Positions 1 through 44,658 are shown, counted from the first letter of the stretch. The stretch: 44,658 nucleotides of DNA from Desulfobacterales bacterium (GCA_030066135.1 JASJCD010000001.1:1-44658), one strand, 5' to 3'. Numbers and translations are program-made. The notes: generated by a model not told the origin, from the sequence alone.

Positions 1-331
1 GGTGCTCCCTCAAAGGCAGCCCGATATTCTCGGCCACCGTCATGAAATCAAACAGGGCCGAATCCTGAAACATATAACTGAACCTGCGGCGTAAAAGCCG
101 ACGCTGCCTGTTTTTCATGAACGCCAGGCAGTCGCCGTTGATATAGACACGGCCGCTGTCCGGTTGCATCAATCCAATGATGTGTTTGAGGAGCACACTT
201 TTACCGCCGCCGCTCTTACCGATGATCGTCGTAATCTGGCCGTGGAAAATCTCGAGATCGATCTCGTCCAGAACCAGATTACCGTTGAAGGCTTTCTTGA
301 CTTTCTCGAATCTTATTAAAGGTGCGCTCAT
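1..331 (-). CDS. mlaF: Mla-type ABC transporter ATP-binding protein (N-terminal part; runs off the window start)
   Basis: Reverse-strand reading from the ATG at 331 gives MSAPLIRFEKVKKAFNGNLVLDEIDLEIFHGQITTIIGKSGGGKSVLLKHIIGL..., a Walker A-containing ABC ATPase directly upstream of an MlaE-like permease end. Confidence 0.85.
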   Translation of the reverse strand, partial: MSAPLIRFEKVKKAFNGNLVLDEIDLEIFHGQITTIIGKSGGGKSVLLKHIIGLMQPDSGRVYINGDCLAFMKNRQRRLLRRRFSYMFQDSALFDFMTVAENIGLPLREH

Positions 332-335
332 CTTT

Positions 336-1136
336 TCACAGCAGCAGAGAAGTTAAGATGTAATCGGTCACCAGCACGAGCACACAGGAAACCACCACCG
401 CCGTCGTCGTGGCCATACTGACACCCTTGGCGCCAAATTCCGTCCCGCGATGGGCATGGAATCCGTTGTAGCAGCAGACGGTCGTGACGACGATCGCGAA
501 CACGAATGACTTGATAAAACCACCGGTGACATCATGCAGCTGAACGGTTGAATGAATCCTTGCGAAAAAAATCCCCGGATCAATGCCCAGCATGGCCACA
601 CCGGTCAGATACCCCCCCATGATCCCCACCACATCGCACATGGCCGTCAGGAGCGGAAAACTGATCAGGGCTGCGCCCAGCTTGGGACTGACCATGAACC
701 GGACGGGATTGATATCCATGGTCTCGAGGGCGTCGATCTGCTCGGATATCCGCATGATACCGAGTTCCGCCGCCATGGCCGACCCGGCGCGGGCGATGAT
801 CATGATGGCGGTCATCACAGGGCCCAGCTCGCGGATCAGGGTCAAGGCCACACCGGCCCCCAGAACACCTTCCGAGCCGAATTTTACCAGCGTGTAATAG
901 CCCTGAAGCCCCAGCACCATACCGGTGAAAGCGGCTGTAAGGCACACCACCGAGACGGATTTCATGCCAATGAAATAAACCTGGTGGATAATTTTCTTGA
1001 TTTGCCAGGGCCAGATAAAAAGTTGGGCAAAACTGTCGCCCACAAAAAGCGCGTACTGGCCCAGCAGCCGGATGCGCTTTATGATCAGCCGGCCAAAGTG
1101 CGTGAACATCGGCAATGTGGTACCCGTCCCTGTCAT
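336..1136 (-). CDS. mlaE: MlaE family lipid ABC transporter permease (true start probably internal to the 336..1232 ORF)
   Basis: Translation contains ...LTLIRELGPVMTAIMIIARAGSAMAAELGIMRISEQIDALETMDINPVRFMVSPK..., characteristic of MlaE permeases; adjacent to mlaF. Confidence 0.88.
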   Translation of the reverse strand: MTGTGTTLPMFTHFGRLIIKRIRLLGQYALFVGDSFAQLFIWPWQIKKIIHQVYFIGMKSVSVVCLTAAFTGMVLGLQGYYTLVKFGSEGVLGAGVALTLIRELGPVMTAIMIIARAGSAMAAELGIMRISEQIDALETMDINPVRFMVSPKLGAALISFPLLTAMCDVVGIMGGYLTGVAMLGIDPGIFFARIHSTVQLHDVTGGFIKSFVFAIVVTTVCCYNGFHAHRGTEFGAKGVSMATTTAVVVSCVLVLVTDYILTSLLL

Positions 1137-1380
1137 CGGTTGCCATCCAGCAGATGATTGCGATATGCCTTCGGGTCTTTGCGGGTGGGGATTTCCACAG
1201 GCAAAAACGGGGTTGACGGACAACGAGGGCAAAAATTATCACAAAATATTCGCATTGAAATTGAAAGTCAATTATATTATCGGCAACTTGTGACGCCGAC
1301 CGGCGGCCCTCACCCGAAGTTCGCTGCCGTGATCGACACCTGCTGGAAACACGCCGAAAATTTATACATAAAAGACCAAT

Positions 1381-3231
1381 ATGCTCAGCATTGAAAACAT
1401 TCACAAAGCCTATGGCCAATATAAACTATTTGACGGCGTCAGTTTCCGCCTGAACACACGAGAAAAAATTGGTCTGGTCGGACGCAACGGTCATGGCAAA
1501 ACAACCCTCATGCGCCTGATCGTCGGGCAAGAGGACGCCGACGCCGGCAGCGTGGTAAGACCTCGCAACTACCGCATTGGATACGTTCAGCAGCACCTGG
1601 CGTTTACCCAGCCCACCATTCTGGCCGAGGCCATCACCGGTCTACCGGCCCACGAGGCCGATCAGCACTGGAAGGCTGAGAGGATTCTGGCGGGCCTGGG
1701 GTTTTCGGACGACGCCATGCAGCGTACGCCGGCGGAATTTTCCGGCGGCTACCAGGTTCGTCTGAACCTGGCCAAGGTACTCATTTCCGAACCGGATCTG
1801 CTCCTGCTCGACGAGCCCACCAATTACCTCGACATCACTTCCATCCGCTGGGTTGTCCGGTTTTTGCGAGATTGGCCTCGCGAGGTGCTGCTGATTACGC
1901 ATGACCGCTCGTTTATGGACCAGGTCGTCACGCACGTGGTGGGTCTCCATCGTCGTAAGGCCCGCAAAATTGAGGGCGACACCGCCAAATACTACGACCA
2001 GGTGGCCCAGGACGAAGAAATCTATGAGAAGACGCGCCAGAACGACGAGCGGCGTCGCAAGGAAATCGAACTGTTCATCAGCCGCTTCCGGGCGAAGGCT
2101 CGCCTGGCCAATCTGGTCCAGTCACGCGTCAAAACCCTCGATAAGATGGAAAAGAAGGATCGCCTCGAAGCGATCCGCAGCCTCGATTTCGCCTTTCGCG
2201 ATCACCCCTATCGCGGCCGTCAGATGATGGTCGTCGATGATCTGGCTTTTGGCTATACGGAAGGTCAGAACCTATTCCGGAACTTGTCCTTTAGCCTTAG
2301 CAAGGGGGATCGCATTGGTATCATCGGCCGCAACGGCCAGGGCAAGACCACCCTTCTGAAGGTGCTGGCCGGGGATCTGGCGCCCGTTGCGGGCACCACC
2401 CGCTTCAATCCCAATGTTCGTCTGGGTATCTACGAACAAACCCACACCACCCGTCTGGTGGCGGAACGCACGGTGGAAGAGGAAATCATGTCCGCCAATG
2501 GTGACCTCGATCGCCAGGTCGCCCGCAGCATCTGCGGTGCCATGATGTTCTCCGATGACGCCGCCTTAAAAAAAATCCAGGTCCTCTCGGGGGGGGAGAA
2601 AAGTCGCGTGCTATTGGGCCAGCTGCTGGCGCGTCCGCTCAATCTGCTGCTTTTGGATGAACCCAGCAACCACCTCGACATGGAATCCTGCGATGCCCTC
2701 CTGGCGGCCATCGATCAATTCGAAGGCGCGGTGATCCTGGTTACCCACAACGAAATGTTCCTGCACGCCGTGGCCCGTCGTTTGATTGTCTTCCAGGGTG
2801 ATCAGGCCGTTGTCTTCGAAGGCAGCTATCAGCGTTTTCTGGAGTCGGGGGGCTGGTACCTGGAAGAAGAAATCGCCAAGCCCGGCGGCGGCAAAACCAG
2901 CCCGGTGCGATCATCCAAGAAGCAGTCGCGGCGCGAACGCTCGCAGATCTTGACCCGCAAGAACCGGGCCCTGCGGCCGCTGGAAAAAGAAATGGCCGAA
3001 ATCGAGGGTGTGATTGATACCTGCGAACAACGGCTCCACAGCCTGCATGCCGACATGCAGAAGGCCACGGCGCGCCGCGACGGCCAGCAGATCGCCAAAC
3101 TGGCGCGCGCCATCAAGGAGTGTGATCAGACGATCGAGACCGGTTTTGAACGTTTGGATGGATTGAACACCGAACTGGAAGCCACCAAGGCCCGATACGA
3201 CGCCCAGCTGGCGCAGATCGAAATGGCGTGA
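1381..3231 (+). CDS. ABC-F family ATP-binding cassette protein (Uup/YheS-like)
   Basis: Two ABC domains (GRNGHGKTT, LLLDEPTNYLD; GRNGQGKTT, LSGGEKSR, LLLDEPSNHLD), no TM segments, linker and C-terminal coiled coil. Confidence 0.93.
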   Translation: MLSIENIHKAYGQYKLFDGVSFRLNTREKIGLVGRNGHGKTTLMRLIVGQEDADAGSVVRPRNYRIGYVQQHLAFTQPTILAEAITGLPAHEADQHWKAERILAGLGFSDDAMQRTPAEFSGGYQVRLNLAKVLISEPDLLLLDEPTNYLDITSIRWVVRFLRDWPREVLLITHDRSFMDQVVTHVVGLHRRKARKIEGDTAKYYDQVAQDEEIYEKTRQNDERRRKEIELFISRFRAKARLANLVQSRVKTLDKMEKKDRLEAIRSLDFAFRDHPYRGRQMMVVDDLAFGYTEGQNLFRNLSFSLSKGDRIGIIGRNGQGKTTLLKVLAGDLAPVAGTTRFNPNVRLGIYEQTHTTRLVAERTVEEEIMSANGDLDRQVARSICGAMMFSDDAALKKIQVLSGGEKSRVLLGQLLARPLNLLLLDEPSNHLDMESCDALLAAIDQFEGAVILVTHNEMFLHAVARRLIVFQGDQAVVFEGSYQRFLESGGWYLEEEIAKPGGGKTSPVRSSKKQSRRERSQILTRKNRALRPLEKEMAEIEGVIDTCEQRLHSLHADMQKATARRDGQQIAKLARAIKECDQTIETGFERLDGLNTELEATKARYDAQLAQIEMA

Positions 3232-3287
3232 CCAGTGGCCGCGACCCCTTGGCCCACCGAACCTCAGCGAGAAAGCGACGCACAACC

Positions 3288-3941
3288 ATGGCACCTGAAA
3301 AAAAATATCAGACCATCCTGGTCTGCCAGCAAAACGGCAGCGGCGAAGCCAAGATAGCCGGTATCCGCAAATACGGCGGACGCCTGTTCAAGATCAAAAC
3401 CCATGACATCGACACCCCCCTGCCCGAGTTGATCGATGATACGACCCCGTATCTCCCGGCCCGTCTGGAAGCCGACCTGATCCTGGACTTCCTCAAACAC
3501 CCGGATCTTTCCACCGACCTGGCACACATGGCACACCGGCAGGGCATACCGGTGGTGGCCTCCGGCAAGAAGATCCTGCAGGCCCTGACACCGCCCACCT
3601 GATGCGGTCTGCCCGGACAGGATTGTCTGGGACGGTATGGTCGTGAGTTTGGCAGCCCGGCATTCAGGGTCACGACGGTTGACGGCAAGGTTGAAACGGT
3701 GGATGTCTTACGCGGCGCCCCCTGTGGCGCCACCTGGGAGGCCGCACCGCGCGTTATCGGCATGCCAGCCGACCAGGCGGCCGTGCGCATCGGCCTGGAG
3801 GTCCAGTATATATGCGTGGCCGACCCGGCCGGATGGGATCCCATCCACGGAAAGAGCCCGGTCCATTTCGCCGGCAAGGTTCACCAGCAGGCCTTCCTGA
3901 AAGCACTGCGCGAAGAAGAGCAGCTTAAGTCCGACGATTGA
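3288..3941 (+). CDS. DUF166-type (seleno)protein, 217 aa, with in-frame TGA (3600-3602) read as Sec at residue 105
   Basis: ORFs 3228..3602 and 3699..3941 are in the same frame and join across a single TGA with no other stop: ...LQALTPPT-U-CGLPGQDCLGRYGREFGSPAFRV...LRGAPCGATWEAAPRVIG...; hairpin CCCGGACA-GGAT-TGTCTGGG at 3612-3631. Confidence 0.8.
3612..3631 (+). promoter_or_regulatory. Candidate bacterial SECIS element downstream of TGA 3600-3602
   Basis: 8-bp stem CCCGGACA/TGTCTGGG (one G.U pair), 4-nt loop GGAT with G at loop positions 1 and 2, loop beginning 18 nt after the TGA. Confidence 0.7.
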
Positions 3942-3977
3942 TTTTAAACCTGCGGACCGTGCCCCCGCCCGCCCGGA

Positions 3978-4574
3978 TCATGCCGGACGGCGTGAAAGCA
4001 CTTTCCAGATCCCGAACGCGATTACGGCGCTAAGCCCCCCCTGAAGAAAATTGGGACCGATCTCGATCAGGGCGGCCGCACGGTCCGTAACTCCGAAGAA
4101 GGGAATCCGCTTTGCCAGCAGGGGGTAGATATGGGCCTCAAAGAGATAATACCCCCCGACCAGCACGACGATACCGACGGCAAGCGCTAGGAGAATACGG
4201 CCCGTGGAGGCATTGCGTCGGCTCAAAAGCCCGATCAGGAGCCCCTCGATGCCCTTGACCACGCCGGTGGCCAGGATGAACTGTGGAAAACCCACGGCGT
4301 CGGCCAGGGCCGGGCCGACCATGCCGACGGCCCCGCCCACCAGCGGTCCGTAGAGCAGGGCGGCCGCCATCACGAATGTATCGCCCAGATTGAAATACCC
4401 GCCTGTTGCGGGGATCGGGATCCGAATGACGGTCGTTCCCAGGAAAGCCAGGGTGATGAATGCCACCGTAACGCCGACACGGAACAACTGCTGCATCTGG
4501 TTGGACGGTTTCAACGCGATCTCCTGTTCTGCTGTATTTCCCGATCGGGCAGATCGGCAATTTCCCGGGCCCAC
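3978..4574 (-). CDS. ECF transporter S component (start probably internal, at MQQLFRVG)
   Basis: Hydrophobic ~175 aa protein, ...IPIPATGGYFNLGDTFVMAAALLYGPLVGGAVGMVGPALADAVG...; adjacent to T- and A-like components. Confidence 0.8.
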   Translation of the reverse strand: MGPGNCRSARSGNTAEQEIALKPSNQMQQLFRVGVTVAFITLAFLGTTVIRIPIPATGGYFNLGDTFVMAAALLYGPLVGGAVGMVGPALADAVGFPQFILATGVVKGIEGLLIGLLSRRNASTGRILLALAVGIVVLVGGYYLFEAHIYPLLAKRIPFFGVTDRAAALIEIGPNFLQGGLSAVIAFGIWKVLSRRPA

Positions 4575-5215
4575 AGAGGGATGAAACGCAATGCGGCGCA
4601 GATGCCGGCAACGCCGATCTGCACCAGGACGGCCATCAGGGCACCTGGCGTGGCTTTACGATCCACACCGTTTCGCCAACGCGCCCCCCGTGATTCGAAA
4701 GGTCTTTCCTCCCGCACGACTTCGAGGAGATTGGGTATAACAAAAAACGTTATGTGATTAAAGACCCGCACGGCCATCAGAACTTTCTTCTCCCAGGACG
4801 CAACGCCGCGAGCGCTCCTGAGCAGATGCTGCTCAAGGCGGCCGAAGGGGATGGTGGCCACGATGCTCAATGCCAGTGGAATCACGCTCAGCATGTTCAA
4901 CGCCAGGCGTACATAATGTCCGCCGTGGGCATCGGCCGGAATGGTGGACGGTGAAGCCAGCCAGGCAAGACACCATGTAATGGCCGCCCCGCCAATTACC
5001 ACCGGCAGAAGAATCAAAACGCTCACCGCCAGGGCGCCGGCGGCGAAGGTTCCGCCACAGGTCAGTCCCACCGCCAGATTCACTGCGGCCGCATAAATGA
5101 ATGCGCTCCAGGTCACACCGGGCAGCGCATCCCCCAGTCCGGACAGGGGATAGACCCCCGTAAAGGCCGGAATCCCGACCAGCATCAAAATCAGAATGCG
5201 GCCTTGCCAGATCAT
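4511..5215 (-). CDS. ECF transporter T component (EcfT/CbiQ-like membrane protein)
   Basis: Multi-TM protein starting MIWQGRILILMLVGIPAFTGVYPLSG...; start overlaps the stop of the upstream ATPase gene; followed by the S component. Confidence 0.7.
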   Translation of the reverse strand: MIWQGRILILMLVGIPAFTGVYPLSGLGDALPGVTWSAFIYAAAVNLAVGLTCGGTFAAGALAVSVLILLPVVIGGAAITWCLAWLASPSTIPADAHGGHYVRLALNMLSVIPLALSIVATIPFGRLEQHLLRSARGVASWEKKVLMAVRVFNHITFFVIPNLLEVVREERPFESRGARWRNGVDRKATPGALMAVLVQIGVAGICAALRFIPLWAREIADLPDREIQQNRRSR

Positions 5216-6531
5216 TGCAAGCGATTTGCCCTTTGCATCTGGATTTGGAACAGTTCCATCGAACCGGACGTCTGGTGGGGGTGAACTTTGCTGACCGCCA
5301 GACCGCTTCCGGCCCAGGGCCGCCACCAGGGCTTGTGAGAAATGAGCAGCACCGGAATGCCCTCCTGATGCGCCGCCCGGATCACCCCGCGCACATAGGC
5401 CAGCGCCGTGGCCCGCCGCAGGCCCCAGTCCGGTTCGTCCATCACGATCGCCGCCGGTCCGGCGGCCAGGCGCAAGGCGGCCAGCAGGATTTTGAGCTCG
5501 ACCAAGGACGCCGGCGTGCGCACACGACAAGCATCTTCAAATGATCTGATCGCCTCCGGCGTCAACGCCTCGTCCACCGTTGTCATGTCAGCCCGGATTG
5601 CATTGTAGAATCGCCCTACCCGTGCGCCGCCGCCAGGATTGGTGCCCGTGGCGAGTTGTCGAAAACTGCGCATCATGGCCTGGTTGATGAGATCCTGAAG
5701 CAGGAGGCGGACACGCCCTTTCGATTGCACGGTCTCCAAATCGGCCTGCCCCTCATGGGGCATGGCCCGGGCCAATATCTTGGCCACAAGGCTTTTGCCC
5801 TGACCGTTGTCGCCCTGGATCAGGCAGGGGGAACGCAGATTGAATTCACCATCCGCAATCAAGGCGTGCAGCTGCCGGTTATGCAGGCGGTCGAAGATCG
5901 AATTCAGGATGACCCGCGCCCGGCAGAAGACGAGTCGGAATTCCGGTCCGGAAGGCAACCCGGTCCGAAGATCGGGCGTGGCGGCATCATCCTCGCCTTC
6001 CAGGGCGAAGACCTCCAGGGGCTTGCCCAGCGTGCGGCAGTGATCGGCCAGGGCATAGAAAAAACGTCGATTGTTCTGCGACAGCCAGCTGAAAGGGCTT
6101 GCCAATGTCAGGCGGTCGGCGTGAACCGCCGCGGTGAAGGCCTTGGCCAGCGCCAGGCGGACGGTCTCCCCGCCCGAAAGTGAGCGTACCGGTTGGTTCA
6201 AGTGCGATCGAAGGCCGAAGCGCACAGCGATATCCTCCAGGTCCGCAGTCACTTCGGTCGATGACGGTGCGGCGGTCATGATAACGGCCTGAAGTACCTG
6301 GCGGGGGGTTCCGAACGCCAGGCAATCGCGGGGGTTACTGGTGATGTAGTGCTCGGCGCGGCGGGCCGAAGCCTCCGGCAGGGCGTCAAACAGGCGCTGG
6401 AAATCCCGCCAGAAGAGGGCCGTGCCGCCGTGCTTGCGGGGCAATAGGGTCGCGATCCGGCGACGGAAGGCATTTTCGAGGGCCTCGTAATCACGGAAGT
6501 AACGCGTGGTTATGTCCGGGTCCCGCTTCAC
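5212..6531 (-). CDS. ECF-type ABC transporter ATP-binding protein, two divergent NBD-like halves
   Basis: First half has the signature SLSGGETVRLALAKAF; second half has Walker A GDNGQGKS and Walker B-like AAIVMDEPDWGL. Confidence 0.72.
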   Translation of the reverse strand: MKRDPDITTRYFRDYEALENAFRRRIATLLPRKHGGTALFWRDFQRLFDALPEASARRAEHYITSNPRDCLAFGTPRQVLQAVIMTAAPSSTEVTADLEDIAVRFGLRSHLNQPVRSLSGGETVRLALAKAFTAAVHADRLTLASPFSWLSQNNRRFFYALADHCRTLGKPLEVFALEGEDDAATPDLRTGLPSGPEFRLVFCRARVILNSIFDRLHNRQLHALIADGEFNLRSPCLIQGDNGQGKSLVAKILARAMPHEGQADLETVQSKGRVRLLLQDLINQAMMRSFRQLATGTNPGGGARVGRFYNAIRADMTTVDEALTPEAIRSFEDACRVRTPASLVELKILLAALRLAAGPAAIVMDEPDWGLRRATALAYVRGVIRAAHQEGIPVLLISHKPWWRPWAGSGLAVSKVHPHQTSGSMELFQIQMQRANRLQ

Positions 6532-6724
6532 CCTCGTTTGCCCTTTGCGTCCCCTTGCTACCCTGAAATATCGAATACGGATTGCCGCGCTTGTCGGGAT
6601 GACCCCTTAACAGGGTCGCCCGGAAAGGACAACCGTTTTCGCAATCAGGTCCGAGCCGTCTGGGTACGGTTGGATTCCCGGTTGCTTGTGGGCGTCGTGC
6701 GTCGCGTGGGATACCAATTCACGG

Positions 6725-8410
6725 TCACGACGGATTGCAGATTTTTTCCAACAGGACCTGGGTAATGAGGTAAGTGGGGGCAATCCCTTCCTGCCCCATG
6801 GGGCCCGATGCCAGGGTCTGTCCGCTCTTGAGGGGATTGTCGGAGGCATAGTAGGCATAGCGGGTTTTGATATCGCTGCTGATGTGGCCTTTGATCAGCG
6901 CGGCGTTGATGGCACGCTGGTAATGGCCGCCCTCCATTTCCAGACCGATCGCCTTCCAGCCGCGCTGGATACGGCGCAAAATGTCTTTGTTCTGAAGCGA
7001 GGTGCCCACCACCGTCAGCATGGGTCCATTGAAGGTATTGATGCGGCCCTCGAAGTCTTCCACCGCCAGGTCGTTATGCACAAGGTAGTTGTCCGTGGTC
7101 CCCTCGATGACATGGGCGTTGGCCAGCATAACATCGCCTTTATTGCCCGTCAGGATGCCGGCCTTGCCCATGATGGCGATCGAGCGGAAGTCAAAATACT
7201 GCTTTTTTCCATCAACCGTATAGGGCTCGAGCAGGCTCTCCATCAGTTCGAAAGCCTGGGCGCCAAAGGCGTAGTCCATGACCAGGATGACAGGCTGGTC
7301 CTTTTCAACCGCCTCGGAAGAAAAACGGACTTGTGGATGGACGCCATCGGGATCCAGCCGGGCGGTATCGATGATCTGGCAGTCTACGTGGGTTCCGGCC
7401 CCGTCGGGCATGACAAACAACCCTCGTTCGCGACCGTAATCGACGGCATCGATCTGATTCGCCAACAGCGCCGCGACCATTGCGGGAATACTATCCTCGG
7501 GTATTTTGCGGCCTGCCTTCCCCAGCGCGCCGGCCCCATAGAAAATATTGACCACGCTGTGCAGATTGGCGCTGATGATGTGCACCGGTCGTGCCTGAAG
7601 CCCGAGTTCGATCAATTTGTCTTTAAGCGTAGCAGCCCATTGCTTGCCGTATTTATGGTGGCCGATGTTGTTCATCAGGGAGGGGGTCATATAGATAATC
7701 AGGGCATCCTCTTTGGATTCCCGCTCGGCTTCGACACGTTTGCCCAGATGATAGACAAGGGCAAAGAGCCCGCCGTCGGCCTGTCCACTGGAGCGGCTTT
7801 GCACCAGATAGTCGTGGGTGGCCCGCGTTTCCAGAAAGGACCGGCCGATGATGATGCTCAGGTTCCACAGGGCCTGGTCGAGATCGTCGCCCGCGGGCGT
7901 CTTGCCGCTGAGGACGAGTTTCTCCAGATCGACCCATTCAACCGTCTGATGACCGGATTCGTCATAAATGCGTTCGGAGATCTTCTGGGCCTCGATGCAC
8001 AGGAACGTGAGATGGGTGAGTATATCGTAGATTTCGCTGATGCCCCGGGTAATGACGAAACAGATTTCCCGGTCCGTGACCCGATAGGATGTCCGCCGCC
8101 GTTTGGGCGGCTCGATTTTTTCGAAATGCGTTTCATCGAAGCCCTCTTCTTCCGTCAGGATGATACGCGTACACTTTTCGATCCCCTCGGGCAGGCGGTC
8201 GATCACGTACTCGAGCCCTTTGAGTTCCACCACACGCCGGTCGTTCATCGAGCCATAGATCTCCGGGTCCAGATTGCGCAGGCTGTCGGCCAGCGCCTGG
8301 CCGAAACGGTCCGACGGCCGGTAGTGGCCGCGAAGCCCCATGGCATCGGCCACCGTCTTGAAGCTGCGGATCGCCATGCGTGCTTTTTGGGATTTGGAAG
8401 GCGTCGTCAT
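6725..8410 (-). CDS. Conserved protein of unknown function (DUF6909-like), possible nucleosidase-like C-terminal region
   Basis: 561-aa ORF with coherent codon usage; C-terminus ...PMLTVVGTSLQNKDILRRIQRGWKAIGLEMEGGHYQRAI...YAYYASDNPL... Confidence 0.75.
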   Translation of the reverse strand: MTTPSKSQKARMAIRSFKTVADAMGLRGHYRPSDRFGQALADSLRNLDPEIYGSMNDRRVVELKGLEYVIDRLPEGIEKCTRIILTEEEGFDETHFEKIEPPKRRRTSYRVTDREICFVITRGISEIYDILTHLTFLCIEAQKISERIYDESGHQTVEWVDLEKLVLSGKTPAGDDLDQALWNLSIIIGRSFLETRATHDYLVQSRSSGQADGGLFALVYHLGKRVEAERESKEDALIIYMTPSLMNNIGHHKYGKQWAATLKDKLIELGLQARPVHIISANLHSVVNIFYGAGALGKAGRKIPEDSIPAMVAALLANQIDAVDYGRERGLFVMPDGAGTHVDCQIIDTARLDPDGVHPQVRFSSEAVEKDQPVILVMDYAFGAQAFELMESLLEPYTVDGKKQYFDFRSIAIMGKAGILTGNKGDVMLANAHVIEGTTDNYLVHNDLAVEDFEGRINTFNGPMLTVVGTSLQNKDILRRIQRGWKAIGLEMEGGHYQRAINAALIKGHISSDIKTRYAYYASDNPLKSGQTLASGPMGQEGIAPTYLITQVLLEKICNPS

Positions 8411-8729
8411 CGTCTAACCTCGCTCGTGGGGGGCGTCGACAAAGGTGAACACCCTGAGATTAGATTGAATTAGAGGTGCGGTCAAGTCCGTAACACTCAG
8501 GGACCGGCGAGGGAATCCCTACAAATGGTGGGCAGTTCTTGGATGGAAGACCGGAGGCGCATCGCCACGATGGGAATCCGACCTGGGACCAAGGCGGTCG
8601 CAAACCCTGGTCCGCCTGCTTACTTCTGTATGGCCATAGCTTGAAATAATCACCCCTCGGGGAACAGACCCTCACGAAAATCTGTTGGATACGTTTTCTC
8701 CGGCAGGTGCGCATGCGACCGACGGCCGG

Positions 8730-9254
8730 TTAGACCCCCTTTTTCTCAAACAGCCGGAACATCGCCAGACACAAAGATGCCAAGACGACGATCACGATCC
8801 AAGGCGACAGGCCCGTCGCCTGGGGCAGGGTGATCTTGCCCCATTGCCCCCAGGAAATGACAGTGGCTTTGGCCACCGGATAGAACAGCGCGTACAGCGC
8901 ACCCCCGGCCACCATACCCACCAAACCCCAGGCGGCGTCCAGACGTCCCTCGCCCAGGGCGCCCCCGGCCGTTCCGGGGCAGTAGCCCAGAAGCCCCCAG
9001 CCAATGCCGAAGACGGTGCCCCCCACGACCTGGGCACCAATTGACGTCGATTTGAGACTGAGCGCCACCATTCCCAGATCTTTGAGCACATAGATTCCGA
9101 CGGCCGCCACCAGGATGGCGGACAGCATGAATTTAAATATGGTCATGTCTTTCAGACGCAGGGCACCCACCTGGCGGTCGTAGCGCAATACCTCCGCGCG
9201 CTGCAGCAAGATACCGAATAAAATCCCCGTTAGCAGTCCGTATAGCAAGCTCAT
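8730..9254 (-). CDS. YeeE/YedE family membrane protein (GYCPGT-type half)
   Basis: 174-aa multi-TM protein with ...FGIGWGLLGYCPGTAGGALGEGR...; paired with the next gene. Confidence 0.85.
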   Translation of the reverse strand: MSLLYGLLTGILFGILLQRAEVLRYDRQVGALRLKDMTIFKFMLSAILVAAVGIYVLKDLGMVALSLKSTSIGAQVVGGTVFGIGWGLLGYCPGTAGGALGEGRLDAAWGLVGMVAGGALYALFYPVAKATVISWGQWGKITLPQATGLSPWIVIVVLASLCLAMFRLFEKKGV

Positions 9255-9269
9255 TGTATTCTCCTTGGT

Positions 9270-9788
9270 CTAATCGCGGTAGAGCAGTTTGGCGGTGATC
9301 CATCCGCCGACGAAGAAAAAGGTAAGGGCCACAAAACCGCTGACGGCAAGTTGGGCCAATCCGCTGAGACCGTGGCCGCTGGGGCACCCCCCGGCCAGGC
9401 GGGCGCCGAAAATCAGAATGGCACCACCGACAAAGGCGGTCAGGTTGCGCCACAGCGGGCGCTCACCAAAGCGCTCGGCCCACATGGTGGGAACAGGCTG
9501 CAATTTAAAGGTGCCCGAAGCCAGCGAGGCGCCCAGGCCTCCCAGAGCTATGCCCACGACAAACAGCACCTGCCAGTTGGGGATCGAATCCGGGCCGAAC
9601 TTGCCGCCTTTGGTGGTGAAATATTCGATACGGCCGGTATCGATCCCGGCCACCGCTTCAATTTTGGCCGCCGTGCGGGCAAAGGTGGTGGACGCTCCGA
9701 AATACTTGCCAGCCACCAGCACCGACAGGGTCAGCAAGACACCAGTCAATGCGCCGGCGATGTACGGGTTCCAGGTATTCGATTGCAT
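9270..9788 (-). CDS. YeeE/YedE family membrane protein (GGCPSGHG-type half)
   Basis: MQSNTWNPYIAGALTGVLLTLSVLVAGKYFGASTTF...LAGGCPSGHGLSGLAQLAVSG... Confidence 0.87.
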   Translation of the reverse strand: MQSNTWNPYIAGALTGVLLTLSVLVAGKYFGASTTFARTAAKIEAVAGIDTGRIEYFTTKGGKFGPDSIPNWQVLFVVGIALGGLGASLASGTFKLQPVPTMWAERFGERPLWRNLTAFVGGAILIFGARLAGGCPSGHGLSGLAQLAVSGFVALTFFFVGGWITAKLLYRD

Positions 9789-10165
9789 AGGGTCTCCTTG
9801 TCTCAATTCGGGTCGGGCAGCGATCCGACCGTTCATGCGATGGGGAAAAGGCCTTTTTTTCAAACGCCAGGCCCATTGTCGCTGCTGGTATCTACTGATC
9901 ACCAGACCGCCAGAAGGTTACAAAAAAAGGAATCCTGGCCTTCCCGCCGGGATAGTGGCGGCACTTCAGGTTTGACAGGTATTTTATTCCTATTCTATCT
10001 TGGTGGTCACGGCCTGTTGGTTGCGCATTCGATCTGAATTCACGCACGGCCTGACCTTATGCATTCCGCCCGACTAAGAATCAATCAAGGCAATCCTGGC
10101 AGGGGTTGGCTAAATTGCCGCGGCCGCACCGTCTGAGGCCGGCATCGGCTGGAAAGGGAATCGCT

Positions 10166-12901
<2,736 letters not shown>

Positions 12902-13049
12902 GCCTCAAAACCGGGTGTCAGGTTTGTAAGGATGCCGCCTAAACCGCGAAATCAGCGGCTATCAAAAGAGGGGCATGCATGCCGGCGAAGGGCTGAACGC
13001 CCGCGCCGGTAGCTGCGCGCCGTTGCCTGCTGTCGGCCGGTCGCATCAT

Positions 13050-13068
13050 CCCGGGCCCCAGGCCCGGG
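13050..13068. repeat. Perfect hairpin CCCGGGCC-CCA-GGCCCGGG downstream of ppdK
   Basis: 8-bp perfect inverted repeat with 3-nt loop; no U tract, so terminator function is uncertain. Confidence 0.5.
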
Positions 13069-13181
13069 AATCCCCCCGAGGGTGGGGAATAAGACGATGC
13101 CTGGGAATCCACCCGGAAATGGGGGCCTTGGATTGAAGCCCTTTGCGAAAGGCCGGCCGTTCGTGTATACTTTCAGTCAAC

Positions 13182-13195
13182 ATATCAGCTGATAT
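13182..13195. promoter_or_regulatory. 14-bp perfect palindrome ATATCAGCTGATAT, possible operator upstream of the nine-gene cluster
   Basis: Perfect dyad in an AT-richer patch about 145 bp upstream of the first cluster ORF. Confidence 0.35.
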
Positions 13196-13340
13196 TTCAT
13201 AATGTTAACTTTCAGGCCCCCCGCCGGAACATACCCACTGACAGCCTTGGCCGGCAACTTGACACATGGGGGCCCGATTCTTATTTCCGGATGTGAGCTT
13301 TGCATGCTCCCGTCCAAGGTTAATACATCCCAGGTTTGAA

Positions 13341-14288
13341 ATGATGAAAACATTGTTCCGATCAGCTGCGTACAGACAAATCGCTGTGACGATCCTGGGC
13401 GTATTCGGCATTGGCCTTCTGATCGGTGCGAACGCCGAGGCCCTCAGTCGAGACGAACGCATCGCTCAGGCCCGCCGGGACTGGCTGGTCGGCCTGGCCA
13501 CCGAAAGGCGGATTGCCGAGGATCTGGCCCGCTATAAATCATCGGACCAGGCCTCGCCGGAAGTCGTCCAGCTTTACGAAACCTATCTGGATCGCGTGCG
13601 GCGCCTTACCGCCGAAAAACGCAAGCTTCTGGATGCCCTCCAGGGCGACCGCAGCAAAGGATCGGCGTCGGCCCATTCGGGCGGTGCTAAAACGAAGTCA
13701 CCTTCTCAGCCCGTATACGATCCCCAGATTCCTGAAGATCAGGAACTTGACGAGATCCGGGCCCTGAATGCGGAACTCGACCGCTCGCTGGCGGCCTTCG
13801 ACGACATGCTCCTGCGAGAAATCGAACAGTCCCGCGTCGAATCCGAGCTCAAAATGCAGAAGTTGGCCCGTGAGGCCGCCCGGGCCGCCAGGTCACTGCG
13901 CGACCAAGGCCAGATGGAGGGCAGCGAAGACACCGAGCAGGGACTGAAAGAAGGCCAGAGCTCCACTGGCAGCGGGAATGAAACCGGAAAAATGGAAGGC
14001 GACCGGCAAGGAGAACAACAGCCGGCCGGGGGGGCCGCGGGCGAGCGTGACGCCGAGGCCAGCCAGAAAGAAAGTGGCCAGGGAACCGATCTGGCCCGCT
14101 CAGAGAACAGGCAAACCAAGGGCACCGCCTCCGGGGAAGCGGGGTCACCGGGCGAAGACGATAACATCAACACCCAGGATGACGATATTGTCGCCCGCCA
14201 GTTGCGGGAAGCTGCCGAAAAGGAAACCGATCCCGAGTTGAAAGAAAAGCTGTGGAAAGAGTACCGCGACTACAAAAAGAGTATTTAG
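13341..14288 (+). CDS. Hypothetical signal-anchored/exported protein with charged low-complexity C-terminal half
   Basis: MMKTLFRSAAYRQIAVTILGVFGIGLLIGANAEALSRDERIAQARRDW...; E/G/Q/S-rich region; co-directional with downstream genes. Confidence 0.7.
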   Translation: MMKTLFRSAAYRQIAVTILGVFGIGLLIGANAEALSRDERIAQARRDWLVGLATERRIAEDLARYKSSDQASPEVVQLYETYLDRVRRLTAEKRKLLDALQGDRSKGSASAHSGGAKTKSPSQPVYDPQIPEDQELDEIRALNAELDRSLAAFDDMLLREIEQSRVESELKMQKLAREAARAARSLRDQGQMEGSEDTEQGLKEGQSSTGSGNETGKMEGDRQGEQQPAGGAAGERDAEASQKESGQGTDLARSENRQTKGTASGEAGSPGEDDNINTQDDDIVARQLREAAEKETDPELKEKLWKEYRDYKKSI

Positions 14289-15562
14289 GGTTTCCCGACG
14301 CCAGTCTTACAGCGAGGACCGGTAAGCGCCAAAATCGACGGCGGCGTCCTGTGTTGGTTTCCCTGCTGGGATGTATATTGGTCACGGCTTTAAGCGGCTG
14401 CGCCAGCCACAGTTACAATGCCCGCAATGTGGAGGCCACCCCGATCCAGATCGCCCAGCAGGAGATTCCCGAAGCGGATCTGCTCGACGTGGGGATCGTC
14501 GTTTTTGAAAGCGCCGAGCTTACCGAGGAAGACATCGAGGACAAGGGCACCAACAACGAAATTCGGCAATCCGAGACCCATTTCATTCCCTGCCACCTGC
14601 GCAATACTCTGCAGCGCAGCGCTCAGTGGGGAGCGGTACGCGTCATACCGGAAGAAAGCAGCACCCATGATGTTCTGCTCACCGGCACCATATTGGAATC
14701 CAACGGCCAGGAACTCGTCATTAAAATCAAGGCCACCGATGCCCGCGGCCGCCTCTGGTACGAGGAGACCTATCGTCAGGAAGCCACCGGGGTCTCCTAT
14801 AAAGACAATATCCCGTGGGAGCAGGATGCCTATCAAAACCTTTATAATACGATTGCCAACGATCTGGCCGACCATCGCAAGAAACTCCCGGCCGGTTCAG
14901 TCGACCGGATCCGTTCGATCGCCAAACTGCAATTTGCCCGGGACTTCGCCCCCGATGCCTACGAAGACTACCTCGTCGAAAATGACGATCAGGAAGTGAC
15001 TTTAAACCGCCTGCCGGCGGACGACGATCCCCAGATGGCCCGCCTGATGACCATCCGCGAGCGTGACCACATGTATATCGACACGCTAAATCAATACTAC
15101 GACGGCTTTTATGCCGGAATGTGGCCGGCCTACGAGAATTGGCGCAAGCTGGATCTGACCGAACGGCTGGCCCGGGAGGAAATCGAAAAATCCGCCATGC
15201 TGCGCAAAGCCGGCGGCGCCATGTTGGTGGCCCTGGCCATTTTGCTGGAAGTGACCCAGTCGGGGGCCGGGAATATGCTTCAGGGCGTGATGGCGGTTTC
15301 CGGCGGGCAGGTGTTCATGAGCGGTATCAACCTCTCCAAGCAAGCGGAAATGCACTCGGCGGCCATCGCGGAGCTGAGCGAATCGTTCGGGGCGGATATG
15401 GAACCGGTCAATCTGGAGCTCAAGGGCCAAACCTATGAACTGACCGGTTCAGCCCAAGAGCAATATCGGCAATGGCGGGCGCTCTTGCGTCAGATCTACC
15501 TGCGGGAAACCGGTTTCGAACCTGTCGCGGACGACGGCCCTGACGTGAGCGTGGCCGATTAA
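14252..15562 (+). CDS. Lipoprotein of unknown function (start may be GTG at 14351)
   Basis: Lipobox-like VLVSLLGCILVTALSGCASHSYNARN; 436-aa ORF; later hydrophobic stretch GGAMLVALAILLEV. Confidence 0.75.
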   Translation: MERVPRLQKEYLGFPDASLTARTGKRQNRRRRPVLVSLLGCILVTALSGCASHSYNARNVEATPIQIAQQEIPEADLLDVGIVVFESAELTEEDIEDKGTNNEIRQSETHFIPCHLRNTLQRSAQWGAVRVIPEESSTHDVLLTGTILESNGQELVIKIKATDARGRLWYEETYRQEATGVSYKDNIPWEQDAYQNLYNTIANDLADHRKKLPAGSVDRIRSIAKLQFARDFAPDAYEDYLVENDDQEVTLNRLPADDDPQMARLMTIRERDHMYIDTLNQYYDGFYAGMWPAYENWRKLDLTERLAREEIEKSAMLRKAGGAMLVALAILLEVTQSGAGNMLQGVMAVSGGQVFMSGINLSKQAEMHSAAIAELSESFGADMEPVNLELKGQTYELTGSAQEQYRQWRALLRQIYLRETGFEPVADDGPDVSVAD

Positions 15563-15634
15563 AACCGTGGACGCCATCACTGTTTCAGGCCGCCTTTCGG
15601 CCGCTGCCCGCTGCTGAGTGCCCAGGTCGGACCT

Positions 15635-18046
15635 ATGCCGCCTCCAATCCCTTCATCCATTCGTCCACAACAGATTCTCGGCGATCGTTTCGAGCTGCTC
15701 GCGCTTCTGGGCCGGGGGGGCATGGGGGAGGTCTGGCTCACACGGGATCTCGAATTGGAGGTCCGCATTGCGCTGAAACTTTTGCATCCGCGTCTGGCCG
15801 CCGCCGAGGGCGCAGTTGCGTTCATGAAAAACGAATGCCGGGCCGCCCGCCGTCTGACCCACCCCAATATCGTACGTGTCTACGATTTCCACCAGCAGGA
15901 CGATCTGGCGTTCATTTCCATGGAGTGGATCGAGGGTCCCACCTTTGATCGCTGGATGCTTTCTGACGGAACCGATCAGTTGCAACCGGTCCGCGTGCTG
16001 GGCACGGTGGCCGATGCCCTGGACCATATCCATGGGCAGGGGCTGGTGCATCGCGATGTCAAGGCCCGCAACATCCTGATGACCCCGCACGGGCAGCCGA
16101 AATTGACCGATTTTGGCATTGTCGGTCTATGGCGTTTCCAGGAGGACATGCTGAACATCCAGACCGGAGGATCCGCCGCGGGCATGAGCCCCCAGCAGCG
16201 CGAAGGCCACCCTCCGGATCCGGCCGACGATATCTATGCTCTGGGGGTACTGCTGCAGGTGACGCTGGCCGGTGGCCCCAACCCGGCTGTCACCCTGGAC
16301 CTCCCCGGGTCTGACGAAACCGTGGTTCCCGAGATAGAGACGCCCGCGCCTTCAGCCGCCTGGAACACTGGCGCACTGCTGCAGTTGGCCGCCCAGATGC
16401 AGGCGTCTTCCCGCCGCGCGCGCCCCGCCAGCATGACCGTTGTCCGGGATACCATCGATACCGCTCTTGCCGCTGCGGCTGAGAGCACCATGCCGCCGAA
16501 TGCCGACGTCCACCCGCTGGTTGACGACCGGACGTCAAGGACTGCCGACCATGTCGCGCCGCAATCGTACACGCCCGGTAAAGACATCTCAGCCCCGCCC
16601 TCACGGCGGCCGCCCCCATACTGGGGACTGGGCCTGGTCATGGCGGCCGTGGGGTTGATGGCCGCCGGTATCTGGCTCATCACCGTACTGGCCCCCAAGC
16701 CGCCGGTCGCCACGACGCCGGCGGCGTCCCCCGGGCCGGCAGCGGTTGCACCGCCGGCACCATCCGCAGGCCCCGACGGCGGAACCCGTCTGACACGCGC
16801 CCCCCAGGAAACGGCGCCGGGACCGGATCTCATTACGGCCGAAAAGAGCATGGCCCTCTGGCTGCGCCTCAACGAACAGCTCAAAGAGGCACATGCGGCA
16901 GACTGGGCGGCGGAACGGCTCGAACAAATTGAAACGCGCGCGCAAGCCGCCGATGCCGCCATGATGGCCCGCGACTATACCGGGGCCGCGGAAACCTATG
17001 GCGCCGCCGTCGCGGAAGGCGAAGCCCTGCTGGCCGAACGCGAGACCCGGTATGCGGCCGCAATGCAGGCCGGCGCGGAGGCCCTGCAGGCGGAGCGGCC
17101 TGCCAAGGCCCGCGATCATTTTTCATGGGCCCTCAGGATAAAGCCGGGCGATGCCGCTGCCAGCCAGGGTCTAGCGGCCGCCGATATACTTACAAAGGTC
17201 ATGGTGCAGATGGACGCCGGGCGCTCCCATGAAAGGGAGGGGCGCTACGAGCTGGCGCTGGCGGACTATGAGGCCGTGCTCGCGATCGACGGCGATTTTA
17301 TCCCGGCCCGGGAAGCCGTGGACCGCCTGCGGGAACAGATCGCCGCAACCCAGTATAATCGTCTGGTGGCCGATGGCCTGAGTGCCTATCACCAGAACCG
17401 GCTGAATGAGGCCCGCGGCCACATCAAGGAGGCCTTGCTCTATCGGCCAGGCGGCCATGAAGCCCGTGAAGCGTTGCGGCAAATCGACACGGCGGCGCGC
17501 AATCAGCGCATTGCACGCCTGCGGCAGAGAGGAAACAACGCCGAAAACAGGGAACAGTGGGATCAGGCCCTGAAAGCCTATGAAAATGCACTCGCCATCG
17601 ATCCGGCCCTCCAATTCGCCCGCGATGGTGCCGTGCGCAGTCGCGAGCGCATCCGCCTCGACAAGCGCCTGCGCTATTATCTCGACAATCCGGAGGTTCT
17701 GGCATCCGATCGTTATCTGCAGGAAGCGCGTCAGCTGCTGACGGCGATCGCGGCGCTGGAACCGCGCGGTCCCCGTCTGTCCGGGGAGATCCAAACCCTG
17801 GAAGCCCGAATCAAGGCCGCCCAGACCATCGTCCCCGTAACGCTGCTTTCGGACGGTCTGACAGAAGTGGCTGTGCTGCGTGTGGCCCGTCTGGGTCGCA
17901 TCACCCGCCGGACCCTTGATCTGCGCCCGGGCATCTATACCGTCGTCGGGGCGCGCAACGGTTACAAAGATGTCCGCCAAACCATCCGTGTTGAAGCGGA
18001 TCAGCAGGCCTTGCAGGTGTCGATCGCATGCAAAGAAAAGATCTGA
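15635..18046 (+). CDS. Transmembrane Ser/Thr protein kinase with TPR-like repeats and PEGA-like C-terminus
   Basis: FELLALLGRGGMGEVWLTRD, LVHRDVKARNIL, KLTDFGIVG; TM WGLGLVMAAVGLMAAGIWLITVL; repeats such as GRYELALADYEAVLAIDGDFIPAREAVDRL. Confidence 0.9.
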   Translation: MPPPIPSSIRPQQILGDRFELLALLGRGGMGEVWLTRDLELEVRIALKLLHPRLAAAEGAVAFMKNECRAARRLTHPNIVRVYDFHQQDDLAFISMEWIEGPTFDRWMLSDGTDQLQPVRVLGTVADALDHIHGQGLVHRDVKARNILMTPHGQPKLTDFGIVGLWRFQEDMLNIQTGGSAAGMSPQQREGHPPDPADDIYALGVLLQVTLAGGPNPAVTLDLPGSDETVVPEIETPAPSAAWNTGALLQLAAQMQASSRRARPASMTVVRDTIDTALAAAAESTMPPNADVHPLVDDRTSRTADHVAPQSYTPGKDISAPPSRRPPPYWGLGLVMAAVGLMAAGIWLITVLAPKPPVATTPAASPGPAAVAPPAPSAGPDGGTRLTRAPQETAPGPDLITAEKSMALWLRLNEQLKEAHAADWAAERLEQIETRAQAADAAMMARDYTGAAETYGAAVAEGEALLAERETRYAAAMQAGAEALQAERPAKARDHFSWALRIKPGDAAASQGLAAADILTKVMVQMDAGRSHEREGRYELALADYEAVLAIDGDFIPAREAVDRLREQIAATQYNRLVADGLSAYHQNRLNEARGHIKEALLYRPGGHEAREALRQIDTAARNQRIARLRQRGNNAENREQWDQALKAYENALAIDPALQFARDGAVRSRERIRLDKRLRYYLDNPEVLASDRYLQEARQLLTAIAALEPRGPRLSGEIQTLEARIKAAQTIVPVTLLSDGLTEVAVLRVARLGRITRRTLDLRPGIYTVVGARNGYKDVRQTIRVEADQQALQVSIACKEKI

Positions 18047-20178
18047 ATAATACCACCCGCCCCGATGAAACCACGCCGCCGGATGTCGTCGGCGCGACGA
18101 CTGTCAAACCGGTCGCTTTCGAACCCCGCGGCGCAAAATCCTCTTCCGGTCAGGATCGACGCGGCCGGCTTTGGCTGGCTGCCCTGGGCCTGCCGGCCGT
18201 TGTATTGGCCGTCCTGGCCTGGTTTGTCTTTACCGCCCGCCAACTCGAGCTCGACATTGTGCCAGCGCCTGAAAAACTAACGATCCAGGGCGGTCTCCTG
18301 ACACCCCGCGTGGGCAAAGCCTACCTGCTGCGACCCGGAAACTATCGCCTGCATGCTGTTCGCGCCGGCTACCACGACCTTGAAACCGACTTCCAGATCG
18401 GTGCGGACAAGCATCAGACCCTCAAGTTCACCATGGAAAAGCTGCCGGGCGTGATTCACCTGACCACGCACCGGGAAGGCCAGCCAGCCGAAGCCGTGAA
18501 CGGCGCCGCTGTCGAAGTCGACGGCGATATTCTCGGCCAGAGCCCGCTGGTGGCGGTCGAGGTGCCCGCGGGCCGCCATACGCTCCGCCTGCAGGCGCCG
18601 CTCTACAAACCGCGGCAGGCGCATATCGATGTGGCGGGAGAGGGCCAGAAGCAGACGTTCGCCTTCGGGCTGGAGCCCAACTGGGCTGATGTCAGTTTCG
18701 AGACCAACCCGCCCGGCGCCTGGATTCAATTGGCTGGCCGCCGTCTGGGTCAGACCCCTCTGACGGCACCCCTGGAAGCCGGCCACCATCAGGTGCAAAT
18801 CCGCCGGGAAGGCTACAAACCGGCCTCCACGCGCATTCATGTGATCGCCGGCCAGGCCCTGGCGGTTCCGCCCCTAGCGCTTGAAAAGGTCGCAGGACGC
18901 CTGTTCGTCACCTCCCGCCCCACGGGGGCCAACGTCACGGTTGGCGACCGTTTCTATGGGCAGACTCCCATCGACCTCGCCCTGCCGGCGGATCAGGAAT
19001 ACGTGGTGCGCATTTCCGAACCAGGCTACAAAACGGCCGCGCACCGCGTGCGGGTGGCCAGCGGTGGCAAAGCCTCTGTGGCGGCCGATCTGGTGCCGCG
19101 CCGCGGGAGGATTCGCTTCAAGGTGTCCCCACCGGAAGCCCGATTGCTGGTAAATGGCCAGCCATACGGCCGGGTGCCGGCGTCGCTGGATCTCCTGGCC
19201 GTCCGCCATCAGATCCAGATCGTCAGGGAAGGCTACCGCGACTACCGCACCCAGATTACCCCCCGCCCAGGTTACACTCTGGAGCTCAATGTCAAACTCA
19301 AGCGCCCCTATGAAACCGACGTCCCCGGCATCATCCAGGCCCCCAACGGCTACCGTCTTAAGCTGATCCAACCGGCGGCGGCAACTTTCCGCATGGGGTC
19401 ATCGCGCCGCGAGCAGGGCCGCCGGGCCAATGAAACCCTGCGTGATGTCAGCCTGCGCCACCCGTTTTACATGGGCCTGAAAGAGGTCACCAACGGCCAG
19501 TTTCGAGAATTTCAGGCGGCCCACGACGCCGGCATCTTCAAAAACTATAGTTTGAACCGCAACGAACAGCCCGCGACCCGGATCACATGGCAGCAGGCCG
19601 CCGCCTTCTGCAACTGGTTAAGCCAGCGGGAGGGGCTGCCCCCGGCCTATGTTTCCCAAAGAGGAGGCGGGTTGAAACCGGCGATCCCCCTGAACCATGG
19701 CTACCGCCTGCCGACCGAGGCCGAATGGGCTTTCTGTGCCCGTGTGGATGCATCCGGAAGTGTGGTCAAATACCCCTGGGGGAACAAATTCCCGCCGAAG
19801 GACCGAACCGCGAACCTGGCCGATCAGTCCGCCCAGACGATCCTGCAGCTGTTTCTGCAAAACTACAAAGACGGGCATCCGGTGGCCGCCCCGCCGGGCA
19901 GTCTGAAGCCTAATCACCTGGGTCTGTTCGATATGGGGGGCAACGTCTCGGAATGGTGCCACGACTATTACATGATCTATCCCTATACCCAAGGCCGGGT
20001 GGTCACCGATCCGACCGGTCCGGCAACCGGACGCCACCACGTCATCCGGGGGGGAAGCTGGAAGCAGGCCTCAATCCAGACCCTGCGCGCCGCCCACCGC
20101 GATTATCAGGAGAAGAAGCGCCTGGATCTGGGATTCCGTATCGGCCGCTATGTCGCGCCAAACAAGGAGACAGACTGA
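18028..20178 (+). CDS. PEGA-repeat protein with C-terminal SUMF1/formylglycine-generating-enzyme-like domain
   Basis: N-terminal TM; repeated PEGA-like units (PPGAWIQLAGRRLGQTPLTAPLEAGHHQVQIRREGYKP; RPTGANVTVGDRFYGQTPIDLALPADQEYVVRISEPGYKT); C-term GYRLPTEAEWAFCAR, GLFDMGGNVSEWCHDYY, HVIRGGSW. Confidence 0.9.
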   Translation: MQRKDLNNTTRPDETTPPDVVGATTVKPVAFEPRGAKSSSGQDRRGRLWLAALGLPAVVLAVLAWFVFTARQLELDIVPAPEKLTIQGGLLTPRVGKAYLLRPGNYRLHAVRAGYHDLETDFQIGADKHQTLKFTMEKLPGVIHLTTHREGQPAEAVNGAAVEVDGDILGQSPLVAVEVPAGRHTLRLQAPLYKPRQAHIDVAGEGQKQTFAFGLEPNWADVSFETNPPGAWIQLAGRRLGQTPLTAPLEAGHHQVQIRREGYKPASTRIHVIAGQALAVPPLALEKVAGRLFVTSRPTGANVTVGDRFYGQTPIDLALPADQEYVVRISEPGYKTAAHRVRVASGGKASVAADLVPRRGRIRFKVSPPEARLLVNGQPYGRVPASLDLLAVRHQIQIVREGYRDYRTQITPRPGYTLELNVKLKRPYETDVPGIIQAPNGYRLKLIQPAAATFRMGSSRREQGRRANETLRDVSLRHPFYMGLKEVTNGQFREFQAAHDAGIFKNYSLNRNEQPATRITWQQAAAFCNWLSQREGLPPAYVSQRGGGLKPAIPLNHGYRLPTEAEWAFCARVDASGSVVKYPWGNKFPPKDRTANLADQSAQTILQLFLQNYKDGHPVAAPPGSLKPNHLGLFDMGGNVSEWCHDYYMIYPYTQGRVVTDPTGPATGRHHVIRGGSWKQASIQTLRAAHRDYQEKKRLDLGFRIGRYVAPNKETD

Positions 20179-20480
20179 TGCCGGCGGCCGCCAGAGGATG
20201 GGGGGTCGGCCTGTTGCTGGTGGTCTGGCTGCTGGCGGCTCATCCGGCCGGGGCTGAGAACGATGCCGCCGTCTCGCCTTCCCCGCCCCCCCGCCAGTCA
20301 GCGGAAAGTAACGAAGACCGTCCGGAAAACGCCGCGTCCGAATCATCTGCGGAGGCACAAGCCCGGCCGGCCGCCAAAGCGCCGGACCGGTCCCCGGCGA
20401 CGCCGCGCAACCGCAAGCCTTTCCAGCCCTCGGAGGAAATCCACGTGGACAAAGCGGTGGATTTCCCGGCGGACATATGA
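20178..20480 (+). CDS. Small secreted protein (100 aa), Pro/Ala-rich, C-terminal FQPSEEIHVDKAVDFPADI
   Basis: TGATG overlap with the upstream stop; signal peptide MPAAARGWGVGLLLVVWLLAAHPAGAEN. Confidence 0.65.
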   Translation: MPAAARGWGVGLLLVVWLLAAHPAGAENDAAVSPSPPPRQSAESNEDRPENAASESSAEAQARPAAKAPDRSPATPRNRKPFQPSEEIHVDKAVDFPADI

Positions 20481-20484
20481 CACT

Positions 20485-20753
20485 AGAAACTATCTCAAAA
20501 TTAAGATTAGGGTTCCTGGACGGCGTGCGACGGCGATAAAGCGGAGCATACACGCAAGTATGTATGCAGGCTCGTAGGGCAGAGACCCTGCGATTCTGAT
20601 CAAAGCCGGCTCACGATGCACCGTTTTTTTGTAGATCAAGATGCTGAATCCCGCATCGCGGGGACTCACCGCCATGAATAAAAACCAGTGAGGAATCCAG
20701 CAAAGCGGAAAACGCTGCCCGGGGCACTTGGATTATTTTTGAGATAGGTTTTT
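20485..20753. mobile_element. MITE-like non-autonomous element or repeat with imperfect terminal inverted repeats
   Basis: Left end AAACTATCTCAAAATTAA (20487-) is inverted relative to right end ATTATTTTTGAGATAGGTTT (-20752); ~270 bp, no plausible ORF, internal hairpin GCATAC...GTATGC. Confidence 0.55.
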
Positions 20754-20809
20754 ATCGGGGGCGTATCCGGCCCCCGGCAACCATCATCAACCCCTTTGCG
20801 GATACGCCG

Positions 20810-21613
20810 ATGAAACACAATCTGCCTGTTTCGTTTGAATTTATCTACCAGTTGTTTGCCCTGATCATCATTGTGATCGCGGTGCACGCCGTCTACGTGG
20901 CCGCCATTCGTCCGGCGGCCGATACCTTCCTGCAGCAGCAGGCCGAACGCGTGGCCAGCGGGCAGCCGGCGGAAACGGAGCAATCGATTTTTGTGATGAT
21001 CCGGGATTATGAGCAGGAGGCCTGCTTTATTCTGATGTTCTGGGCCCTGGCCATCATGGCCTATAAAAGCATCACCACCATCCGCCATCGGCGGCTGCTG
21101 AACGAGGATCTGATCCCCCTGGCCGAGGGGGTCCGCGTGCTGCCCGAAGACACCCTGGCCCTGTCCCGCCGTATCCAGGCCCTGCCTGCCGAACAGCGCC
21201 AATCGCTTCTGCCGCGGGCCCTGCTGGCCGCCCTGCAGCGTTTCAGCTCGACGCGCAACATCCAGGATGTGGCCAATGCCATGCATGCTTACTGCTCGAG
21301 CGAAGGCGAACGCCTGGACAGTGAACTGGCCATGATCCGCTATATCGCCTGGGCCATTCCTTCGGTCGGATTTATCGGCACCGTGCGGGGCATTGGTCAA
21401 GCCCTGGGCCACGCCCACAAGGCCCTTGAGGGCGATATCATGGAGGTTACCCGCAGCCTGGGCGTAGCGTTCAACTCCACGCTGATCGCGCTGCTCATCA
21501 GCATCGTGCTCATGTTTCTGCTCCATCAGCTGCAACTGCTGCAGGAACGCTATATTCTGGATTCGGAAGCTTACTGTGAAGACAAACTGACCCGTCGGCT
21601 GCACACCCGTTAG
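20810..21613 (+). CDS. MotA/TolQ/ExbB-like proton channel family protein
   Basis: 267 aa, three TM segments, ...AMIRYIAWAIPSVGFIGTVRGIGQALGHAHKALEGDIMEVTRSLGVAFNSTLIALLISIVLMFLLH... Confidence 0.85.
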   Translation: MKHNLPVSFEFIYQLFALIIIVIAVHAVYVAAIRPAADTFLQQQAERVASGQPAETEQSIFVMIRDYEQEACFILMFWALAIMAYKSITTIRHRRLLNEDLIPLAEGVRVLPEDTLALSRRIQALPAEQRQSLLPRALLAALQRFSSTRNIQDVANAMHAYCSSEGERLDSELAMIRYIAWAIPSVGFIGTVRGIGQALGHAHKALEGDIMEVTRSLGVAFNSTLIALLISIVLMFLLHQLQLLQERYILDSEAYCEDKLTRRLHTR

Positions 21614-21624
21614 AGGATACGCAG

Positions 21625-23043
21625 GTGAACATCATCGGACTGGAAATACACGACACCGGCATCCTGTGTGCCGGCCCCGAAGGCCGGCTGCACCCCACGG
21701 ACGCGGAGGCCCTGGAGAGTCCGGGATTCGCCCTCGTGCACGGCCAGAATCTACAGCTCGGCATGTCCGCGCTGCACCAGGCCCGGCGGCGTCCCCGGCA
21801 GGTCATTTGCCGTTTCTGGGAAGAGCTCAACACCCAGCCGCTACTGAGCCCGGAGTTCGAGGGCTACAATCATGCCGAGCTGGCATACCGGCACCTGGAA
21901 CAGGTATGGCGCCAGGTTAGCGCCGATGCCGCGGAGGTGGTGCTCACCGTTCCCGACCACTACGAGGACCGTGAACTGGGCCTGCTGCTGGGCATTGCCT
22001 CCGTCCTGGGCCTGCCGATCCGCGGACTGATCTCCCAGGCGCTGGCCTGTACCCCTCCCGAAACCGATCAGGGCACCGACTTCCACGTTGATCTTCATCT
22101 CCACCGTCTGGTGCTTACGGCCGTCGATGGCCGCCCCCGCCCGGAAGTGGTCCGGCATGAAACCATCATCGATCAGGGCCGGGAGGCCGTCCACCGCGAG
22201 TGGGTCAAAATGCTGGCCGATGCCTTCGTGCACCAGACCCGGTTTGATCCGCTCTATGCGGCCGATGCCGAACAGGATCTGCACGACCGCCTGCCGCAAA
22301 TCGCCGATGCGCGGCAGCAGGACCCGATCCATGTCGAAATGCAGGCCGACGGTCGGACCCATCGCATCCAGCTCGATCAGCAGGCCTTTATGGCCCCTTT
22401 GGCCCCCTGGATTGAAAATCTCGGGCACACCATCGGCGACTGGCAGAGAGCGCTTTCCGTGTCGCCGGATGATTCCCGTCTCGTGCTGACCCATCGGGTG
22501 GCCGCGCTGCCGGGGTTCGTGGACACCCTGGAGAATGTTACCGGTTTGAAAGCCCGTCGGCTGTCTGCGGGTGCGGCCGCCGCCAACGCCCTGGCCTACG
22601 CCCAACTATTCTCCAAAGGCAGTACAGCACACGGGGTACCCTACCTGAAGCGCGTTCCCAGGGCGCCGGCGGACACGGCCGCGGTGCGCGCCGCGGCCCC
22701 GGCGGAAGACGAACCTGACCTGCCCACCCACCTGCTCTACCGCGGCCGGGCCTACCCCATCGTGGACGAGCCCCTGGTGGTGGGTCGTGAGCTGCCGGCC
22801 GGTACACGCGGTATTCTTATCCAAGGCCGGCTGGCAGGTGTTTCACGGCATCATTTTTCGGTAATCCGCGAGGATCAGCAGGTCCTGCTGATCGACTCCA
22901 GCAGCTATGGCACCCTCGTGGATGAAGTGCCGGTGATGGACCGCCGCGCCCTGATGGTGGGTCAAATCATACGCATCGGAAAACCGGGGGAAACCCTGCA
23001 GGCCATTGCCTGCCTGTCGCACCATGAAACGACGATCCCTTAA
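21625..23043 (+). CDS. Actin/Hsp70-like ATPase-fold protein with C-terminal FHA domain
   Basis: N-term MNIIGLEIHDTGILCA...AEVVLTVPDHYEDRELGLLLGIASVLGLPIRGLISQALA; C-term YPIVDEPLVVGRELPAGTRGILIQGRLAGVSRHHFSVIREDQQVLLIDSSSYGTLVDEVPV (FHA-like). Confidence 0.75.
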   Translation: MNIIGLEIHDTGILCAGPEGRLHPTDAEALESPGFALVHGQNLQLGMSALHQARRRPRQVICRFWEELNTQPLLSPEFEGYNHAELAYRHLEQVWRQVSADAAEVVLTVPDHYEDRELGLLLGIASVLGLPIRGLISQALACTPPETDQGTDFHVDLHLHRLVLTAVDGRPRPEVVRHETIIDQGREAVHREWVKMLADAFVHQTRFDPLYAADAEQDLHDRLPQIADARQQDPIHVEMQADGRTHRIQLDQQAFMAPLAPWIENLGHTIGDWQRALSVSPDDSRLVLTHRVAALPGFVDTLENVTGLKARRLSAGAAAANALAYAQLFSKGSTAHGVPYLKRVPRAPADTAAVRAAAPAEDEPDLPTHLLYRGRAYPIVDEPLVVGRELPAGTRGILIQGRLAGVSRHHFSVIREDQQVLLIDSSSYGTLVDEVPVMDRRALMVGQIIRIGKPGETLQAIACLSHHETTIP

Positions 23044-24115
23044 TGTATTCAGCCTGTCTTTCATCGACTGCATCTGTTGCGGTCTGGGGGCTGTTATCCT
23101 GCTCTTCGTCATCGTCAATGCCAAAAGCGCCGTACAGCGCGAAAAAGTGACCCGGGATGTCCACAGCGAGGCCACGCGCATTGAACGCGAAGTCCTGGAG
23201 GGCCGCAAGCGGCTGGTGGAGTTGAGGAACGCACTCGAGAAAACCGAGGCGGATATTGCGCGCACGCAAGGGGCCAGCCGCCGTATTCTCAAGCGCCTGG
23301 AAGAACGCCGCACCGAGATCGCGCACTACGACAAGGAGAACCTGGCGGAGAAAGCCCACCTCAACAAACTCAAAGCCGACGTCCGCTCCCTGGAGGAAGA
23401 AGTCAAACGACTCAAGGCCGGCAGTCAGGCCGAAGACGACCGGGGCGACACCATTCGCACTTTTGCCGGCGAGGGCGACCGTCAGTACCTGACCGATCTC
23501 AAGGTGGGCGGCCGCCGTATCTTCATCCTCGTCGACACCTCGGCCAGCATGCTCGACGACACCATCGTCGGCATCATCCGCCGGCGCAACATGCCCGCGG
23601 CGGAAAAAATCAGATCGCCCAAGTGGCGCCAGGCCGCTGCCACAGTAGACTGGATTACGGCCCAGTTGCCGGCCGAGAGCAAGTACCAGATCTACACCTT
23701 CAATGAGAGTGCCCAGCCGCTTGTGCCCGGTACCCGCAACCAGTGGCTGCCGGCCGCCGAGAGCAAGCGCCTGGACGAAGCGGTGAAACGACTCTATGAG
23801 ACCGCCCCGGAGAAGAGCACCAGTCTGGCCAACGCCTTCGACGCCCTCAATCGCCTGACGCCGCCGCCGGACAATATCTTTCTGCTGACCGACGGGCTCC
23901 CCACCATGGGGGCCGGCAAACCCTGGCGCCGCAAGGTCTCCAGCAAAAAGCGCCTGAGCCTGTTCAACGATGCCGTCGAAAAGCTGCCGGCCAAGGTGCC
24001 GGTCAACGTCATCCAGTTCCCCCTGCGGGGGGACCCCATGGCCGCCAGCGCTTTCTGGCGGCTGGCCACCCGCACCCGGGGCAGCTATTTCTGCCCGGCG
24101 GCGGACTGGCCCTGA
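23024..24115 (+). CDS. Membrane-anchored VWA domain protein with TolR/MotB-like N-terminal TM helix
   Basis: MKRRSLNVFSLSFIDCICCGLGAVILLFVIVNAKS; coiled coil; VWA MIDAS FILVDTSASMLDD and LLTDGLPTMGAG; overlaps the upstream gene by 20 bp. Confidence 0.85.
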   Translation: MKRRSLNVFSLSFIDCICCGLGAVILLFVIVNAKSAVQREKVTRDVHSEATRIEREVLEGRKRLVELRNALEKTEADIARTQGASRRILKRLEERRTEIAHYDKENLAEKAHLNKLKADVRSLEEEVKRLKAGSQAEDDRGDTIRTFAGEGDRQYLTDLKVGGRRIFILVDTSASMLDDTIVGIIRRRNMPAAEKIRSPKWRQAAATVDWITAQLPAESKYQIYTFNESAQPLVPGTRNQWLPAAESKRLDEAVKRLYETAPEKSTSLANAFDALNRLTPPPDNIFLLTDGLPTMGAGKPWRRKVSSKKRLSLFNDAVEKLPAKVPVNVIQFPLRGDPMAASAFWRLATRTRGSYFCPAADWP

Positions 24116-24130
24116 AGGGGGCGAAAGCCC

Positions 24131-25159
24131 ATGGCCCGCGAACGACGCCAAATCGAAATTTTCAGCCTGTCCTTTCTGGACTGCATCTGCTGCGCCTTCG
24201 GGGCTATCATTCTTTTGTTTGTCCTGTCCAAATTTTCCGAACCGACGGTCATCGAAAAGGTGCGCACGGACCTGCGGGCCGACATCATCCGGATGGAAGA
24301 AGAACGCCATGAAATCAGAGGGCAGACCGTGCTCCTCGACCGGGAGCTCACCGCCAAACGTGTGGTGCAGTCCCAATCGCGTCAGAAACTGGCCCGCCTT
24401 CAGGGTGACCTCACCGCCATCGAGGGTGAATTCGCCGCTTCACGTGACGATGCCGAGGTCCAGAACATCATCGAGGGTCGCATGGCCCGCGCCCTGCAGG
24501 AGCTCACGGAAGAAATGAAAAAACTCTCCCTGGCGCCGCGCAAAAGGATCGACCGCCGTGTGGGCGGCATCCCCGTGGACAGCGAATACATCATCTTCAT
24601 CATCGACACCTCGGGCAGCATGCAGCGCGCCGCCTGGGTGACGGTCCAGAACAAAATCCGCGAGACCCTCGACATCTACCCCAAGGTCAAGGGGATTCAG
24701 GTCATGAACGATATGGGCGAATACATGTTTCCCCATTACCGGGGAAGATGGATCCCCGACACGTCGCGGTTCCGCAACCGGATCGTCGATACCCTGCGGA
24801 CCTGGTTTCCCTTCAGCAACAGCAGCCCCGTGGAAGGCATCACCGAAGCCATACGAACCTATTACGATCCCGACCTTCGCATCAGCCTCTATGTTTTCGG
24901 GGATGAGTACAGCGGCAAAAACATGCAGGGGGCCATCGAGGCGGTGGACCGGATCAACCGCGCGGACAAACAAGGCCGTCGTCGGGTGCGTATCCACGCG
25001 GTGGGGTTCCCCACCGTACTGGACGATCCGCGGGGCATCACCGGCGTGCGCTTCGCCACCCTGATGCGCGCCCTGTGCGAACGCAACGGCGGCGCCTACG
25101 TGGGCCTGAATCAATCCCACGGGTTGGGCACCGGGCGCGGCATCCGCATTCGTTTCTGA
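24131..25159 (+). CDS. Membrane-anchored VWA domain protein, paralogous to the upstream gene
   Basis: MARERRQIEIFSLSFLDCICCAFGAIILLFVLSKFSEPT; MIDAS YIIFIIDTSGSMQRA. Confidence 0.85.
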   Translation: MARERRQIEIFSLSFLDCICCAFGAIILLFVLSKFSEPTVIEKVRTDLRADIIRMEEERHEIRGQTVLLDRELTAKRVVQSQSRQKLARLQGDLTAIEGEFAASRDDAEVQNIIEGRMARALQELTEEMKKLSLAPRKRIDRRVGGIPVDSEYIIFIIDTSGSMQRAAWVTVQNKIRETLDIYPKVKGIQVMNDMGEYMFPHYRGRWIPDTSRFRNRIVDTLRTWFPFSNSSPVEGITEAIRTYYDPDLRISLYVFGDEYSGKNMQGAIEAVDRINRADKQGRRRVRIHAVGFPTVLDDPRGITGVRFATLMRALCERNGGAYVGLNQSHGLGTGRGIRIRF

Positions 25160-25166
25160 GGTTCGG

Positions 25167-25245
25167 GGGTTCTGGGTTCTGAGGTTCTAGGTTTTGAGAT
25201 ATCTCGATGCTATCCGGTCAACCCTGAACTGAGAACCCAGAACCC
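25167..25245. terminator. Candidate bidirectional hairpin between convergent genes
   Basis: GGGTTCTGGGTTCT (25167-25180) is the exact reverse complement of AGAACCCAGAACCC (25232-25245); lies between the convergent VWA and YhhN genes. Confidence 0.5.
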
Positions 25246-25257
25246 TGAACCCTGATT

Positions 25258-25914
25258 TCACCCGATCAGACCGGTGGTATACGCGATCTGAAACTGTCCC
25301 AGGTAGTAGAGCGGCAGCCCGATAAGACGGTTGTAGAAGGTTTGATGCACAAACCGCTGACGGGCCACGAACAGGTCGGAAATGTAAAATGCCAGGGCCC
25401 CGTTGAGCACCAGCAGGCGGCCCGTAAAGGATAAGCCGGATACGCCGAACAGGGCCCCGGCCGCGATCACCATCAGGGTGATGACCACCACATACCCCAT
25501 GACGGCGTGCCGCATGCCGTCCAGAAACGGCAGCAGACGCGCGTAGACAAAGGTACTCGCCGGAATGGTCAGGACGGCCGTGATCCACATGGCCTTTCCG
25601 GGTGGAGCCAGCATCATGAAGGCCGCGATATACCCGACATGCCCCAGGAGAAAAGCGACCAACCCGACACGAAAAGCCACCTGACCCGGGACCGCCAAGC
25701 AGACATCCCCCACCAGGCACAGCGTGAGCCCGATCGTCACAGCGCCCGCATAGGCCGGGTGTTTGGCCGTCTGGATTGCGGCCAGAAGGATAAAAAGGGA
25801 GGAAAGTAGAAACTTGAAGACAATCTTGTACCCCGTCCGGCCGTTTTTTTCGCTTGTGAGCAGCGCGGCCAGAAGCAGGGGGGCCATGAGAAAAATGATG
25901 GTGTTCGGCGTCAT
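25258..25914 (-). CDS. YhhN family (lysoplasmalogenase-like) membrane protein
   Basis: 218-aa multi-TM protein; ...LTLCLVGDVCLAVPGQVAFRVGLVAFLLGHVGYIAAF...YISDLFVARQRFV... Confidence 0.85.
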   Translation of the reverse strand: MTPNTIIFLMAPLLLAALLTSEKNGRTGYKIVFKFLLSSLFILLAAIQTAKHPAYAGAVTIGLTLCLVGDVCLAVPGQVAFRVGLVAFLLGHVGYIAAFMMLAPPGKAMWITAVLTIPASTFVYARLLPFLDGMRHAVMGYVVVITLMVIAAGALFGVSGLSFTGRLLVLNGALAFYISDLFVARQRFVHQTFYNRLIGLPLYYLGQFQIAYTTGLIG

Positions 25915-26067
25915 GCCGTCTCCTGCGGAAACCCCGGGCAGTGCTGCGAATTAAGGGCGATGATCCCGAGCAACGCCCAAAGCTGTCGCAGTGCCGGCGG
26001 CGAAACGGGCAGGGGGTCTCTTGATCGCTGCAGTTGCCAGCGGATGGGTGCTCGTCCGCCCGGTGGT

Positions 26068-26820
26068 TTACGCCCCCGGGCGTATTCCGGATTCTATCTT
26101 CTGACGCGCAAGCGCGGCCAGGTCATCGATATTCGCGCGCCGGTAGCCCTGGATGTCGATGGGCGCATGGATCGTCATGGTTGCCCGCCCGGGAAATAAG
26201 TCCAGTGTATCCGAGGGGAGGATCTGGCGCGTCCCCTCAATGGTTACCGGCAGCAAGGGCAGCTGCAGATCGAGCGCGAAATGGAAGGCACCTTTTTTGA
26301 AGGACTTCAACTGACCGTTGCGGCTGCGGGTGCCTTCCGGAAAGAAGAGAACGGAAGTCCCGTCGGTTACCCGGGTCTTGGCGGCTTCGATCGAGGCCAG
26401 GGCCGCTTCGCGTCGGGATCGATCCACGTAGATATGCCCCAGTTTGTCACAGGCGATACCGATCACGGGGATGTTGCGCAGCTCCTGTTTCATCACCCAC
26501 TTGAAATCGATGTTGAGCCAGCCGTAGAGGACAAAGATATCGTATTGGCTCTGGTGATTGCACACAATCACGTATGACTGCGTGGGATCGATATGGTGTC
26601 GCCCCTGCACGCTGACGAGCATTGGGGTGACCCAGCTGTTGATGCGGGCCCAGCTTTGCGCAAAAATTCTGGACAGGGTGGACGGCCGTACAAACCATAC
26701 CAGGGCCACGATCGACATTCCGCAGACGAAAGTCGTTACACCCAGCATGGGAATCACCACGAACCACTTGTAGAAGCTGTAAAGCCGTCGAAGCACACTT
26801 TGCAATGGATGCGCCCTCAT
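26068..26820 (-). CDS. 1-acyl-sn-glycerol-3-phosphate acyltransferase (PlsC family)
   Basis: VIVCNHQSQYDIFVLYGWL (NHxxxxD-type), VLFFPEGTRSRNGQLKSFKKGAF. Confidence 0.93.
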   Translation of the reverse strand: MRAHPLQSVLRRLYSFYKWFVVIPMLGVTTFVCGMSIVALVWFVRPSTLSRIFAQSWARINSWVTPMLVSVQGRHHIDPTQSYVIVCNHQSQYDIFVLYGWLNIDFKWVMKQELRNIPVIGIACDKLGHIYVDRSRREAALASIEAAKTRVTDGTSVLFFPEGTRSRNGQLKSFKKGAFHFALDLQLPLLPVTIEGTRQILPSDTLDLFPGRATMTIHAPIDIQGYRRANIDDLAALARQKIESGIRPGA

Positions 26821-26892
26821 CTTTTGGGATCAGCATTCAACCTGCACGATCGCTGGTTGCCGCATAGGGGATAAACGGCCGCCATTGGCCGG

Positions 26893-28203
26893 TCACAAAC
26901 GCCAATAGCGGATGTCCATCGCTTCGGCTTCAGCCGGGTCAAAAACCGCCTTGATGTCCAACAGCAGGCGATAGGCCGGGTTGAGCATTGGGGCCAATGC
27001 TTCCAAACCGCCCTCCAGGTAAGCATCGTGCCGAACGGCCAGGATGGCGGCATCCGCGTTGTGGATGTGTGCCCGGCTGACCAGCTGGATGTCATAATAG
27101 CGGCGCGCCTCTTCCGGGTCCGCCAGGGGATCGTGGACCAGAACATTCATACCGTAGTCTTGGAGCTCCTTGATGATGTCCACGATGCGGGTGTTGCGCA
27201 GGTCGGGAACGTTTTCCTTGAAGGTCAGGCCCAAAACCGCCACCGTGGCCCCGCGTACCTGCCGCTGCCCCTTGATCAGCAGCTTGACGGCTTTCTCGGC
27301 CACGTATTTGCCCATGCCGTCGTTGATGCGCCGCCCGGCGACGATCATGTCGGGGTGATAGCCGATCGACTCGGCTTTGAAGGTGAGGTAGTAGGGATCC
27401 ACCCCGATGCAGTGCCCCCCCACCAACCCGGGATGAAAGTTCAGAAAATTCCATTTGGTACCGGCCGCCGCCAGCACGTCGCGGGTGTCGATCCCCATGC
27501 GGTCGAAGATCATGGCCAACTCGTTCATCAGGGCGATATTCAGGTCGCGCTGGGTATTTTCGATGACCTTGGCCGCTTCGGCCACCCGTATGGAGGGTGC
27601 CTGATGGATACCGGCCGTGACCACCCGCCCATAGACCGCGGCCAACAGGCTGGTCGTCTCAGGGTCGGAGCCCGCTACGATCTTGACGATCTTGTCCAGT
27701 GTATGGACCTTGTCGCCGGGATTGATGCGCTCCGGGGAATAGCCCACGGCAAAGTCTTTTCCGAATGCCAGCTCAGACCGCGCTTCGATCAGGGGAACGC
27801 AGACCTCCTCCGTGGCCCCGGGGTAGACCGTGGATTCAAAAACCACGCAGCTGCCGCCGGCCATATTGGCGCCCACGGATTCGGAAGCCCCCTTTAGCGG
27901 CCCCAGATCCGGAATCCGCGATTCGTCGATCGGCGTCGGCACCGCCACGATGATGAGCCGGCATTCCCTCAGGACGGAGGCATCGGCGCTGAAGTTGATA
28001 TCCACGGTCTGCAGATCCTGGACGTCCACTTCGAGGGTGCGGTCCAGGCCGTCCTGCAATTCGGCCACCCGTTGTTCATTAAGATCAAAGCCCACCACTT
28101 CAAAATGGCGCGCCAGGTGAACGGCCAGCGGCAGGCCGACATAACCTAACCCGACTACGGCGATGCGGTCTTCGCGTGCATCCAGCGATTGAATCGTCAG
28201 CAT
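26893..28203 (-). CDS. tviB: Nucleotide sugar dehydrogenase (TviB/WbpO-like)
   Basis: MLTIQSLDAREDRIAVVGLGYVGLPLAVHLARHFEVVGFDLNEQRVAELQDGLDRTLEV...YSPERINPGD...FLNFHPGLVGGHCIGVDPYYLTFKAESIGYHPDMI... Confidence 0.93.
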   Translation of the reverse strand: MLTIQSLDAREDRIAVVGLGYVGLPLAVHLARHFEVVGFDLNEQRVAELQDGLDRTLEVDVQDLQTVDINFSADASVLRECRLIIVAVPTPIDESRIPDLGPLKGASESVGANMAGGSCVVFESTVYPGATEEVCVPLIEARSELAFGKDFAVGYSPERINPGDKVHTLDKIVKIVAGSDPETTSLLAAVYGRVVTAGIHQAPSIRVAEAAKVIENTQRDLNIALMNELAMIFDRMGIDTRDVLAAAGTKWNFLNFHPGLVGGHCIGVDPYYLTFKAESIGYHPDMIVAGRRINDGMGKYVAEKAVKLLIKGQRQVRGATVAVLGLTFKENVPDLRNTRIVDIIKELQDYGMNVLVHDPLADPEEARRYYDIQLVSRAHIHNADAAILAVRHDAYLEGGLEALAPMLNPAYRLLLDIKAVFDPAEAEAMDIRYWRL

Positions 28204-28350
28204 GGGATCGAGATTGTCCTTTTGGTGGTTATTGGGATTGGATGAGCAGCGGTCACCATGGCGATAGGAACCCAGGGCCGGCGCCACGCGTGCATTACGA
28301 CTGTATTTGAATAAAAACGCGCGGTAAAGTCAAGGTTGGATAAAAGGCTT

Positions 28351-28382
28351 GACAATCCACCGGTGATTACTTCATAACAACC
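28351..28382 (+). promoter_or_regulatory. Possible sigma70-like promoter upstream of the TRAP transporter genes
   Basis: TTGACA, about 17-bp spacer, TCATAA in an AT-rich patch; position approximate. Confidence 0.3.
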
Positions 28383-28640
28383 TTTATTAATTGAGGTTTT
28401 TATGCCCAGACGTTTCCGGCGACATCTTCGCTGCTGCTCCTACGATTATGCCTATTAATGGCCTGCTGCTCATCTTGGCGCGAGCACGCAGGCCCTTACC
28501 GGTGAACGCCGCACCAGCGGCCCGTCTCTTACCCCATCAATACACACGACCCAAGCGCGTCATGCGGCTTGCCCCCAGACGAATCGGTTGTTAAAGCCGC
28601 TCGATTCTTCACCTCAAACCGGCAGAACCAAGGAGGCCCA

Positions 28641-29654
28641 ATGAAGAAACTGCATTCGATCGTTGCCCTGACGTTAATGGTGTTGATGCTGGCAGCCCTG
28701 GCACCGGCCAGTCACGCCGCCGCCCCGACCATCAAACTGACCTACAGCATCTTTTTCCCACCCTCCCACGGCCAATGCCAGGCAGCCGTCGCCTGGGCCG
28801 AGGCGATCGGGAAGCGCACCAACGGCCGGGTGCAGATCCAGGTCTTTCCGGCCGGCACCCTGACCAAGGCCAAGCAATGCTACGACGGCGTCGTCAACGG
28901 CATCTCCGATATCGGCATGTCGGTTTTTGCTTACACGCGCGGCCGTTTCCCGGTCATGGAAGCCCTGGACCTGCCCCTGGGCTACCCCAGCGGGCTGGTG
29001 GCCACCCGCGCGGCCAATGATTTTTATGCCAAGTTCCAGCCCAAGGAACTGGCCCAGGTCAAACTCCTGTATCTGCATGCTCACGGCCCCGGTCTGCTGC
29101 ACACCAAAAAGCCGGTCAAAGACATGGCCGGCCTGCAGGGCATGAAGATCCGCTCCACCGGTTTGAGTGCCAAGATCGTCGAGAAACTGGGCGGGGTGCC
29201 GGTGGCCATGCCCCAGCCGTCCACATACGAAGCCCTGCAGAAAGGCGTCGTCGAGGGCACCTTCGGGCCCATCGAGGTGCTCAAAGGCTGGAAGCAGGGT
29301 GAGGTGGTCAAATCCACCACCGACTGCCGCGGCGTGGGCTACACGACGGCCATGTTCGTGGTCATGAATCGCAGCAAATGGGAAAAGCTGCCCGCCGATG
29401 TTCAGAAGGTGTTCACCGAGACGAGTCAGGAATGGATCGACGTGCATGGCCGCACCTGGGACAAAAACGATGAAGAGGGCCGGGCCTTTACCCTGAGTCT
29501 CGGCAACCAGGTCATCCCCCTCTCGGATGGGGAGAGCGCCAAATGGAAGGGCGCCGTGCAGCCCATCATTGACAATTACGTCCAGTCGGCTAAAAGCAAG
29601 GGGCTTGCGGGGGACGACTACATCAAAACCCTGAATGAGTTGATCGCCCGCTGA
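28641..29654 (+). CDS. TRAP transporter substrate-binding protein (DctP family)
   Basis: RBS-like AAGGAGG before ATG 28641; signal peptide; ...[48 protein letters not shown]... Confidence 0.94.
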
Positions 29655-29685
29655 AGCAGCAATCAACCCGGCACCGGGAGGAAAA

Positions 29686-30174
29686 GTGATTCAGCGCCTC
29701 GAAAAATGGACCGCACGGGCCGCCGAAGTCTTCAACTGGGTTGCGGCGGCAGCCGTAACAGGCATGATGCTCCTGACCTGTATGGATATCGTGCTGCGCC
29801 TGTTCCGGCGGCCCATCCCCGGCACGTATGAAGTCGTGGGATTCCTGGGAGCGGTTTTCGCGGCCTTCTCACTGGGGTACACGTCTGTCAATCGCGGGCA
29901 TATTGCCGTTGATTTCATCGTCCAGAAATTGCCGGCCCGGGTTCAGACCGTCGTGGACGGCGTAAATGCCGCGGTCTGCGCGGTGCTCTTTGGTCTGCTG
30001 GCCCGCCAGAGCATGCGCTATGCCGCCGATTTGCGATCCTTCGGCGAAGTGTCGATGACCCTGCAGATGCCGGTCTATCCCTTTGTTTACGGTATCGCCG
30101 CGGGCTGCTGGCTGCTGGTGCTGGTGCTGGCTGTGCGGGTGTTGAAGAACCTGGCGGTCACCCTGAAACCTTAA
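29686..30174 (+). CDS. TRAP transporter small permease (DctQ family), GTG start
   Basis: 162 aa, 4 TM, located between DctP and DctM; ...MLLTCMDIVLRLFRRPIPGTYEVVGFLGAVFAAFSLGYTSVNRGHIAVDFI. Confidence 0.92.
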   Translation: MIQRLEKWTARAAEVFNWVAAAAVTGMMLLTCMDIVLRLFRRPIPGTYEVVGFLGAVFAAFSLGYTSVNRGHIAVDFIVQKLPARVQTVVDGVNAAVCAVLFGLLARQSMRYAADLRSFGEVSMTLQMPVYPFVYGIAAGCWLLVLVLAVRVLKNLAVTLKP

Positions 30175-30219
30175 ACCGCAAGCCGCGGATTCAATATCTG
30201 AATCCCGGCCGTTGAACCC

Positions 30220-30244
30220 GGCGCCATCCGATCGGGATGGCGCC
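30220..30244 (+). terminator. Strong hairpin between dctQ and dctM, possible attenuator or stabiliser
   Basis: GGCGCCATCC-GATCG-GGATGGCGCC, 10-bp perfect stem followed by TTTGTTGTGG. Confidence 0.5.
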
Positions 30245-30266
30245 TTTGTTGTGGAAAGAGATTCGC

Positions 30267-31568
30267 ATGTCCCCGACCGCAATCGGCGTGGTGGGTCTGA
30301 TCGCCCTCTTCGTTCTCATCTTCTCGCGCATGCCCGTGGGCTTTGTCATGGCCCTGATCGGCTTTACGGGTTTCAGCACGGTCGTTTCCTGGGATGCCGC
30401 CTTGAGCCTGTTCGCCAAGGATATCTTCGATGTCTTCGGCTCTTATAACCTCACCGTCATCCCCCTGTTCATCCTCATGGGACAGATTTCTTTTCATGCC
30501 GGCATCAGCACACGGCTTTTCGATGTGGCCTACAAGTTCATCGGCCACTGGCCGGGGGGGCTGGCCATCGCCACCATCGGGGCCTGCACCGGTTTTGCGG
30601 CCATCTGCGGCTCCACCAACGCCACGGCCGCCACCATGGCGGCCGTGACCCTGCCGGAAATGCGCAAGTATGACTACCACGATTCCCTGGCCGCCGGCGT
30701 CGTGGCGGCCGGCGGCAGCATGGGGATTCTGGTCCCGCCCAGCGTCATCTTCATCATCTACGGGATCATGACCGAACAATCCATCGGCGAACTCTTCATG
30801 GCCGGCATCATACCGGGGCTGCTCCTGGCGGTGCTCTTCGTCATCGCCATCGTGGTCTGGGTATCCCTGTCCCCGGAGATCGCTCCCCGGGGGCCGCGCA
30901 CCAGCCTGCGGGAACGCCTGGCTTCGCTGGCGGGCCTGATCGAAACCCTGCTGCTCTTCGCCCTCGTCATGGGCGGGCTCTTCCTGGGCTTCTTCACCCC
31001 CACCGAGGCCGGCGCCGTGGGAGCCTTCGGATCGATCCTGATCGCCGTCCTGCGCCGCAACCTTACGGTGCGGGGCTTCATCCAGTCCCTCTTCGAAACC
31101 ACCCGCATCTCCTGCATGATCCTGGTGATCGTGGCCGGTGCCACGGTGTTCGGCCATTTTCTGGCCGTCACCCGGATTCCCTTCGACATCGCCGCCTGGG
31201 TGGCGGGGTTCAACCTGCCGCCCTGGGCCATCATGAGCATGATTATCACGGCCTACCTCGTGGGCGGCTGCGTGATCGACGCCCTGGCCCTGATCATGCT
31301 CACCGTGCCGATCTTCTACCCGGTGGTGACCGCCATGGGCTACAACCCCATCTGGTTCGGTGTGATCATCGTGCTGGTGACCCAGATTGGTGTGATCACC
31401 CCGCCGGTGGGGGTCAACGTCTACGTGGTGAGCGGCGTGGCCCGCGATATCCCCCTGCAGGTGATCTTCAAAGGCGTCGTCCCGCTGTTGATCGCCCTCG
31501 TGGTCGGCACCTTGCTGATGCTGCCTTTTCCCCAGATCGCCCTCTATCTGCCCGGCCTGATGCGGTAG
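30267..31568 (+). CDS. TRAP transporter large permease (DctM family)
   Basis: MSPTAIGVVGLIALFVLIFSRMPVGFVMALIGFTG...GGSMGILVPPSVIFIIYGIMTEQSIGELFMAGIIPGLL... Confidence 0.94.
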   Translation: MSPTAIGVVGLIALFVLIFSRMPVGFVMALIGFTGFSTVVSWDAALSLFAKDIFDVFGSYNLTVIPLFILMGQISFHAGISTRLFDVAYKFIGHWPGGLAIATIGACTGFAAICGSTNATAATMAAVTLPEMRKYDYHDSLAAGVVAAGGSMGILVPPSVIFIIYGIMTEQSIGELFMAGIIPGLLLAVLFVIAIVVWVSLSPEIAPRGPRTSLRERLASLAGLIETLLLFALVMGGLFLGFFTPTEAGAVGAFGSILIAVLRRNLTVRGFIQSLFETTRISCMILVIVAGATVFGHFLAVTRIPFDIAAWVAGFNLPPWAIMSMIITAYLVGGCVIDALALIMLTVPIFYPVVTAMGYNPIWFGVIIVLVTQIGVITPPVGVNVYVVSGVARDIPLQVIFKGVVPLLIALVVGTLLMLPFPQIALYLPGLMR

Positions 31569-31614
31569 TTTGTGGGTTCTGGGTTCGGGGTTCCAGGTTC
31601 TGAGTTGGGGTTCA
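31568..31614. repeat. Short degenerate GGGTTCTGG-type repeat after dctM
   Basis: tttgtgggttctgggttcggggttccaggttctgagttggggttcac; resembles the repeat at 25160-25200. Confidence 0.55.
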
Positions 31615-31661
31615 CAGAATTGGCTGACGCCTGATTACTGAAACCTTCACGCGGGAGCGAT

Positions 31662-32456
31662 CTACGGCTTGCGGGGCGTGCGGCCCTTTGGCCGGGGACG
31701 CGCTTTGGTGCTTTTTGGCGGGACGGCCGACCTGGGGCGGACCGCCGGCTGTGGTTTCGACGGTGCGGTCAACCCTTTGACCTCCTCCGACGTCAGGTGA
31801 CGCCACTGGCCGGGTTTGAGATCACCCAGATGGATGTTGGCCACGCGCATGCGGTGCAGGCGCAGCACCTTGTGGCCCACCTTGCGCACCATCCGTCGGA
31901 TCTGGCGGTTCCTGCCTTCCTGCAGGACGATCTTGAACCGGCTGGCGGAAAGGCGGGTTACCCGGGCCGGTCGGGTGCGCGTGCCCATGAGGGGCATGCC
32001 CTGGGCGAGTCGCCGCAGCGCCCCTTGCGGTATCGGCCGGTCCACGGTTACCTCGTATTCCTTTTCATGGTCAAAGGAGGGGTGCAGCAGGCGATGGTGG
32101 AGCGGCCCGTCGTTGGTCAGGAGCACCAGGCCGGTGGAATCCTTGTCGAGCCGCCCGATGGGATAGACCCGCGCCTCGAGGTCGATCAGGTCGAGCACGA
32201 CCGTGGTGTCGTCCTGATCGCAGGAAGTCACGACCCCCTCGGGCTTGTGGAGGGCCAGATGGATCAGCCCGGAGCGGTCGACCACCCGCCGGTTGTCCAC
32301 TTCGACCCGGTCGGTGTCCGGGTCGATCTTGGTCCCCAGCACGGTCACGACCTGCCCGTTGACCCGTACACGTCCCGCCGCCATCAGCGCTTCGCCTTTG
32401 CGGCGCGAGCAGACACCGGCCGCCGAGAGGAATTTTTGCAGACGCATCAAGCCCAT
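31662..32456 (-). CDS. rluB: Pseudouridine synthase, RsuA/RluB family, with basic C-terminal tail
   Basis: S4-like N-term RLQKFLSAAGVCSRRKGEALMAAGRVRVNG; VYPIGRLDKDSTGLVLLTNDG; QEGRNRQIRRM. Confidence 0.93.
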   Translation of the reverse strand: MGLMRLQKFLSAAGVCSRRKGEALMAAGRVRVNGQVVTVLGTKIDPDTDRVEVDNRRVVDRSGLIHLALHKPEGVVTSCDQDDTTVVLDLIDLEARVYPIGRLDKDSTGLVLLTNDGPLHHRLLHPSFDHEKEYEVTVDRPIPQGALRRLAQGMPLMGTRTRPARVTRLSASRFKIVLQEGRNRQIRRMVRKVGHKVLRLHRMRVANIHLGDLKPGQWRHLTSEEVKGLTAPSKPQPAVRPRSAVPPKSTKARPRPKGRTPRKP

Positions 32457-32468
32457 GGCCTTCTTCCA

Positions 32469-33653
32469 TCAGGTGCGGTAGTCCGCGTTGATTCTGACGT
32501 AATCCAGCGAAAAATCGCAAGTCAGCAGCCGGGCGGTTGCTGTTCCCAGATTCAGGTCGAGGGTCACGGCAAAGGTGGGCCGTTTCAATACCGCCGTGGC
32601 CCGGGCTTCCGCTTCCGGCCCGCAGCCCACACCGGCAGCAACCATCTGGACATCATCGAAATAGAGCGCGAGACGATCGGGATCCAGCGCAACACCAGCA
32701 CGCCCGGCCGCTGCCAGAATACGACCCCAGTTGGCATCCTGGCCGAAAAAAGCGGTCTTTACCAGGGGCGAATGGGCGATCGTATCGGCCACCTGCAGCG
32801 CCTCGGCCGGGGTGCGGGCACCCTGCACCCTGATCTCCACCGTTTTGTTGACCCCTTCGCCGTCACGCACGATCCAGCGGGCCAGTTCCAGCAGCATGTC
32901 CTCCAGCAGGGCCGCGAAATGTTCTTCATCCGCCGCGGTCGCGAGGCGGGCCCCGCTCTGTCCATTGGCCATGAGAATGACCGTGTCGTTGGTGCTCGTG
33001 TCGCCGTCGATACTGATGCGGTTGAAGGAAGCATCCACCGCCCGGCGCAGCGCCTGGCCCAAAAAGGCTTGCGGCACCTCGGCGTCGGTACAGGCGAAGC
33101 AGAGCATGGTGGCCATGTCCGGTCGGATCATCCCGGCGCCCTTGGCCACGGCCATGATATGATAAGGGCGGTCACCAGCCCGGCCGGCGCGGAAAACCTG
33201 TTTGGGTTCGGTGTCCGTGGTCATGATGGCCCGGGCCAGATGGTCGAAGCCGTCAGCCGCAAGATGCTCAACCAGCACCGGTGCGGCGGCCTCGATTTTC
33301 TCGACAGGCAGGGGCTGCCCGATCACGCCGGTCGAGGCCACCAGCACATCGGATTCTGCAATCCCCAAAGCGCCGGCCGCGGCCGCCCCCATGCGCTCGG
33401 CATCCTGCAGTCCGCGATTCCCCGTGCAGCAGTTGGCATTGCCGCTGTTGACGATGACGGCCCGGCTCCGCCCGGAGGCAACACGCTGCCGGTCGAGCAC
33501 CACCGGAGCTGCCTGGACCTGGTTGCGGGTGAAAACGGCGGCAAGGACGGCCGGTGTTTCCGAATATATCAGGCCGAGATCCAGTTCGCCTTCCTTTTTC
33601 AAACCGGCGTGCACCCCGGCGGCCTTGAACCCCAAGCATTGTTCTGTGTTCAT
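32469..33653 (-). CDS. argJ: Bifunctional glutamate N-acetyltransferase/amino-acid acetyltransferase
   Basis: IVNSGNANCCTGNRGLQDAERM, GMIRPDMATMLCF, SIDGDTSTNDTVILMANG. Confidence 0.95.
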   Translation of the reverse strand: MNTEQCLGFKAAGVHAGLKKEGELDLGLIYSETPAVLAAVFTRNQVQAAPVVLDRQRVASGRSRAVIVNSGNANCCTGNRGLQDAERMGAAAAGALGIAESDVLVASTGVIGQPLPVEKIEAAAPVLVEHLAADGFDHLARAIMTTDTEPKQVFRAGRAGDRPYHIMAVAKGAGMIRPDMATMLCFACTDAEVPQAFLGQALRRAVDASFNRISIDGDTSTNDTVILMANGQSGARLATAADEEHFAALLEDMLLELARWIVRDGEGVNKTVEIRVQGARTPAEALQVADTIAHSPLVKTAFFGQDANWGRILAAAGRAGVALDPDRLALYFDDVQMVAAGVGCGPEAEARATAVLKRPTFAVTLDLNLGTATARLLTCDFSLDYVRINADYRT

Positions 33654-33825
33654 TCTGATTGCCCTCTTCATGAAATTGGATGCCGGCTGAATTTCCGCCG
33701 CTTGAGGCTCTTTGCCCCAAAGGCGCGCGCATGTCAACGCTGGGCCCTGAACGCCGTGCTTGACAAGGCGCCATCAGGGGCATAAACCTTCCCGACATCG
33801 CCTTGACCGCATGAAAGGATTCTCA

Positions 33826-34008
33826 ATGGACAACTCCCGACCGACCTGCGCCGGCTGCGGCCAGCCGCTGACCGTCAAACGCGCCTGACGCCGCGTTTAT
33901 CTCCACTGCCGGGTGTGCAGTGTCGATTATTCCATGGAAGCCTATGCCCAGCTAATCGACGACGAACTCGAAGAACGGCTGGCCCTTATCCCCTGTGATC
34001 GGATCTGA
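33826..34008 (+). CDS. Small dual-CXXC (zinc-ribbon-like) putative selenoprotein, 60 aa, in-frame TGA at 33886-33888
   Basis: AAAGGA 7 nt upstream of ATG; MDNSRPTCAGCGQPLTVKRA-U-RRVYLHCRVCSVDYSMEAYAQLIDDELEERLALIPCDRI; not in the ORF track; hairpin CACTGC-CGGGTGT-GCAGTG at 33904-33922. Confidence 0.7.
33904..33922 (+). promoter_or_regulatory. Candidate bacterial SECIS element downstream of TGA 33886-33888
   Basis: 6-bp perfect stem CACTGC/GCAGTG, 7-nt loop CGGGTGT with G at loop position 2, loop beginning 22 nt after the TGA. Confidence 0.55.
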
Positions 34009-34014
34009 CCCCTC

Positions 34015-34926
34015 ATGGTGCTGAGCAGCCTGTTCCCCGTGGTTGTGCTGATCGTGCTGGGGCGCGCGCTGAAGTACTACGGTCTGACCGACGAGGCTTT
34101 TCTGAGCCGCTCCGACCGGCTGGTCTACTATATTTTCTTCCCGGCCCTGCTGTTCTGGAAAATCGGCGGTTCGCCGAGCACCAGCCCGATCGACTGGGGG
34201 CTTTTCAGTGCCGCCTTTCTGGCGGTGCTGACCATTTATGCCCTTTCGCTGGTCTATATCCGCTGGCGTGTGACGGACTATCAGGCCGGGACCTTCTCCC
34301 AGAGCTGCTACCGTTTCAACACATACATCGGCATGGCCATCGTCATCAATGCCTATGGCCCTGAGGGCGCCCGCACCTTCGGTCTGCTGGTGGGATTCAT
34401 CATACCGATTATCAACGTTCTGGCCGTTTCTACGCTGATCTGGTTTTCGGGCCAGTCCTATGCGCGCGGCAAGCGTCTGCGCCTGACCGCCAAAGCGCTG
34501 GTCTCCAACCCACTGATCCTGGCGTGTCTGGCCGGCATGCTTTTCTCCCGGGCCGGCGGTCATCTACCCGACTTTGCCGCCGCCGCCCTCAAGTTGATGG
34601 CCGCCATAACCCTGCCGCTGGCCCTGCTTTCCATAGGCGGCGCCCTGACGATGCGGACGGCCCGCGGTTATTTGGCGCCGTCGCTGGCGGCGGCCGCCTT
34701 CAAGCTGATTGGTTTACCCTTGGTCGGTCTGGGATTTCTGAAACTCTTCGGCGTTCAGGGCGCGCCCCTGCAGATCGGGATGCTCTTGTTCGCCCTGCCG
34801 ACCTCGACCGCACTTTACGTGCTCTCGGCCCAGTTGAACAGCGACACCCGCCTGGCGGCCGCTTCCATCGTGGTCTCGACCGTGCTTTCGTTTATATCCC
34901 TCTCACTGGTGCTGATTTACTTTTAA
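34015..34926 (+). CDS. AEC family (auxin efflux carrier-like) transporter
   Basis: 303 aa, ~10 TM; ...QSCYRFNTYIGMAIVINAYGPEGARTFGLLVGFIIPIINVLAVSTL... Confidence 0.87.
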   Translation: MVLSSLFPVVVLIVLGRALKYYGLTDEAFLSRSDRLVYYIFFPALLFWKIGGSPSTSPIDWGLFSAAFLAVLTIYALSLVYIRWRVTDYQAGTFSQSCYRFNTYIGMAIVINAYGPEGARTFGLLVGFIIPIINVLAVSTLIWFSGQSYARGKRLRLTAKALVSNPLILACLAGMLFSRAGGHLPDFAAAALKLMAAITLPLALLSIGGALTMRTARGYLAPSLAAAAFKLIGLPLVGLGFLKLFGVQGAPLQIGMLLFALPTSTALYVLSAQLNSDTRLAAASIVVSTVLSFISLSLVLIYF

Positions 34927-34948
34927 AAACCCTGCAGGGGATAACCCC

Positions 34949-35710
34949 ATGACCACCGCCGCAACCGACACGGCCCGCCATTTCAAACTGATCATCGAAT
35001 ACGACGGCACCGATTATTGCGGCTGGCAGCGGCAGAAAAGCGATCCCAGCATCCAGGGCGCCATCGAGGACGTGCTGGCCCGCATGACCCGGACGGCGGT
35101 CACCCTGCACGGTTCCGGCCGCACCGACGCCGGTGTGCATGCCCTCGGCCAGTGCGCCCATTTCAGCGCTGTGACCCGGCTCTCCAGCGAAGAACTGCTC
35201 AAGGGCATGAACAGCCTGCTGCCGGACGCCATCGCCATCCAGGCCTGCGAGGAGGTCGGTTCCGATTTTCATGCCCGTTTCAAGGTCCGGCACAAAACCT
35301 ACCACTATCGCATCCTCAACCGCCCCCAAAAAGCGGCCATCGGCCGCCAGTACGCCTGGCATATCCGGCGGCCGCTCGATCGTGAGGCCATGAATGCCGG
35401 CAGCACCCACCTCGTAGGCCGTCATGATTTCAAGGCCTTTGAAGCCACCGGCAGCCCCCGGCCCCACACCGTGCGCCACGTGATGACCGCCCGCTGGGAA
35501 CGCGGCGCAGGGCAACACCTGGTCTTCGAAATCCGGGCCGACGGTTTTCTTAAATTCATGGTCCGCAATATCGTGGGAACACTGGTGTCGGTGGGTCTGG
35601 GAAAGATCGAACCGGACGCGGTCAGAACGATCCTGGCGTCGGGCGACCGCCGGCAGGCCGCGGCCACGGCCCCGCCCCACGGCCTGTTTCTGATGCAGGT
35701 CACATATTAA
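34949..35710 (+). CDS. truA: tRNA pseudouridine(38-40) synthase TruA
   Basis: FKLIIEYDGTDYCGWQRQ, TLHGSGRTDAGVHALGQCAHF, GDRRQAAATAPPHGLFLMQVTY. Confidence 0.96.
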   Translation: MTTAATDTARHFKLIIEYDGTDYCGWQRQKSDPSIQGAIEDVLARMTRTAVTLHGSGRTDAGVHALGQCAHFSAVTRLSSEELLKGMNSLLPDAIAIQACEEVGSDFHARFKVRHKTYHYRILNRPQKAAIGRQYAWHIRRPLDREAMNAGSTHLVGRHDFKAFEATGSPRPHTVRHVMTARWERGAGQHLVFEIRADGFLKFMVRNIVGTLVSVGLGKIEPDAVRTILASGDRRQAAATAPPHGLFLMQVTY

Positions 35711-35965
35711 GAAACATCCTCAATTATCTTCTATACCGCGATCTGCGGCGGGCGTTCATGGGCCCCCCGAAATACCAAGGTGTCCCTGCGGTTTGGTCCC
35801 GCCAGTCACATCGGAGTGGAAGAGAAACCGGACGCAGCGTGCGAACGCCCGGCCGTCTTGAACGGGAACCGATATTTATTATGTGATAGGGATTCGGGGG
35901 GCGACCGGCTGACTTGGTTAGTCGAGAAGCGCGTGTTGAGGTCCCCGTTACGGGGCCGGCGGCGT

Positions 35966-37786
35966 TCAGGTGGCCTGCGCCGGCCCTTTCATCTTCTGGA
36001 TCCGCTCGTTGTAGAAAGCGATCACCTCGCGGCGGTTCAGCATCCCCACCAATATGCTGTGATCATCAGCTTTGACAACGGGCAGGCTGTCGATATTCTT
36101 CTTGGTGAACTTGGTAAGGACGGTGTTCAGGTCTTCCTCGGGCGTCGTGAAGATGATGTCTGAAGTGGCGATATCGCGCATCACGATCAGGTTCTCGATC
36201 TCGGAAGAGAAGAGGACACTGCGAATATCGGTGCTCGAGAAGATCCCGTTCAGGCGGCCGTTCTGGTCCATCACCGGGAAATAGTGCTGCTTGGTCTTGG
36301 CGAAGAAGCGCTTGAAGTCGACAAAGCGCATATCCTCCGGAATCATCCGCACCTTGCGGATATGCGGGACCAGATCCTGCACGCGGATGGCCTGCAGAAT
36401 ATCCACAAAAAATTCACCGGCATGCGCCGGGGAAGCGATGCGGTTCTTGGGCTGCTTCTCGTAGATCGTCCAGCGCTGCGCGGCCAGGTAGGCCACCGAG
36501 CAGACCAGCAGGCTGGGCAGCAGCAGCTGGTAGGAATCGGTCATCTCGCTCACGAAAATGATGGTGGAGATGGGGGTGTTGGATACGGCCGTGAAGAAAC
36601 CGGCCATGCCCACCACCACGAAGGCGCCGGGTTCGGTGACGACGCCGGGCATGATCGTGTGGAAGACCCGGCCCACGGCACCGCCCATGGCCCCGCCAAT
36701 CACCACCGAGGGCCCGAAGACGCCGCCGCTGCCGCCCGAGCCGATCGAAAACGAGGTGGTCATGACCTTGCCGATGGCCAGAGCCAGGAGAAAGGAAACG
36801 CTCAACTCATTGAACAGGGCCTGCTGGGCAAATCCGTAGCCGAAAGCCAGGCACTGGGGGAAGTAAAAACCGATCATGCCGGTGCAAAGCCCCCCCAGGG
36901 CCGGCTTGAGATGGTTGGGAATTTTGATGCCTTTGAAAAATGCCGTCACCCCGTAGAAAGCCTTGACGTAGAAAATGCCGGTGCCCACGAGCACCAGGGA
37001 CAGAACGAGATAGGGTCCCAGTTCGAGCGGATTGGTGAATTCGAAGGGCGGGGTGTCGAAAAGCGATCCCCAGCCGAAAACCAGGCAGAAAAGGCAATAG
37101 GCCACCACCGAAGAGATGCCGGCCGGGATGATGACTTCAGACTCGAACTCCGGATCGCGGTAGAGGACTTCCGCCGCAAACAAGGCGCCTGCCAGGGGCG
37201 CCCGGAAAATACTGCCGACCCCGGCACTGATGCCGGCGGCCATCATGATACGCCGCTCGCGCTCGGAGAGTTTGAGGCGCGAAGCCAGAAAGGCGCCGAA
37301 GCCCGCCCCGATCTGAGCGATGGGCCCTTCTCGCCCGCCCGAGCCACCTGTCGTCAGGGTAATGGCCGAGGCGATTGTTTTCACGATCGGCACGCGGCCG
37401 CGCATGAAGCCGCCCTTGTTGTGATAGGCATCGATAGCCGAATCCGTGCCGTGGCCCTCGGCTTCAGGCGCAAAGGTGTAGACGATCCAGCCGCTGACGA
37501 TGCCGCCCAGGGCCGGAAGGATCAGCAGAATATAGCGGTTGAAGGGTCTTCCGGTGGGGGGCCAGGGGTGGTGTTCGCCAGCCGGTCCCGGCGGGACGTA
37601 GCCGGCCATGAAATCCATGAACCAGTGCATCCCCAGAAGGCAGAGATAGTGAAATACGATGGAGCCCAGCCCGGCAATGATGCCAATGATCAGAAAGTAG
37701 AAAGACCATTTCCCGGCGCGAGATATACGGGAAGAGAATTCCTCCGGATCCGATGGCTGCAATCGTTTCAAAAAGGTTAGGCCCAC
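35966..37786 (-). CDS. ClC family chloride channel/transporter with C-terminal CBS domains
   Basis: GSGGREGPIAQIGAG, GSGGSGGVFGPSVVIGGAMGGA, C-terminal tandem CBS-like region. Confidence 0.95.
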   Translation of the reverse strand: MGLTFLKRLQPSDPEEFSSRISRAGKWSFYFLIIGIIAGLGSIVFHYLCLLGMHWFMDFMAGYVPPGPAGEHHPWPPTGRPFNRYILLILPALGGIVSGWIVYTFAPEAEGHGTDSAIDAYHNKGGFMRGRVPIVKTIASAITLTTGGSGGREGPIAQIGAGFGAFLASRLKLSERERRIMMAAGISAGVGSIFRAPLAGALFAAEVLYRDPEFESEVIIPAGISSVVAYCLFCLVFGWGSLFDTPPFEFTNPLELGPYLVLSLVLVGTGIFYVKAFYGVTAFFKGIKIPNHLKPALGGLCTGMIGFYFPQCLAFGYGFAQQALFNELSVSFLLALAIGKVMTTSFSIGSGGSGGVFGPSVVIGGAMGGAVGRVFHTIMPGVVTEPGAFVVVGMAGFFTAVSNTPISTIIFVSEMTDSYQLLLPSLLVCSVAYLAAQRWTIYEKQPKNRIASPAHAGEFFVDILQAIRVQDLVPHIRKVRMIPEDMRFVDFKRFFAKTKQHYFPVMDQNGRLNGIFSSTDIRSVLFSSEIENLIVMRDIATSDIIFTTPEEDLNTVLTKFTKKNIDSLPVVKADDHSILVGMLNRREVIAFYNERIQKMKGPAQAT

Positions 37787-38019
37787 ATCTGCTCCATCGC
37801 CATGAATGCCCGTCGTAGGGTGCGTCCCCCGCCGGCAATGGGTTTGCCGTGGCAGGTGAGCGAAATCAAATTAGGATTTTTAGCCACTCGTCCGGGGAAA
37901 TGCAAGTAAAATAAGACGTCCCGCCACCCGGACTTGAAGCCGCACAGCGGCAGTGCTATAAGAGATGACCGCCCACCGCCGCCCCAACACTGATCAACAT
38001 TACACGAGAAGGGAATGCC

Positions 38020-39297
38020 ATGTCCGATCTCAACGTCATGCCCCGGGAAGAACTGACCGTGTTGCGCCAGCAGTTGCGTGAACGTTTCGAGCGCTTCAAG
38101 CAAGCCGGTCTGAGCCTGGATCTGACCCGCGGCAAACCCTGCCCCGAACAACTCGATCTCTCCAATCCCATGCTGGCGGTCGTCAGCGAAGACGGTTTTC
38201 GGGCCGCAGACGGCACCGATTGCCGCAATTATGGTGGATTGGACGGCATTCCCGAGGCCAAAGCCCTGTTCGCGGAATACATGGGGGTGACGCCCGCGGA
38301 GGTGATCATCGGCGGCAATGCCAGCCTGACCCTGATGTACGACACGTTCATACGCGCGATGTTCATGGGAACGGGCGAGGGCCAACCGCCCTGGGCTAAA
38401 ATGGCCAAGGTCCGTTGTATATGCCCCAGCCCCGGCTACGATCGCCACTTTTCGATCTGCGCCAATCTGGGCATCGAGATGATACCGGTGGAAATGAATG
38501 CCACGGGCCCGGATATGGACGCGGTTGAAAGCCTGGTGGCGGAGGATGAGACCATCAAGGGTATCTGGTGTGTGCCGATCTACAGCAATCCCACCGGGGA
38601 CATCTACAGCGATGAAACCGTGGACCGCCTGGCCCGTATGCCCACGCGTGCGCAAGACTTCCGCATCTTCTGGGACAACGCCTACGCAGTTCACCATTTC
38701 GCGGGCGATCCGCCCGCCCAGAAGCATATCCTGACGGCCTGCAAAGAAGCCGGCCACCCCGAACGACCGCTGATGTTCGGCTCCACCTCCAAGATCACTT
38801 TTCCCGGTGGGGGTCTGGGCCTGCTGGCCGGCAGTGCGCGCAACATGGATTGGGTCCGTCAGCAGCTGTTTTACCAGACCATTGGCCCGGACAAGCTCAA
38901 CCAGCTGCGCCATGTGCGTTTTTTCGGCAATCTCGAGGGCATCCACCGTCACATGCAAAAGCATGCTGCCATCGTGCGCCCGCGTTTCGAGGCCGTCGAA
39001 ACCATTCTGACGCGCGAACTGGCAGGCCGGGGGATCGCCGAATGGACCCGCCCGCAAGGCGGCTATTTCGTAAGCTTCAACGCGCCGGACGGGTGCGCCC
39101 AGGCCGTGGTGGCCATGGCCCAGGAGGCGGGCGTCAAACTGACTCCGGCCGGGGCCACCTATCCATTGGGCATCGATCCGCGCGACCGCAACATCCGGAT
39201 CGCCCCGACCTTTGCCGCCCTGGAAGACGTCAACGCCGCCGTGGAAGTCCTGGCCGTATGCACCCAGATCGTCAGCATCGAAAAGATTTTGGGATAA
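38020..39297 (+). CDS. PLP-dependent aminotransferase class I/II (aspartate aminotransferase, MocR-like subfamily type)
   Basis: LDLTRGKPCPEQLDLSNPML, CRNYGGLDGIPEAKALFAEYMGV, GSTSKITFPGGGLG (PLP lysine). Confidence 0.9.
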   Translation: MSDLNVMPREELTVLRQQLRERFERFKQAGLSLDLTRGKPCPEQLDLSNPMLAVVSEDGFRAADGTDCRNYGGLDGIPEAKALFAEYMGVTPAEVIIGGNASLTLMYDTFIRAMFMGTGEGQPPWAKMAKVRCICPSPGYDRHFSICANLGIEMIPVEMNATGPDMDAVESLVAEDETIKGIWCVPIYSNPTGDIYSDETVDRLARMPTRAQDFRIFWDNAYAVHHFAGDPPAQKHILTACKEAGHPERPLMFGSTSKITFPGGGLGLLAGSARNMDWVRQQLFYQTIGPDKLNQLRHVRFFGNLEGIHRHMQKHAAIVRPRFEAVETILTRELAGRGIAEWTRPQGGYFVSFNAPDGCAQAVVAMAQEAGVKLTPAGATYPLGIDPRDRNIRIAPTFAALEDVNAAVEVLAVCTQIVSIEKILG

Positions 39298-39308
39298 AGG
39301 CCCGTCGT

Positions 39309-39389
39309 CTATCGGGGTCGGCATCGGGATCGCTAGCGGGTCCCGAACAACCAGTGCGGTCCGCCTAATCGCCATGCCGATACCGATAG
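39309..39389. repeat. Imperfect inverted repeat (ATCGG-rich) downstream of the aminotransferase gene
   Basis: CTATCGGGGTCGGCAT (39309-39324) versus ATGCCGATACCGATAG (39374-39389). Confidence 0.5.
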
Positions 39390-39442
39390 CGGCACGGTCC
39401 CTGAGGTGATCGGCCCAAGTACAGCCTTTATGGCGCCCAAAT

Positions 39443-39480
39443 AAAAAAAGCGCCCGATCCGCAGAGCGGAAGGGGCGCTT
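39443..39480 (-). terminator. Rho-independent terminator of the PxxKW gene
   Basis: On the minus strand AAGCGCCCCTTCCGCTCTGCGGATCGGGCGCTTTTTTT: GC-rich stem plus T tract. Confidence 0.85.
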
Positions 39481-39498
39481 GGGTGTGTCGAAGAAAAT

Positions 39499-39786
39499 CT
39501 ATCGGCTGGCGCGCTTGGAAGCCTTGAGCGGATTGATCTTCTGCTTGCTGCCAGTGGCCTGGCGGCTTACATGCGTAGCCATGTTGCAGTGGCCGCTCTT
39601 CCATTTGACGCTGGGCTCGGGACAGGCGGTGCAGAACCAACCGGAAGTGTATTCGGTCTTCCGGTTGCAGCCGTCACAGTGCTCGACCGTCTCATGGCAG
39701 ATACCACCATTGTAAGAACATCCGCTGGCGGTCATGAACGGGCACTCCTGATCTTTGCGAACGGTTGTACAATGCAAGGGTATCAC
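39499..39786 (-). CDS. PxxKW family cysteine-rich protein
   Basis: CTTVRKDQECPFMTASGCSYNGGICHETVEHCDGCNRKTEYTSGWFCTACPEPSVKWKSGHCNMATHV; own terminator downstream. Confidence 0.87.
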   Translation of the reverse strand: MIPLHCTTVRKDQECPFMTASGCSYNGGICHETVEHCDGCNRKTEYTSGWFCTACPEPSVKWKSGHCNMATHVSRQATGSKQKINPLKASKRASR

Positions 39787-40186
39787 CTCCTTCGTAATCT
39801 AATAATAGAAAGGCCGGAGACGCGGACATGCCGTTTCCGACCTGGCTCTAACATCATCTAAACCATCGAATACTAAATTATATACAAAATTATGTCAAGC
39901 TTTTTTATCATCCAAAGGAAAAAACCCCCTGGGCAAAGAAAAAAACCGCCCAGGCGATGGTCGGGTTTCACACCTGCATCCGAAAAGCAGCATGAACCCG
40001 TCCCCCATATTGAATTTTCCGGGGGGGGCGCCGCCTGAATGCGGTCCTCCTTGGCACCCGTCGCCGCATTGGACACTAACGCGCAGGGCCACAGCATTTG
40101 AATATTTTCTATTGATTCTTAGCGTGTCATAACGGAAAAAGATCGCATCCCGCCATTACCCAATCTCAATCGATAGCGAGGCGAAA

Positions 40187-41518
40187 ATGTCCTTCGGCGA
40201 AATTGAAACCCATATTCCGACACTTGGCGCCGCCAAAATCGGCTCCCCCATTCAGGGCTGGCGGCAAGGCGGTGAATCTGCCAACTTCGTCAGCGACAAC
40301 GACCGTGTTCTCGTGGATGTGACCCCCGCGGGGCTCGAAAAATTGTGTCAGGAAAACAAGCCCTTCCCATCCTTCGAGATGGCCGGTCCGCGGGAGCGGA
40401 TCTATTTCGATCCCAGCAAACTGCGCTGCGCCCTGGTAACTTGCGGGGGGCTCTGTCCGGGCCTGAACGACATTATCCGCTCGGTCGTGCTGGAACTTTA
40501 CTACGGCTACGGCGTGCGTCGCATCTACGGCATCAAATACGGTCTGCAGGGGTTTATCCCCAGCTACGGGCACGACGTGATCGATCTCGATCCCCCTGCG
40601 GTGGTCAACATCCAGGACATGGGCGGATCGATTCTGGGCTCCTCCCGCGGCCCCCAGTCGATTGAAGAGATCGTTGACACCCTGGATCGCATGAACATCG
40701 GCATCCTATTCATGGTCGGCGGCGACGGCACCCTCAAGGCTGCCAACCTGATTGCCAAGGCCATCAGCGCGCACAACCTGCGCATCAGCGTCATCGGGAT
40801 CCCCAAAACCATCGACAACGATATTCACATGGTTTCCCGCTCGTTCGGTTTCGACACGGCCGTGGATATCGCCACCCAGGCCATCAAGGGCGCTCACAAC
40901 GAGGCCGAGAGCTACCCCAACGGCATCGGCCTGATCAAACTCATGGGCCGGCATTCCGGTTTCATCGCGGCCACCGCCACCCTGGCCCAGCAGGACGTGA
41001 ATTTCGTTTTGATCCCTGAAATCCCGGTCGATCTGGAAGGCCCCAACGGGCTTTTGACCAAGGTCGAAACCCGCCTGCAGGAGCGCGGGCATGCCGTCAT
41101 CGTCGTGGCCGAAGGCGCCCTGCAGGAACTGTTCGACAGCGAGGACCGGCGCACGGACGCTTCGGGCAACGTGCGCCTTCACGACGTGGGGCTTTTCGTT
41201 CGCGACCGCATCAAGGCCTACTTCAAAGCCAAGGACATCGAGATCAACCTCAAATATATCGACCCCAGCTACATGATCCGCAGCGTCCCCGCCAATGCCA
41301 ACGATAGCGTCTTCTGCGGCTTCCTGGGGCGCGACGCCGTGCACGCCGGCATGGCAGGCAAGACCGAAATGCTCGTGGCCCACTGGAACAACCACTTTGT
41401 GCACGTCCCCATGGCCCTCTCCGCAGGCCAGCGCAAACAGGTCAACCCCGATGGCAAACTGTGGTCGACAGTTCTGGGCGCCACCGGGCAGGGCTCAATG
41501 CGCAATCAGGACGCCTAA
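40187..41518 (+). CDS. pfkA: ATP-dependent 6-phosphofructokinase
   Basis: LVTCGGLCPGLNDIIRSVV, GGDGTLKAANLIAKAI, GIPKTIDNDIHMVSRSFGFDTAVD; GGDGT favours ATP over PPi. Confidence 0.9.
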   Translation: MSFGEIETHIPTLGAAKIGSPIQGWRQGGESANFVSDNDRVLVDVTPAGLEKLCQENKPFPSFEMAGPRERIYFDPSKLRCALVTCGGLCPGLNDIIRSVVLELYYGYGVRRIYGIKYGLQGFIPSYGHDVIDLDPPAVVNIQDMGGSILGSSRGPQSIEEIVDTLDRMNIGILFMVGGDGTLKAANLIAKAISAHNLRISVIGIPKTIDNDIHMVSRSFGFDTAVDIATQAIKGAHNEAESYPNGIGLIKLMGRHSGFIAATATLAQQDVNFVLIPEIPVDLEGPNGLLTKVETRLQERGHAVIVVAEGALQELFDSEDRRTDASGNVRLHDVGLFVRDRIKAYFKAKDIEINLKYIDPSYMIRSVPANANDSVFCGFLGRDAVHAGMAGKTEMLVAHWNNHFVHVPMALSAGQRKQVNPDGKLWSTVLGATGQGSMRNQDA

Positions 41519-41539
41519 CCGCCGGACGCCCCTCGGCAT

Positions 41540-42211
41540 CTAACCTTCCCTGACCTGCGTCCCGAAGCATACGTCCCAGATTGTATTGGTTACCCCAAAT
41601 CGCTTGTCCGGTGTTTTCCAATGGTGACGCATGTGGTTTTTTCTAAGCATGCGCATGTAGTTGGATTTGAAATCGAAGTGATGGAGGGCGTAGTGGGTCA
41701 TGTCATAGGCAATGTAGCCCGCCAGGAAGGCGGCGAAGAGGGGGTACACCCAGTGGGGTTGGCCGCAAAGCTCTCCGAAAACGGCGACATATAGATAGTA
41801 GAAAAGCAGCGCCAAGGGTATGCTCACCGCCGGCGGCATCACCAGCCGGCTCTTTACCATGGGCTGGGCATGATGAACGCCGTGGAAGAGAAAAGAAATC
41901 CTTGCCTGCCAATTGTTCCTGGGTTGGAAGTGAAATACGAACCGGTGCAGCCCATACTCGGTCAGGGTCCAGAGGACCAAACCCCCAAGCAGGCAAATCG
42001 GAAAATATATGGGGGATATGCCCTCGGGTTGCCGCACCCAACCGAAGACGGCCATCGTCACCACCGCTGGAATCCAAATGATCAAAACAACAGCGGGATG
42101 CATATGCGTGAAAAATTCCATGAAATCCGATTTAAAAAGACGCATCGGTTCTTTGCTGGACTGTACATTCCACATCAGAAAAACACCTTCGATAAAATCA
42201 AATAAAGCCAT
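41540..42211 (-). CDS. Fatty acid hydroxylase/sterol desaturase family protein
   Basis: His clusters HRFVFH, HGVHH, HYALHHFD, HMRHHW; likely start MALFDFIEG. Confidence 0.88.
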   Translation of the reverse strand: MALFDFIEGVFLMWNVQSSKEPMRLFKSDFMEFFTHMHPAVVLIIWIPAVVTMAVFGWVRQPEGISPIYFPICLLGGLVLWTLTEYGLHRFVFHFQPRNNWQARISFLFHGVHHAQPMVKSRLVMPPAVSIPLALLFYYLYVAVFGELCGQPHWVYPLFAAFLAGYIAYDMTHYALHHFDFKSNYMRMLRKNHMRHHWKTPDKRFGVTNTIWDVCFGTQVREG

Positions 42212-42392
42212 CGCCACAACCCTTCGGCCCATGACATTGCCGCATGGGGGCGGAGCGACACAAGCGAGACCAACGGCCGCGGGTAACAGAGCCTCGTCGC
42301 CGAAATCACCGGTGGCTACCCGGCCGGTGTCGAAGAGCCGCCTATAGCACCTCGCCGAGGACATGACAAGCGAAGTGATGGCCTGAACCGGA

Positions 42393-43043
42393 CTACCGCC
42401 GGCTCATGGCCACCGCTTCGGCCGCGAGCCGGGTGATGGCCTCCCAGTTTCCCGTTTCGATATCCCGGGAGGGGACAATCCAGGAGCCGCCGACGCAGGC
42501 CACATTGGCAAGGGCCAGGTAGGCATTGAAATTGGCTTGCGAAACACCGCCGGTGGGGCAAAAGGTGACATGGGGGAAAGGACCGCCGATGGACTTCAGC
42601 ATGGGCACCCCGCCGGCGGCCTCGGCCGGAAAGAACTTGAAGGCGGTATAGCCCATTTCCATGCCAAGCATCAGCTCCGAGGCGGTGGCGATGCCGGGAA
42701 TCAGGGCGATGGGGCCCTGGTTGGCCGCCTCCAGCAGGCTCGGGGTCAGCCCGGGGCTGATGGCAAAGACGGCGCCCGCCTCGGTCACGGCCGCCAGATC
42801 ATCGCGTGAGGCCACCGTGCCGGCGCCGACAATCGCTTCGGGCACCTCGCGGCTGAGCAGGCGGATGGCCTCGATGGCGGCGGCACTGCGCAGGGTGACC
42901 TCCAGGACCTTGACCCCGCCTTCCAGAAGCGCCTTGGCCAAAGGTACCGCCTGCTCGATATGCTTGATCACGATCACCGGCACCACCGGTCCGGCATTGA
43001 GGACATCCAGGGGTGCCAGCTTCCAGCGTTTTGCATTCGACAT
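42393..43043 (-). CDS. eda: 2-dehydro-3-deoxy-phosphogluconate/4-hydroxy-2-oxoglutarate aldolase
   Basis: [61 protein letters not shown]. Confidence 0.94.
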
Positions 43044-43092
43044 TGTATTCTCCGGGATTGCTTGTTCGTTTGTGTGGTGGACACGCCTGTTT

Positions 43093-44658
43093 TCAGCGCT
43101 GCGGGGGAACGACCACTTTGCAGCTTTCATTTACGTAGGTGAAGATCGAACTGGCGCCCTCCTCGGCGCCCGCCAGGTCTTTGCGCAGCGGTGCAAAGAT
43201 CTGGCGGCCCAGACCATAGCGGTGGGATGCCAGGTCAGGGGCCGCGTATTCACGATCTGCCAGTTCACGTTCATCCAGCTTGAGTTCCAGAGCGTTGTTG
43301 TGGGCGTCCATCCGTATAATATCGCCATCCCGAACTTTGGCGAGCAGGCCGCCGCAGAAAGCCTCCGGTGTGCAGTGAATGGCAAAGGGCACCTTGCCCG
43401 AGGCGCCGGACAGGCGCCCGTCTGTTACCAGCCCGACGGTGTACCCCCGATCCATGATGACGGCCAGCGGGGTGATCAGTTTGTGCAGTTCCGGCATCCC
43501 GTTGGCCTGGGGACCCTGGAAACGGACCACGGCAATCAAATCCCGGTCGAGCCGCCCGGCTTTGAAGGCTTTCTCCAATTCGTGCTGGCTGTCGAAAACC
43601 ATGGCCGGCGCTTCCACCAGGGTTTTCTCGCCGTCCGCCAAGGCCGAGATCTTCATGATGGCCCGGCCCAGATTGCCAGACAGGACCTTGATCCCGCCCA
43701 TGGTCTCAAAGGGTTGCGCGACCGTTGCAATGACGTCCGGATCAGCGGCTTCCTGGGGGCCGTCTCGCCAGACCACTTTGTCGCCGTCGAATAAAGGCGC
43801 ATCCAGATAGCGGCGCAGGCCGAACCCGGCCACGGTCTGGACATCCTCATGGACCATTTCGCCCTTGAGCAACTCACGGATGAGCAAGGCCATACCGCCG
43901 GCCTCCTGGAAGGCGTTGATGTCACCCGGTCCGTTGGGATAGATGCGGACCAGCAGCGGTATATTGTCCGAGAGTTCGGCAAAATCGTTCCAGTCGATGC
44001 GGATGCCGGCGGCGCGGGCAATCGCCACCAGGTGCATGGTCTCGTTGGTGGAACCGCCGGTGGCCAGAAGCCCGACCATGGCGTTGACCACGGATTTTTC
44101 GCTCACCACATGGGCAATGGGCACGTAATCGTCGCCCAGATGGGTCATGGCGCCAACGCGTTTGGCCGCGGATCGCGTCAGGGCGTCACGCAGTTTGGTG
44201 CCAGGATTGACAAAGGAGGCGCCGGGCAGATGCAGGCCCAGCATTTCCGCCATCACCTGATTGGAGTTGGCCGTCCCGTAGAAGGTGCAGGTGCCCGGAC
44301 TGTGATAGGACTTGACCTCGGCGTCCAGCATTTCCTGGCGCCCGATTTTGCCCTCGGCAAAGCGCTCGCGCGCGCGCACTTTTTCCTTGTTGGGCAGGCC
44401 GGACGGCATGGGCCCCCCCGGAATCAGGATCATGGGCAGGTGCCCGAACTGAAGGGCGCCCATGAGCAGTCCGGGCACGATCTTGTCGCAGATGCCCAGC
44501 AAGAGCGCACCGTCAAAAACGTTGTGCGACAGGCCGATGACCGTGGACATGGCAATCACGTCCCGGCTGATCAGGCTCAGGTCCATGCCCGGTTCCCCCT
44601 GGGTAATCCCGTCACACATGGCCGGTACGCCGCCGGCGAACTGGGCATTGCCCCCGGC
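43093..44658 (-). CDS. edd: Phosphogluconate dehydratase (N-terminal part runs off the window end)
   Basis: [68 protein letters not shown]...; next to eda. Confidence 0.95.

Follow-up and report, generated by a model that had tools for sequence, protein, structure and literature searches.

Paired VWA-domain proteins as probable axle subunits of a TolQ-class motor in a Desulfobacterales genome

Two adjacent genes in a 44,658-nucleotide stretch of a Desulfobacterales genome (GCA_030066135.1 JASJCD010000001.1:1-44658, hereafter "the window") encode proteins, VWA1 and VWA2, that we propose to be the B (axle) subunits of an ion-driven 5:2 motor of the TolQ/ExbB/MotA class, paired as a heterodimer in the pore and gripping partners from the same operon with their heads. 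We give this complete reading a probability of roughly 0.8. The finding itself is real, and its interpretation as B subunits very probably right.

The two VWA ORFs lie at the positions originally reported from the sequence alone, each with an N-terminal TM helix, a helical stalk and a VWA domain (Table 1). VWA1 (363 aa) has its ATG at 23024, so that its first 20 nt are shared with the end of the FHA ORF before it, and VWA2 is 342 aa long. A basic N-terminal segment (KRR and RERR) is followed by FSLSFIDCICCGLGA in VWA1 and FSLSFLDCICCAFGA in VWA2, and hydropathy indicates a single hydrophobic segment per protein. The motif FSLSF[IL]D-C-I-C-C and a DTSxS MIDAS can be read directly in both ORFs, with the putative pore Asp at residue 15 in VWA1 and 17 in VWA2, the Cys at position D+4 being Cys19 and Cys21, respectively. 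The net charge ahead of the TM helix is mostly positive among homologues, less uniformly so for VWA2, which fits a predicted N-in topology.

Table 1. Genes of the proposed motor operon in the window, in order of position.
Feature	Coordinates	Strand	Description
Exported protein	13266..14288	+	Signal peptide, variable linker, near-invariant C-terminus DDDIVARQLREAAEKETDPELKEKLWKEYRDYKK
Lipoprotein	14252..15562	+	LSGC lipobox, N-terminal alpha/beta domain (LPHT-ring component / TolB-N-like), long helical hairpin
Ser/Thr kinase + TM + TPR/C-terminal periplasmic region	15635..18046	+	
PEGA-FGE protein	18028..20178	+	Inner-membrane-anchored, periplasmic; 4 PEGA repeats and FGE-sulfatase fold domain
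Small secreted protein (previously overlooked)	20178..20480	+	100 aa with a signal peptide; a Pro-rich linker leads to a C-terminal FQPSEEIHVDKAVDFPADI and the stop
TolQ/MotA-like A subunit	20810..21613	+	PF01618 E = 1.5e-14; pore Thr191, Thr224
Cytoplasmic FHA protein	21625..23043	+	Degenerate Hsp70/actin-like N-terminal part, C-terminal FHA domain
VWA1	23024..24115	+	Candidate B subunit 1: transpore helix, stalk, VWA head
VWA2	24131..25159	+	Candidate B subunit 2: transpore helix, stalk, VWA head

Beyond the membrane, an AF2 model of VWA1 (from a 57-sequence alignment) consists of an uninterrupted helix (residues 9-132) joined by a low-confidence segment to a VWA fold (165-363, pLDDT mostly >90), for which VWA domains were the top PDB matches in Foldseek. 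At 1.5 Å per residue, a periplasmic stalk of ~100 residues would be ~15 nm long. The MIDAS lies 156 residues past the Asp in VWA1 (DTSAS) and 142 past it in VWA2 (DTSGS), and the Pfam VWA_2 family is matched at E = 6e-8 by VWA1 and marginally by VWA2 (E = 0.097). DxSxS is present in all 79 VWA2 homologues that cover the site and in most VWA1 homologues, with a degenerate first Asp in some of the latter (ENSGS, RASGS).

Homologues were collected from 34 loci found in a scan of genome contigs and from profile searches in sampled genomes, and their neighbourhoods were typed. Across the N-termini of 82 VWA1 and 80 VWA2 homologues that are complete in this region, the Asp is invariant (82/82 and 80/80, together 162/162), as expected of a B-type subunit with an Asp at the start of a single, predicted N-in TM helix. 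Cys at D+4 and Gly at D+7 are each conserved in 162/162, and the helix carries a small-residue GxGA pattern. This conservation is far beyond chance. The sequence-only reading had singled out the "CICC" beside the Asp as unusual; it is indeed present in both window proteins, but it is not a hallmark of the family, as Cys stands at D+1 in 47/82 VWA1 and 42/80 VWA2 homologues and at D+3 in 49/82 and 49/80, and the D+4 Cys alone is universal. Because D and D+4 share one helix face, this Cys is likely to point into the pore, a helical turn above the Asp.

The candidate A subunit is encoded two ORFs upstream of VWA1, as first noted, with the FHA gene between. It belongs to PF01618 (54.3 bits vs. a cut-off of 22.9) and has about four TM helices, three of which rise above the hydropathy cut-off; the remaining one is the conserved TM3 with a GFIGTV motif. 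Thr191 and Thr224, in the last two TM helices, are invariant in 82/82 homologues and align with TolQ T145 and T178 (E. coli numbering), and the TM3 Glu of ExbB/TolQ is replaced by Val. Partners were counted in 66 loci from Desulfobacterota, Gammaproteobacteria and Verrucomicrobiota that contain the two VWA genes and extend 2.8 kb or more upstream of them. All but one (65/66) include a TolQ-like gene in the cluster, placed upstream in 63 and downstream in 2, with the linkage to an A subunit and no other B gene that is expected of a B-type subunit; in the exception, L134, the TolQ-like gene lies on another contig of the same genome. A general lack of both the Asp and such a partner among homologues, named beforehand as what would speak against the B-subunit idea, is thus the opposite of what we observe.

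An HMM built from 18 ExbD proteins found no ExbD-like gene in the loci, and ExbD genes (PF02472) occur elsewhere in each of 15 genomes tested. The window's own genome encodes three A-type subunits, one adjoining ExbD (C252) and one adjoining MotB (C19), and that of the window is the sole one without a classical B gene alongside. As the assembly is 80% complete, this bookkeeping is no more than suggestive.

By profile comparison, the VWA1 and VWA2 transpore helices are plainly homologous (HHalign probability 98.5, E = 1.6e-15). One-to-one HHalign comparisons with ExbD gave weak matches (E = 0.026 and 0.012) that align Asp with Asp, and these scores were reached by 2/300 and 0/300 full column shuffles and by 11/300 and 8/300 shuffles restricted to the TM segment. 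Filing the two proteins as ExbD/TolR was rejected: neither PF02472 (no match at E < 0.1, and none at these places in whole-genome scans) nor the 18-sequence ExbD HMM matches them. Pfam likewise detected no MotB_plug or OmpA-like C-terminal domain in either protein, and PF13677 was matched in the window's own genome at C19 only. VWA1 and VWA2 would thus work like B subunits rather than being members of PF02472.

Systems of this kind have been predicted before. Williams-Jones et al. (2025; Mol Biol Evol msaf138, Fig. 4c,d; PMC12204202) described TMH-tethered vWA proteins that co-occur with tolQ but not with tolR/exbD; these TPH-vWA proteins mostly form heterologous pairs and have an ExbD/TolR-like transpore helix with an Asp, which in AF3 models sits inside the pentamer, ringed by threonines. 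The window locus has the same make-up (a heterologous vWA pair with tolQ, no tolR, and the conserved Asp), and the two descriptions share the TolQ-like gene, the transpore helix, the lack of tolR/exbD, and an occurrence in Proteobacteria and Verrucomicrobia. The sequence-only reading thus arrived independently, from raw sequence, at a central idea already in print, and its core inference, stator B subunits with VWA heads, is well supported by the Asp, the TolQ-like partner, the pore threonines, the lack of ExbD and these published models. Our analysis goes beyond that paper in the evidence for a heterodimer, the invariant Cys, the operon partners, the FPxDI protein and a head-swapped sister family; its text contains no mention of kinase, PEGA, YfaP, heterodimer, cysteine or FHA domain (the one "Fha" match being FhaC). 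Within the literature collection searched, we found no further papers on the family and no experiments on it in any organism.

The same paper reports a separate vWA family with TolA/TonB-like topology and an SHLS motif with a His in the TM helix (PMC12204202), a precedent for the idea that the VWA helices sit outside the ring as side transducers and that the actual axle is a hidden protein of the ExbD type. We consider this very improbable for VWA1 and VWA2 and rejected side binding, as homologue alignments of their TM helices contain neither SHLS nor a conserved His, the loci lack any ExbD match, and the Asp of both proteins stands in ExbD/TolR register.

Whether the two proteins share one axle was addressed through their lengths. 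The Asp-to-MIDAS distance ranges from 132 to 165 residues in VWA1 and from 132 to 148 in VWA2 homologues, and the two stalks co-vary (rho = 0.84 over 27 distinct combinations; the one from L031 reflected a truncated VWA2 and was later excluded). Phylogenetic independent contrasts covering 68 loci gave r = 0.78 for stalk vs. stalk (permutation p = 0.0002), and no such link for stalk-head and head-head length pairs. The seven largest stalk contrasts all have the same sign, and the correlation drops to 0.20 without the top five; the coupling is a handful (5-7) of large independent length changes, with no smooth trend, and vanishes among the small ones. Such parallel changes in stalk length agree with a single coiled coil made by both stalks, and their co-variation alongside uncoupled heads favours a heterodimeric axle, lending indirect support to the earlier proposal of two B-type subunits in one motor.

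Alternatively, and within the same motor class, VWA1 and VWA2 could each build a homodimeric motor of its own with the same ring protein. Each helix does have its own Asp and full motif, and the same is possible for AglRQ and AglRS, for which the AglQ/AglS dimer question is still open (PMC9389320). We regard this arrangement as unlikely, since the two genes nearly always stand 1:1 in tandem, accompanied by one TolQ-like gene, the stalk lengths change together, and Opitutia retain exactly TolQ-VWA1-VWA2 with the rest of the operon absent.

The two VWA genes belong to a conserved operon. In Desulfobacterota and Gammaproteobacteria, the nine-gene order is exported protein, lipoprotein, TPR protein, PEGA/FGE protein, small secreted protein, TolQ, FHA protein, VWA1 and VWA2, and the first of these has a C-terminal DDDIVARQLREAA in both groups. 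Verrucomicrobiota mostly retain only TolQ-(FHA)-VWA1-VWA2, which points to this set as the core machine and to the rest as an attachable output/input module. For the alpha/beta domain of the lipoprotein (AF2 pTM 0.80), the structural matches include a chain of the flagellar LPHT ring (E = 2.4e-5) and TolB (E = 3e-3 and up), with low TM-scores; a TolB-like lipoprotein beside a TolQ-like motor is suggestive. The best NCBIfam match of the FGE-fold protein is GldK, below its cut-off. A protein with the F-P-x-D-[IL]-stop tail of the small secreted protein was found in 41/50 loci with PEGA-FGE and 0/24 without, and the tail is rare elsewhere in the loci (47 matches among 1512 windows, true ones included). 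This confinement indicates PEGA-FGE as the partner of the small protein. The FPxDI tail could also conceivably be a MIDAS ligand of the VWA heads; in L141 and L142, it lies right at the inner membrane, closer than heads at the end of a 15 nm stalk would reach.

Other genes of the cluster invite a different interpretation, in which the complex is no motor but a phospho-regulated signalling or adhesion complex with the TolQ-like protein as mere scaffold. The cluster does encode kinase, FHA and Hsp70-like parts (the last a weak match, E = 0.0019, before the FHA domain, the protein being a candidate phospho-Thr-dependent regulator), and sister loci contain PP2C, FHA and kinase genes. The kinase domain is dispensable, however: most homologues of that gene keep the C-terminal part without it, and the fusion is limited to the window and a few relatives. 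With exactly the ion-path residues (the Asp and two Thr) conserved across three phyla, we judge a pure signalling complex quite unlikely. A Zorya-type anti-phage motor, for which PADLOC returned ZorA only, at E = 0.0057, is less credible still and was rejected, as ZorB, ZorC and ZorD are absent, neither ZorB nor ZorC/D or ZorE stands beside the ZorA-like gene, PADLOC made no specific match, and VWA heads take the place of the peptidoglycan-binding domain.

Among the genomes sampled, the VWA pair family is present in 8/346 of the window's phylum, 32/369 of Gammaproteobacteria and 18/291 of Verrucomicrobiota; Panacagrimonas perspica is a cultured, non-pathogenic carrier. In four sister loci (L144, L151, L195 and L197), TolQ-like relatives from outside this family are accompanied by only one shaft protein, whose motif resembles F-[NS]-x-S-x-[LM]-D and is followed by a TM with G-A-F. 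The shaft head is VWA in L144 (Pfam) and L197 (by eye); L151 and L195 carry another domain (DVDLHVxDPxG...), for which no named Pfam family scored above cut-off (DUF5697 just below). PP2C, FHA, kinase or protease-like genes surround these loci (PP2C and protease by eye). Since sister shaft proteins carry either VWA or a different head, the transpore helix behaves as a cassette. We lean slightly towards a rotary motor with an obligate heterodimeric axle, whose two B subunits would each have their own pore Asp, an extra invariant pore-facing Cys and unequal VWA heads, and whose transpore helix and stalk would serve as a cassette for different periplasmic heads under Ser/Thr phospho-control.

In the motor proposed at the outset, five copies of the TolQ-like protein would form the ring, and one VWA1 and one VWA2 helix would pass through its pore as a heterodimer. 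The Asp side chains would accept and release an ion (proton or sodium) beside the rings of Thr191 and Thr224, and each axle helix would continue unbroken into the ~15 nm stalk, holding the VWA head deep in the periplasm. The flow of ions might then turn or pull the heads, whose MIDAS sites may grip, in a metal-dependent manner, PEGA-FGE, the TolB-N-like lipoprotein and the proteins with DDDIVARQL and FPxDI tails. Force could thereby be passed to the wall or outer membrane, and the FHA, Hsp70-like and kinase parts may gate the motor from the cytoplasm.

The proposed machine has partial counterparts among known systems. It shares with ExbB-ExbD and TolQ-TolR the A subunit family, the two pore threonines and an Asp opening a single N-in TM, and differs in the long helical stalk and VWA head, the two unlike B subunits and the lack of PF02472. 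As in MotA-MotB and PomA-PomB, the A subunit has ~4 TM helices and no pore Glu and the B helix has an Asp, whereas no plug segment or OmpA-like peptidoglycan-binding domain was found in the window B subunits and no flagellar genes in the cluster. AglR-AglQ-AglS of Myxococcus gliding likewise combines one A subunit with two B-type proteins, in a different operon and with a different stalk, and AglQ and AglS are not known to carry a VWA head. GldL-GldM with GldK also has a long periplasmic shaft on motor helices and an FGE-fold protein in the cluster, but the window shaft is a helix plus VWA, its PEGA-FGE protein is anchored in the inner membrane, and its cluster contains no T9SS genes.

Motors of the 5:2 type are known to power swimming and gliding, the import of nutrients, the upkeep of the outer membrane and defence against phage. 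If our reading is true, a widespread 5:2 motor with adhesion-type heads would put ion-driven force in the envelope to a new use. A heterodimeric axle would furthermore break the two-fold symmetry assumed for 5:2 motors and offer a direct route to testing the contribution of each Asp to a turn.

Upstream of the motor genes, comparison with homologues showed that the first exported protein (Table) ends in a near-invariant, helix-like motif, DDDIVARQLREAAEKETDPEL..LWxEYRxYK, which is preceded by a variable low-complexity linker, and some homologues carry a lipobox. The predicted alpha/beta domain of the lipoprotein resembles both TolB-N and a component of the flagellar LPHT-ring. The small secreted protein, whose conserved tail reads FxPSExIxxDxxVxFPxDI-stop, was found in 41 of the 50 loci with PEGA-FGE but in none of the 24 other loci. 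The ~330 nt separating its gene from the TolQ-like gene (window 20480-20810) contain no obvious ORF; a promoter that serves the motor genes may lie there. Elsewhere, genes at window 28569-31568 (+) resemble, by eye only, those of a TRAP transporter with all its parts: the solute-binding subunit and both membrane subunits, small and large.

Features in the window and in two loci of the single-shaft sister family
Feature	Location	Strand	Remark
Exported protein	window 13266-14288	+	near-invariant C-terminal motif
Lipoprotein	window 14252-15562	+	predicted alpha/beta domain
Small secreted protein	window 20178-20480	+	between PEGA-FGE and TolQ-like genes
Transpore-helix protein, non-VWA head	L151:7608-8417	-	DVDLHVxDPxG head motif
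Transpore-helix protein, non-VWA head	L195:6193-6885	-	DVDLHVxDPxG head motif

Each of these two sister-family loci encodes a single transpore-helix protein of this kind, adjoining TolQ-like genes and FHA/PP2C/kinase genes. Between the paired VWA heads, the first MIDAS Asp is missing from VWA1 in some lineages (Opitutia and others, e.g., loci L026 and L027; variants ENSGS, RASGS and EGSGG), whereas VWA2 homologues always keep it. Metal binding may thus have diverged between the two heads.
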